Below are positions 1 to 45,709 of a stretch of 45,709 bases of DNA, piece after piece. Location of the stretch: the IMG/VR virus record IMGVR_UViG_3300043803_001976, positions 1-45,709 of that record. One strand, given 5' to 3'. The stretch comes from a virus. Under the pieces are notes generated by a model, which was not told where the DNA came from, did no database searches, and saw only the letters and a program-made list of their open reading frames with translations. How positions within the stretch are numbered: position 1 is the first letter of the stretch; every line of letters begins with the position of its first letter. A program made the translations under genes and the position numbers.

Positions 1-124
1 GAAGCTGATCGGCGCCGCGGACAAGGTCATCGCCAAGGCCAAGGCCAACAAAGCACAGCGGGCCAAGGACATCGCCGAGGCGAAGAAGAAAGCCAAGCCG
101 GGGCAGCGGCTTGGCATCGACGAG
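1..124. repeat. Terminal overlap, copy 1 (identical to 45586-45709)
   Basis: These 124 bases are identical to the last 124 of the window. The copy lies inside one continuous reading frame, so joining the ends gives an uninterrupted gene. This is what a circular or circularly permuted molecule looks like after assembly. A real short terminal repeat is less likely because it would interrupt a gene. Confidence 0.95.
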
Positions 125-2779
125 TTCACCCCGAGCATCGTCGATAACGCCATGATCGTCGCCGCCCAAGCGTTCAAGGCGGGCGTGCGCGCGGTGGAGC
201 AGATCCGCGTGATGGTCCGCGAGCTGCTTGGGGCCGACAACCCCGAGGTCGAAGCCCGTGCGATGGAGATCCTCAAAGCCTCCACCAATGACGCCGGCCA
301 GTACGACGAGGCCCTGTTTGCCAAGCAAGTTGAGAACGCATTCTCAACAATGGAGCCGGCGAAGGAGTCGGGGGCGACCGACGCGGTGGCAAATGTGCCA
401 GCCACCCGCACGTACAACCTGGACGCGCACCGGTCCATGTTCGCGTCGGGCGTGCCCGAATCGATCAATCAGACGGCCGAGATCAAGATCCTTGGCAAGA
501 ATCGCCGGGTCAGTTGGTGGCGGTTCGACATCGCGGGCATGCTTGGGAAGAGCAAGTCGCCGCTCATGCGCATGGCTGGCAAAGTCCTGGCGTTTGACTT
601 CATGCCTTCCAAGGACGGTTCGCCGTCGGTGGTGGGGCTCCACGAATCGGTCGGGCACAACGTCGCGGCGAACGAGTACGCGTACGAGGAGGCTGTCAAG
701 CCTGCTTGGCTTGCCCACCGCGAGGAGGCCAAGAGGGCGGGCACCAAGCCGATGAACCGCGAGGAGTTTGAGATCGCCGCCGGCAAGGCATTCCGCCGCG
801 GGGAGGATCCCACGGATCCGAACATCCGATCGGTTCGGTCGGCGGTTCGCAAGATGTACGACGACCTTGGGCAGATGCTCAAGGACCACGGGCTTGACGT
901 CGGGCTCCTGGACAATTACCTCAACCGCATGTGGATCCGGCCCGCGATGGACGACGCCGCTCTCCGCATGGGCCGCGCCGGCAAGGATCCCCAGACGTTC
1001 GCTGACGGCGACCGTGCCGCGGGGTACGCGCAGCTCCGCGAGCGGTTCGCTGACGCCATTCTCGCCAAGGGGACGATCACCGACCGCGACGAGGCTATCC
1101 GGCTGGCCCAGACAATCATCGACCACGCGGGCCACACCGACAGCTACGACGGCGACGACGGCATCACGACGGGGTACACCTCCCGCCTGAAAGAGCGAAT
1201 CGACCTGGATGAGACGTACCGATGGAAGCTCGCGGACGGGTCCGAGATGGGGATCGAGGACCTGATCGAGTCCAACCTCTACACGCTGTTCAAGAACTAC
1301 AACCGCGCGGCACACGGGTCGGCCGCGCTCGCGGAGGCGTCGCGGCTCTTCTCCGCGGCGCCGGACCTTGGCACCGACCGCGTCAATGGGATCGACAGCA
1401 TCCTCACGAAAATCCGCGAGGACGCCATGAGCGTTGGGCTCACCGCGGCGGAGTATTCGGAGGACCTGGACCGCGTCCGCGAAGCCCTGCACCTCATCGC
1501 CGGCCTGCCCTCCAGGACTGAAACCGGGTTCACGCGAATGGTCGACGCGGTGCGTTCGTTCCAGAGCTTCCGGCTCATGGCAAACTTGGGCACCGGTCTT
1601 CTGCAGGTCGGCGAAGTCATCGCCCGCACAGGCGAGCTTGGACCGCGGGTCATCACCAACCTCTTCCCCGCCATTCGAGAGGTGATCACGCTCGCGAGGA
1701 CCGGAAAGATGTCCAGCCAGCAGGCCCGCGAGATCGCGCAGATGGGCATCGCGGTCGACCGCGCGGCGTCGCGCATCCCGCGGCGGGCCGGCGAAAGCCT
1801 TGGGCAGCCAGTCGGTAAGTCGGCCGCGGAGTGGAACCTCCGCCGCGGCGCTCGCGCGGCGTTTGACGTTGCCGGCATCTCGTTCCTCACCGACGCATCT
1901 CGCTTGGCCGTGATGCGGACCAAGCAGCAGCAGTGGGCGGGGTGGGCATACTCCGGGCACCTGCCGAGCACGAGGCGTCTGGCGATCGACACACTGTCGC
2001 CAGAAATGGCCGCGAAGATCGTCGCCGAGATTCGCAAGCCGGGCCGCGCGGCGTGGGTCGACAAGCCGGGCGGGTTGCTTGATCGGTACGTCTGGGAGAA
2101 GTGGCCGCACGATGTTCGGATCGCGTTCCAAGACTCGCTCCGGCGGAACGCGTCCAGGTCGATCCTCAGTGTGCCGGACTCCGCGATGCCGATGGTGGCA
2201 AACTCCCCGGTCGGCAAGGTGTTCTTCCAGTTCCGGCGCATGGCGGTCGCCGCCCAGGCGACGATCGGGCCGGAGCTGTACGCCCGCGACGGCCAGATGA
2301 TCCGCACGCTCGCGGCGTCCGCGGCCGGCGGCGCCCTTATCTACATCGCGAACACCCTTCTGCAATCCGCCGGCCGGCGTGACCGCAAGGCGTTCTTGGA
2401 GGAACGTCTCGAGCTTGACATGGTGCTCCGAGCGGCGTTCTCGCGTTCGCTGTACTCGGCGTTCGTGCCCACGGCGATCGACACGCTCGTGTCCGACATT
2501 GGTCGCCAAGAGCCGGTGTTCAGCTTCTCCCGCACGACGGGCTTGCAAGGCGGGTTCCTGCTTGGGAACCCGACGATCGACTGGTTCGACAGGATGGGGT
2601 TCCCGAAGGACCCTCTTCGCGTGCCCCGCGCGATGCTCGCGCCGGGCATCCCACACTACGACTTCTCGCGGCAGGACCTTCGTGCGATCCAGGGCACGCT
2701 TGTGCCGAACATCGTCGGGCTCAAGAACGCTCTCGACCGGTGGGCCGAAGGGCTTCCCGACACGTCATATGAGGATTGA
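2..2779 (+). CDS. Large internal virion protein, T7 gp16-like, C-terminal part (gene starts at 42536 across the circle)
   Basis: The frame is open from base 2 and joins the frame that starts at 42536; together they give 1942 residues. In T7-like phages a very large last structural gene encodes an internal core protein ejected with the DNA to build a channel through the envelope. This part contains a long alpha-helical, charged domain. Near the end is a hydrophobic, Gly/Ala-rich stretch (about 2315-2365) that could insert in membrane. I see no clear lytic transglycosylase catalytic motif, which T7 gp16 carries at its N terminus. The protein is longer than T7 gp16 (about 1300 residues). Its place after gp14- and gp15-like genes and before the terminase genes supports the call. 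The gene also carries the palindromes at 329-348 and 387-400. Confidence 0.8.
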   Translation, partial: KLIGAADKVIAKAKANKAQRAKDIAEAKKKAKPGQRLGIDEFTPSIVDNAMIVAAQAFKAGVRAVEQIRVMVRELLGADNPEVEARAMEILKASTNDAGQYDEALFAKQVENAFSTMEPAKESGATDAVANVPATRTYNLDAHRSMFASGVPESINQTAEIKILGKNRRVSWWRFDIAGMLGKSKSPLMRMAGKVLAFDFMPSKDGSPSVVGLHESVGHNVAANEYAYEEAVKPAWLAHREEAKRAGTKPMNREEFEIAAGKAFRRGEDPTDPNIRSVRSAVRKMYDDLGQMLKDHGLDVGLLDNYLNRMWIRPAMDDAALRMGRAGKDPQTFADGDRAAGYAQLRERFADAILAKGTITDRDEAIRLAQTIIDHAGHTDSYDGDDGITTGYTSRLKERIDLDETYRWKLADGSEMGIEDLIESNLYTLFKNYNRAAHGSAALAEASRLFSAAPDLGTDRVNGIDSILTKIREDAMSVGLTAAEYSEDLDRVREALHLIAGLPSRTETGFTRMVDAVRSFQSFRLMANLGTGLLQVGEVIARTGELGPRVITNLFPAIREVITLARTGKMSSQQAREIAQMGIAVDRAASRIPRRAGESLGQPVGKSAAEWNLRRGARAAFDVAGISFLTDASRLAVMRTKQQQWAGWAYSGHLPSTRRLAIDTLSPEMAAKIVAEIRKPGRAAWVDKPGGLLDRYVWEKWPHDVRIAFQDSLRRNASRSILSVPDSAMPMVANSPVGKVFFQFRRMAVAAQATIGPELYARDGQMIRTLAASAAGGALIYIANTLLQSAGRRDRKAFLEERLELDMVLRAAFSRSLYSAFVPTAIDTLVSDIGRQEPVFSFSRTTGLQGGFLLGNPTIDWFDRMGFPKDPLRVPRAMLAPGIPHYDFSRQDLRAIQGTLVPNIVGLKNALDRWAEGLPDTSYED

Positions 2780-2802
2780 TGAAATAAATTTTCATCTCGA
2801 CC

Positions 2803-2830
2803 CTGATAAACGCGCGGAGTGTGGTATATT
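2803..2830 (+). promoter_or_regulatory. Candidate sigma70-type promoter before the CAU tRNA and terminase genes
   Basis: CTGATA at 2803-2808 and TATATT at 2825-2830 are 16 bp apart in a locally AT-rich gap. Just upstream is a small AT-rich inverted repeat (GATGAAA / TTTCATC, about 2778-2796) that could be an operator. The -35 match is weak. Confidence 0.4.
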
Positions 2831-2863
2831 GCTATCGTCTTCGCTGGATCTCCTCTCCAGGTG

Positions 2864-2893
2864 CGTTCGTGCTCATGCAAGTGGGCACGAACG
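2864..2893 (+). other. Stem-loop directly upstream of the tRNA
   Basis: CGTTCGTGC at 2864-2872 pairs perfectly with GCACGAACG at 2885-2893 around a 12-nt loop. The stem ends two bases before the tRNA. No T-tract follows, so it is not a normal terminator; a role in tRNA processing or leader protection is possible. Confidence 0.6.
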
Positions 2894-2895
2894 TT

Positions 2896-2969
2896 TGCGG
2901 GATAGCTCAGTTGGCAAGAGCGGTGGACTCATAATCCACAGGTCGGCAGTTCAAGTCTGCCTCCCGCTA
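2896..2969 (+). tRNA. tRNA with CAU anticodon (Met or Ile2)
   Basis: A cloverleaf folds with D-stem GCTC/GAGC, anticodon stem GTGGA/TCCAC, loop CTCATAA (anticodon CAT) and T-arm GGCAG-TTCAAGT-CTGCC. The anticodon stem lacks the three G-C pairs of an initiator, so it is an elongator Met or a lysidine-modified Ile tRNA. The acceptor has six good pairs (GCGGGA/TCCCGC) but position 1 faces a U. CCA is not encoded. The loop context ACTCATAAT is shared by both families, so identity is unresolved. Confidence 0.85.
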
Positions 2970-2984
2970 TTTGAGTCAGTCGCA

Positions 2985-3020
2985 CGCCGCGACGATTCGC
3001 AAGGGTGGTCGCGGCGTTTT
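2985..3020 (+). terminator. Rho-independent terminator after the CAU tRNA
   Basis: CGCCGCGAC at 2985-2993 pairs with GTCGCGGCG at 3008-3016 and is followed by TTTT. It would end a short tRNA transcript or attenuate reading into the terminase genes. Confidence 0.7.
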
Positions 3021-3353
3021 CAATCAATTCGTGGTCCGGCCACCATCCGCATGCGTGCATGGTCGGTGCTCAGCAAGCAGCTTTGACGCTTGCATCAGCC
3101 TCTTTTTCAAGCCTGGAAGACAGCACCTACTTCCAGCCGTTGACAGAATGTGAGTCCCTCCGGGGTGACACATTTGCCAGCGCACTCCACTCGCGTCGGG
3201 CAGTGGGCCGAGCTGACGGCCGGAATGGTTCAACGACGCGACCACAACGACGGGCTCATCGCGAGGGTCAGAGTTGTCGCATCCTCCACGCGGAGGGTGC
3301 CACTGCCTCGGGTCTTTCGCTCAGGTCAGGGCATGCAGGGTACGGAGGGAACG
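3021..3353. other. Non-coding stretch between the tRNA terminator and the terminase operon
   Basis: About 330 bases with no convincing gene on either strand; the open frames have no ribosome site and unlikely composition. It holds one copy of the dispersed dyad (3166-3179) and a TTGACA at 3139-3144 without an obvious -10. A promoter for the phage RNA polymerase or a packaging signal could be here, but I cannot identify one. Confidence 0.6.
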
Positions 3354-3665
3354 ATGGCACGCAAGACGTTCGAGGAACAACTGGCTGCGGCGACCGACGC
3401 GCAGCTTCTTGACCTCATGAAAAACGGCAGAATCGTCACGGACAAGGATGGAATCCCCATCTGCGATCACGAGGGCAAGCCGCTTCGGAAACAGCCGACC
3501 GCGGCCGACTTCGGGCAAGCGCTCAAGCGATTGGCCGCGAGTGGTCAGAAGCTCCCGGTCGCCGGCGGCGCCGCGGAGGAGATCCGCAAAGCGATGGATT
3601 CGGGCGAACTCAAACTCGCCGGCGGCGGGAAACTGCCGCCGATCACCGAGGAGGACGTCGCGTGA
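3354..3665 (+). CDS. Putative terminase small subunit
   Basis: A 103-residue protein starting at ATG 3354 behind GGAGGGA. The same frame is open back to 3150, but that stretch has no ribosome site and holds a dispersed dyad. Position is the main evidence: it precedes a sigma-like gene and the large terminase, with 4-base overlaps. The centre has a short PTAADF-type segment followed by a basic helix, which resembles the C-terminal oligomerisation segment of podovirus small terminases. The N-terminal part (residues 1-35) is helical and charged. It would recognise the packaging site on concatemeric DNA. It could instead be an unrelated small protein. Confidence 0.5.
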   Translation: MARKTFEEQLAAATDAQLLDLMKNGRIVTDKDGIPICDHEGKPLRKQPTAADFGQALKRLAASGQKLPVAGGAAEEIRKAMDSGELKLAGGGKLPPITEEDVA

Positions 3666-4312
3666 CAGCAGCTTTCGCATCGACATTTGAGCGTGATTTG
3701 CCGCTGATCCGCGAGGCTCAGGCTGGCAACGTTGCCGCGCGGAACGAGCTGATCATGCGGTGGCAAGGCATGCTCATCCTGCACATTTCGCGTGCCGTGC
3801 CGAACTCGGATCCGTACGAGCACCTTGGGCGGGCGTTCCTTCTGTGCCTGCGATTCGTTGAACGATTCGACCCGGCCCGCGGGGTTGCGTTCTCGACGTA
3901 CATCGGTGCACACATGCCCTCTCTGATTCGCGGCTCGATCTGGGAAGAAGGTGGAGTGTGTCGCCGCACGCCGTACCGAACGCTGTACCGGTCGTCCGAG
4001 AAAACCAAGCAGCTCACTTGCAACGCTTCGTTCCCGAGGTCGATCGAGCGCCATGGCCGGAACGACAGCGTGATGCCTTTCGAGGCGCCGCAAGGACCGG
4101 ACGTTGGCGACAGCCTGGACGCGATCGACATCATCGACGAGGCGTCCCACATCCTCACCAAGCAGCAGGCCGAGGCGATTCGGCTCCGCATGAAGGGCCT
4201 CACGCTCGGGCAGATCGGCGTAGTCATGGGGTGCAGCCGCCAGCGTTGTAGCCAAATCTTGCTTCAAGCCACCGAGATTCTCAGGCAGTTCGGCGAGCAG
4301 CTTTCCGCATGA
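3662..4312 (+). CDS. Sigma70-family sigma factor-like protein
   Basis: A 216-residue protein with GTG start overlapping the previous stop (GTGA). Residues about 13-95 look like sigma region 2, including a segment around FDPARGVAFSTYIGAH (residues 69-84) that matches the pattern of regions 2.3-2.4, where the -10 element is melted. Residues about 165-210 form a sigma region 4 helix-turn-helix (LTLGQIGVVMGCSRQRC). Region 3 seems absent, as in compact ECF or sporulation-type factors. It would direct host RNA polymerase to a phage promoter class. Its placement between small and large terminase is odd in a phage that also encodes a T7-type RNA polymerase. A non-transcriptional DNA-binding role in packaging is possible. 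Confidence 0.7.
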   Translation: MTAAFASTFERDLPLIREAQAGNVAARNELIMRWQGMLILHISRAVPNSDPYEHLGRAFLLCLRFVERFDPARGVAFSTYIGAHMPSLIRGSIWEEGGVCRRTPYRTLYRSSEKTKQLTCNASFPRSIERHGRNDSVMPFEAPQGPDVGDSLDAIDIIDEASHILTKQQAEAIRLRMKGLTLGQIGVVMGCSRQRCSQILLQATEILRQFGEQLSA

Positions 4313-6048
4313 GCGACGTCACGTACCGATACCTCGCGCGGCTGGAGAAGGACCACATCTTCTTCCTTCGCGAGCTGTGGAAGTTCACCGATCCGCTGAA
4401 CAAAGCCCCACTCGGCGACGTCGAGCTTGACATCTTTGATTGGGTCCGCACCGGGCCTCAGTATTGCGGCGTGCTCGCTCCGCGAAGCACCGGCAAAACG
4501 CACGTCGTGACCGCGGCGAGCACCGCGTGTGACCTTTTCCTTGATCCGCAGTGGAAGGTCAAGATCCTCTCGAAGACGGACGGCGAAGCCAAGAAGACCG
4601 TCCAGCTTGTTCGGCGGTGGCTCAGCACGGTGCCGTTTCTCCGGCACCTCGTTCCCCAGAAGAACACATGGCAGAAGGACTCGGAGCGGTGGTTCCACAC
4701 CGGGCCGTGCAGTGAGAACGCTCGCGACTATTCGCTCCACGCCCAGGGCATCGAATCGCAAATCACTGGCGGCCGTGCCCACGTCGTCTACGCCGACGAC
4801 ATCGAAACCAAGACGAACACCCGCACGCTCGAGGCCCGCACACTGCTCGATGAGCGAATCAAGGAGCTGAAGGCCGTCGCGTCGTTCGACACCAGGGGCC
4901 GGGGATCGGGCGGTCGAATCGTCGACGTCGGCACCTTCCACCACGAGGAATCGGTTTACATCAAGCTCTCAAAGCGCGGGTACACGTTCCGGACATGGTC
5001 GCTCGAGCACCTGGATCCCGAAGAGCAGAAACTCACGCTCGGCTACGCCCCGATGCTCGCCGACAAGCTCGCCCGCGGCGAAGTCCAGGTCGGCGACCCG
5101 ACCATGCCGCACCGGTTCGGCCGGTCCTACATCAACGACCGCAAGGCCGAAGGCAAGGTCTACTACGCCCAGCAGTACAAGCTCATCGCCCAGATCGCCG
5201 ACGAGGACCGCTACCCGCTCCGCCTGGCCGACTTCATCCTCCACCCGTGCCACCCGCACCTCGCGCCGACCGAGATCGTCTGGGGCCAACAGAACTCCAA
5301 GGGTGACACTTCTGCCACCGACATCCCCTCGCTCGGCTGGGACACCGATCGGTTCTACCGGCCGATCCACGTCTCCGACAAGCTCCTCCCGTACACGCAC
5401 ACCCACATGCGGATCGACCCCGCGGGCCGCGGCAAAGACAAGCTCTCTATCGGCATCGTCGGCCACCTCCACGGCGTCTTCTTCATCAAGCACGTCTCCG
5501 CCTACGCCGGCGGCGCCACCGACACCACCCGCGCCCGTGTCGCCCAGATCGCCCGCTCGCTCGGCGTCAACACCGCCACGGTCGAAGGCAACTTCGGCGG
5601 CGACGCCTACGGCTACCTCTTCCAAACCGACTTCAACCGACTCGCCCTCCGACCCGGCGAGAACGCCGCGTACCCGCAAGGCTGGGGATGCGTTGTCGAC
5701 GACAAGCCCTCAAGCGGTCAGAAGGAACTCCGCATCATCGGAGCCCTCGAGCCGGCCCTCCTCGCCCACCGCGTCGTCATCGACCCGTCCGCCGCACGCA
5801 ACGAGGACCTGCAGCACCAGCTTACCCGCATCACCCGCGACCGCGACTCGCTCGACCACGACGACGAGATCGAAGTGGTCGCCGCCGCCATCGCGGACCT
5901 GAACGAGATGCTCCGCATCGACCCGACCGCCGCGGCCGCGGACGAACGAGACTCCCGCATCCAGGCCGAGATCGACGAAGCCATCGGGATCTTCTTCCGC
6001 CAGCAGGACGCGACCACCATCGAGCACGGAGACTTCTTTCGCACATGA
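4309..6048 (+). CDS. terL: Terminase large subunit (T7 gp19-like)
   Basis: A 579-residue protein, close to T7 gp19 (586). It is the packaging motor and headful/site nuclease acting at the portal. Walker A is APRSTGKT (residues 57-64) and Walker B VVYADDIE (159-166). The C-terminal nuclease domain begins around the RIDPAGRGKDK segment (nt about 5408-5440), whose Asp fits the first metal ligand of the RNase H-like fold. The start ATG 4309 overlaps the stop of the sigma-like gene, so the three genes are translationally coupled. In T7 the large terminase also lies near the right end of the map. Confidence 0.93.
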   Translation: MSDVTYRYLARLEKDHIFFLRELWKFTDPLNKAPLGDVELDIFDWVRTGPQYCGVLAPRSTGKTHVVTAASTACDLFLDPQWKVKILSKTDGEAKKTVQLVRRWLSTVPFLRHLVPQKNTWQKDSERWFHTGPCSENARDYSLHAQGIESQITGGRAHVVYADDIETKTNTRTLEARTLLDERIKELKAVASFDTRGRGSGGRIVDVGTFHHEESVYIKLSKRGYTFRTWSLEHLDPEEQKLTLGYAPMLADKLARGEVQVGDPTMPHRFGRSYINDRKAEGKVYYAQQYKLIAQIADEDRYPLRLADFILHPCHPHLAPTEIVWGQQNSKGDTSATDIPSLGWDTDRFYRPIHVSDKLLPYTHTHMRIDPAGRGKDKLSIGIVGHLHGVFFIKHVSAYAGGATDTTRARVAQIARSLGVNTATVEGNFGGDAYGYLFQTDFNRLALRPGENAAYPQGWGCVVDDKPSSGQKELRIIGALEPALLAHRVVIDPSAARNEDLQHQLTRITRDRDSLDHDDEIEVVAAAIADLNEMLRIDPTAAAADERDSRIQAEIDEAIGIFFRQQDATTIEHGDFFRT

Positions 6049-6311
6049 ACGACGACATCATCAAGCTCGCCGCGACGGCGGGACAAGCCACAAAGCCCGC
6101 GGCCGACACGCCAAACTTCCGAGACGACCTCAAAGCCCTCGCCGAAGCACTCGACCACGCAGAAATACCACGCAACTTCCACCCCGACACCGAAAGAATC
6201 GCCCAGCAGCTCCAGGAAGGTTCCATCACCTTCCTCGAAGCAGTCCGTCGATTCAACAAGGCAAACTTCGGCGGGCTGCTCCCAACGTCCGGAGATTCGT
6301 TCAAGCCATGA
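6045..6311 (+). CDS. Hypothetical 88-residue protein downstream of the terminase
   Basis: Starts at ATG 6045, overlapping the terminase stop (ATGA), and ends by overlapping the next gene's start. It is hydrophilic and helical, with an Ala-rich N terminus, and has no motif I recognise. The conserved overlaps on both sides show it is translated with terminase and the methylase-like gene. Confidence 0.7.
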   Translation: MNDDIIKLAATAGQATKPAADTPNFRDDLKALAEALDHAEIPRNFHPDTERIAQQLQEGSITFLEAVRRFNKANFGGLLPTSGDSFKP

Positions 6312-6979
6312 AAGTTGCCATCCTTGGCGAATGCTCCGGGATCATCCGTGACGCGTTCATCGCCCGCGGGCACGACGCCGTGTCCTGTGACCTCAAACCA
6401 TCCCGCCGCCCCGGCCCGCACATCCAAGGCGATTACATGGCCGTGGACTGGACCGGCTTCGATCTCGGCATCATGCATCCCGATTGCACCTACCTCGCGT
6501 GCTCCGGCCTGCACTGGAACAAGCGAAGGCCCGAACGCCAAGCCAAGACCGACGCCGCTGCCACATTTGCCATCGCCATGATGGACCTCCCGTTTCGCCG
6601 CAAAGCCATGGAGAACCCGATCGGCTGCCTCAGCACGCGATACCGCCGGCCCGACCAAATCATCCAGCCATGGCAGTTCGGAGACGACGCCAGCAAAGCC
6701 ACATGCCTGTGGCTTGAGAACCTGCCAAAGCTCGTGGCGACCAACCCCGTCTTGCCGCGGCTTGTTTGCTGCGGGCTCGTAGTTCCCAACACGGACAAGT
6801 ACGGCTGCCCCAATTGCAACGGAGAAAACAAGCCCAAGCCGCGATGGGGCAACCAGACTAACAGCGGACAGAACAAGCTCGGGCCAAGCCCGCTCCGCCA
6901 AGAACTTCGAAGCAACACATACCCCGGCGTCGCACAAGCAATGGCCGAGCAGTGGGGAAGTCTCCCAACGTCCGGATAA
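6308..6979 (+). CDS. DNA cytosine methyltransferase-like phage protein
   Basis: A 223-residue protein of a family often found in phages and annotated as DNA cytosine methyltransferase-like. Residues 1-30 carry a Rossmann start with GECSGIIRDAF (7-17) and an acidic strand end. HPDCTYLACSG aligns with the family's HPPCTYL block, where the catalytic Cys lies, but the usual second Pro is Asp. AMENPIG corresponds to the ENP/ENV block. The C terminus has an inserted CC...CPNC zinc-ribbon-like segment. No full target recognition domain is visible, and methylase activity is not certain. It sits at the end of the terminase operon, before a long non-coding region, and could protect or mark phage DNA. 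Confidence 0.65.
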   Translation: MKVAILGECSGIIRDAFIARGHDAVSCDLKPSRRPGPHIQGDYMAVDWTGFDLGIMHPDCTYLACSGLHWNKRRPERQAKTDAAATFAIAMMDLPFRRKAMENPIGCLSTRYRRPDQIIQPWQFGDDASKATCLWLENLPKLVATNPVLPRLVCCGLVVPNTDKYGCPNCNGENKPKPRWGNQTNSGQNKLGPSPLRQELRSNTYPGVAQAMAEQWGSLPTSG

Positions 6980-7297
6980 CACCTCGAAAACCGCCAACTC
7001 CGCCAAAAAAGTGCGATGGCAGTCCGCCAGAAGCACACTCACGGAGCAGTGGCAGAACGGCCCGGAAAAAACTGGTTCGAGATTTGGGTGAGGGAGTGAG
7101 AGAAACCGCACGCGCTCGCACCCCCCAAGGCCCCCGCCGGCCTGCACGCCCAGACACACACGAGAGGCCGACCGATCCCGGCCCCCGATCGGCACCGATC
7201 CCGACCGATCGTCGAATCGTGGCACAAATGCTGGCACAATCCTCACGTAAGTGCAGGGAATCCCGACACTTAGAGGCAGCTTGTGAGGCTGTTTGGG

Positions 7298-7312
7298 TGA
7301 CACATTGTGTCA
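7298..7312. repeat. Dispersed dyad TGACACATTGTGTCA, most symmetric copy
   Basis: Seven-base arms TGACACA and TGTGTCA flank a single central base. It is the most symmetric member of a family of about 20 related sites spread over the genome. The symmetry suggests a dimeric DNA-binding protein. Confidence 0.8.
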
Positions 7313-7358
7313 GTGCCCGACCCGCTCGCATGCAGAATCGGGCAGGATGCGGGCTTAT

Positions 7359-7373
7359 TGAGAATGATTCTCA
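7359..7373. repeat. Palindrome TGAGAATGATTCTCA (Fur-box-like shape)
   Basis: Perfect 7-1-7 palindrome in the non-coding region. Related palindromes occur at 329-348 and 27229-27244 with a 4-base spacer. The sequence resembles known 7-1-7 iron boxes in form, but the spacer differs among copies, so a phage or SOS-type operator is equally possible. Confidence 0.7.
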
Positions 7374-7420
7374 GTCTCAAGTCTCCCTCTCCGCTCTGCC
7401 TTTTTCACCTGCACCCGCTA

Positions 7421-7538
7421 TCCGTTGCGATCCGTTGCAATCCAGCCGCAGCAGAAGCAGAAGACCGGGACCGGGACCGCTTGTCCTTGTCTCTCTCTCC
7501 CGTCTGTTCCGCTCTGGGGCTTGTGGTGCTTGTGGTGC
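7421..7538. repeat. Cluster of three short tandem duplications
   Basis: Within 118 bases there are three unrelated tandem repeats: TCCGTTGCRA twice (7421-7440), GACCGG nearly three times (7463-7479) and GCTTGTGGT twice (7519-7538). Such clusters occur at origins and at terminal repeat borders of T7-like phages; simple slippage is also possible. Confidence 0.75.
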
Positions 7539-7634
7539 CCAGGGTGAGCACCCGTACGCGAGAAGGAAGGAGGGGGAGACAAAGAGGGGGAGGTCTCCAA
7601 CCCGAATGCATCTCAGAAAAATCTTGCGAAATTC

Positions 7635-7674
7635 AAGATATCTGGTTGACACGCCGAAATAGATCGGATATCTT
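7635..7674 (+). promoter_or_regulatory. Strong sigma70 promoter with flanking operator repeat for the left early operon
   Basis: TTGACA at 7646-7651 and TATCTT at 7669-7674 are 17 bp apart. An inverted repeat AAGATATC (7635-7642) and GATATCTT (7667-7674) brackets the -35 and overlaps the -10. GATATC also occurs twice in the lysogeny switch at 15.5 kb, so one repressor may control both. Transcription would start near 7681, just before the first hairpin of the operon. Confidence 0.75.
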
Positions 7675-7684
7675 GTGCTATCTG

Positions 7685-7701
7685 GCATGCATGCCGCATG
7701 C
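7685..7701 (+). promoter_or_regulatory. Leader hairpin with ATGCC loop before the first gene of the operon
   Basis: GCATGC / ATGCC / GCATGC forms a perfect 6-bp stem with the same five-base loop seen in the leaders at 8062, 10189, 10537 and 12046. It lies 11 bases before AAGGAG (7713-7718). The GNRA-capped hairpin found in the other leaders is missing here, because this unit follows the promoter instead of a stop codon. Confidence 0.7.
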
Positions 7702-7724
7702 TGGAGCACACCAAGGAGACACGC

Positions 7725-8021
7725 ATGACGATTCACAAGGACAGCAGCGCGGCCGCAGTGGTGCAGTGGTGCCAGGCCAAGAACCTCCCGGCCGAATTGG
7801 TCGGTCGGTGGGTCTGGGTTTTCTTCACTTCCAAGCCGGACGCGCAGACTCGCGACAGCTTGAAGGAATCCGGGTTCCGCTTCTCCCGTGCCCATGATGG
7901 TCGCCCCGATGGTTGGTACCACACCGGGGGGCACAACCGAGGTCGCCGTCGGCCCGTGAAAGGGTGCGATGCCCGCACCATTCACGGATCGGTCCCCGTC
8001 TCTGAACTCGTGATCTCATGA
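7725..8021 (+). CDS. Hypothetical 98-residue protein, first gene of the left early operon
   Basis: Starts at ATG 7725 six bases behind AAGGAG. The centre has an aromatic segment (LVGRWVWVFFTSKPD, about residues 27-41) followed by a Lys/Gly/Phe-Arg block and a WYH segment. This resembles small phage and plasmid proteins of unknown function with a conserved GxWVWVxF core. No catalytic motif is recognised. It is expressed directly from the repressible promoter at 7646, so it should be among the first proteins made. Confidence 0.75.
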   Translation: MTIHKDSSAAAVVQWCQAKNLPAELVGRWVWVFFTSKPDAQTRDSLKESGFRFSRAHDGRPDGWYHTGGHNRGRRRPVKGCDARTIHGSVPVSELVIS

Positions 8022-8027
8022 ACCACC

Positions 8028-8080
8028 CGACCGGCCCCGGGAAACCGGGCTCGGTCGATTCGGCTTGGATGCCCCAAGCC
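8028..8080 (+). promoter_or_regulatory. Structured intergenic leader A (two hairpins)
   Basis: Hairpin 1 pairs 8028-8040 with 8045-8057 around a GAAA tetraloop, with a 2-nt internal loop. Hairpin 2 pairs GGCTTGG (8062-8068) with CCAAGCC (8074-8080) around ATGCC. It starts seven bases after the stop codon at 8021 and is followed by AAGGAG (8088-8093) and the GTG start at 8102. The stems differ from leaders B-F but keep their pairing. Confidence 0.8.
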
Positions 8081-8101
8081 ATGCACCAAGGAGATTCAAT
8101 C

Positions 8102-9202
8102 GTGTCAGCAGCCACCCTACCTCCAGGCCTTTCCCGACGCATGCCCCTAGGGGATGCGCCATCCAACACGCCCCAAGGGTCAATCCCGTTCACTCGCACC
8201 GTGCGAGAAGCCGCACCCGTGCGGACGAACACGCCCGCCGAAACCGACGACCATGCCGCGACGCTTGCGGCAGCTATCCGGGGTCTGGCTGGATCAGTCA
8301 AGCCCGCCGAGGTTGAAGCCCTTTCGGCCAAGGTTGAAACCCTTGGCGAATGCGTCGACCTCGTTGCCAAGGACGTTTGCGGCTTGCGGACCTTGGTCGA
8401 ATCGATCAAGAGCAGCCCGACCCAGACGATCCGATTCCAGATCGGGGACATGCCCACGGGCCCCGAGATCCGAAACGCCCGGCCCGAGTTGGCACAATTG
8501 GCAGAAGCCGTTGCCATGGGGTTCCAGAACCTTTGGCTTTCCGGTCCCGCCGGATCGGGCAAGACGACCCTAGCCGAAACGCTCGCGAAGGCGCTCGGCC
8601 GCTCGTTCGGTGCGCAATCGTTCGCCGCAGACATGACCGCCGCTCAGCTGGTCGGCGGGATTAATGCCGAGGGAAAGTATCAGGAGACCGCTTTCGTTCA
8701 GGCCTACGAAGCGGGCGGGGTCTACCTGCTCGACGAGATCGATTCGGCACCCGCCGAGATTCTCGTCCAGGTGAACGCCGCGCTTGCGAATGGTCGCTTG
8801 TTCCTTCCCCGTCACCATGACCCCGCCCGCCGCATCATCAATCGCCACGCCGATACCGTGATCGTGGCCGCAGCCAACACATGGGGCACGGGCGGGACTG
8901 CTCAGTATATCGGGCGCTCGCCCATCGATGCTGCCACGCTTGATCGATTCGCTGGCGCTCGGTTCTACGTCGGATATGACGCGAGGCTGGAGGAATCGAT
9001 CCTCTCAGATTCGATGATCCTCGCGCGGATTCGCAAGATCCGGGAGAACATCGGACGTCACAAGATCCGGCAGATTGTGGGCACCCGCTCGGTCATAGCC
9101 GCCGCTCGCATGGTCGCCGCAGGGAAGCCAACCGCCGAGATTCTGGACCGTCTCACGGTCGGATGGTCGGACGAGGAGAAGGCTAAGGCGCTCGCAGAAT
9201 GA
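8102..9202 (+). CDS. MoxR/dynein-type AAA+ ATPase
   Basis: A 366-residue AAA+ protein. The GTG start at 8102 is chosen because AAGGAG lies 8 bases upstream and the structured leader occupies the frame before it. Residues about 50-110 form a helical region with likely coiled coil. The ATPase core has Walker A GPAGSGKT (about 147-154), Walker B YLLDEID (about 207-213) and a sensor-1 Asn in AAANTWG. The family (MoxR, CobS, AAA_5) includes chaperone-like ATPases that work with a von Willebrand A-type partner. The next gene, separated only by a leader hairpin, may be that partner. Role in this phage is unknown; substrate remodelling during takeover or replication is a guess. Confidence 0.85.
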   Translation: MSAATLPPGLSRRMPLGDAPSNTPQGSIPFTRTVREAAPVRTNTPAETDDHAATLAAAIRGLAGSVKPAEVEALSAKVETLGECVDLVAKDVCGLRTLVESIKSSPTQTIRFQIGDMPTGPEIRNARPELAQLAEAVAMGFQNLWLSGPAGSGKTTLAETLAKALGRSFGAQSFAADMTAAQLVGGINAEGKYQETAFVQAYEAGGVYLLDEIDSAPAEILVQVNAALANGRLFLPRHHDPARRIINRHADTVIVAAANTWGTGGTAQYIGRSPIDAATLDRFAGARFYVGYDARLEESILSDSMILARIRKIRENIGRHKIRQIVGTRSVIAAARMVAAGKPTAEILDRLTVGWSDEEKAKALAE

Positions 9203-9208
9203 CACACC

Positions 9209-9234
9209 CGCCGCCCCGGGAAACCGGCGCGGCG
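9209..9234 (+). promoter_or_regulatory. Structured intergenic leader B (GNRA hairpin only)
   Basis: CGCCGCCCCGG (9209-9219) pairs with CCGGCGCGGCG (9224-9234) around GAAA with one mismatch. It begins seven bases after the TGA of the ATPase gene and precedes AAGGAG at 9245-9250. The second hairpin is deleted in this copy. Confidence 0.8.
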
Positions 9235-9258
9235 CGGATTCACCAAGGAGATCCACCC

Positions 9259-10149
9259 ATGATGAAAGCGAACGCAACCAGGGGCAGCAGACGGAGAATC
9301 CAGATCAGAGGGGAGCGGCATTTCGACGCGACCCAGATCCACCGCCCGGAGACATCCAACCCGATCCCGCTCGCTGTCCGGTACTACGACGACTTGGCGG
9401 AATGGTGTTTTCACGCGGAATGGTGGCTCGGGCAGTGCGGGACGAAGCCGCAGGATCGGTATGGCCCTTGGACCAGTCACCCAGAATTCCCAACGTTCGA
9501 AGACGCTTGGAACGCCATGGAAGAGGGGCGAGCGCCGTCGACGTTCCTTGCCCAGCTAGACAGCTATCGGGGGACGTTCGTCGAAACCATCGAGGCGAAT
9601 GGTTGGGCGGAAAGCCGCCGCCGCCGGCTCGTGTGGGGCGATGATGGCGACGAAGCAAACGTTGACCGGGTGCTTGTTGGGCACGAACGCCCCTTCCGCC
9701 GCTCGGTTGCGGGTCGAATGTCCCAGGTTATCCGGCTCGGGCTTGATTCGACCGCGCTCGGAGCATGGGAGGGTGGGCAGTTTGCGCGGGTTGGGGGCTT
9801 GCTTGCAGCCATCGCGGAAACCATCGAGCGGCAGGGGCGATCGGTTGAAATCACCCTCATCGAGACAGAGAACAGCGACCGGAGAGGCACGCACTACGTA
9901 CACGCGTGCACGCTCAAGCACGCATCCGACCCCGTCGACTTGGAACGCATCGGCGCGGTTAGCTCCCCGCTGTTCGCCCGAATCGTCTGTCTCGTGACCG
10001 ACATTTTTGACGCCGGTCAGTACTCGCAACCGGTCAGGCATAGAGACCGGCCCAACATGGCCGAGGAGCTTGGACTAGACGCGATCGTCGGGCTCTACAC
10101 GTCGCTCGACTCGCTCCGCCCGCTGATCGGCGCAGCGACCGCCGTTTGA
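9259..10149 (+). CDS. Partner of the AAA+ ATPase, possible von Willebrand A-like protein
   Basis: A 296-residue protein starting at ATG 9259 behind AAGGAG (9245-9250). The N-terminal third has an aromatic, Trp-rich region (RYYDDLAEWCFHAEWW). The middle is basic. The C-terminal part begins with VIRLGLDSTALGAW, a strand followed by small and polar residues that recalls a MIDAS strand, then a long helix and another strand (SVEITLIETE). This arrangement and the adjacent MoxR-like gene suggest a vWA-type partner, as in MoxR-vWA and CobS-CobT pairs, but a full DxSxS motif is missing. It could be an unrelated phage protein of unknown function. Confidence 0.6.
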   Translation: MMKANATRGSRRRIQIRGERHFDATQIHRPETSNPIPLAVRYYDDLAEWCFHAEWWLGQCGTKPQDRYGPWTSHPEFPTFEDAWNAMEEGRAPSTFLAQLDSYRGTFVETIEANGWAESRRRRLVWGDDGDEANVDRVLVGHERPFRRSVAGRMSQVIRLGLDSTALGAWEGGQFARVGGLLAAIAETIERQGRSVEITLIETENSDRRGTHYVHACTLKHASDPVDLERIGAVSSPLFARIVCLVTDIFDAGQYSQPVRHRDRPNMAEELGLDAIVGLYTSLDSLRPLIGAATAV

Positions 10150-10156
10150 ACACACC

Positions 10157-10203
10157 CGCCGCCCCGGGAAACCGGCGCGGCGAGGCTTGCCCGATGCCCG
10201 GGC
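10157..10203 (+). promoter_or_regulatory. Structured intergenic leader C (two hairpins)
   Basis: Hairpin 1: 10157-10167 pairs with 10172-10182 around GAAA. Hairpin 2: GCCCG (10189-10193) pairs with CGGGC (10199-10203) around ATGCC. The AAGGAG of the next gene (10206-10211) begins two bases after hairpin 2, so the structure could affect ribosome access. Confidence 0.8.
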
Positions 10204-10217
10204 GCAAGGAGATCCAC

Positions 10218-10496
10218 ATGGCAAAGTTCATCGTTCGCGAAGCGCAGACCGTGACCCGTATTGCCTACTTCGAGCACACCATCGAGGCGGAAACGTTCGA
10301 GGAGGCGAAGGCAAAGGTTCGCCGAGGAGAGACACTTGTCGGCGACGTTCGACTTATCACCGAGACGGACGGCGAGTATGGGAACAGCGGGTTCGGCGAA
10401 GACGATGACGAGGCTTTGGAGGCGCTCGAGGAATCCGACCGCATCGAGGCCCTGTGGCGCGACGAGAACGACGAGCCCGACGAGAACGACGAGTAA
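10218..10496 (+). CDS. Small acidic protein (92 residues)
   Basis: Starts at ATG 10218 with AAGGAG 6 bases upstream. Residues 1-50 predict a compact alternating strand/helix fold; the last 40 are very rich in Glu and Asp and end in repeated DEND. Small acidic early phage proteins often mimic DNA or bind host enzymes, but there is no specific match here. It is set between leaders C and D, which implies individually tuned translation. Confidence 0.7.
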   Translation: MAKFIVREAQTVTRIAYFEHTIEAETFEEAKAKVRRGETLVGDVRLITETDGEYGNSGFGEDDDEALEALEESDRIEALWRDENDEPDENDE

Positions 10497-10505
10497 GAAC
10501 ACACC

Positions 10506-10551
10506 CGCCCGCGCCGGAAACGGCTCGGGCGAGCTTGGCCGATGCCCGGCC
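10506..10551 (+). promoter_or_regulatory. Structured intergenic leader D (two hairpins)
   Basis: CGCCCGCGCCG (10506-10516) pairs with CGGCTCGGGCG (10521-10531) around GAAA with one mismatch. GGCCG (10537-10541) pairs with CGGCC (10547-10551) around ATGCC. Several stem pairs differ from leaders B and C on both strands. AGGAG follows at 10556-10560. Confidence 0.85.
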
Positions 10552-10566
10552 CACCAGGAGAACACC

Positions 10567-10857
10567 ATGCACCCCGATATCAAAGATTTTTTGGACACTG
10601 TCGCCGCAGGAAACACCGAGTTTGATCGGCTGGAACAATTGGCAGACGAGCTTCTCGAACGGTTCAAGGACCCGCCGCACGCCGAAATGGTCCGCAAGTG
10701 GGCCAAGGAACTCCACCAGGAAGACGGCGAGGTTGAGATCGACGACGACGCTGCCTTGTCCGAAGGCGACGACAACGGCACATATGTCGCCGCTTGGGTG
10801 TGGGTCAGCTACGCGGGAACCGAGCTTGACAAGAACGCCGAGGAGGTGGAATCGTGA
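10567..10857 (+). CDS. Small acidic protein (96 residues)
   Basis: Starts at ATG 10567 behind AGGAG. The N-terminal two thirds are helical (DRLEQLADELLERFKD); the rest is acidic with an EIDDDAALSEGDD stretch and then a short aromatic strand. No family is recognised. The stop overlaps the GTG start of the next gene, so the two are made together. Confidence 0.7.
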   Translation: MHPDIKDFLDTVAAGNTEFDRLEQLADELLERFKDPPHAEMVRKWAKELHQEDGEVEIDDDAALSEGDDNGTYVAAWVWVSYAGTELDKNAEEVES

Positions 10858-11081
10858 GCGAACGAACCAACGCGGACAGGATCCAATCAGCAGAAGACGC
10901 GATCGACGCCAATCAACACGGGTCGCGGTGGCGAAACGACGACGAAGGTGCCCTCACGGACATCCTTGCCGACCTCATGCATTGGGCCAAGGCAAACAAC
11001 CACGATTTCAACGAGTGCGCCCGCATCGCCAAATCCCACTTTGACGCCGAGGTTGCTGAGGCTGAGGAGGCTGGCGAATGA
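10854..11081 (+). CDS. Small helical protein (75 residues)
   Basis: GTG start at 10854 overlaps the previous stop, behind a GGAGG-type site. The sequence is mostly helical with an HWAKANNHDFNECARIA core and an acidic end. No known family. Its stop overlaps the methylase start (ATGA), so it belongs to a coupled three-gene block. Confidence 0.65.
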   Translation: MSERTNADRIQSAEDAIDANQHGSRWRNDDEGALTDILADLMHWAKANNHDFNECARIAKSHFDAEVAEAEEAGE

Positions 11082-12007
11082 CCCCACAATCCGCCCGCTG
11101 GCGCGGCATCGCGGAGAGTCTGGGGAAGCAGGCTCACGCGAAGATGAACAGCCCGATCGGCCGAATGCGACACACGAGGCGCCGCGCCTCTATCGCGGCG
11201 TCGATGGCCTCAGACGGGCTCGCCCTGCTTGATGCCTCCCGAGCCGCCGAGAAGCTCGCGGACCTCTGGCAACGCCCGCCCGTGCCCTTCCCGCTCGGTT
11301 CTATCCGATCGGGGCGACAACTCCGCGAGATCGTGCGCGGATGGCACGGCGACCTTGAGCCGGACCAGGCGGAGAAGGCCCGCGAGATGCTCAAGACCGA
11401 GCGCCCGCCCGAGGACAGCAGGGAAATCGAGCTTGCCGACTTGCTCCGCACGATCCGCGGCGGGGCACGGAACATCCCCGGATTCTTCCCCACCCCGCCC
11501 AAGCTCGTTGACCTCATGATCGACTGCGCGGACATCGGGCCGGACGTCCGGAACGTGCTGGAACCGTCGGCAGGGATCGGGTCGATCGTGGATCGACTGC
11601 GAGAGCGACACCCCGAGATTCCGAACGTGCTTTGCATCGAGCGGAACGCACAGCTTTGCGAGGTTCTCCGGCTCAAAGATCACACCTTCGAGAACGAGGA
11701 TTTTCTCGCGTGCGGGGTGGAGGAAGCGAGCATCGACGTCGTGCTCATGAACCCGCCTTTCGAGAACGGGCAGGATGCCGAGCACGTCGCGCACGCGTTC
11801 AGATCCCTGCGCCCGGGTGGTCGGTTGGTGGCAATTGTGTCAGAGGGGTTGTTCTATCGGAACGACCAGAAGGCGCACGCGTTCAGGCTGCTGCTGTTGG
11901 ACCACGGCAAGTACGTCCAGGAGCTTGCCGACGCGTTCAATGGTCCGGACGCGTTCGTCCCGACTGGCGTGCGGACCCGGCTCGTGGTGCTCGACAAGCC
12001 CGTTTGA
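11078..12007 (+). CDS. N6-adenine-type DNA methyltransferase
   Basis: A 309-residue SAM-dependent methylase. Residues about 150-170 contain the SAM-binding motif I (LEPSAGIGS) and a later acidic strand end (LCIER). NPPF at about residues 224-227 is the catalytic motif IV of amino-methyltransferases. The N-terminal 100 residues are helical and precede a segment resembling the FPTPxxLVDLM entry of phage methylases. Either phage or host DNA is the likely target, for example to evade restriction. No restriction partner is present, so it is an orphan methylase. Confidence 0.8.
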   Translation: MTPQSARWRGIAESLGKQAHAKMNSPIGRMRHTRRRASIAASMASDGLALLDASRAAEKLADLWQRPPVPFPLGSIRSGRQLREIVRGWHGDLEPDQAEKAREMLKTERPPEDSREIELADLLRTIRGGARNIPGFFPTPPKLVDLMIDCADIGPDVRNVLEPSAGIGSIVDRLRERHPEIPNVLCIERNAQLCEVLRLKDHTFENEDFLACGVEEASIDVVLMNPPFENGQDAEHVAHAFRSLRPGGRLVAIVSEGLFYRNDQKAHAFRLLLLDHGKYVQELADAFNGPDAFVPTGVRTRLVVLDKPV

Positions 12008-12014
12008 ACACACC

Positions 12015-12060
12015 CGCGCGTCCCGGAAACGAGACGCGCGAGGTTTCCGGATGCCCCGGA
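12015..12060 (+). promoter_or_regulatory. Structured intergenic leader E (two hairpins)
   Basis: CGCGCGTCCCG (12015-12025) pairs with CGAGACGCGCG (12030-12040) around GAAA with one mismatch. TCCGG (12046-12050) pairs with CCGGA (12056-12060) around ATGCC. AAGGAG follows one base later (12062-12067). The stems are almost entirely different in sequence from leaders B and D. Confidence 0.85.
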
Positions 12061-12073
12061 CAAGGAGATTTGC

Positions 12074-12247
12074 ATGATGAACGTGAATCAGACAGAGGAG
12101 ATCAGCCCGCAGGAGGCCAAGGTGCTTGACCGCATTTTGGAGGACATCAAGAACGCCCGCCCGATTCCCGCCGAGCCTCAGTGCTCCCACGGCGCGGTGA
12201 AGTGCCAAGTGTGCGGCCACCGCACCACGAAGGGAGGTGTATCTTGA
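12074..12247 (+). CDS. Small zinc-finger-like protein (57 residues)
   Basis: ATG 12074 (or 12077) behind AAGGAG. Residues 1-30 are a helix; the C-terminal half has CSH, then CQVCGH, a likely single zinc-binding site using Cys37/His39, Cys44, Cys47 and His49. Function is unknown; such proteins often bind nucleic acid. The stop overlaps a TTG start. Confidence 0.6.
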   Translation: MMNVNQTEEISPQEAKVLDRILEDIKNARPIPAEPQCSHGAVKCQVCGHRTTKGGVS

Positions 12248-12408
12248 CGCTCTTCGACTACCTCTACGCCTGCTCGCTGTGGCAGTGGTGCGGGAATCTC
12301 GCCGCGGTTGGCCTCATCGCATGGGGCGTCCGTCACTGGTCGTTCCTGAACATCAACTCCGGCATGAACTCGGGGTCCATCTTCACGACCGAGAAGGGCA
12401 AGCCCTGA
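12244..12408 (+). CDS. Small membrane protein (54 residues)
   Basis: TTG start at 12244 overlapping the previous stop, with a strong GGAGGT upstream. Residues about 14-30 form one hydrophobic segment (GNLAAVGLIAWGV). The remainder is polar. Possible roles include superinfection exclusion or host membrane modification, but there is no direct evidence. Confidence 0.55.
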   Translation: MTLFDYLYACSLWQWCGNLAAVGLIAWGVRHWSFLNINSGMNSGSIFTTEKGKP

Positions 12409-12413
12409 AACAA

Positions 12414-12463
12414 CGCACCCGCCCGGGGAACCGGACGGGTGCGATTCTCGGGGTTGCCGCCCC
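12414..12463 (+). promoter_or_regulatory. Structured intergenic leader F (diverged)
   Basis: An outer CGCACCCG/CGGGTGCG stem and inner CCGG/CCGG stem (12414-12426 with 12431-12443) are separated by one mismatch and capped by GGAA, again a GNRA tetraloop. A second hairpin GGGG-TTGCCG-CCCC follows (12450-12463), whose loop partly matches ATGCC. AAGGAG lies at 12494-12499. Confidence 0.75.
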
Positions 12464-12506
12464 AAGAGCCGACGGCTAGCACGCCGGCCTCACAAGGAGA
12501 AGTTCG

Positions 12507-12686
12507 ATGGTAGACGACAAGTCCAGGCCCAGGACGCACACGCAAATCAGCGTCCGCAAGGCCGATCAGGTGGTCGAGATGGCGCGAGAGTTTGCCGCCA
12601 AGCTCGCCAAGGAGAAGGGCGTCAGGGTGTCGGTGGGTGACGCCGTCCGTGTCGCGTTGCAGCAGGCGATTGGGGAGGAACGATGA
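12507..12686 (+). CDS. Small ribbon-helix-helix-like protein (59 residues)
   Basis: ATG 12507 behind AAGGAG. After a basic N terminus, HTQISVRK reads as the DNA-contacting beta strand, followed by two helices ending in SVGDAVRVALQQAIGEE. That pattern is typical of Arc/MetJ-type repressors, which bind DNA as dimers. It could regulate this operon or the lysogeny switch. It overlaps the next tiny frame (ATGA). Confidence 0.6.
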   Translation: MVDDKSRPRTHTQISVRKADQVVEMAREFAAKLAKEKGVRVSVGDAVRVALQQAIGEER

Positions 12687-12742
12687 GCGAATACACCCCC
12701 GCCGCCGCCCAAGCCGCACGCGTGAGGGGAGGGGAGGGATGA
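12683..12742 (+). CDS. Possible 19-codon coupling ORF
   Basis: ATG 12683 overlaps the previous stop and its own stop overlaps the next start (ATGA at 12739). It ends in a run of GAGG that is also the ribosome site of the next gene. It may serve only to carry ribosomes across. Confidence 0.35.
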   Translation: MSEYTPAAAQAARVRGGEG

Positions 12743-13059
12743 AGCCTTTCCCAATGCAACCGCTCGCGTGGGACGATCACGGCACGCTTCGATTCAAAGC
12801 GAACCGGATCGTGCGGGACATGCTGGACCTCGCTACAAAGGCGGGGATCATGGACATGAACACCATCGCCATCGACGCCCAACTCCACGGGAAGTACACC
12901 CGTGAGGAACAGCAACAGTTTGCGCAACTGATCGGGTACTCGTTGACGGGGTACTCGGAACTCCGGCAGTACGTCACCGACGGCGCGTGGGATCGTGCTG
13001 TGGCGTTGCCTGTACCGAAGAAGCCTCGCAAGAAGAAAGGAGCCCGCGATGGGAAGTGA
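12739..13059 (+). CDS. Conserved phage hypothetical protein (106 residues)
   Basis: ATG 12739 behind GGGGAGGG. The core (FKANRIVRDMLD, then FAQLIGYSLTGYSEL) matches a small protein seen in many tailed phages, with no known function. The C terminus is a Lys/Arg-rich tail (KKPRKKKGARDGK), which suggests nucleic acid contact. It overlaps the next gene by 11 bases. Confidence 0.75.
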   Translation: MKPFPMQPLAWDDHGTLRFKANRIVRDMLDLATKAGIMDMNTIAIDAQLHGKYTREEQQQFAQLIGYSLTGYSELRQYVTDGAWDRAVALPVPKKPRKKKGARDGK

Positions 13060-13777
13060 CAAGAACCCCACCCCTGCTATTCCGACCACCTACGGACTCT
13101 GCCCGAAGTGCGGATCCGTCGGGGTCAGCCGCGAGCGACGGCCCAATGGCAATGACCGATGCGTGAACGGGCACGAGTACCCGTCTGCGGATGCCGTCAC
13201 GCACCCGTTCGGACCCACCCCCGCCAGCGTCGTCGAGACGCACAGGCCGGAGGTGCCGAGCCATCACGCCCGAATGGAGAAGCTGCGATGGATGGCGTCC
13301 GAGTTTGATCGACAGTGCTTCAACCCCAACAAGCAGCAACTTCAAGGCGCGACCGACGCCCTGTTCGGCACGCTCATGGCTATGGAGCAACGTATTCACG
13401 CGGTCGAAAGCCGCATCCCCGGAGAACCCCCATGCTCAGACGAATCTGGTTCTGGATCGACAGAGTCCTCGAAACCGTCAACATCATCGGCATCTTCGGA
13501 ATCACCGTCCTCCTGCTCTACTGGCTCGTCACCCGTTAAGCCCCCCGCGCAGGCGTGCGATGGGAGCGGTAAGACGCGAACCCATTCGGGCATGTTGGGA
13601 ATCGACATCGAGGACCCTTGCCCCGGCTGCGACAGGTGCAAGCCCGCCAAACCCGACGACGCCGCGTTCAGGGAGAAGATAAGCCTGCTGTGCGGGCGGG
13701 TGCTTGGCGTAACGCCCGTTGGAACGCCAACCTACATCCTCGCCCGCGAAGTCCTCGCGATGATGGAGAAGCCATGA
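13049..13777 (+). CDS. Zinc-ribbon protein with Ser-rich linker (242 residues)
   Basis: ATG 13049 behind AAGGAG. Residues about 12-36 form a zinc ribbon (CPKC...CVNGH). The middle contains a helical section. A Ser-rich low-complexity linker follows, encoded over the stretch that in another frame specifies a small membrane protein (13432-13539). The C-terminal part has a second Cys cluster (CDGSGK...CPGCDRC) of the DnaJ-like CxxC type and then a helix. The stop overlaps the integrase start. The linker composition may be dictated by the overlapping gene. Confidence 0.65.
   Translation: MGSDKNPTPAIPTTYGLCPKCGSVGVSRERRPNGNDRCVNGHEYPSADAVTHPFGPTPASVVETHRPEVPSHHARMEKLRWMASEFDRQCFNPNKQQLQGATDALFGTLMAMEQRIHAVESRIPGEPPCSDESGSGSTESSKPSTSSASSESPSSCSTGSSPVKPPAQACDGSGKTRTHSGMLGIDIEDPCPGCDRCKPAKPDDAAFREKISLLCGRVLGVTPVGTPTYILAREVLAMMEKP
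13432..13539 (+). CDS. Nested small membrane protein (35 residues) in a second frame
   Basis: ATG 13432 follows GGAG at about 8 bases and lies within the zinc-ribbon gene in a different frame. Residues about 15-32 form one strong hydrophobic segment ending LLLYWLVTR, with a basic/aromatic N terminus. Dedicated ribosome site and clear membrane pattern favour a real embedded gene. A chance hydrophobic frame is the alternative. Confidence 0.5.
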   Translation: MLRRIWFWIDRVLETVNIIGIFGITVLLLYWLVTR

Positions 13778-14853
13778 ACATCGGCGTACAGCTTCATTCG
13801 AACGGCGAATACTGGCAAGCGAAGTGGAGGACCACCACCGGCAAGCGGGTCGCCAAGTCCATCGGCAGCAAGGCGAAGGTCAGCAAGGCCGAAGCACTCC
13901 GCGCGTGCCGCGAGATCGCCCGCGACCACATCCTTGAGCCTGGGAGCGAGGACGCGGGGAACGCGCCGCTTCTCTCCGCGTGGAGGACCGCGTACCTCAA
14001 GTCGCACTCCGAACTCAAGGAAGGGACGGTCAACCTCAAGATGCAGACCTTCGCCAAGCTGCTCGATCACTTTGGCGACATCCGGCTCGATCGGATCACC
14101 CGCGCGGGCGCCGCGGCGTTCCGAACATGGATGCTCGGGAAGGAGCTTTCCGCGGCGACCGTCAGCCGGTACATCCGGGACGCGAAGTCCATCTTCCGAG
14201 AGGCTCGTGATCAAGACCTCATCCGGCTCAACCCGTTCGACCGGGTGTCGGGCGCGTCTCCCGACATGGCGAAGACCTGGGCGGTCATCAGCCACGACGA
14301 CCTGCGTCGGCTCCTGGACGCCGTCCCCGACGCGGCGTGGCGAGCCCTGGTCGGAATGTGCAGGCTCGCCGGCCTACGCCGCGGCGAGGCTCTGAGGCTC
14401 CGCGTGCAGGACGTGGACTTGGTCGAGCGGGTCCTCTCGGTCTACCCCGAGGGGTTCGTCGAGGGCACCAAGCAGGCGTACCGAACCGTTCCGATCACAC
14501 CCGCGCTCGCGGCGATTCTCCGGGAGTCGATCGACGCGGTTCCGGACGGGGAGGAGCGGTTGTGCTGGTCGATCTACGGGCGGAACGTGGATCGGGACAT
14601 TCGGACGTACCTTGGCCGAGCGGGCATCCCCAAGTACGGCAAGCCGCTCCACACGCTGCGGAAGAATCTCGAGTCCGAATGGCTCGCGATCCATCCCGCG
14701 CCCGCGGTGTGTGCGTGGCTCGGCCACTCGCCCGCGGTCGCGATGAAGCATTACAACAAGCCGCCACCCGAGGTGGTGGCGAAGGTGACGGGGCTGCCAC
14801 AGCCGGGCACAAATCTGGCACAATTGCCAACCCTAACAGACGAAAAGCACTAG
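13774..14853 (+). CDS. int: Tyrosine-family integrase
   Basis: A 359-residue site-specific recombinase. The frame is open upstream to 13618, but ATG 13774 overlaps the preceding stop and starts the usual arm-binding domain. Residues 1-60 are the arm-type DNA-binding domain, 65-155 the core-binding SAM-like domain, and 170-330 the catalytic domain. Catalytic residues are visible: Arg202 (GLRRGE), His293 and Arg296 (HTLR), His318 (LGHS) and the nucleophile Tyr327 (KHYNK). The stop codon abuts attP, which is a partial tRNA-Gly. The gene is the last of the left early operon and carries one dispersed dyad near its end (14816-14829). Confidence 0.93.
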   Translation: MNIGVQLHSNGEYWQAKWRTTTGKRVAKSIGSKAKVSKAEALRACREIARDHILEPGSEDAGNAPLLSAWRTAYLKSHSELKEGTVNLKMQTFAKLLDHFGDIRLDRITRAGAAAFRTWMLGKELSAATVSRYIRDAKSIFREARDQDLIRLNPFDRVSGASPDMAKTWAVISHDDLRRLLDAVPDAAWRALVGMCRLAGLRRGEALRLRVQDVDLVERVLSVYPEGFVEGTKQAYRTVPITPALAAILRESIDAVPDGEERLCWSIYGRNVDRDIRTYLGRAGIPKYGKPLHTLRKNLESEWLAIHPAPAVCAWLGHSPAVAMKHYNKPPPEVVAKVTGLPQPGTNLAQLPTLTDEKH

Positions 14854-14899
14854 CGGGCGACCGGATTCGAACCGGCGACGTACAGCTTGGAAGGCTTGT
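14852..14899 (-). other. attP: attP core: 3' half of tRNA-Gly (UCC)
   Basis: On the minus strand this reads as the anticodon loop CTTCCAA (14893-14887, anticodon TCC), the 3' anticodon stem, variable loop, T-arm with TTCGAAT and the acceptor 3' strand CGCCCGC plus discriminator U. The 5' half is absent. Phages that insert into tRNA genes carry exactly this piece to restore the gene. CCA is not encoded, suggesting the host gene also lacks it. The integrase stop codon overlaps its end. Confidence 0.88.
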
Positions 14900-14918
14900 G
14901 TCGCACCCCCTACCAAAC

Positions 14919-14956
14919 ACGCCCATCGGCCTTTTTCAAGGGTCGATGGGCGTTTG
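14919..14956. terminator. Terminator between integrase/attP and the minus operon
   Basis: ACGCCCATCG (14919-14928) pairs perfectly with CGATGGGCGT (14944-14953), followed by TT. The loop holds a T-run. It sits where the + strand integrase operon and the - strand operon converge and may stop both. Confidence 0.6.
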
Positions 14957-15011
14957 CGTTCGGTAGCCTAACGATGGCGGAGCACTGGCGGAGCGGTGGC
15001 GGTGGCACAAA

Positions 15012-15173
15012 TCAGCGGACGGGCTCGACGATCCGAACCCCGTGCACAGGCGTCCCGTCCATCGTGTAGACCTTGACGCCGACAACGCTGTGCAGTGCCG
15101 CCAGGATCATCGCAAGCAAGACGGCGATCGCGACGAGGACAACGAGGGTGGCGATTCGCATGGCCCGGTCCAT
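15012..15173 (-). CDS. Small membrane protein, second gene of the lysogeny-side operon (53 residues)
   Basis: The minus-strand ATG at 15173-15171 overlaps the stop of the RHH gene (TAATG). Residues about 6-27 are one strongly hydrophobic segment after a short basic start, and the C terminus has a small strand-rich polar domain. Lysogeny operons often carry such membrane proteins downstream of the repressor as superinfection exclusion factors; that is inference from position. Confidence 0.65.
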   Translation of the reverse strand: MDRAMRIATLVVLVAIAVLLAMILAALHSVVGVKVYTMDGTPVHGVRIVEPVR

Positions 15174-15445
15174 TAGGCCACGCCCTTGTAGCAGGCGGCG
15201 ATGGCGGCGGCTGCTTGCGACACCCTTCCCGGCGACAACGTGCCGAGAATGAGCTGTTGTGATTCGTGATCAAGGTTCGCCAGCCACAAAACGACGCGCT
15301 CGATAAGCACAGTGCGAGACATCGCATGCCGAACCACCAATGAATCAGTGGCCTCCACGGTGGCGTCGGTCACGCGGATCATTTGGCCGGACACTTTCGC
15401 CGGCTTGGGCGCGTGCGGTTTGCTGCGAGAACTAGCTGCTGTCAT
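15173..15445 (-). CDS. Ribbon-helix-helix regulator, candidate lysogeny repressor (90 residues)
   Basis: ATG at 15445 follows AGGGAG on the minus strand. After a basic, Pro/Ser-rich arm, QMIRVT reads as the beta strand of an RHH fold; the next two helices end in VLIERVVLWLANLD. RHH proteins such as Arc bind operators as paired dimers. The gene is divergent from another RHH gene at 15588 with the two promoters back to back, the arrangement of cI and cro. It is transcribed toward attP with a small membrane protein. It is therefore the best candidate for the immunity repressor; no classical CI-type HTH protein is seen. Confidence 0.65.
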   Translation of the reverse strand: MTAASSRSKPHAPKPAKVSGQMIRVTDATVEATDSLVVRHAMSRTVLIERVVLWLANLDHESQQLILGTLSPGRVSQAAAAIAACYKGVA

Positions 15446-15469
15446 GATCAATCTCCCTTTGGTTAGGGA

Positions 15470-15497
15470 ATGGTACCTAGTGATATCCACGAGTCAA
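15470..15497 (-). promoter_or_regulatory. Minus-strand promoter of the repressor operon, with operator
   Basis: On the minus strand TTGACT (15497-15492) and TACCAT (15475-15470) are 16 bp apart. GATATC at 15482-15487 lies in the spacer, where bound repressor would block it. Confidence 0.65.
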
Positions 15498-15543
15498 GTG
15501 CTTGCGGGCACAAGGGTTGCGCACCACAACCGACAAAAACAGG

Positions 15544-15581
15544 GATGCTTCCTTGCATCACTCGGTATCATGCGATATCCT
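15544..15581 (+). promoter_or_regulatory. Plus-strand promoter of the right early operon, with operators
   Basis: TTGCAT (15553-15558) and TATCCT (15576-15581) are 17 bp apart. GATATC at 15574-15579 overlaps the -10, and an inverted repeat GATGC/GCATC (15544-15548, 15555-15559) overlaps the -35. The expected start point is at or next to the ATG at 15588, giving a leaderless message. Confidence 0.65.
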
Positions 15582-15587
15582 TTTCTC

Positions 15588-15809
15588 ATGGCAAAGACCT
15601 CTCAAAGACCTGTGCTATCCGCCCCGCGGCAAAAGCCAGGGCTGATGATCCGGGGCCAGAAGAGCACCATGGACGCGTTCCGCAAGTTTGCGTCCGAGAA
15701 CCTGCTCACTTTGGGAGACGCCCTCACGGTGCTCATGAACGGGTGGAATCGCCTCTCTTCCGACCAGCAATCCGCCAGCCGCAAGGCCAACCAGGAACCG
15801 AAGCAGTGA
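15588..15809 (+). CDS. Second RHH-like regulator, cro-like position (73 residues)
   Basis: ATG 15588 has no ribosome site but lies where the promoter at 15553-15581 should start RNA; ATG 15570 in the same frame lies inside the -10 region. After a basic arm, GLMIRG reads as the beta strand, followed by helices STMDAFRKFASEN and LGDALTVLMNGWNRL. The layout is close to the divergent 90-residue protein, so the two may be distant paralogues competing for the GATATC sites. First gene of the right early operon; its end overlaps the exonuclease start. Confidence 0.65.
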   Translation: MAKTSQRPVLSAPRQKPGLMIRGQKSTMDAFRKFASENLLTLGDALTVLMNGWNRLSSDQQSASRKANQEPKQ

Positions 15810-16663
15810 CACAATTGCCACCCGACAACCTGCCCGTCGGCCTGCACCCCGAGATCCCCGAGGGGGTTTACCGGGCACACCCCGCGGTCAACTACTCGAT
15901 CCTCAAGCACGGGGAGGTGTCCTGCAAGAACCTCAAGGCGGCGATCGACGGCTTGCTCAAGAAGCCCGGCTCCGCGGTCGATCTCGGATCCGCGGTCCAC
16001 GCTCTTGTCCTCCAGCCTGAGCAGTTCGACAGCTTGATCGCGGTCAAGAAGAAGGTCGACGGCCGCACCAAAGAGGGCAAGGCGTACAACGAGGAGTTCG
16101 AGAAGCACGCTGCCGGCAAGACGATCATCGACGAGAACGATCTCGTGATCGCCAAGCGGATGAACGACGCCGTGCGTGCGCACCCCGCCGCGGCGGCCCT
16201 GCTTGAACAGCCCGGCGCTCAGGAGGTCGTTCTCCGCTGGACGATCGGCGACATTCAGTGCAAGGCGCGGTGCGACTTGATCATCGACGGGATGAACGGC
16301 GAGCCCGACACCATCATCGACATCAAGACCACCGCCGACGCGAGCCCCGCGGAGTTCGCCCGCTCCATCGGGAGCTACGGGTACCACATGCAGGCCGCGT
16401 GGTACATGGCCGGGTACGAGGCGATCACGGGCAGGCGTCCCAACTACCGGATCATCGCGGTCGAGAGCGAGTACCCGCATGACGTCGTCGTCTACAAGCT
16501 CGGCCGCGAGACACTGGCGATCGGCTCGCTTCAAATCATGGAGTGCGTCAAGCGGTATGCGGAGTGTCAGGCGTCGGGCGAATGGCCGGGCTACGCCGAC
16601 GGCGAGTTGGAGGTCGGCTTGCCGATCTGGGCCATCAAGCGGTTTGAGGAGGATCAGCGATGA
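15806..16663 (+). CDS. RecE-type PD-(D/E)XK exonuclease
   Basis: A 285-residue nuclease; GTG 15806 overlaps the previous stop, behind AGGAA. The catalytic core is complete: His65 in GSAVHALVL, Glu140 in QEVVL, Asp157 in KARCDL, Asp172 and Lys174 in IDIKTT, and Gln196 in the helix YHMQAAWY. This is the pattern of the phage exodeoxyribonuclease VIII-like family (lambda exo/RecB fold). It would chew one strand of duplex ends and leave single strands for the annealing protein encoded next. One dispersed dyad (15807-15820) covers its start. Confidence 0.88.
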   Translation: MTQLPPDNLPVGLHPEIPEGVYRAHPAVNYSILKHGEVSCKNLKAAIDGLLKKPGSAVDLGSAVHALVLQPEQFDSLIAVKKKVDGRTKEGKAYNEEFEKHAAGKTIIDENDLVIAKRMNDAVRAHPAAAALLEQPGAQEVVLRWTIGDIQCKARCDLIIDGMNGEPDTIIDIKTTADASPAEFARSIGSYGYHMQAAWYMAGYEAITGRRPNYRIIAVESEYPHDVVVYKLGRETLAIGSLQIMECVKRYAECQASGEWPGYADGELEVGLPIWAIKRFEEDQR

Positions 16664-17403
16664 ACTGGAGTGAGCAAGTCGACAAGCTGGCCTCCGCGAT
16701 GGTCGCGTTCCAAGCCGACACTCCGAACGTGCCGCGCGGGTCGACCGCGAAGGTCACGATGAAGGCCGGCGGTTCGTACGCGTTCAACTTTGCCGACCTT
16801 GCTAGGGTCCGGGCACACACCCGCGAGTCCATGGGTCGTCACGGCTTGGGATTCACGAGCGGGACCGAGATCATCATCGACGGCGAGAACACCCGGGCTC
16901 GCGTTACCACCCGCGTGTTCCATGTGTCCGGCCAGTGGGTTGAGCAGTCGATCTGCATGTGGCTTGAGGATGGTCGCCCGCAGTCCGTCGGCTCGGCGCA
17001 GACCTACGCCACCCGCTACAACGTCATGGCCCTGCTTGGGCTCGCCGCCGACGACGAGGATGATGATGGCAACGTTGCCAGCGGCAACCGGGCCACGGTC
17101 GAGCAGCGAGTCAAGGCGACGGTCGACAAGGTGAGGGCCGATGCCGCGGCGAAAGTCGGCGACAACTCTGCCTCGCCTTCGTCCCCCTCGCCCTCCACCT
17201 TCGGCCCGGTGTTCATCCAGAAGCTCCAGGCCAAACTCACCGCGATCGGCAAGACCACAGGGGCACTGCGCGACGTGATGCTGAAAGCCGGCGTCGACAA
17301 CGCCCTGTGCCCGACCGACGACCCGAAGACTTGGAACACGTCTCTCCAAGAACGAATCAAGAAGTGGGTTGATGCCCAACTCACCCCGCCCAACAAGGAG
17401 TAG
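16660..17403 (+). CDS. erf: ERF-family single-strand annealing protein
   Basis: A 247-residue protein with ATG overlapping the exonuclease stop and a GAGGAGG site. Residues about 5-145 match the ERF superfamily pattern: a first helix, YAFNFADLARV, a strand-rich section, and the conserved SAQTYATRYNVMALLGLAADDEDD block (120-143 region). The remainder is a linker and a C-terminal helical tail. ERF proteins coat and anneal complementary strands, as in P22. With the exonuclease it makes a complete two-component recombination system, which may support concatemer formation in a phage without its own DNA polymerase. Confidence 0.88.
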   Translation: MNWSEQVDKLASAMVAFQADTPNVPRGSTAKVTMKAGGSYAFNFADLARVRAHTRESMGRHGLGFTSGTEIIIDGENTRARVTTRVFHVSGQWVEQSICMWLEDGRPQSVGSAQTYATRYNVMALLGLAADDEDDDGNVASGNRATVEQRVKATVDKVRADAAAKVGDNSASPSSPSPSTFGPVFIQKLQAKLTAIGKTTGALRDVMLKAGVDNALCPTDDPKTWNTSLQERIKKWVDAQLTPPNKE

Positions 17404-17408
17404 TCACC

Positions 17409-18323
17409 ATGGCAGTCCGCGCATTGAAGATCGCGAAGCTCGTTCGCGACCCGTCGATCCAGCCCCGCACCGATCTCGACAAGGAGTCGATCCAGCAGTA
17501 CGCCGACGCGATGGAGGCGGGCGCCGTGTTCCCGCCGATCGCGGTGTTCAAGATCGACAAGAAGTTCATCGTCGTCGCCGGCTGGCACCGCATCGCCGCC
17601 GCGGAGCTTCGCGGCTTGGCCGAGATCCGCGCCGAGATCATCGAGGACAAGACTCTGCGTGACGCAAAGCTGTTCGCGATCGGCGACAACAGCAAGCACG
17701 GCGTCAGGCTGAGCAACGCCGACAAGCGGCGAGCGGTCGAGTCGCTTCTCCAGGACGACGAGTGGGCGTCCAAGTCCAACCGCGAGATCGCCGCCTACTG
17801 CGGCGTGTCACATGAGCACGTTCGCCGGATCAAGGAAGAGCGGGAGCGGCCCGACGACACCGCGCCCGAAGAAGCCGAGCCCAAGCCCGCGACCGAATCG
17901 ACCGGCGAGACGGGCGAGAGTGGCGATTCGTGGGGCGACGAGGAGACGAAGCCCGAGGGCGAATCCAAGCCGACGACCATCGAGGAGCCGATGCGAGACA
18001 AGGTCGGCAACTTCGTCCCGCCCGCGCTGATTCCCGCGTTCACCGAAGGCTCGGACTTCTTCAAGGCCGCGATCCACAACCTCACCGCGACCCGCGATTC
18101 GCTCGCCGAGGCGGCGAAGGTCGGCCAATTCGGCAAGTTCCTCCGCGAGCAGGACGTCACGATCCCGATCAACAACGTCATCGAGTCGCTCAAGTTCGCG
18201 CGTCCGCACGCCGTCTGTCCCGAGTGCGAAGGCAGGGGGTGCGACCCGTGCCGGCAGCAGGGTTGGATGCCGAAGGCGCTGTACGACGCGGCCGTTGAGA
18301 GCGAGCCGGTTCCGACCGAGTGA
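17409..18323 (+). CDS. ParB-like protein with HTH and C-terminal zinc motif
   Basis: A 304-residue protein behind AAGGAG. Residues 6-95 form a ParB/sulfiredoxin-fold domain with the GWHR segment (58-61) in the place of the CTP/nucleotide loop. Residues about 120-143 are a helix-turn-helix (SNREIAAYCGVSHEHVRRI). A Pro/Glu/Thr-rich linker (145-200) leads to a C-terminal domain ending with CPEC (270-273) and CDPC (278-281), a zinc knuckle. Phage ParB-like proteins may act in replication, partition or transcription. Whether it binds the dispersed dyads is an attractive but unsupported idea. A terminator follows directly. Confidence 0.8.
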   Translation: MAVRALKIAKLVRDPSIQPRTDLDKESIQQYADAMEAGAVFPPIAVFKIDKKFIVVAGWHRIAAAELRGLAEIRAEIIEDKTLRDAKLFAIGDNSKHGVRLSNADKRRAVESLLQDDEWASKSNREIAAYCGVSHEHVRRIKEERERPDDTAPEEAEPKPATESTGETGESGDSWGDEETKPEGESKPTTIEEPMRDKVGNFVPPALIPAFTEGSDFFKAAIHNLTATRDSLAEAAKVGQFGKFLREQDVTIPINNVIESLKFARPHAVCPECEGRGCDPCRQQGWMPKALYDAAVESEPVPTE

Positions 18324-18345
18324 AGTGGGGCATCGCTTCACACTC

Positions 18346-18379
18346 GCCGTCCGCGACCGACACGACGCGGACGGCTTTT
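18346..18379 (+). terminator. Rho-independent terminator after the ParB-like gene
   Basis: GCCGTCCGCG (18346-18355) pairs perfectly with CGCGGACGGC (18366-18375), followed by TTTT. A smaller GTGAAG/CTTCAC hairpin lies just before it. It separates the recombination genes from the tRNA-helicase unit. Confidence 0.85.
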
Positions 18380-18392
18380 CTCAGAACAACCT

Positions 18393-18465
18393 GGACCGCT
18401 GGCTCAACCGGTAGAGCGCCCGCCTTTGGAGCGGGAGGGTGATGGTTCGACTCCATCGCGGTCTG
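18393..18465 (+). tRNA. tRNA-Gln (UUG)
   Basis: Complete cloverleaf: acceptor GGACCGC/GCGGTCT (first pair G-U), D-stem GCTC/GAGC, anticodon stem CCCGC/GCGGG with loop CTTTGGA (anticodon TTG) and T-arm GATGG-TTCGACT-CCATC. CCA is not encoded. The loop CTTTGGA is common in bacterial tRNA-Gln. The helicase start codon lies three bases past its end. Confidence 0.88.
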
Positions 18466-18468
18466 TTT

Positions 18469-20142
18469 ATGCAACTGCGGCCATACCAGAACGCCTGCAT
18501 GACTGCTTCGCTCGACGCCTTCCGCACGCACCTCTCGGTGCTGACGGTTCTGGCGACCGGGCTCGGCAAGACCATGATCTTCTCGATGCTCGCTGGCAAA
18601 TGTGTCAGCAAGGGCAAGCGAGTTCTGTGCGTCGCGCACCGCGAGGAGCTGATCACCCAGGCTGTCGCGAAGATCGAGGCTGTCACCGGCCACCGCGCGG
18701 ACATTGAGATGGGCGACCTTCGCGCGGTCGACTCGCTCCATGGCAAGGCCCCTGTGGTGGTGGCGTCCGTCCAGTCTCTCAACGCGCCCCGCGGCAACGA
18801 GCGGCGGATGAAGTTCTTCGACCCGACGGAGTTCGGCTTGATCATCTTGGACGAAGCCCACCACGCGGTCGCGGAGAGCTACATCCGGATCGTGGAGTAT
18901 TTCCGGGCCGCGAACCCGACGATCAAGGTGTACGGCACGACAGCCACGCCCGACCGTGGCGACGGGGAAGCTCTCCGCCGGCTGTTCGAGACGTGCGCGT
19001 TCGAGTACGGTGTCGCTGACGGCATCCGCGACGGTTGGCTTGTGGACATCGAGCAGCAGCTCGTTCGGATCGAATCGCTCGACCTGTCGCACAGCCGCAC
19101 GACTGCGGGTGACATCAATGGCGCCGACCTTGCCGCCGCGATGGAGTACGAGAAGACGCTCCACGGCATCGCGGATGCCACTCTGCAGATCGTCGGCCAA
19201 CGCAAGACTCTGGTGTTCGCCGCGTCCGTCGCACAGGCTACCCGGCTGTCGGAAATCTTCAACCGCCACCGGCCGGGGTGCTCGAGGATCGTCACCGGCG
19301 ACACGCCCAAGGAGGCCCGCCGCGAAATCTTCAAGGCGTACGCCGCGCGAGACTTCCAGTTTCTCACGAACGTCGGTGTCGCCACCGAAGGGTTCGACGA
19401 TCCGGGCATCGAGTGTGTCGTCATGGGGCGTCCGACCAAGAGCCGGTCGCTGTACGCCCAGATGCTCGGGCGCGGCACCCGCATTCTGCCCGGCGTGGTC
19501 GATGGTCCGCACGCTCAGCATTGGGAAGGCCCGCACCGCCGACAGGCCATCGCCGCGTCCGCAAAGCCGAGCGTGCTCGTCTTGGACTTCGTCGGGAACG
19601 CCGGCCGGCACAAGCTCGTGCACGCGGTCGACATCCTCGGCGGCAACTTGGACGAGTCGCAGGCCGAGCGGGTCCGAAACAAGCAGGAGAAGAGCAGCAA
19701 GCCAAGCTCGGTGCTGGACGACATCGCCCAGGCCGAGATCGAGGAGCGGAACGAGCGGATCCGCCGCGAGGAGGCGGCGCGGCAGGGGATCAAGGGCAAA
19801 GCCAAGTTCTCGGCCGAGAAGATCAGCCCGTTCGACGTGCTCAACCTTCGCGCCCCGCGGGAGGTGCCGTGGCACACGGGCCGCACGCCCACCGAGAAGA
19901 TGCTTTTGACTCTGCGCAATCGCGGAGTGGAGAACCCGGAGACTCTCACATGGACACAGGCGTCAGCGTTGATCTCGAAGTTGAACGAGCGGATGGACAA
20001 GGGCATGTGCACGTACAAGCAGGCAAAGAAGCTCGGCAAGTACGGGTACGACACCGAGGCGATGACGTTCGCCGAGGCGTCCGAAACCCTCAGCGCCTTG
20101 GCGGCGAACGGGTGGAAGCCCTTGCAGACGGCCAACTCATGA
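18469..20142 (+). CDS. Superfamily 2 DNA helicase
   Basis: A 557-residue helicase. ATG 18469 (MQLRPYQ, a typical SF2 start) is preferred; in-frame starts at 18439 and 18442 lie within the tRNA. Walker A is ATGLGKT (29-35), the DEAH box is DEAHH (128-132), motif III is TAT (158-160) and the second RecA domain contains the ATEGFDDPG and GRGTR blocks (motifs V and VI). The C-terminal 150 residues are basic and helical. It would unwind phage DNA in place of a T7 gp4-type helicase, which is absent. The start has no ribosome site, so translation may depend on tRNA excision or coupling. Confidence 0.88.
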   Translation: MQLRPYQNACMTASLDAFRTHLSVLTVLATGLGKTMIFSMLAGKCVSKGKRVLCVAHREELITQAVAKIEAVTGHRADIEMGDLRAVDSLHGKAPVVVASVQSLNAPRGNERRMKFFDPTEFGLIILDEAHHAVAESYIRIVEYFRAANPTIKVYGTTATPDRGDGEALRRLFETCAFEYGVADGIRDGWLVDIEQQLVRIESLDLSHSRTTAGDINGADLAAAMEYEKTLHGIADATLQIVGQRKTLVFAASVAQATRLSEIFNRHRPGCSRIVTGDTPKEARREIFKAYAARDFQFLTNVGVATEGFDDPGIECVVMGRPTKSRSLYAQMLGRGTRILPGVVDGPHAQHWEGPHRRQAIAASAKPSVLVLDFVGNAGRHKLVHAVDILGGNLDESQAERVRNKQEKSSKPSSVLDDIAQAEIEERNERIRREEAARQGIKGKAKFSAEKISPFDVLNLRAPREVPWHTGRTPTEKMLLTLRNRGVENPETLTWTQASALISKLNERMDKGMCTYKQAKKLGKYGYDTEAMTFAEASETLSALAANGWKPLQTANS

Positions 20143-20249
20143 CGTTCCAAGCCATCGCCGCGAGGCTTGGGATCAGCGCCCAGGCCGCGGAAGAGACGCA
20201 CCGGCGGGCACTTCGCAAGCTCGCGACGCTGCTCCAGGAGTTCGCGTGA
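20139..20249 (+). CDS. 36-residue sigma region 4-like HTH protein
   Basis: ATG 20139 overlaps the helicase stop and its own stop overlaps the next start. Almost the whole chain is one helix-turn-helix, reading MTFQAIAARLGIS then a recognition helix and ALRKLATLL. This matches the end of sigma region 4 and aligns by eye with the C terminus of the sigma-like protein at 3662. It may bind DNA or act as a sigma-competitor. Confidence 0.55.
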   Translation: MTFQAIAARLGISAQAAEETHRRALRKLATLLQEFA

Positions 20250-20434
20250 TGGAGTGTCTGATCTGCTTGGTGATCGGTGTGATCGTGGGGTTTGTGTTTG
20301 GGAGGCACGAACGTGTCGAGGTTCAAGAGCGGCATGATCGCGTGGGTGAAGGTGAGGGTGAAGGGACCCGTGAACGTTCTCGGTTCCAAGCTCTCGGAGT
20401 GCGAAGTGCTGAACATCGACGGTTCGATCGCTGA
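20249..20434 (+). CDS. Possible small membrane protein overlapping the next gene
   Basis: Starts at ATG 20249 (or GTG 20246) overlapping the previous stop. Residues 3-17 form a hydrophobic segment, then a charged tail. The tail shares 120 bases with the better-supported frame starting at 20313, so only the N-terminal part looks selected. Confidence 0.4.
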   Translation: MECLICLVIGVIVGFVFGRHERVEVQERHDRVGEGEGEGTRERSRFQALGVRSAEHRRFDR

Positions 20435-20564
20435 TCCCGGATTCATCTACATTCACGACGACGCGTTGATCGTGGACAGCGTCGCGCGGACGGCGAGAGA
20501 GAACGCACAGAAGCCGGCCCCGAGGCCGCAGCAGAAGCAGGAACGCTATGTGGACGACTGGTAA
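20313..20564 (+). CDS. Hypothetical 83-residue protein
   Basis: GTG 20313 seven bases behind GGGAGG. The centre is strand-rich with conserved-looking IDGSIADPGFIYIHDD, and the tail is Pro/Gln-rich. No family recognised. Its stop touches the next ATG. Confidence 0.6.
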   Translation: MSRFKSGMIAWVKVRVKGPVNVLGSKLSECEVLNIDGSIADPGFIYIHDDALIVDSVARTARENAQKPAPRPQQKQERYVDDW

Positions 20565-21005
20565 ATGTGGACACGCGATCAGTTCATCGGCCCGACTGTC
20601 GAAGAAACCGACGCATGCCTCGCTCTCGGGGCGCTCGGCGCTCAGGCGTGCCGCGATTGGGTGGACAGCATCGGCGTCGGCCGGCAGATCCGGATGCTCT
20701 TCCGGGATGGGTGGGAATCGATCGTTGCCGACGCGATCATCGACGGCGAGGGCTTGTCGGTCGCGGCGCCATGGTGGGTTCCGTTCTTTGTTCGCGAAGG
20801 GTTGAGCAGGGGAGTTGATTCATGGGACGAAGGAATCAGCAATCCGGGAGTGCGATGCCTTCTGCGTCTGGCGGAGCACCGGCGTTGCCACATCGTCTCG
20901 ACACAGCTCGCGTGGCTGGCGGAGCGGGCGAAGGCGGGGGAATCGACGGACGAGGCGGTGTCGGAGGTCCGCGGGTGGCTGGAGCTTTTGTCGCCATCGC
21001 AGTAG
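20565..21005 (+). CDS. Hypothetical 146-residue protein
   Basis: ATG 20565 directly after the previous stop (TAAATG). The sequence is helical, with Trp-rich patches around residues 65-75. No motif is recognised. The end overlaps a GTG start with its own ribosome site at 20975. Confidence 0.6.
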   Translation: MWTRDQFIGPTVEETDACLALGALGAQACRDWVDSIGVGRQIRMLFRDGWESIVADAIIDGEGLSVAAPWWVPFFVREGLSRGVDSWDEGISNPGVRCLLRLAEHRRCHIVSTQLAWLAERAKAGESTDEAVSEVRGWLELLSPSQ

Positions 21006-21217
21006 CGTGGCTCCCGAGCGACCCGCCGCGGCCCTGTCCGGAGGTTCTGGACGAAGCGGACGCCGCGCTGTACTTGCGGCTCGACCCAGAGACGGCGACC
21101 CACACGCTCAAGCGGTACCGGCTTGACGGCCGACTGCAAGCGAAGCGGGTCGGCAAAGCGTTGGTCTACCGCAGGGTGGACCTTGACAAGTTCATCGAGG
21201 ATCAGCCGGGACACTGA
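20975..21217 (+). CDS. Excisionase-type/MerR-like HTH protein (80 residues)
   Basis: GTG 20975 is chosen because GGAGG lies 8 bases upstream; the frame is open further back but overlaps another gene. The C-terminal 55 residues form a winged helix of the excisionase/MerR class: LDEADAALYLRLDPETA (helix-turn-helix), GRLQAKRVGKALVYRR (wing) and a final helix DLDKFIE. In a temperate phage with an integrase this is a candidate Xis, although it is 6 kb from int and in the lytic operon, which would fit induction. Confidence 0.65.
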   Translation: MAGAFVAIAVAWLPSDPPRPCPEVLDEADAALYLRLDPETATHTLKRYRLDGRLQAKRVGKALVYRRVDLDKFIEDQPGH

Positions 21218-21219
21218 CC

Positions 21220-21639
21220 ATGAAGCAGACCATGACCGCCGAGCAGTTCATCGCACAGCACGTCCGCGGCACGCCCAAGCTCGCCCGCGGTCGCACTGCC
21301 GGCGCTACGCACAAAGCCATGAACCAAACCGAGCGGGCTTACGCCGCGCGGCTCGACTACATGCTGTCGAAGGGCGAGATCCTGGCGTACTCGTTCCACA
21401 CCCTTCGCATCGTTCTGGCTGACCGGTCGTGGTACACGCCCGACTTCCTCGTTCAGATGCCCGACGCATCGCTCGAGATCCACGAGGTCAAGGGGTGGGC
21501 GACCGAGCAGCACGCGTTGTTGCAGTTGAAGTGGGCGGCACAGATCGCGCCCTGGTTCACCTTCCGCTCGTTCACCAAGATTCCGCAGAAGGACGGCGGC
21601 GGGTGGAAAGAGCGCACGTTTGAAAGCACGGAGGCTTGA
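21220..21639 (+). CDS. DUF1064-like PD-(D/E)XK nuclease
   Basis: A 139-residue protein. Glu38 in a first helix, Asp75 in YTPDF, and Glu89 and Lys91 in EVKG give the catalytic pattern of the small phage nuclease family DUF1064. The following Ala/Leu-rich helix (KWAAQ) is also typical. Related small nucleases resolve branched DNA, the role T7 gp3 fills in T7. Its stop overlaps the RNA polymerase start. Confidence 0.8.
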   Translation: MKQTMTAEQFIAQHVRGTPKLARGRTAGATHKAMNQTERAYAARLDYMLSKGEILAYSFHTLRIVLADRSWYTPDFLVQMPDASLEIHEVKGWATEQHALLQLKWAAQIAPWFTFRSFTKIPQKDGGGWKERTFESTEA

Positions 21640-24071
21640 TGAGCGGGCACATCATCGCGGGAAGCATTCTGGAAGCCGAGTACGCTCTTGAGGCCGAGGC
21701 TGTCGAGGAGGGCGTGCGGCGGTACTACGAGCAGGTCCAGTCCGCGGTCGCTCGCGGCGACGGTGCCAGCGTCAAGCCCGCGGAACGGTTGATGATCCAC
21801 TGGTTCTCGCCCGTGCGGCGGGAGATCGTCAAAGAGCAGGGGTTCATTCGCCAAGGTCGGCCGGCGCCGCACCGCTCGACCTACGGCCCGGTGATCCACT
21901 TGGTCGACCCGTCGATCATCGCGACCATCGGGATCCGCGAGGTCCTGTCTCACTGCTTGGCCGGCGACGGCGAGGCAACGGTCGCCAAGGTGGCGTACGC
22001 GATCGGGAACGCGATCATCGCGCACCTGCACAGCGAGCAGCTCCGCAGGGATCCCGACCGGAAGGAAGCCTTTGCGAAGATGGTCATGCGGATTCGGAAC
22101 ATGAATCCGTGCAAGATCAATCAGTTCGTGCGGATGAGCATGGACGAGCACTACTGGTCGATCCGAATCGCGACCAAGGTCGGCGTCCGCGTCCTGTGGG
22201 CGGTGATCGAAGCGAGCGTCGCCGGCGACTATGGCGACCCGAAGGCGAAGGCCGCGTTCCTGTACCGGTGCGGGACGAAGAAGTCCGCTCGGGTGGTGAT
22301 GACCCAGGAGGCTTGGGATCTCATCCGAGACGGGCACGCGACCCGTCAGTTCCTCCGACCCGAGTACCTGCCCATGCTCTGCCAGCCGGCGGAGTGGCAG
22401 TTTGACCCGAAGGACGGAACCCTCATCGAAGGCGGCTACTACCGGATCCGCACGCCCTTGATGAGCCACCCGACGCGGCGGCAGCGCGAGGCGTTCGCCA
22501 TCCACAAGCCCCAGACCGTGCTTGACGGGCTCAACGCCCTGTGCGCGACCCGCTTCCGGATCAATCGCCGGGTGCACGCGGTTGAGAGGAAACTCTGGGA
22601 TAGCGGCGGCGGCGCTGCCAACATCCCGAGGGCGAACGACTTCGAATTGCCGCCCACTCCGTCAGACTTCGGGACCAACGAGGAGGCGACCGCGGGGTGG
22701 AAGCGTGAAGCCACGTTGATCCACGAGAAGAACCGCAAGCTGGTTGGGGTTCGCACTATCTTCGCGAACACGCTGGATCTGGCGAACCGGTTCGCCGACG
22801 CGGAATCGTTCTGCCTGCCGCACCAACTCTGCTTCCGCGCGAGAACATACCCGCTCCCGGTGTACCTCAACCACTCGGGCGGAGACGTGGCCCGCGGGCT
22901 CTTCGAGTTCGCTCGCAGTGTGCCGGCCAACACGCCCGACGCTCAGCGGTGGCTCCGGATCCACGCTGCCAATTGTGCCGGCATCGACAAGGCGACCTTT
23001 GAGGATCGTCTCAAGTGGGTCAAGGATCACGAGTCCGAGATCGAGCGGGTGGCGTCCGACCCGCTCCGCCATGACTCTTGGATGCGGGCGAAGAAGCCGT
23101 TCCAGTTCCTCGCGGCGTGCTACGCACTGTGCGACCCCAAGGACGCGGCCCATCTTCCCGTCCAGCGGGACGGCACCTGCAACGGGCTCCAGCACCTTGC
23201 CGCCCTGGGGCGCGACGAGATCGCCGGCCGCGCGGTCAACCTCATTGACTCGGACGTGGTCGGGGACGCGTACGGGTTGGTCGGGGAGAAGACGCGCGAC
23301 AAGCTCGCGGCCGACTCCGCCCGCGGGGTGCACGACGCGACGATCATTCTCGCCCACCTGAATCGAGACTTGGTCAAGCTCCCGGTGATGACCAAGCTCT
23401 ACAACGTGACCGAGTACGGCGCCAGCCGGCAGCTCATGGCGAAGATGAAGGCGATGGGGTTCGAGAGCAAGAGGGATCAGTTCCACTCCGCCCGGTACTT
23501 TGCGAGGATCGTGCTTGCCGCGGCAGCCGAGGCGTACCCCGCGGCGATGTCGCTCATGGAGTATTTCTCGGGTGCCGCGCACGCGTGCGTGACCAAGTAT
23601 CCGACCCGCCCGTTCGCTTGGAAGAGCCCGATCGGCATGCCCGTGGTGCAGGACGGCCCGAAGTACACGCGCCAGCGGAAGATTCGGATCCCCGCGTCCG
23701 ACATCAAGCTCATCTTCCCCATGGAAACAACGGGATGCCCGGTGCGGATCGGCAAGCAGAAGAACGGCGCTCCGCCGAACATCATCCACTCGATCGACGG
23801 GGCACACAAGTTCCTCACGGCGATCGAGTGCCGGGCGAACGACATCGACTTCGCCGACAACCACGACAACTACTGGAGCCATGCCGCCCACGCGGTGCAG
23901 TCCGACCGGATCAATCGCTCCAACTTCGTCATCACCCACTCCCCGGACATCGTCGCCCAGCTTGACGCCGAGTGGCGGCGGGAGTTCCCGAACGCGGAGT
24001 TGCCGCCGATCCCGCCCAAAGGGACCTTGTCCGTGTCTTCCGTCCTCACGTCGCGGTACTTCTTCCACTGA
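21639..24071 (+). CDS. T7-type single-subunit RNA polymerase
   Basis: An 810-residue polymerase (T7 is 883). Start ATG 21639 overlaps the preceding stop (TTGATG). Motif A has Asp511 in RDGTCNGLQH; motif B has Arg576, Lys580 and Tyr588 with exactly the spacing of T7 Arg627, Lys631 and Tyr639; HSIDGAH matches the T7 HSQDGSH segment; motif C has His742-Asp743 (NHDNY) for T7 His811-Asp812. All catalytic residues are present. It would transcribe the head and tail genes that follow directly. It is at the end of the right early operon, so host polymerase must make it. Its own promoters could not be recognised. Confidence 0.95.
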   Translation: MSGHIIAGSILEAEYALEAEAVEEGVRRYYEQVQSAVARGDGASVKPAERLMIHWFSPVRREIVKEQGFIRQGRPAPHRSTYGPVIHLVDPSIIATIGIREVLSHCLAGDGEATVAKVAYAIGNAIIAHLHSEQLRRDPDRKEAFAKMVMRIRNMNPCKINQFVRMSMDEHYWSIRIATKVGVRVLWAVIEASVAGDYGDPKAKAAFLYRCGTKKSARVVMTQEAWDLIRDGHATRQFLRPEYLPMLCQPAEWQFDPKDGTLIEGGYYRIRTPLMSHPTRRQREAFAIHKPQTVLDGLNALCATRFRINRRVHAVERKLWDSGGGAANIPRANDFELPPTPSDFGTNEEATAGWKREATLIHEKNRKLVGVRTIFANTLDLANRFADAESFCLPHQLCFRARTYPLPVYLNHSGGDVARGLFEFARSVPANTPDAQRWLRIHAANCAGIDKATFEDRLKWVKDHESEIERVASDPLRHDSWMRAKKPFQFLAACYALCDPKDAAHLPVQRDGTCNGLQHLAALGRDEIAGRAVNLIDSDVVGDAYGLVGEKTRDKLAADSARGVHDATIILAHLNRDLVKLPVMTKLYNVTEYGASRQLMAKMKAMGFESKRDQFHSARYFARIVLAAAAEAYPAAMSLMEYFSGAAHACVTKYPTRPFAWKSPIGMPVVQDGPKYTRQRKIRIPASDIKLIFPMETTGCPVRIGKQKNGAPPNIIHSIDGAHKFLTAIECRANDIDFADNHDNYWSHAAHAVQSDRINRSNFVITHSPDIVAQLDAEWRREFPNAELPPIPPKGTLSVSSVLTSRYFFH

Positions 24072-24099
24072 CACATTTGCCAGATGCCACAAGGTGACA
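24069..24099. repeat. Two dispersed dyads side by side after the RNA polymerase gene
   Basis: TGACACATTTGCCA (24069-24082) overlaps the polymerase stop, and TGCCACAAGGTGACA (24085-24099) overlaps the next gene's start. A third copy lies at 24435-24449. This is the densest cluster and sits at the early-late border. Confidence 0.75.
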
Positions 24100-24509
24100 C
24101 ACACAGCGGGTTCGCCAGGGTCTTCTTCGCGCGAGGCTATCGCCAGTGGTGGTCGACGTCCGGTCTGATCCGCCTTGGAACACGGTCCGAGCTTGCCCAC
24201 GTTTCGGTCGGAGATGGCCGATGGGTGCTTGAGCCCTCCCAGAGAGGAGATCGGTTCGTTCCCGAGCACGCGTACGTGACGCGATGCCCGACGCTGGCGT
24301 TCGCCGTGGAGATCCTAACGCCGTGGCCTGTCCGGCTCGACACGTACCCGCCCGCGGCCTCTCGCCACCGGCTCAGTTTCGCGTGCGTCCGGGTCGTCAA
24401 GCAGGTTTTGGCGGGGGCCGGCGTGCCCGTTCCGTGGCACATTGTGTCACCCCGCGGGCTGTTTCAGCACCTCGTTTCCCAAGGAGCAGAGCTTGTCCGA
24501 ATCTCCTGA
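24084..24509 (+). CDS. Hypothetical 141-residue protein, possible permuted papain-fold domain
   Basis: ATG 24084, no clear ribosome site. Order of features: LAHVSVGDGRWVLE, a strand-rich middle, then a helix SFACVRVVKQVLAGAG. A His on a strand and a Cys at a helix start in this order recall permuted NlpC/P60-like proteins, but the match is weak. It lies between the polymerase and the portal genes. It could be a capsid-assembly or host-interaction protein. Confidence 0.5.
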   Translation: MPQGDTHSGFARVFFARGYRQWWSTSGLIRLGTRSELAHVSVGDGRWVLEPSQRGDRFVPEHAYVTRCPTLAFAVEILTPWPVRLDTYPPAASRHRLSFACVRVVKQVLAGAGVPVPWHIVSPRGLFQHLVSQGAELVRIS

Positions 24510-24696
24510 ATCCAGGGCTGCCAAGCTGCAAGTGACCATCGACGTGCTCGAGGAAATGGTGCCGTCGCATCCGCCCAAGCTCTCTGACATCGCAACCGAA
24601 TCCGCGCGGCTCTCGCTTGCCAGCCAGATCGGCAAGCAGGAGCTTCTCGCCAGACTCAAAGACGAACTCGCCCAGATCAAGGAGGCTGGATCATGA
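24493..24696 (+). CDS. Small helical protein before the portal (67 residues)
   Basis: TTG 24493 is used because AGGAG lies just upstream; it overlaps the previous gene by 17 bases. The chain is helical (TIDVLEEM, ELLARLKDELAQIKEA). No family recognised. Overlaps the next gene by 4 bases. Confidence 0.6.
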   Translation: MSESPESRAAKLQVTIDVLEEMVPSHPPKLSDIATESARLSLASQIGKQELLARLKDELAQIKEAGS

Positions 24697-24890
24697 CGTT
24701 CTTTGCCGACATCATGGGCCAGCAACAGCAGCAGGCACCGATTGTTGAGCCCAAGCAGGCCGCGGCGCCCAAGGTCGACATCGCCGAGCTTGCGAGGCAG
24801 CGTGCCGCCAAGCTCGCTCGCCAGAAGAACCGCGACAGCCTGATCGTCGAAGCCGGCGGTACGGGCACTGGACTCTCGATTCCCCAATGA
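24693..24890 (+). CDS. Small pre-portal protein (65 residues)
   Basis: ATG 24693 behind AAGGAGG. A Gln-rich start, a helix (LARQRAAKLARQKNRDSL) and a Gly-rich end GGTGTGLSI. Short proteins of this pattern often precede the head-tail connector in podoviruses; the role is unknown. Confidence 0.65.
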   Translation: MTFFADIMGQQQQQAPIVEPKQAAAPKVDIAELARQRAAKLARQKNRDSLIVEAGGTGTGLSIPQ

Positions 24891-26494
24891 ACAACAAAGG
24901 ACCCTTGGCCGACATCTTCCACGCGGACAACGCGGCGCGGCAAGGCACCCTTGAGCGAGCCCGCTCGTGCGCCGCTCTGACGAAGCCGTGGATCCTGCCG
25001 CCCGAGGGGCACGACGAGGAGTCACGGCTCCCGGAGTCTTACCAGTCGCTCGGCACCATGGGCGTCACGAACCTGGAGGGCCAGTTGCTCGCCGGTTTGT
25101 TCCAGCCGGGCTGGTTCGCAATCTCCCTTTCGCCCAAGATCCGCAACGCGCCCGAGAGCGAAGTGCCCGAGGCGCGGAAGTACGAGCTGGAGCAGAACGT
25201 TTTCCTCCGCGAGTTGCAGATTCAGGCCACGCTCGAATCCGTCGAGATCATGAAGAAGGGCCGGCGTCGTTCGTCCGGGTTCCGCACCGGGAAGCGGCAG
25301 GCCATTTCGCAGGTGTTGATCACCGGCGACGTGCTCGAGCAGATGATGAGCGACTTCCGCATCAAGAGCTTCCGCCGCGATCAGTACGTGACGCGGCGGG
25401 ATTCGTCCGGGGACGTGCTCTATCACTGCGTCCGCGAGACGATCGACCCGCTCGTGTTGACCGAGAAGCAGCTCGATAAGGCCGGGCTCAAGAGCGGCGA
25501 CCTTCGAAAGATGAGCGTCGGCGACCGGAAGTGCGACATCTTCACGTACACGGAATACCAGCCGTGGACGAAGAAGTGGGTCGTCAAGCAGGAGGTCAAC
25601 GGCAACGAGATCGTGAACCCGATCGAAGAAGCCGTCTCGCAGTTCTTCTCCACCGCGTTCGAGCTTGCCCCCGGCGCCAACTACGGCCGCGGCTGGGTTG
25701 AGCTGAACCACGGGAACCTTCGGAGCTACAACGAGCTTTGCATGCGTCTCTTGGACTTTGCCGCGATCGCGTCCGACATGGCGTGGTGCGTCGGCGTTGG
25801 TTCTCGCGTGGCCGACAAGCAGCTCCAGGGTCGAGCGGGCCGCGTGATCCGTGGCGTGCGAATGGAAGGCGGCATGCCCCAAGACATCGGCATGCTGCGG
25901 GCCGAGAAGCTGAGCGACTTCCGCGTCGTCTTCGAGACTGCGGAGAAGCTCAAGCAGGACTTGGGCCGCGCGATGCTTCTCAAGAGCGAGAGCGGTCCCC
26001 AGGGCGAGGCCGGCCGATCCCGCGCGGGTTGGGACCAGATTGCTGAGGAGATCGACGGGGCGTTCGGTGGCTTCTACGCCGCGATCGAGACGGAGCAGCA
26101 GGTTCCATTGCTCGAACGCACGATGTACCAGATGGTCCGCGACGGGCTCATGCCGGCGTTCGAGAAGGACACTGTTCAGTACACGGTGTCCACCGGGCTT
26201 GCCGCCATCGAGCGGCAGAAGACCGTCCGGAAGATGCTCACGCTCGCCGAGGTCGCGCAGAAGCTCGGACCCAACGCCGCGGCGAGGATCGACGACGGCG
26301 TCATGCTTTCCCTCTTGGCCCGCTACAGCAGCATCTACGAGCCCCGCTTGGTCAAGAGCGAGGAGCAGGTCGCCAAGGAACGCAAGGCCGCGATCGACGC
26401 ACAGGCCATGATGGACGCGAACAAACAAGCCGCCCAAACGGTGGGCGGAATCGTTGAGACAGCAGCCACCACTGCTATGCAAGGAACACGATGA
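24887..26494 (+). CDS. Portal (head-to-tail connector), T7 gp8-like
   Basis: A 535-residue protein, nearly the same length as T7 gp8 (536). It forms the dodecameric ring at one capsid vertex through which DNA is packed and ejected. Typical connector features are visible: an N-terminal helical clip region, a TLEGQLLAGLF-like stretch around residues 60-70, a strand-rich middle, a long wing with the ERTMYQMVRDGL helix, and a Gln/Ala-rich C terminus. It starts the head operon, overlaps the scaffold gene, and follows the RNA polymerase by under 1 kb. Confidence 0.9.
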   Translation: MNNKGPLADIFHADNAARQGTLERARSCAALTKPWILPPEGHDEESRLPESYQSLGTMGVTNLEGQLLAGLFQPGWFAISLSPKIRNAPESEVPEARKYELEQNVFLRELQIQATLESVEIMKKGRRRSSGFRTGKRQAISQVLITGDVLEQMMSDFRIKSFRRDQYVTRRDSSGDVLYHCVRETIDPLVLTEKQLDKAGLKSGDLRKMSVGDRKCDIFTYTEYQPWTKKWVVKQEVNGNEIVNPIEEAVSQFFSTAFELAPGANYGRGWVELNHGNLRSYNELCMRLLDFAAIASDMAWCVGVGSRVADKQLQGRAGRVIRGVRMEGGMPQDIGMLRAEKLSDFRVVFETAEKLKQDLGRAMLLKSESGPQGEAGRSRAGWDQIAEEIDGAFGGFYAAIETEQQVPLLERTMYQMVRDGLMPAFEKDTVQYTVSTGLAAIERQKTVRKMLTLAEVAQKLGPNAAARIDDGVMLSLLARYSSIYEPRLVKSEEQVAKERKAAIDAQAMMDANKQAAQTVGGIVETAATTAMQGTR

Positions 26495-27231
26495 GCACCA
26501 CGGAAACCGCACCGGCCGCACCAAAGACCGACCCGATCACGTCCCAGCCCGTCACCCCCGCGGCCGCGCCCGCGGGAGAGGGCAAGCTCTACGCCGGCAA
26601 GTACAGGTCGGTGGAGGAGCTGGAGAAGGGATACACCGAGGCTCAGGCCGCGTTGTCCTCCAAGCGGCCGACCATCGAGATCGCGGACGACGCGACGATC
26701 GAAACGGTGCTCGCCGCTGCCAAGCTCACCGAGGCTGATCTTCGCAAGGAGTTCACGACCAACGGCAAGATCAGCGACGCGCAGTACAAGGCGCTGCGTG
26801 AGGTCAATCCGGGCATCTCCCGCAAGATGGTGGAGCAGAATCTCGCCGCCGTGACCACCGCCGAGGCCCTGGCCTTCGAGACGGCGGTCGGCATCGCCGG
26901 CGGCGAGGAGCAGTTCAACTCGCTCCTGGCGTTCGCCAAGGCCCTTCCCGACGAGAAGCGTGCCGAGGTCGAGGCGGGGCTCAAGAGCTTCGGCACGTAC
27001 AAGCAGACCGTGACCGCGCTCAAGGCCGCGTACGAGGCCGAGCACGGCAAGCCCAACCCGGAGCAGGTCTACGCCGGCGCGTCGGCGTCGTCGCCCGGCG
27101 GCTTCACGAACCACGGCGAGTTTGCCGCGGCGCAGCGAAAGGCCACCAAGGAAAGCGGGCACTGGCGGAACGACCAAGTGTTCATGGCGCGTCTCGCCAA
27201 GACGTCGCCCGAAATCATCAACGCCATCTGA
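26491..27231 (+). CDS. Capsid scaffolding protein (T7 gp9-like)
   Basis: A 246-residue acidic protein overlapping the portal gene. The N terminus is Ala/Pro/Thr-rich and followed by LYAGKYRSVEELEKGY, a hallmark of podovirus scaffolds. The rest is helical and ends with a hydrophobic-basic tail that would contact the capsid protein. It guides capsid assembly and leaves before maturation. A TGAGAA palindrome covers its stop codon. Confidence 0.85.
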   Translation: MSTTETAPAAPKTDPITSQPVTPAAAPAGEGKLYAGKYRSVEELEKGYTEAQAALSSKRPTIEIADDATIETVLAAAKLTEADLRKEFTTNGKISDAQYKALREVNPGISRKMVEQNLAAVTTAEALAFETAVGIAGGEEQFNSLLAFAKALPDEKRAEVEAGLKSFGTYKQTVTALKAAYEAEHGKPNPEQVYAGASASSPGGFTNHGEFAAAQRKATKESGHWRNDQVFMARLAKTSPEIINAI

Positions 27232-27244
27232 GAAGTGATTCTCA
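27229..27244. repeat. Palindrome TGAGAAGTGATTCTCA at the scaffold stop
   Basis: Six-base arms with a 4-base spacer. It is related to 329-348 (8-base arms GTTGAGAA/TTCTCAAC) and 7359-7373. It overlaps the scaffold stop and precedes the ribosome site of the next gene. Confidence 0.65.
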
Positions 27245-27265
27245 ACAAGGAAAGGACCGACGACG

Positions 27266-27673
27266 ATGAATCAGACCATGTCCCTGTCATTGAAGCGGCT
27301 TGAGAAAGCCCGGTGCGAAGTGCGGTTCGTTGGCACGACGTCGAACACCGTCAAGGCCGTCGTGACCGACAAGACCACCGGCAAGAAGGTGTGCACCGGG
27401 GAAGCCGACACCAACGACAACGCCCTGGCGAAAGCCATGGCCGAGTTCGACAAGAAGAACCCCGAGGCCGCACCGCCCAAGTCGCCGATCGAGATGCTCG
27501 AGGAGCAGGTCGGCTCGCTCGTCTCCCGCACGCACGAGCTTGAGGCTCGCGTCAAGTCGCTGGAGAAGAGTGCCGCGGAGATGAGCACCGCGAAGAAGCA
27601 GGTCGAAAAGAGCACCGAGGACGAGAAGCCGAAGGATCCTCCCGCCGGCGACAAGAAGAACACCCAGAAGTAA
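27266..27673 (+). CDS. Hypothetical 135-residue protein between scaffold and capsid
   Basis: ATG 27266 behind AAGGAAAGG. Residues 1-55 form a strand-rich domain (RCEVRFVG..VKAVVTDKTTGKKV), then a coiled-coil helix (LEEQVGSLVSRTHELEARVKSLEK) and a Lys/Asp-rich tail. It could be a second assembly factor. A terminator follows. Confidence 0.65.
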   Translation: MNQTMSLSLKRLEKARCEVRFVGTTSNTVKAVVTDKTTGKKVCTGEADTNDNALAKAMAEFDKKNPEAAPPKSPIEMLEEQVGSLVSRTHELEARVKSLEKSAAEMSTAKKQVEKSTEDEKPKDPPAGDKKNTQK

Positions 27674-27680
27674 TCCACAC

Positions 27681-27713
27681 GCGGCCTCCTTGACGGGAGG
27701 CCGCTTTGTTTTT
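27681..27713 (+). terminator. Terminator upstream of the capsid gene
   Basis: GCGGCCTCC (27681-27689) pairs with GGAGGCCGC (27696-27704), followed by TTTGTTTTT. It separates scaffold-region messages from the capsid transcript. The 172 bases after it, up to the capsid start, hold no gene and should contain the capsid promoter, which I could not identify. Confidence 0.88.
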
Positions 27714-27885
27714 CACGCCAAGGCACAAACGCGTCGTGTATTCGTCGCCGTCGCCACAGCGTGATTCCGCAGCAACCAAGCCCGTTGATCGCCGGACACC
27801 CGCACACGCGGCCCGAGCCCGATCGCGGACACCTTGAACGCCGCGGCGCGTTCCCACTTCATTCGCAATTTGCAAGGAAAATCAC

Positions 27886-28893
27886 ATGAGCAGCAACGTC
27901 ACCGTTGCTCGCGGGCTCCAGGTTGGGTCGGACGCGCGTGCGCTGACCTTCGTCGAGCTTGACGCGAGAATGTCCGAGGTCTTCCGGGACAAGAACATCC
28001 TTTGGTCCGGCGGGTTCATCGACAAGAAGGCCCTCGCCATGGGCGCCGCTTCCGAGCGGTTCTACATCTACGGCGGGTCGTCCGAGGATGCTGAGCATCA
28101 CGTCGCCGGCCAGTTCATCGAGGGCGGCACGACCACGCAGGACTACGTCGACATCGGCGTCGACGATCCTCTCATCAAGGCTCTCCGCATTCCGTGGGCT
28201 GATCAGCAGCTCTCGAAGTGGCAGATCGCCGAGAAGGACATGGCCGAGTGTGTGCGGATCAACTCGGAGAAGCTGGACCGTCGCGGGTTCCGGCTGCTTT
28301 CGCTCGCGGCTCGCACCGGGGCGGTTTCCGGCGTTCACGGCGGCGGACACACGCGTGAGCGCGTGGCGGCTTCGCTTGCCGCGGCTTACCCGATCAGCTC
28401 CACCGGCGCCGACAACTTCGCCGAGGACTTGTCGTACATCGCCCGGTCGATGGACGATGCGAACGTGCCGCGCACCAGCCGCTACGCGTTCATCAGCCCG
28501 TACATGAACCAGGTGTGCACGCGGTCGAACCGGTTCACGAACCGCGACTACGTGCCGCCGGGCATGAACACGATCCATGACCGCGCGATCGGCATGGTCG
28601 AAGGGTTCCAGCTCATCCTCACCAACCACCTCCCGAGCACCAACATCACCAACGACCTGTCGAAGTACAACGGCGACTGGTCGGTAGGCGGTGCGACCGG
28701 TCAGCCGGCCGCGTTGTGCATGTACAAGGGCGAGGCCGGCGGTCCCATCGGTGCGGTCCACACGGGCGGCATGATCAATCGCGTCGTCTGGGACGAGAAC
28801 CGCGACGTCTGGATGGCGAAGTCCAAGATCATGTGCGGCATGGGCAAGTACGAAGTCTGGCAGGCTGGCGAGGTCTACGTCTCCACCAGCTAA
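27886..28893 (+). CDS. Major capsid protein (T7 gp10-like)
   Basis: A 335-residue protein, close to T7 gp10A (344), behind AAGGA. It follows the scaffold, has its own long leader and is bracketed by terminators as in T7. The N-terminal arm contains ALTFVELDARMSEVF; the order then suits the HK97 fold: an E-loop region (VAGQFIEGGTTTQDYVDIGVDD), a long spine helix (WQIAEKDMAECVRINSEKLD) and a P-domain/A-domain with the ARSMDDANVP-type segment. It forms the icosahedral shell. Confidence 0.88.
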   Translation: MSSNVTVARGLQVGSDARALTFVELDARMSEVFRDKNILWSGGFIDKKALAMGAASERFYIYGGSSEDAEHHVAGQFIEGGTTTQDYVDIGVDDPLIKALRIPWADQQLSKWQIAEKDMAECVRINSEKLDRRGFRLLSLAARTGAVSGVHGGGHTRERVAASLAAAYPISSTGADNFAEDLSYIARSMDDANVPRTSRYAFISPYMNQVCTRSNRFTNRDYVPPGMNTIHDRAIGMVEGFQLILTNHLPSTNITNDLSKYNGDWSVGGATGQPAALCMYKGEAGGPIGAVHTGGMINRVVWDENRDVWMAKSKIMCGMGKYEVWQAGEVYVSTS

Positions 28894-28931
28894 ACCAGCG
28901 TCGTCCAGCAGTTTCAAGAGCAGTCAGAGGG

Positions 28932-28946
28932 TGACACATTGTGACA
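28932..28946. repeat. Dispersed dyad between capsid and next gene
   Basis: TGACACATTGTGACA lies in the 72-base gap after the capsid gene. It has full half-sites with a 5-base spacer. Confidence 0.7.
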
Positions 28947-28965
28947 CCCAGAAAGTGAGAATCAG

Positions 28966-29358
28966 ATGCCGAAGAACAACACGCTCTGCCCCCAGGGCAT
29001 CGTGCGAACGGTCGACTCCGAAACCAACAAGAACCTCACGACCACGGGGGCGGAGGATCTGGACAAGAGCGACCATATCGAGATCACCGCCAACGGGGCG
29101 GCGCTCAACGCCACCGACCGCAAGGTGACGATCAAGGCGGACAACGACAACGCGGCTTCCACCGCTACGAACGTCCACCTCGAACTCACCGGCAAGGGCA
29201 AGTCGGTGCTGTACCTTGGAATCTTTGCGGCGGCGGCCAATCTTCCGACTCACGCGGCCGAATACTCCGGCGCGCTGGCGGTCGTGAACGTCTCCGGCAC
29301 GCACAAGCTCTACATCAACACCGGCTCCGCATGGGCGGTGGTCGGAACGCAGACCTAA
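28966..29358 (+). CDS. Small structural protein, possible capsid decoration protein (130 residues)
   Basis: ATG 28966. The chain is strand-rich and Thr/Ala/Asn-rich, with a conserved-looking KSVLYLGIFAAAANLPTHA segment. Being directly downstream of the capsid gene and before a strong terminator suggests high expression, as for a decoration or head fibre protein. The exact role is unknown. Confidence 0.6.
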   Translation: MPKNNTLCPQGIVRTVDSETNKNLTTTGAEDLDKSDHIEITANGAALNATDRKVTIKADNDNAASTATNVHLELTGKGKSVLYLGIFAAAANLPTHAAEYSGALAVVNVSGTHKLYINTGSAWAVVGTQT

Positions 29359-29384
29359 CGGCAACAACCGTGTTTCTGGTGGTT

Positions 29385-29418
29385 GGAGGCTTGGGAAACC
29401 AAGCCTCCTTCTTTGTTT
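29385..29418 (+). terminator. Strong terminator after the capsid unit
   Basis: GGAGGCTTGG (29385-29394) pairs perfectly with CCAAGCCTCC (29399-29408) around GAAA, followed by TTCTTTGTTT. It corresponds in position to the T7 late terminator behind gene 10. Confidence 0.9.
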
Positions 29419-29432
29419 CAGGGAGAACGACG

Positions 29433-30047
29433 ATGCGAACCAAAGTGGCACTTTTGGCAATTGTGGCAGGGCTGGCGACGACAGCCTCGATGCTGGCGCT
29501 CCGCCCGGCCATGGAGCCGCTGCGGTCCGACGGCTACTTCCGCGGGCCGACCACGTACGCGACACAGGACGCGTTCACGCTTTCCGCCGGCCGCACCGCG
29601 ACCAAGCCGACCGGGATGATCGTGCTCGGCACCGACAGCAACAAGCCGCGGTTTCTCGAGTTCCTCCCGTATGGCGAGGGATCCGCGGCGACGACGTTCG
29701 ACTACAAGCTGTGGGCAGTGACCGTGACATACAACGACACGGGCGGGATCGACGACTACTGCCTCCAGCTCTTCTGTTCGGGTACGGCAACCCTCAGCTC
29801 GACCGCCGGCGTTGCAGTCTACGGCGTGACGTCGGCCGACAAGCTCTGTGACACTCTCAGCGTGACGACTGCTGCCTACGGAACCGCGATCACCAACGCC
29901 TTTGGTGGAGTGGCCCCGTTGGTGTTCACGGGGTCTGCCGGAGCCACACTGTTCGTCCCCGAGACGGGCAACGTGCATGGGTTCGTGCTTGAGACGGACC
30001 GCACGGGCGCCTCCGCGGCGAAGTACCTGTACCGCTTCGGCGTCTGA
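29433..30047 (+). CDS. Secreted-type virion-region protein (204 residues)
   Basis: ATG 29433 behind GGGAGAA. Residues 1-22 look like a signal peptide or membrane anchor (basic start, hydrophobic VALLAIVAGLATTASMLAL). The rest is strand-rich, Thr/Gly-rich and resembles a jelly-roll or Ig-like structural protein. A triple run of dispersed dyad halves (29446-29468) is embedded in the signal-peptide coding region. An export signal on a protein of the head-tail block is unusual. Confidence 0.6.
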   Translation: MRTKVALLAIVAGLATTASMLALRPAMEPLRSDGYFRGPTTYATQDAFTLSAGRTATKPTGMIVLGTDSNKPRFLEFLPYGEGSAATTFDYKLWAVTVTYNDTGGIDDYCLQLFCSGTATLSSTAGVAVYGVTSADKLCDTLSVTTAAYGTAITNAFGGVAPLVFTGSAGATLFVPETGNVHGFVLETDRTGASAAKYLYRFGV

Positions 30048-30076
30048 TCACTCTCGCCACCTTTGGAGCAAACTCG

Positions 30077-32320
30077 ATGCTTCGCTTTCGCCTTCTGCTT
30101 CTGCTTGTCCTGGCGTTTACTTCTCCCGCGCTCGCGCAGCGCAACACCTTGGACTACTGGGTGGATTACGCCGAGAACACCGGCACGCTGGCTATCAAAG
30201 CAAAGGGCGACTCAACCGGTGCCTACGCGGGACAGGGGCATTCGGCCGGCTTCGCGGGAGCACTGCTCACCAAGGCTGGCGCTCGCGGCGTTTGGAGCCC
30301 GCCCAACATCTCGGGCGGCACGGCTGAAACCAACGGCTATGCGTTCATGCGCCGTCGTTGGAACCTGAGCTTCGTCGAAGGTGCGATGTGGTCGACGGAG
30401 TGGAGCTTGCCCGGCTACCCGACTTCGGCGAAGGCGTTGGGGTTCACGGTTCCGGTCATCGGTTTCGAGTCTCCGCAGACCACCACGCTCAACGGCGCCA
30501 TCGTCGCGGGCGACACTTCTCTGACCGTTGCAGACGGCACCGCGATCTTGGATCCCAACAGCGGGTTCACCGCATACCTCAAGATCGGCAACGAGATCAT
30601 CTCGTACAACAATGCGACCGGAACACTTGTCAACGGCGGTGTGGTGCGGGGCGTCAACTCAATCGCCACCAACCATGCCAGCGGCGCGACGGTTAGCCGC
30701 GTGCAGGTGTGGAGCGGGCCGGTTTCGACGTATCTCGGCGAGACGACGCTCGTTTCTTCGCTTGCACTCAACACCACGCCGGCGACCATCGAGCTTACCG
30801 ACGCATCCTTCCTCCCCAAGACGAACATCCGCATCCGGATCGGCACCGAGCAGATCAATGCGTCGACCCGCACTGGCAACATCTTGAGCGGGACAATCAC
30901 GCGGGCGGTCGGCGGCGGTGCTCAGCCGGCACAGAGCCCGGGTACCCGCGTCGTTCAGGGGTTCGAGAGCCCGATCTCTGGATTGGTGCGTCCCGAGCAC
31001 CCCCTCGGCGTCAACTCCGAACTGCGGATCGCGGCGTTCTACAAGAGCCTGTCGGCGTCCGTCATCACCGAAGCGACGATCCAGACCGAGGCGTACACCC
31101 AGGGCAGCCCCGCGAACACCGACACGTCCTACACCAGCATCGGCGCGGGCACCGTCACGAACATGACCGGGACCGCCGTTGGCACGCTCAACAAGGTCGT
31201 GCAGACCGTGGCGCAGGCGACGGCTGATCGCGGCGGCGTCACGCTCAACGTGAGCACTGCCCGCGACACCTTCGGCCAGGACGGGCCTTGGGGTCCGGCT
31301 GCCGTGATGGGCGTTGGCGGCTTCTCTGGATCCCGCGCGACCGGCGTCGTGCAGATGCCTCCGCTCAGCGAGGGCGGCAAGACGCTCAACGACCTTCACC
31401 GCGAGCTGAATGTCTACTCGGCCGCGCACTCGGTCAACGAGTTTGCCGTCGGCGTGATTGAGCAGAACAAGATGATCCGCATGTTCGACGACACGGACGT
31501 CGGCGGCAACAACAACATCGCCCTTCTTCACGTTTGCGTGTTCGGCCACAACGAAACCGGCGACGGCGGCTACGGCGGTCCGTACATCCCCGAGTATCCG
31601 TGGACCGAGCGACCTGGAGTCTCCACACTGATTGACGGCCCGCACACCAAGGGCGACACCACGATCGACGTGCTCAACGCCGCGAACCTTGCCACGCAGG
31701 GGATGATCTACGTAGAGGGTCAGTACATCTGGTACCGGACGCGAACTGGCACGCAGCTCCAAGATTGCGTCTGGGGCGTGTTTGGATCGACGCCCGCGGA
31801 CTTGGTCGCGAGCGACGTGGTGTACCAGGGCTACCCGACGACGCACCCTCTCGGGTTCGCATCCGAAGTCCTCTTCGACTACCTGTGGGAGCGGGATCGC
31901 TGGATCGACGCCGGCGGCAGCATCGAGACGTTCGGGTATGTGTGGATCCGGCCCATGCCGACGTCCGACTCGCCGACGTACAGCGACCAGTTCTCGGCCG
32001 CCCTTGCGGGCGACGCCGCTCGCGAGGGAAGGCTCCGCGAGTTCGCCACCGAGATTTCGGGCCGGCTTGGCTCCTTGCCCGGCTTCGTGGTGTTGGATAT
32101 GTCCCGCATGTGGACCGCGGCTGAAATCGTGGCAAAGGACTACGGCGCTTCGACGACCGATCTGATCCACCACACTGCGGCTGCGTACCGGATCTTCCAT
32201 CAGCGAGCCGTGGAGTATTACACCGAAGGCGAAGGATCGCCACGCCGCCGCGGCGGGCTTCGCGGGCGTCCGCGTCGGGTGATTCGCAAGAAGAAGGGAA
32301 GGGGCAATGTCCGACTCTAA
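30077..32320 (+). CDS. Exported SGNH/GDSL-type esterase with repeated beta domains
   Basis: A 747-residue protein. Residues 1-21 are a clear signal peptide (LLLLLVLAFTSPALA-Q). SGNH hydrolase blocks follow: GDST with Ser46 (block I), GHNETGDG near 488-495 (block III with the oxyanion Asn) and DLIHH near 694-698 (block V Asp-His). Such enzymes deacetylate surface polysaccharides in phage tail fibres. Three copies of a beta repeat of about 75 residues are inserted (from about 138, 215 and 515), each with a GDT/TTI start, an IGNE or EGQY turn and a final Gly-Val. The C-terminal tail is very basic. It may be a fibre component or an exported enzyme that alters the infected cell's surface. Confidence 0.75.
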   Translation: MLRFRLLLLLVLAFTSPALAQRNTLDYWVDYAENTGTLAIKAKGDSTGAYAGQGHSAGFAGALLTKAGARGVWSPPNISGGTAETNGYAFMRRRWNLSFVEGAMWSTEWSLPGYPTSAKALGFTVPVIGFESPQTTTLNGAIVAGDTSLTVADGTAILDPNSGFTAYLKIGNEIISYNNATGTLVNGGVVRGVNSIATNHASGATVSRVQVWSGPVSTYLGETTLVSSLALNTTPATIELTDASFLPKTNIRIRIGTEQINASTRTGNILSGTITRAVGGGAQPAQSPGTRVVQGFESPISGLVRPEHPLGVNSELRIAAFYKSLSASVITEATIQTEAYTQGSPANTDTSYTSIGAGTVTNMTGTAVGTLNKVVQTVAQATADRGGVTLNVSTARDTFGQDGPWGPAAVMGVGGFSGSRATGVVQMPPLSEGGKTLNDLHRELNVYSAAHSVNEFAVGVIEQNKMIRMFDDTDVGGNNNIALLHVCVFGHNETGDGGYGGPYIPEYPWTERPGVSTLIDGPHTKGDTTIDVLNAANLATQGMIYVEGQYIWYRTRTGTQLQDCVWGVFGSTPADLVASDVVYQGYPTTHPLGFASEVLFDYLWERDRWIDAGGSIETFGYVWIRPMPTSDSPTYSDQFSAALAGDAAREGRLREFATEISGRLGSLPGFVVLDMSRMWTAAEIVAKDYGASTTDLIHHTAAAYRIFHQRAVEYYTEGEGSPRRRGGLRGRPRRVIRKKKGRGNVRL

Positions 32321-32564
32321 ACCAGTTCCAGGCTCTCTCAGCAAGAACACCCGCTTCTCGATGACGCTCGGCATGGGCTTGAGCGCGTGCGTGTGTCTTC
32401 TTGGCGCCGGCGGGGTCGCGATCAAGGCGAAGAACGACGTCGAGTACGCCAACCAGCGACAGGACGCGGAGATCGCCAACCTCAAGGAGCGAATCAGCGA
32501 CCTCAGAGAAACGGTCAACGAGATCCGCAACGACGTCAAAACGCTGATTCGGAGGACCCCATGA
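32307..32564 (+). CDS. Membrane-anchored coiled-coil protein, inner-spanin or holin-like (85 residues)
   Basis: ATG 32307 overlaps the esterase end. Residues about 20-42 form one transmembrane segment (LGMGLSACVCLLGAGGVAI), followed by a long coiled coil rich in Glu, Asn, Leu and Arg. That is the form of an Rz-type inner spanin subunit, or of a phage protein in the holin class with a C-terminal coil. It opens a likely lysis cassette. Confidence 0.6.
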   Translation: MSDSKPVPGSLSKNTRFSMTLGMGLSACVCLLGAGGVAIKAKNDVEYANQRQDAEIANLKERISDLRETVNEIRNDVKTLIRRTP

Positions 32565-32800
32565 GCACCGGAACCGTCCCCGCCAAGATCGCCGAGTGGT
32601 TCGGGCCTTCGTGGCGCACGAAGCTCGCCGGTCTGGTAACGATCGTCCTATCGCTCGTTCTCCTCTTTGCCGACGACCTGGGAATCTCTCCCGAGATGGC
32701 GGTCAAGCTCGTGTCGGCGGTGTCGATCGTCACCGGCGGCGGCTTGATTGTCGCGCGTGACAACAAGGTCAGCAGCGAGCAGGCCGGGGCCAAGCAGTGA
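32561..32800 (+). CDS. Holin-like protein (79 residues)
   Basis: ATG 32561 behind GGAGG, overlapping the previous stop. Two hydrophobic segments (about 26-42 and 51-68) are separated by a short DDLGISPE turn, and both ends are polar. This is the pattern of a two-segment holin that permeabilises the inner membrane. There is no clear endolysin beside it. Confidence 0.65.
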   Translation: MSTGTVPAKIAEWFGPSWRTKLAGLVTIVLSLVLLFADDLGISPEMAVKLVSAVSIVTGGGLIVARDNKVSSEQAGAKQ

Positions 32801-33492
32801 CCATCGGCGTCTGCTACACCTTCCCGTTGCAGGCTCCGGCCTTGCAGCTACCCGCCGGCATTCTCTCGATCGAGCACGCGGACTGCGGGCGAGCGGGCAC
32901 GCCAAGGCGTCCCAGCGTGTCGGCGCAGACAGCTAGGCCGAACGGGCGTCTTCTCAACTTCGAGCCGGACAACATCGTGCCCACGCCGCTCCAGCACTGG
33001 CCGTCGATCTTCAAGTCTGGTTGGCCTTCGACCGGGCGCGTGTTCGCGTACGGGATCGACTGCGGACTCCGCCAGTACGACCACCCGCTCAACCGGCTTG
33101 TCATGGCACTTCGCCGGCCGACGCGGCCCGGCGAGCCAATCCAGTACGCGAGCTTCTCGCTCGACGGGTACCCGCGGCCCGGCTACGAATCGCCGCGGAA
33201 CTACCTGCCGTGGGCCAAATACCGCTCCGCCCGGCTGGAAGAGGTCGGCCGCGCCTCCAAGACCCGCTCCGCTTTCTGCGTCGAAGTACAGGCACAAATG
33301 GGAGTTGACGAGCCGTACGGCAACGACGTCGTGATCCATGACCGTGACACAATTGCCATGCAGATCAAGGCTGCGGGCAGCAACGACATCATCATCTTTG
33401 CGGGTGCTAACACGCCCACAGCTCGCGAGCGGGTCGACGAAGCGGTTCTTCGGGCGATCGATCTTGCGAAGGACATCAAGGGAATCCCATGA
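32797..33492 (+). CDS. Unknown 231-residue protein in the lysis-like cluster
   Basis: GTG 32797 overlaps the holin-like stop. Alternating strands and helices (GRVFAYGIDCGL, VVIHDRDTIAM, IIIFAGANTP) suggest an alpha/beta barrel. It lies where an endolysin is expected, but no lysozyme, amidase or glycosidase motif is certain. It could be a divergent glycosidase. One dispersed dyad (33345-33358) lies within. Confidence 0.5.
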   Translation: MTIGVCYTFPLQAPALQLPAGILSIEHADCGRAGTPRRPSVSAQTARPNGRLLNFEPDNIVPTPLQHWPSIFKSGWPSTGRVFAYGIDCGLRQYDHPLNRLVMALRRPTRPGEPIQYASFSLDGYPRPGYESPRNYLPWAKYRSARLEEVGRASKTRSAFCVEVQAQMGVDEPYGNDVVIHDRDTIAMQIKAAGSNDIIIFAGANTPTARERVDEAVLRAIDLAKDIKGIP

Positions 33493-34064
33493 GCTTTCTC
33501 AAACGCAGTGCGGTCTCGGTGCTTGGTGCGGCGATTCTCGGAATGGTCCTGGCTGGGTGCTCGGGGTCGCAGATTGGATCGTCGTGGGACAAGAAGCCCG
33601 ACGGCGCCGTCGCTTCCCGCAACGCCAGCCCAAACCGCGTGAGCCTGTCGAAAGACGGGGAAACATGGGACAGCGAGACCAGCGTCCCCGGCAAGTACAT
33701 CCGCATGTTCGACGACAACGGGGCGGTGGTCGAGTCACTCGGGCCGACCTCGCGCGTGATGCTCTTCCCGTTCTTTGGGCGTGAAGCCAAGATCGCCAGC
33801 GACACGGACGTCACGTTTTCGGTCGACAAAGCGACGATGCCGGACGGCACGAAACTCGAGGGGTTCACCTTCTCGACACTCGCCTCGCCGGTGGTCAAGG
33901 CGCAGAATGAGGTCTGGGATCGGCTCGGACCCGTGATGATCGCGCGCGACGCCGAATCTGCCAAGACGCTTTTGAGCGACAATGAGGCTTTGGGCAAGAT
34001 CGTGGAAGCGGTCGGCCCTGGCATCATCGACGTGCTCAAAGCCATCGCCGCCGGGGGCGTCTAG
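33489..34064 (+). CDS. Phage-encoded lipoprotein (191 residues)
   Basis: ATG 33489 overlaps the previous stop. Residues 1-24 end in the lipobox LAGC, with Cys24 followed by Ser, so the mature protein should be a lipoprotein. The rest is strand-rich and ends with a hydrophobic helix (KIVEAVGPGIIDVLKAIAAGGV). Possible roles are outer spanin, receptor masking or superinfection exclusion. It is much longer than usual outer spanins. Confidence 0.7.
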   Translation: MSFLKRSAVSVLGAAILGMVLAGCSGSQIGSSWDKKPDGAVASRNASPNRVSLSKDGETWDSETSVPGKYIRMFDDNGAVVESLGPTSRVMLFPFFGREAKIASDTDVTFSVDKATMPDGTKLEGFTFSTLASPVVKAQNEVWDRLGPVMIARDAESAKTLLSDNEALGKIVEAVGPGIIDVLKAIAAGGV

Positions 34065-34522
34065 TGCCATCCATCGCGGGAACCGTCAAGTACGACGGCA
34101 CGACGATCCTGGCTGCCAACGGGAACGTGCTCACGGTTGGCAAGGTTCCCTTGACGCGGGTCGCACAGGACGGCGCCACGACCGGCCAAGCACTCGCCTG
34201 GAACGGAACCGCTTGGGCTCCTGCGGCGGCGGGCGGTGGCGGGCTTTCGCTCACGACGTATCAGGCCAATCTCGGATCCGTGGCGTCAACCGGCGGCACG
34301 TTTGACATCACCGGGCTCTCCGGGCTCACGCCAGGGGCGAACGTTCTGATCCAGCATCTCGCGGTGGCCGCGACGGGCAAAGGCGACCTTCGAGACGAGA
34401 TCGAGATGGACGCGGTAATCGCGTCCGGGTACGTCCTCGACAGCAGCACGATCCGTGTTCACTGGCGTTCAACCGGTCCTGTGGCCGGTTACGTCGCTCT
34501 CGGTTACGCAGTGTCGACGTAG
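34064..34522 (+). CDS. Putative virion structural protein (152 residues)
   Basis: GTG 34064 overlaps the previous stop. The N-terminal repeat-rich start (GTVKYDGTTILAANGNVLT) and Gly-rich hinge resemble phage tail fibre tips; the rest is strand-rich. Function not recognised. Confidence 0.55.
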   Translation: MPSIAGTVKYDGTTILAANGNVLTVGKVPLTRVAQDGATTGQALAWNGTAWAPAAAGGGGLSLTTYQANLGSVASTGGTFDITGLSGLTPGANVLIQHLAVAATGKGDLRDEIEMDAVIASGYVLDSSTIRVHWRSTGPVAGYVALGYAVST

Positions 34523-34530
34523 GAGAACGC

Positions 34531-35205
34531 ATGGCAACGATTCAAGACCCAAACACTCCAGCCAACATGCAGGGCGTGGACGGCACGCACAAAGCTGCGA
34601 GGGTTTCGCTTCGACCGCTTGATCACAGCACGGGCGGTCACTATTCCTACGGCGGATTCACGGGCATTCTGCCGGCGGCGCTTGCGGCCAACTCCGAGAT
34701 TTTTCAGTTCCGATGGGTGAGCAGTGCGTTCCTGTGTGCCATCAAGCGGATCACGCTTTCGGCGTCCGTTTCGACGACGTTCTTTGCGGCTGGCGTTCCT
34801 GTGCAGATCGACATGCTCAAGGCGGCGGGTTGGTCTAGTGCAGGCACGGGGGGCACGGCACCAAACCCCGCGGCCCTGCTCAAGCGTCGCGCGTCAATGG
34901 CGAACTCGGTACTCGGCAACGGCGACATGAGAATCTCAACCACTGCGGCCCTTGGCGTGGGAACAAAGACGCTGGAAAGCGTAGCCATTTCCAGCATCCT
35001 CGCGCCCGGCCCGATCACCGCATCCTTGAACGGGCAGATCATCCCGCCCGGCACGGTGTTCTTTGACGCGGACATCCCGAGCGGTGGCCACCCGCTCGTT
35101 CTCGCGGCCAACGAAGGAATCGTGATCCGCTCGGTGGCTGTTCCCGCGACCGGAACGTGGACCGCCAGCGTCAACATCGAATGGGCCGAAGTCCCGACGT
35201 ACTAG
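34531..35205 (+). CDS. Putative virion structural protein (224 residues)
   Basis: ATG 34531 behind AGGAGAA. The chain is rich in Ala, Thr and Ser with alternating strands, typical of fibre or baseplate proteins. It starts with a polar ATIQDPNTPANMQGVDG segment. It precedes tail tubular A. No enzymatic motif. Confidence 0.55.
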   Translation: MATIQDPNTPANMQGVDGTHKAARVSLRPLDHSTGGHYSYGGFTGILPAALAANSEIFQFRWVSSAFLCAIKRITLSASVSTTFFAAGVPVQIDMLKAAGWSSAGTGGTAPNPAALLKRRASMANSVLGNGDMRISTTAALGVGTKTLESVAISSILAPGPITASLNGQIIPPGTVFFDADIPSGGHPLVLAANEGIVIRSVAVPATGTWTASVNIEWAEVPTY

Positions 35206-35236
35206 GCAGGTTTGTGCACAATGTGAAGGGGAGCCC

Positions 35237-36037
35237 ATGACAACGCTTGAAGCGGTCAACGAGGTGCTGGAGTCTGTCGGCGAGCAACCGTCGCTGGAGC
35301 TTGACACCGGCGGGACGTCCGACGTCGCGGAGGCGGAAACGCACCTTGACCGGGCAAGGAAGAAGATCCTTCGCCGCGGGTGGGCCTGCAACCGCGAGAT
35401 TCAGCTCTTGGTCACGCTTCCGACCGTCCGCTTGCAGGTGACGGTGTCGACCGGAACGTTCACGCTCGACCAGATTGTGACACACAGCGGCGGCGCCACG
35501 GGGATGTTCGCGTACGAGGAGGGTGGCTATGTCTACCTTCGCCCGGTGTCTGGGACTTTCACCGGGTCTGGCACAATCTCGGCGTCCGGCGGCGTTCTTC
35601 GCACCGTGGTCGCGTACACCGACGTCGTCCAGGCCAAGATTCCCGTTTCGAGCGACTGGCTGAGCATCATGCCGGCGGCAAAAGAGCCGATCGCGTTCGT
35701 GACCCGCGACGGGTTCCTCTACGACCCAATCCTGTCCACCTTCGAGCTTTCCGCCGACGTCACCGCACTGATCGCCGTGATGCTGGACTTCGACAGCCTG
35801 ACGCACGCGCTCGCGCGGTACGTGATCGCGGAAGCGTCCGCGACGTTCCAGCGGTACAAGCGGCGCGGCCAGTTCGATGAGGCACTGTTGCAACAGGCCA
35901 TCCAAGAGGCTCGCATCGATGCGGAGCAGGAAGACACAGATCTCCTGCAAACGAACGTGCTCACAACCCAGCAATCCAGGGACGTCCGAGGAGGGCGAGG
36001 CCGCTCGCTCTACGAGGGCGACCCAAACTACGCGTAA
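35237..36037 (+). CDS. Tail tubular protein A, T7 gp11-like, with beta-domain insertion
   Basis: A 266-residue protein; T7 gp11 has 196. ATG 35237 behind AAGGGGAG. The start (TTLEAVNEVLESVGE) and the later LIAVMLDFDSLTHALARYVIAEAS helix match gp11-type gatekeepers that sit below the portal. A strand-rich, Gly/Thr-rich insertion of about 60 residues (about 65-125) accounts for the extra length and may decorate the tail. Confidence 0.83.
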   Translation: MTTLEAVNEVLESVGEQPSLELDTGGTSDVAEAETHLDRARKKILRRGWACNREIQLLVTLPTVRLQVTVSTGTFTLDQIVTHSGGATGMFAYEEGGYVYLRPVSGTFTGSGTISASGGVLRTVVAYTDVVQAKIPVSSDWLSIMPAAKEPIAFVTRDGFLYDPILSTFELSADVTALIAVMLDFDSLTHALARYVIAEASATFQRYKRRGQFDEALLQQAIQEARIDAEQEDTDLLQTNVLTTQQSRDVRGGRGRSLYEGDPNYA

Positions 36038-36046
36038 GGAAAAACC

Positions 36047-36508
36047 ATGGCAGGACTTTGGACAAATCGCGGCAAGAAAGCAGCACTCGCCGCGTTCCTT
36101 CGCGGGACGGCAATCTCTGGCTCGGCGTTTCGCTTGGTCCTGTGCACATCAGCGAACACGCCGACGGTCGACACAAACACGCTCTCTGAGCTTACCGAGG
36201 TCGCCGCCGGCAACGGGTACACGTCGGGCGGCATCGCCGTCGCACAGAGCGCCGTGGGCTGGCCGACGCTCACAGAGGACGACACGAACGACTCCGCCAT
36301 CGCCGAGGCCCTGGCGGCAATTTGGACCGCGTCCGGAACCGGGATCCCGTTCAGCGGCAGCGGCCCGCGATGGGCCGTGCTCACCGACGCAAACGGAACG
36401 CTCGGCTCCCGCGAGGTGTTCGCGTTCTTTGACCTTGTGGTCACGAGGACGCTCACCGCCGGATCGACGCTCCAGCTCGACTGTTCGCTCGAACTCAAGG
36501 AGTGCTGA
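36047..36508 (+). CDS. Hypothetical structural protein (153 residues)
   Basis: ATG 36047 behind AAGGA. Order: basic helix (RGKKAALAAFLRG), strand, a Thr/Asn-rich section, then a strand-rich end LQLDCSLELKEC. Small proteins of this pattern occur in tail blocks of many phages. Placed between tail tubular A and B. Confidence 0.6.
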   Translation: MAGLWTNRGKKAALAAFLRGTAISGSAFRLVLCTSANTPTVDTNTLSELTEVAAGNGYTSGGIAVAQSAVGWPTLTEDDTNDSAIAEALAAIWTASGTGIPFSGSGPRWAVLTDANGTLGSREVFAFFDLVVTRTLTAGSTLQLDCSLELKEC

Positions 36509-38937
36509 CCCTGAATCAGTCTGACCGCGTGCCTTTGGTCTTCCAAGGCATCTCGCAGCAGCCGGCAGAAGTGCGGCGGTCAGGGCAGGTTGAGGACGCT
36601 TGGAACGTCCTGTTCTCCGCGAGGGAAGGGTGTGTTGAGCGATACGGCTCGTGGTTCGTGGCGTCCGTGCCCGGCGCCCCGGCCAACGCGAACCTTCGGC
36701 TTCACCCGATCGAGCGCGACCAAGACGAGCAGTACCTCGTGGTCTACGGCGACGGGGTTCTCAGGGTCTTCCAGATCGACGGGCTCGAGGCCACGGTCAA
36801 CGTCTCGGGCGATGCCCAGGCGTATCTTGACGCCCTTGATGCCGACGCCGACAACCTCCAGTTCGTGACGATCGGCGACACGACCTTCATTCTCAACAAC
36901 AAGAAGCCGACCGGCTCGCTCGCGTCACCAACATACTTGGTGGACAACACCTACCGCGACTACTTCGTCATGCTCGCGGACTCGCCGGCAAGCGGTACGT
37001 ACCACCGCACCAGGGAAGACGTCACCGGAGAAGCCGCGGGGTACTTCCTCTACGACCTGTCGGAAGGCGGCGACGGCACCTTTGCCGAGATCCGATTCTT
37101 CCAGAACGGGGCCGGTTCGAACAGCGAGTGGTGGGCGGGCAGCAACGGGTATTGGGACGACGAGACGTACGGTGCCGGCCTCCCGCTCCGTGGCACAATT
37201 GGCATCGGCTTTCAGCGCCTCAACATGGACATCACGGGCGGGGCGTGGGATGCCACCAACCGAACACTGACCAAAGCCGGGGCGTTCTCGGCGTACACGC
37301 ACCGCGACGGCGACCAAATCTTCATCACGGGCGGGACCGGCCACACTCCGATGTGGTACTCCATCGCGAGCAAGACAAACGGCGACGAGATCGTGCTCGT
37401 TGAAGCGACGACCGGCCTGTCCGTCAGCAACAACAGCAACACCTCTACCGACGCGATCGGCGTGCTCGGCGTTGTCACGATTGAGCGTCCCGGCCTTGGC
37501 GCGGAAGACATGCTCGACGTCGCGCTCAACATCCAGGCCGGTCTGCGATCTTCCGGCGGCGAGGTCCGAAACGCCATCGTGAAGTGGACGCCCGCGGGCG
37601 CCGGCGGGTACTTCACGATCATCAGCCCGTACCGCGGATCCGCCGCGACGTGCTTCCCCGCCCGGAACCTTTCGGTGGCCGGCGACTACAACTACACCGC
37701 GTCGACCGCGCCCTTCTCCGCGACCGCGGGGCAGTACGTGATCACCGCGGGGGCCGGGTCGCCGACAGAGGACACGCTCGACATCGAGGACCGGTGGACG
37801 AGGCAGACCGCGCCGAACCAGCCCGAAGCACGTCCCGACCCGACCAAGATGCCGGTGCAGATGGTTCGAACGTCCGTGGGCGACCGCCGCACGCCGGCTG
37901 TCTTCGACGTGAGCACTTGCGACTGGACTTCGCGGCCGAGCGGAGATGAGCTGAGCAACCCGATTCCGGACTTCATCGCCGAGGAGCGGCCGATCGCCGA
38001 TCTGACGCGAGCCCGCGGGCGATTGATGTTCGGGGCCGGCGAGGATGTTGACACTTCGCAGGCCGAGGACCTGTTCAACCTGTTCATGGACAACGCGGCG
38101 GAGACGGCGGAATCCGACCCGATTCACCTGAGCATGTCCGGCGACCGCGTGACCGAGGTTGATTTCTTGGTCCCGTTCCGAAAGACCGTGGTGGTCTTCA
38201 CCAAAGCGGGCCAGCAGTTCGAGATCAATTCTCCGGACCTGTTCACGCCGACGACCGCGGCCGTCACCGCGAGCACGAACTACTACACGCTGAGCCGCGT
38301 GCGGCCCGCCGCGGCCGGCGATTCGATCATCTTCCCCGGAAAGAAAGACGACGTCACCGAGATTTACGAGTACCGGTACTACGACGCTCAGGCTTCCAAC
38401 CTTGCCGTGTCGATCACTCCGCACGTCCCCCGGCTGATCCCAGACAGCTTGCGCCGCATCGTCACCAGCCCCAACGACGGCGTGATCATCGCCCTTCCGG
38501 ATGAGGGGAACTTCTCCGGGAGCGAGTTGAAGCTCTACCAGTCAACCCGCGACGAAGAGCGGGACGCGAGGATCCAGTCCGCTTGGACCCGCATCGGATT
38601 CGAGGACGCGGCGATCTCCGACATTGCAATGATTGGGAGCAACTGTTATCTTCTCGTGTACGACGCACACCGAGGGTGGGCGATCGACGTGTTTGGGGTT
38701 GGTCCGGCCATCGCAGACGCATCTCCGCTGGACGAAAATTACATTGAGGACGTGGCACAATGTGGCACCGCGGCAGACGTCGAAATCACGATCGACGGCG
38801 TCTCGAGCATCTTCCTGGAGCTTGTCGCAAGCTGCTCCACGGGCGCCACGGGCGACGTCACGGTCACGAATCCTTCGGGCGCGGTTGTCCCGGCCGGACC
38901 CGGCGGGTACTTCTCAACGATCATCGCGGTCCCATGA
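36502..38937 (+). CDS. Tail tubular protein B (nozzle), T7 gp12-like, main part
   Basis: An 811-residue protein (T7 gp12 has 794). The conserved FQGISQQP start and RSGQVEDAWN...GCVERYG segment are typical of gp12. The GTG at 36502 lies inside the AAGGAG site (36497-36502), so the real start may be CTG 36511, eight bases downstream. It is the tail tube end that opens at the cell surface. The sequence ends in a complete-looking beta domain, and the usual gp12 C-terminal part follows as a separate gene. Confidence 0.88.
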   Translation: MLTLNQSDRVPLVFQGISQQPAEVRRSGQVEDAWNVLFSAREGCVERYGSWFVASVPGAPANANLRLHPIERDQDEQYLVVYGDGVLRVFQIDGLEATVNVSGDAQAYLDALDADADNLQFVTIGDTTFILNNKKPTGSLASPTYLVDNTYRDYFVMLADSPASGTYHRTREDVTGEAAGYFLYDLSEGGDGTFAEIRFFQNGAGSNSEWWAGSNGYWDDETYGAGLPLRGTIGIGFQRLNMDITGGAWDATNRTLTKAGAFSAYTHRDGDQIFITGGTGHTPMWYSIASKTNGDEIVLVEATTGLSVSNNSNTSTDAIGVLGVVTIERPGLGAEDMLDVALNIQAGLRSSGGEVRNAIVKWTPAGAGGYFTIISPYRGSAATCFPARNLSVAGDYNYTASTAPFSATAGQYVITAGAGSPTEDTLDIEDRWTRQTAPNQPEARPDPTKMPVQMVRTSVGDRRTPAVFDVSTCDWTSRPSGDELSNPIPDFIAEERPIADLTRARGRLMFGAGEDVDTSQAEDLFNLFMDNAAETAESDPIHLSMSGDRVTEVDFLVPFRKTVVVFTKAGQQFEINSPDLFTPTTAAVTASTNYYTLSRVRPAAAGDSIIFPGKKDDVTEIYEYRYYDAQASNLAVSITPHVPRLIPDSLRRIVTSPNDGVIIALPDEGNFSGSELKLYQSTRDEERDARIQSAWTRIGFEDAAISDIAMIGSNCYLLVYDAHRGWAIDVFGVGPAIADASPLDENYIEDVAQCGTAADVEITIDGVSSIFLELVASCSTGATGDVTVTNPSGAVVPAGPGGYFSTIIAVP

Positions 38938-38938
38938 C

Positions 38939-39544
38939 ATGAGCACCACATTCCCGTTCATCCCGCGTCTGGATCGGCGGGTACTGCTTGCCGGAACCTA
39001 CCACGACGGCTCGACTCGGTGGACCCTTCCGTCCTTTGATCCTTCGCTGGACACGATCGTGCTGTCCGACGCGTTCGGCGAGGATGCGGGCAAGGTGTTC
39101 ATTCCGACCGCGTCTCTCGGGAGCGAGGTTCGGCTCACCGGCGACTGGACCGCGGGCCTTGTGCTGATCGGCAGGCGGTTCCAGGCGTATCTGACGCCGA
39201 CGCGACCGTTCGCACGCGACCGCCAAGGGTCCGCGATGGTTCGGGGACACACGACCATCATGAGCCTTCGCGTGAGCCACGAACGCACGAACGCGTACAC
39301 GATCCGGACGACGCCGCACGCGCCGCCGCTTCGCGCGTCCCGGACGAAATCGTTCCTTGGGACCGCGGTTTACAGCGAGACGGCCGGCCTCACGGACCGA
39401 GCGATGCCGAACCATTTGACCGCCCGCCACACGGGGCGAGCTGACAAATGTGTCATTCGGATCGAGAATGAAACGCCGTTTCCGATGACAATTGTGTCAC
39501 TCGATTGGGAGCTTGACCATAGCAGCCAGGAGGGCGGGCAATGA
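38939..39544 (+). CDS. Nozzle C-terminal-like protein, split from tail tubular protein B (201 residues)
   Basis: ATG 38939 lies two bases after the stop of the nozzle gene and in a different frame. The chain contains VLIGRRFQAYLTPTRPF and ends with VIRIENETPFPMTIVSLDWELDH, which resembles the end of gp12-type proteins (a strand pair followed by PLPFTVLALxxE). It appears to be the nozzle C-terminal domain encoded separately. Two dispersed dyads lie within (39442, 39486). Confidence 0.6.
   Translation: MSTTFPFIPRLDRRVLLAGTYHDGSTRWTLPSFDPSLDTIVLSDAFGEDAGKVFIPTASLGSEVRLTGDWTAGLVLIGRRFQAYLTPTRPFARDRQGSAMVRGHTTIMSLRVSHERTNAYTIRTTPHAPPLRASRTKSFLGTAVYSETAGLTDRAMPNHLTARHTGRADKCVIRIENETPFPMTIVSLDWELDHSSQEGGQ
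39442..39499. repeat. Pair of dispersed dyads in the nozzle-like gene
   Basis: TGACAAATGTGTCA (39442-39455) and TGACAATTGTGTCA (39486-39499) are 44 bp apart, about four helical turns. They sit in two different reading frames, so codon use does not explain them. Confidence 0.75.
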
Positions 39545-40095
39545 GCTTTGATCCGTTCACTCTGGCTGCGGCCACGACGGTTGCGGGCACCGCGAGCGGG
39601 GCATTCTCGTCAATGTCCGGGAACAGTGCCGTCGCGGGCGGCATCGCCAGCGCGAACGATTCGGCGAATGCCTCGCTTTCGCAGCTCGCGTCGAGCGCGG
39701 CCCTCGAGCGGCGCCGGCAGGTTTCCGACGCGGAGAAGATCCTTGGCCGAATCCGCGTGGCTCGGAGCGAATCGGGGAACACCCTCGAGTCCCAAGAGCG
39801 GCAGACGATGATCGACGCGGCGACGAACGTTGCCACGATCAACACGAACCTGTCCAACAACCGTGCCAGGGTGATCAGCGAGCGAGACGCGGCGGTGGCT
39901 CGACTCCGCTCGCAGCGATCGAACCCGCTTGTCGCCGGCCTGCTTGGCGGGCTGGAGGGCTTGTCGACCGGGCTTTCTCTGGGTTCCGGGTTGACTTCGC
40001 TCGGTGCGTTCGGTCCCGCTCTGACCGCCGCGGAGAAGTCCTCGGCCTTGCTCGCGGGCGAAGCCGCCGCACAATTCCTGACAGGGGTGCCATAA
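39541..40095 (+). CDS. Internal virion protein, T7 gp14-like
   Basis: A 184-residue protein, close to T7 gp14 (196). It overlaps the previous stop (ATGA). It starts with a hydrophobic, Ala/Gly-rich segment, has a helical centre, then a second Gly/Leu-rich segment (LLGGLEGLSTGLSLGSGL). In T7 the protein forms the outer-membrane pore of the ejected core. The gene order 14-15-16 is kept. Confidence 0.8.
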   Translation: MSFDPFTLAAATTVAGTASGAFSSMSGNSAVAGGIASANDSANASLSQLASSAALERRRQVSDAEKILGRIRVARSESGNTLESQERQTMIDAATNVATINTNLSNNRARVISERDAAVARLRSQRSNPLVAGLLGGLEGLSTGLSLGSGLTSLGAFGPALTAAEKSSALLAGEAAAQFLTGVP

Positions 40096-42522
40096 ATGAG
40101 CCGATTCGAAAGGAACACCGTTGCGGCGATTCCTGAGCTGGGTCGCGTGGGGCTTGAGACGCCGGGCCGGGCTGTGGTCCTTCCGGAAGTGGGCGAGGCG
40201 GCACGTCTGGCTGACTCACTCGCGGCGTCACTCGGTATGGCGGAGAGGGCGACGACACAGATAGTGGCAGCGGATGAGCAGGAGCGGGTTGCCCTTCGCG
40301 GCACCGCGGCCAAGGCCGCGGCCGGGCTGCTTCCGCAGATTCGCCAAGAGATCGACTCGGGCCAACACGGCGACAACGCGTTTCTCATCGAGAGCGACGA
40401 CTCGGCGATCACGTCGCTTGCGGAGAACATCGCTCGCTCCCGGTCGGGCGTGGAGAATCCGGAGTACACGCAGGCGTTCGTCGACTCCCTCAAGCCCGCG
40501 GTCGCCGAGGCGCTGTTCTCGAAGAAGCGAACGGCGTCCGGAGAGAACAACGCCGCGCTCGCGCAGACGATCAGTGATGCCGCGGTTGTCGCCAAGGACG
40601 AAGCATCGCTCACCGCCGCGTATGACGCGTACATGAAGATCCCGGGCGCGACGCCGGAGATGGCTGCCCAGGGGGTCGGGCTTGCCGCGCTCAATGCCGC
40701 GGCGATCACGCCAGGGGGCGAGGCTCAGTTCGAGATGGTGCGGAAGTGGCTTGGGCCGCGGTACGCCGCCGAGCAGCGGAAGGCCGCGGTCGCGATGAGC
40801 AGGACCAGCTCGGAAGCCCAAAGCAATGCGTGGGACGCGAGCCAAGAATCGATCATTGCGATGGTGAACGCCGGCCAGCCGGCCGAAGCGATCACCGCGT
40901 CGATCGACGAAATGGTGAAGACCGGGCGTCTCAGCCAGCAGCGGGCACTGACGCTCCGCGGCGCCGTGGGCCAGCGAGAGGCACAGGCCCGCGCACAGGC
41001 CGAGAAGGGCGTCGTCGACTTCGTGAACCAGCTCGCGCTCGGCCGCGACTTTGACGTGGCGATTGACCACGCGGACACCGCGCTGAGGAACGGGCAGATC
41101 GACGGCACGACACACGCGTCTCTTGTGTCGAACGTGCAGGCCCGCCGGTCTTCTTCGCTGTACGACTTCTACCTCGGCGAGATCATGCAGTCCGGCGCGC
41201 CCGACGAAAGGCTTCGGTCCACCATTCTCCGGGACGCCGCAGGCCGGCCGGGCGAGCCGCGGGTGCTTGATCCGCAGCAGGCGGCATCGCTGTTGAGCAC
41301 GATGGACACCGTCGCGGCAAGGGCGACGCGGCAGCAGGCGGAGGCACAGAAGGGGCTGATCGTTCAGCAGCAAATGGACCGCGCCGAGGAGATCAGCAGG
41401 GCCGGCATGGACGGCGGGCTGGCTCTGTCGATCGCCATCCCGAAGAATCAGCGGTTCTCGCTCGTAGATGGTTCATTCTTTGATCTTGAACGAGACACCA
41501 TAATCGACGCCAAGCGACAATCGGCGTTCGAGGGCTTCGTTCGCGAGCGGCTCCCCCAGGGAGTTGAGCCGACCGGCGAGATGATCCAGCGAGCAACGAT
41601 CGAGGCCCTTCCCGACATGATCCAGTGGACCGCGCGGCACGGGGTCGACGTCCCAGAGTGGCCGCAGACGTTCAAGGTGGGGGCGTCGATGACCGCGGAA
41701 GAGTTGGCAAGCCCGACAGGTCGCGGTGCCGCGATGCGAGCCATGACGCTGTACCGCGCGATGAAGGCGACGAACCGCTCGGTGCTCGCTGCGTCGATGC
41801 CGGCCGAGGCCCGTGAGTTTTGGTCGATGGTCGATGCCCGACTCGGCGAGTCTCGGACGATCGCGGGCGACCAGGGCGCTCAGGACGACGTCGTGAACGC
41901 CATGCTTCGCGTTCGGGAGTTGATGGACAACGACAATTTCGACGCGATCAAGGGCAGTGCGGCGGGGTCCATTCGAGAGAAAGAGGTTCGCCAATTGATC
42001 ACCTCATCCACGATTGGCACGCCGTCAAACCTCGGGCAGATCATCGGCACGATCCAATTCACCGCTGCCACCAAAGCGATGTTCAGTGGCGACCCGACCG
42101 CAGCAATCAAATCGGCCATCGAGGACTTCAAGGCTTCTCACGTCGAGGCGAACGGCGTCATGGTCCCGCTTGGGATGCGAGGCATTCCGCAGTCTGTTCG
42201 AACGTGGATGCCCACGCTCAGCCGAGAGATCATCGAGGACTACGTCAGGACCAAGGGCGCGAAGCAGGGGTACGACGTTGACGACCTCACGATCACCGCC
42301 AGCGAGGCGACCGGCTTCTTCTACATCACCGAGAAGGCGACCGGGGCGTACGCACGATCCACGGAGCCCGGAGACGCCAGGGCCATCCAGTTCTCCGCCC
42401 AAGAGCTTGACGCCAAGGGACGCGACTTGATCAAGCGGGGCATCATGAACGCGGTCGGAACCCGCATCCGCGTGCCCCTCAACCCGACATTCACGAGCCC
42501 CGGCGCGGTGATGCCGCGATGA
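40096..42522 (+). CDS. Internal virion protein, T7 gp15-like
   Basis: An 808-residue protein (T7 gp15 has 747). ATG 40096 follows the gp14-like stop directly. The chain is almost wholly helical with Ala/Glu/Arg/Gln-rich repeats, as expected for the periplasmic tube of the ejection apparatus. The C-terminal part has a more compact strand-containing domain (TASEATGFFYITEKATGAY). Confidence 0.82.
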   Translation: MSRFERNTVAAIPELGRVGLETPGRAVVLPEVGEAARLADSLAASLGMAERATTQIVAADEQERVALRGTAAKAAAGLLPQIRQEIDSGQHGDNAFLIESDDSAITSLAENIARSRSGVENPEYTQAFVDSLKPAVAEALFSKKRTASGENNAALAQTISDAAVVAKDEASLTAAYDAYMKIPGATPEMAAQGVGLAALNAAAITPGGEAQFEMVRKWLGPRYAAEQRKAAVAMSRTSSEAQSNAWDASQESIIAMVNAGQPAEAITASIDEMVKTGRLSQQRALTLRGAVGQREAQARAQAEKGVVDFVNQLALGRDFDVAIDHADTALRNGQIDGTTHASLVSNVQARRSSSLYDFYLGEIMQSGAPDERLRSTILRDAAGRPGEPRVLDPQQAASLLSTMDTVAARATRQQAEAQKGLIVQQQMDRAEEISRAGMDGGLALSIAIPKNQRFSLVDGSFFDLERDTIIDAKRQSAFEGFVRERLPQGVEPTGEMIQRATIEALPDMIQWTARHGVDVPEWPQTFKVGASMTAEELASPTGRGAAMRAMTLYRAMKATNRSVLAASMPAEAREFWSMVDARLGESRTIAGDQGAQDDVVNAMLRVRELMDNDNFDAIKGSAAGSIREKEVRQLITSSTIGTPSNLGQIIGTIQFTAATKAMFSGDPTAAIKSAIEDFKASHVEANGVMVPLGMRGIPQSVRTWMPTLSREIIEDYVRTKGAKQGYDVDDLTITASEATGFFYITEKATGAYARSTEPGDARAIQFSAQELDAKGRDLIKRGIMNAVGTRIRVPLNPTFTSPGAVMPR

Positions 42523-42535
42523 ACGAAGGAACCCC

Positions 42536-45500
42536 ATGAGCAGACTCACACGCACCAGCCCGCTTCTGCCGATCGGTGCCGCGGACCTTGTCGACGCAGA
42601 CCAACGCGCAGAGGCGTTCGCCCAAGACCAGAGCATCTGGGAGGCGAACCGGACTTCGTTCGGGGCGGGCATGAGCGGCTTTACCACGATGGAGCTTGGC
42701 CGCAACATCGCCAGCTCGCTCTACGCGGTCGACCCCAACTGGGAGCTGACGGACGTCGATCTCAAGGGCGTCACGGACGGGATTGACCCGGACTTGTGGC
42801 AGTTCTACGACGACGCCAAGAGCTACAAGCACCTGCTCTACATCTACGGCCGGAATCAAGCCGTGATGGACAAGCGGCGAACGCTCGCCGAGAACGGCAT
42901 CCGTGGGTTCGGCGGCCAGCTTGCCGCGGGACTGCTTGATCCCGGCATGCTCGCCGCGGGCGCTGCCACTGGCGGGCTTGCCGGGTACATCCGCGGCACC
43001 GGCGTGGCGGCGTCGGCAATGCGGATTGGTGTTGGCGCCGCGGCCGGCGGCGTTCCCCAAGGTGCTCTCACGGCGTTCCAGAGTTCGGCAGACCCGTCGA
43101 TCAGCGGCAAAGAGGTCGCCAAGTCTTTCATCGGCGGTGCGATGTTCGGTGGCGTCTCCGTCGGGACCGCCACGCTTGGCCGCGGGACGCGGTTCCTCGC
43201 CGGCGCCGCGGGACAGGCCGCGGGTCCGGCGGCGATCGACTACGCGACCGGGACGCCGCTTCCTGACGCGATGCTCGAGCTTGGAACCAATCTCATCTTC
43301 GGCGGGGTGTTCAACTCGCTCCATTCCTCCGCCGCGATGAAGGTGGCGGAGCTGCCGCCCGACGCACCTGTCGTGCCCGACAGCCCCGCGCCGACCAAGC
43401 CGCCGTACGACCCGTACACCGGGATGTCAGAGCTTGATCGGCTGCTTCACAAAGAAGACTTGTCTCGGCTTGGCTTGTCGATCGACAAGAGCACGGCAAT
43501 GGTGCCGCCGACCAATCCTGGCCGCGACACTCCGCAGATCCAGACTCTCGACGACATCCTTGCCGCTCCGGTCATTTCCGATCTCGACCAACTACTCTCG
43601 CGCCCTGTCGCCAAATCGCCGCCGTTGCCAAGCAAAGCGGCAAGAGAGTCTTGGGCAAGCGACCTGTCCGAAAGGCTCAGTGTCGCACTTAGTCGTCTTC
43701 CAGACCTCGCCGGAGAGTCACGCGCAGACGCCGAAACCGCGGCCGGATTGGCGCGTGCTGCGGCGGATCCGCTCACCGCACTCCAGAACGCTTTGCGATC
43801 AGAGGAGTTCACGGATCTGCAGATCCTTTTGGCAAGGCAGGATGTTCAGGACTTGATCGAGCTGGACAAGAGCACGGCAATGGTGCCGCCGACCAATCCT
43901 GGCCGGGACGCCCCGCAGATCCAGACCCTTGACGACATCCTCACCTCGCCTCCACAGAACCCCGATGGCGCCGCCTTGCTTTCCGGCTTGCTCGAAGGCC
44001 GCTTCACGACCGACCCGATCACTCCCGCGGCGATTCAGAAGATGAAGCCCGAGCGCCGCAAGCGACTCGCGAAGGCGACCGTTGCCGCGGCGGCGGCGAA
44101 GCCCGGCGGCGTTGATCGGTTGGTCAAGGCGATCGAGAAGGAGGCTGCGACCAAGGCTATTGCCGCGACGTTTGACAACGCGGGCCGCGCGATGGTCGGC
44201 GATGCCGTCGTTGAGGCTGCCGCGGCCGAGGGGCGAGAGCTGACGCCTGCGGAGAAGATCAGGCACGCCGAGTCTGTGGACGATGCCAAGGTCGAAAGCC
44301 GCGTGTCTGCGGCCCTTGAGGCTGTCGGATCCACCACGCCCAAGCCCGCGGCGGTCGAGAAGCCGGCCGATCCGCCGATCCCTCAGCCCGAGTCCACGTT
44401 CCGCGCGTACCGCTTCACGCGGAACGGGCTCTTTGATCGGCTTGCTGAATTGCGAGCCGAAAGCCCTCAGAACAAGGACGCCGAGGTTCTGGCAGACTTG
44501 GCGTTCAGTGGTGGCAGCGAGGAGAACATCAAGGGTGGCGACCGAAGCAACTCGATCACCAAGGCGAGCGGAAGCCCGTTTGTGTGGAAGGCCGGCAAAG
44601 ATGGCCGGTTGCCGGAAGAAGTTCGGCAGATGTTTGAGGGGACACCGTTCTACAAGCATTTCCGCGTTGCCAAGCCCGGAGAGGTCGCGGGCGGCGAAGA
44701 GTTCATGTTTAGTGCCGGCCCAGAGGGCTTTGTCCGGCTCATCAACGATCGGTACGGCGCGGAGGTGAATCGGTGGGACGCTGATTTCCGCAGGGATTTG
44801 ATGGCGTGGGCTAAGGACAAAGTCCACGGCAACCCCGAGGCCCTGTTCATCGCCCAGATTCTCGACAACCTCTCGGAGTCCAAGGCCAAGGTCTTCGACA
44901 AGAACGTCGCATTCGCGGCAGCGGACGACATCCAGCCGGGGCACGAGTTCAAGATCAGCGACACCCTCTACCGCGTCATCGAGGACGAGGACGGCGCCAA
45001 GCTCATCGTCGACGGGCCGGGCTTTGAGCCCGTGGAAGCGTCCGCGCTTGCGCTCATCCCGTACGACCGCGGATCGCTGCGGCCGACGCAGATCAGCGAC
45101 AACCCGTTTGCCGACGTTCCGGACATCTCCCCGCTCAGTGCGGCCGAGGCCACCAAGCTCGAGGGCGTGTACGGCAGCGCCGAGTTCGTCGCCCTGGTTG
45201 ATCCCGTCGAAGCCCGACGCGTTCTGGCCGAGATCGAAGCGGGCTCGCCGCGGGTGCCTTCGGCGGAAGATGCTGCCCACAAAAAGTGGCTCTCCGAGCA
45301 AGTTCGTGACGAGGCCGGCGAAACAGGCGACATGGTTGACGATCCGCCCGCAAGCGATGAGGCAAGCAGGCTCGATCGCATGCTTGACGAAGGGCTTGTT
45401 GAGGGTGAGGCAGACGACATCGGAAAGCAGGTCGACAACATTCTCGCGGGCAACACTGGCCCCTTTGAGCAGCTCAAGACCATGGCGGGCAAGAATCCCG

Positions 45501-45709
45501 GCGGCTGGCAGGCCAAAGAGGTCTTGGCGATCGAGGCGGAGATTGCTCGCCGAGGGGGCAAAGTGCCCAAGCCGTCCACCGCCAAGAAGCTGATCGGCGC
45601 CGCGGACAAGGTCATCGCCAAGGCCAAGGCCAACAAAGCACAGCGGGCCAAGGACATCGCCGAGGCGAAGAAGAAAGCCAAGCCGGGGCAGCGGCTTGGC
45701 ATCGACGAG
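42536..45709 (+). CDS. Large internal virion protein, T7 gp16-like, N-terminal part (continues at base 125)
   Basis: ATG 42536 behind GAAGGA. 1058 codons lie before the window end and the gene continues at base 125 to stop at 2779. The N-terminal 110 residues are polar and helical, then a long Ala/Gly-rich, partly hydrophobic stretch (about 118-250) could contact membrane. A duplicated segment of 26 residues lies at 317-342 and 444-469. Between about 610 and 780 is a compact region with an FRAYRFTRNGLFDRL start. The Lys/Ala-rich section near 1020-1055 is where the terminal overlap falls. I see no lytic transglycosylase signature. Confidence 0.8.
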   Translation, partial: MSRLTRTSPLLPIGAADLVDADQRAEAFAQDQSIWEANRTSFGAGMSGFTTMELGRNIASSLYAVDPNWELTDVDLKGVTDGIDPDLWQFYDDAKSYKHLLYIYGRNQAVMDKRRTLAENGIRGFGGQLAAGLLDPGMLAAGAATGGLAGYIRGTGVAASAMRIGVGAAAGGVPQGALTAFQSSADPSISGKEVAKSFIGGAMFGGVSVGTATLGRGTRFLAGAAGQAAGPAAIDYATGTPLPDAMLELGTNLIFGGVFNSLHSSAAMKVAELPPDAPVVPDSPAPTKPPYDPYTGMSELDRLLHKEDLSRLGLSIDKSTAMVPPTNPGRDTPQIQTLDDILAAPVISDLDQLLSRPVAKSPPLPSKAARESWASDLSERLSVALSRLPDLAGESRADAETAAGLARAAADPLTALQNALRSEEFTDLQILLARQDVQDLIELDKSTAMVPPTNPGRDAPQIQTLDDILTSPPQNPDGAALLSGLLEGRFTTDPITPAAIQKMKPERRKRLAKATVAAAAAKPGGVDRLVKAIEKEAATKAIAATFDNAGRAMVGDAVVEAAAAEGRELTPAEKIRHAESVDDAKVESRVSAALEAVGSTTPKPAAVEKPADPPIPQPESTFRAYRFTRNGLFDRLAELRAESPQNKDAEVLADLAFSGGSEENIKGGDRSNSITKASGSPFVWKAGKDGRLPEEVRQMFEGTPFYKHFRVAKPGEVAGGEEFMFSAGPEGFVRLINDRYGAEVNRWDADFRRDLMAWAKDKVHGNPEALFIAQILDNLSESKAKVFDKNVAFAAADDIQPGHEFKISDTLYRVIEDEDGAKLIVDGPGFEPVEASALALIPYDRGSLRPTQISDNPFADVPDISPLSAAEATKLEGVYGSAEFVALVDPVEARRVLAEIEAGSPRVPSAEDAAHKKWLSEQVRDEAGETGDMVDDPPASDEASRLDRMLDEGLVEGEADDIGKQVDNILAGNTGPFEQLKTMAGKNPGGWQAKEVLAIEAEIARRGGKVPKPSTAKKLIGAADKVIAKAKANKAQRAKDIAEAKKKAKPGQRLGIDE
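43484..43942 (+). repeat. 78-bp direct repeat inside the gp16-like gene (43484-43561 and 43865-43942)
   Basis: The two copies encode the same segment, DKSTAMVPPTNPGRD and onward, with a few changes. They are 381 bases apart (127 codons), so the frame is kept. This is a recent in-frame duplication and could recombine to delete 127 residues. Confidence 0.9.
45586..45709. repeat. Terminal overlap, copy 2 (identical to 1-124)
   Basis: Identical to the first 124 bases and in the same reading frame. Remove one copy to obtain the circular map of 45,585 bp. Confidence 0.95.

Follow-up and report, generated by a model that had tools for sequence, protein, structure and literature searches.

Two families of covarying RNA hairpins at the early gene junctions of a phage genome, possible elements of a translational regulon

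The early operon of the phage genome in IMG/VR record IMGVR_UViG_3300043803_001976 carries hairpins in gap after gap between its genes, which raises the question of what these hairpins are and what they do. The window, i.e., the whole stretch of DNA that was analysed, comprises the full 45,709 nt of this record. Its ends carry a 124-bp direct terminal repeat, indicating a whole circular genome of approximately 45.6 kb. The phage encodes a T7-type RNA polymerase, a terminase, a T7-like internal virion protein, a head-tail adaptor and tail proteins, as well as a tyrosine integrase. Beside the integrase gene lies attP, which consists of the 3′ part of a tRNA-Gly (UCC) gene (14853-14900, minus strand). 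In the genome contigs searched, an exact 41-mer of this tRNA-Gly had six matches, exclusively in MAGs of Phycisphaerales, which makes this order the likely host. The phage is most likely a complete temperate T7-like podovirus of Phycisphaerales (Planctomycetota). Prophages or prophage fragments with a T7-type RNA polymerase, 31-40% identical, are present in seven of 400 genomes of the host order (loci L058-L065 and L067-L077). Elsewhere in the window, an 86-bp stretch near the right end is repeated with 90% identity at a distance of 381 bases (43484-43950), and two long GCAA-capped hairpins (2861-2896 and 2984-3017) flank the tRNA-Met of the phage (2895-2970), for which they are possible processing signals.

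The early operon is preceded by a sigma-70-type promoter, TTGACA-17-TATCTT (7646-7674, plus strand), with GATATC repeats on both sides. In a scan of the plus strand between 7000 and 15600 this was the only promoter-like site; none was found in the gaps of the operon, and sigma-70 promoters were rejected as an explanation of the gap sequences. The GATATC-containing repeats around the early promoter (7640-7695) resemble a repressor operator, and a minus-strand ORF (15173-15490) could encode the corresponding candidate repressor.

The first-pass annotation had described the gaps as carrying six copies of one leader with a GNRA-capped hairpin. These six hairpins, here called H1, were recovered on the plus strand at exactly the positions it had given. 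Copy A (8028-8057) follows the stop codon at 8021, copy B (9209-9234) precedes the DUF7192 gene (start at 9259), and the others are copies C (10157-10182), D (10506-10531), E (12015-12040) and F (12414-12443). The loop is GAAA in five copies and GGAA in F. All six have a single 1x1 mismatch with a C on the 5′ side, which had been overlooked before. It is located five positions from the loop in most copies, and the base opposite the C is, from A to F, C, C, C, U, A and A. Consequently, a stem of 11 positions contains 10 pairs and one of 13 positions contains 12, instead of the 11-13 bp that had been claimed. The distance to the stop codon, said to be 5-7 nt, is 5-9 nt. The CACCCG described as the start of each leader stands for A to E, where it corresponds to an unpaired ACACC followed by the first CG of the stem, but in F it lies inside the stem. 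The copies share an unpaired, A/C-rich 5′ flank that mostly reads ACACC.

In the region 8021-12507, H1 is present in every gap between non-overlapping genes (6/6). The junctions at which genes overlap by ATGA, GTGA or TTGA (10854, 11078, 12244 and 12683) do not have it, and it is likewise missing from the late gaps of the genome. GNRA-capped stems of at least 10 bp occur ten times in the genome, compared to 2.0 times in shuffled sequences (maximum 5), and six of these ten are the H1 copies. Each full leader also folds better than dinucleotide shuffles of the same leader, with z-scores between -2.8 and -4.2.

As had been noted earlier, the stem letters of H1 differ between copies while pairing is kept. 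In alignment A2, 8 of the 13 pair positions have changed on both sides. The covariation score is 0.533 versus 0.139, a value reached by none of 500 shuffles, and the signal is lost once the arms are slid by one base. A covariance model, R1, such as the first-pass annotation had proposed, detects the six copies at 47-56 bits, the next match in the genome (18.6 bits) being the reverse strand of copy F. Copies B and C, to judge from a stretch of 33 identical nucleotides, are a recent duplicate or the product of conversion. The caveat that the whole family might reflect recent duplication with random drift of the stems holds for this pair. It is disfavoured for A, D, E and F, each of which keeps its pairing while 2-6 doubly compensated pairs separate it from the others and from B/C. 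An encoded peptide can be dismissed on the ground that had been given before, as inspection confirmed that the reading frame through the leaders varies from copy to copy.

The second hairpin, here called H2, directly precedes the Shine–Dalgarno (SD) region. Six copies on the plus strand have the loop AUGCC. These are the H2 of the first gene of the operon (7681-7705; 10-bp stem; gene start at 7725), copy A (8062-8080; 7 bp) before the AAA ATPase gene with its GTG start at 8102, copy C (10188-10204; 6 bp) before the gene at 10218, copy D (10537-10551; 5 bp) before the gene at 10567, copy E (12046-12060; 5 bp) before the gene at 12074, and a copy before the ParB-like gene at 17409 (17364-17384; 8 bp), which belongs to another gene block and lies within the 3′-terminal part of erf, the upstream coding sequence. 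Throughout these six copies all five letters of the loop are invariant, and at all seven aligned pair positions both partners vary while remaining paired. The covariation score is 1.133 versus 0.305, again reached by none of 500 shuffles. H2 thereby combines a fixed loop, maintained pairing and a free stem sequence, as is characteristic of a hairpin operator. A strong SD, CAAGGAGA, follows H2 at a distance of 1-10 nt. This string, or nearly the same one, is common to the genes with H1 or H2 elements, the ribosome binding site (RBS) motif being (CAC)CAAGGAGA.

No other pentaloop is as frequent in the genome as AUGCC, which caps ten stems of at least 5 bp, compared to 0.7 expected (maximum 4 in 60 shuffles), and six of these ten stand directly before an SD and a start codon. 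In a descriptor scan for H2 followed by an SD, AUGCC accounted for six of the seven SD-proximal pentaloop hairpins of the phage, for none of the 55 found in 400 kb of host sequence, for one of 23 in the related prophages together with an AAA-gene relative, and for 2 of 193 in virus contigs related by their RNA polymerase. A further AUGCC-loop hairpin (7963-7979), with 6 bp and a longer outer stem, lies within the terminal part of the first early gene, away from any SD.

Because the stems vary in sequence but remain paired, both families are real, selected RNA elements, and they probably control early gene expression. The description of a single two-hairpin leader is not supported, as H1 and H2 also occur apart. 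The second hairpin had been reported in all copies but B. This is correct for B, which has H1 only, and for A, C, D and E; in F the second hairpin is degenerate (12447-12468, plus strand; loop UUGCCG; gene start at 12507). Conversely, the H2 copies at 7681 and 17364 have no H1. Accordingly, H1 goes with the 3′ side of the preceding gene, H2 goes with the 5′ side of the following gene, and the two are better read as independent RNA modules.

Three roles had been suggested for the leaders: control of ribosome access, RNase protection, or a protein site similar to boxB. Control of ribosome access by folding alone found no support. The predicted accessibility of the SD and start codon is about the same with the native leader, a shuffled leader or none, and exposure or sequestration of the RBS was rejected, as folding prediction gave no consistent effect. 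Protection against RNases is possible for H1. For H2 the boxB-like protein site is favoured, since its loop is invariant while the stem drifts. A drifting stem under a fixed loop suggests that H2 is read at the loop, and its position 1-10 nt before the SD would make control of translation the first choice.

The reading that we prefer, to which we assign a probability of roughly 45%, is that H2 would be a sequence-specific RNA operator of a translational regulon, with H1 as an intercistronic 3′-end hairpin. A trans-acting factor would recognise the individual bases of the fixed AUGCC loop; most likely this would be an RNA-binding protein encoded by the phage or the host. Bound to H2, this factor would compete with the 30S subunit, so that translation of at least six early genes would be set or shut off as one regulon. 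H1, which immediately follows the stop codon at each junction without gene overlap, would most likely mark the upstream cistron's 3′ end and protect it, or else partly terminate transcription, so that the early cistrons could be expressed separately. H2 also stands ahead of the operon's first gene, which has no cistron upstream of it, and, in the case of parB, within erf; both placements speak for this reading. A more specific form, with a putative new RNA-binding factor reading AUGCC hairpins in front of the SDs of early genes and an independent, mismatch-bearing GNRA family separating the cistrons, is put forward more tentatively. Among the phage proteins scanned, no RNA-binding protein of a known family was recognisable. 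This speaks against the preferred reading, as do the lack of H2 in B, the altered loop in F and the folding predictions, in which the leaders on their own leave SD access unchanged. The six H2 copies may share recent ancestry, and part of the support for a specific loop reader rests on them.

The alternative that survives best concerns segmentation and stability of the mRNA, and we consider it rather unlikely. The transcript would be cut in the gaps, H1 capping the 3′ end upstream of the cut and H2 the 5′ end downstream of it, in the manner of the RNase III sites in the T7 early operon, which requires no loop reader. Such an arrangement agrees with the fact that H1 always follows a stop codon and H2 always precedes an SD, with the short A/U-containing linker between both hairpins, and with the H2 at 7681, which closely follows the promoter (7646-7674) and sits at the extreme 5′ end of the primary transcript. 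It leaves the invariant AUGCC loop over drifting stems unexplained, however, and the H2 before parB sits within an intact upstream gene without any H1. Moreover, stems of 10-12 bp are short for RNase III substrates.

Whether H1 acts as a terminator was considered separately. The first-pass annotation had denied that the leaders are plain terminators, and this is borne out. Only 2-3 T are present in the eight bases after each H1, while phage and host terminators have T-runs, so that the G+C hairpin and U-tract of an intrinsic terminator are not found together. H1 could still be a weak terminator in the style of the host, giving graded expression down the operon, but we judge this improbable. 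The best R1 matches in the host, of up to 45 bits, are terminator-like hairpins, many of them behind groEL, or coding sequence, and they were rejected as copies of H1. These best matches include GNRA-capped hairpins in the groEL-dnaJ gap of Phycisphaerales, ending in ATTC or CTTC without a T-run and sometimes with one internal mismatch, which are very like H1 (loci L127, L129, L130 and L131). These look-alikes fit a role of H1 at cistron borders, be it 3′-end protection, processing or partial termination, and they are what speaks for weak termination. On the other hand, these matches were selected by the model itself, other terminators of host and phage do have T-runs, and six terminators in series after a single promoter would leave too little transcription for the distal genes.

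Antitermination sites, similar to boxB or to put of HK022 and acting on the transcribing polymerase, are a quite improbable explanation. RNAs of approximately 65 nt with two hairpins in the early operon of a temperate phage would suit them, and boxB has a GNRA-type loop as well. Nevertheless, copies are present in every gap instead of a single promoter-proximal one, only H2 accompanies the first gene, H2 adjoins the SD, and an N-like protein was not found in the phage. Finally, a repeat spread by duplication and drifting without function is very hard to uphold, as the 33 identical bases in B and C are set against compensated pairing in the other copies, and every copy lies at a junction and in the orientation of the genes.

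Relatives of these elements were sought in several collections. With Rfam 15 at the gathering score, two tRNAs were the only matches in the whole window, H1 and H2 giving none. Pattern scans of IMG/VR returned chance matches and a single further record that shares this early region, a contig identical to it (100% over 14.5 kb). The search of phage genomes with a covariance model, advocated earlier, was carried out with R1 on 47 virus records related by their RNA polymerase and yielded no carrier. Neither did R1 find a second carrier in 400 genomes of the host order or in the related Phycisphaerales prophages, with the limit that these genome searches score a limited number of candidates per genome and could miss a weak copy. 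The gaps of these prophages have no repeat family of their own. No relatives of the DUF7192 protein were found in Phycisphaerales, and no paper describing a phage hairpin with an AUGCC loop was found in the literature. As far as these comparisons reach, both the sequences of H1 and H2 and their two-module form are new, and the elements belong to a single phage lineage, the evidence coming from one genome and one identical contig.

The MS2 coat protein site and lambda boxB consist of a short, largely free stem and a fixed loop that is read by a phage protein. H2, with its putative reader, resembles them in this respect, but unlike them is present in many copies in one genome. To our knowledge, AUGCC has not been described as an operator loop. 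In phage T7, RNase III sites lie between the early genes. The hairpins described here likewise occupy the gaps of an early operon in a phage with a T7-type RNA polymerase, but they differ in structure and have shorter stems.

The closest described case is that of the SAS and ESAS elements of Cluster K mycobacteriophages. SAS is a repeated RBS motif in the larger gaps of non-structural genes, and about half of its copies have the ESAS inverted repeat upstream; all are oriented with the genes and absent from the host and from other phages (PMC3203893). H1 and H2 share this layout, being gene-oriented repeats in the gaps of one phage genome. The 13-bp GGGATAGGAGCCC-type RBS motif of SAS, by contrast, is replaced by the motif given above. 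For ESAS, the authors found little support for RNA pairing, as the arm sequences are conserved and the changes in the two arms do not match (PMC3203893). Later work located SigA-like promoters in ESAS (PMC11373665). The arms of H1 and H2, in contrast, differ and covary under fixed loops, and the gaps contain no promoter.

A second comparison is RegA of phage T4, a small factor that represses approximately 30 early mRNAs at the translation start region by binding A+U-rich sites without secondary structure, which overlap the AUG or lie immediately 5′ of it (PMC3014915). H2 may exert translational control of the RegA or coat-protein type. Unlike RegA sites, it is a fixed-loop hairpin upstream of the SD, and a relative of RegA was not found in the phage.

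Repeats associated with gene starts are known in several phage groups, and in the best-studied case RNA structure has been argued against. The covariation within this one genome shows that such start-associated elements can be RNA, built from two modules and with a named fixed loop. Little is known about the control of phage genes in Planctomycetota. If H2 is read by a phage factor, this would add a new RNA-protein pair and phage-wide translational control in this phylum.
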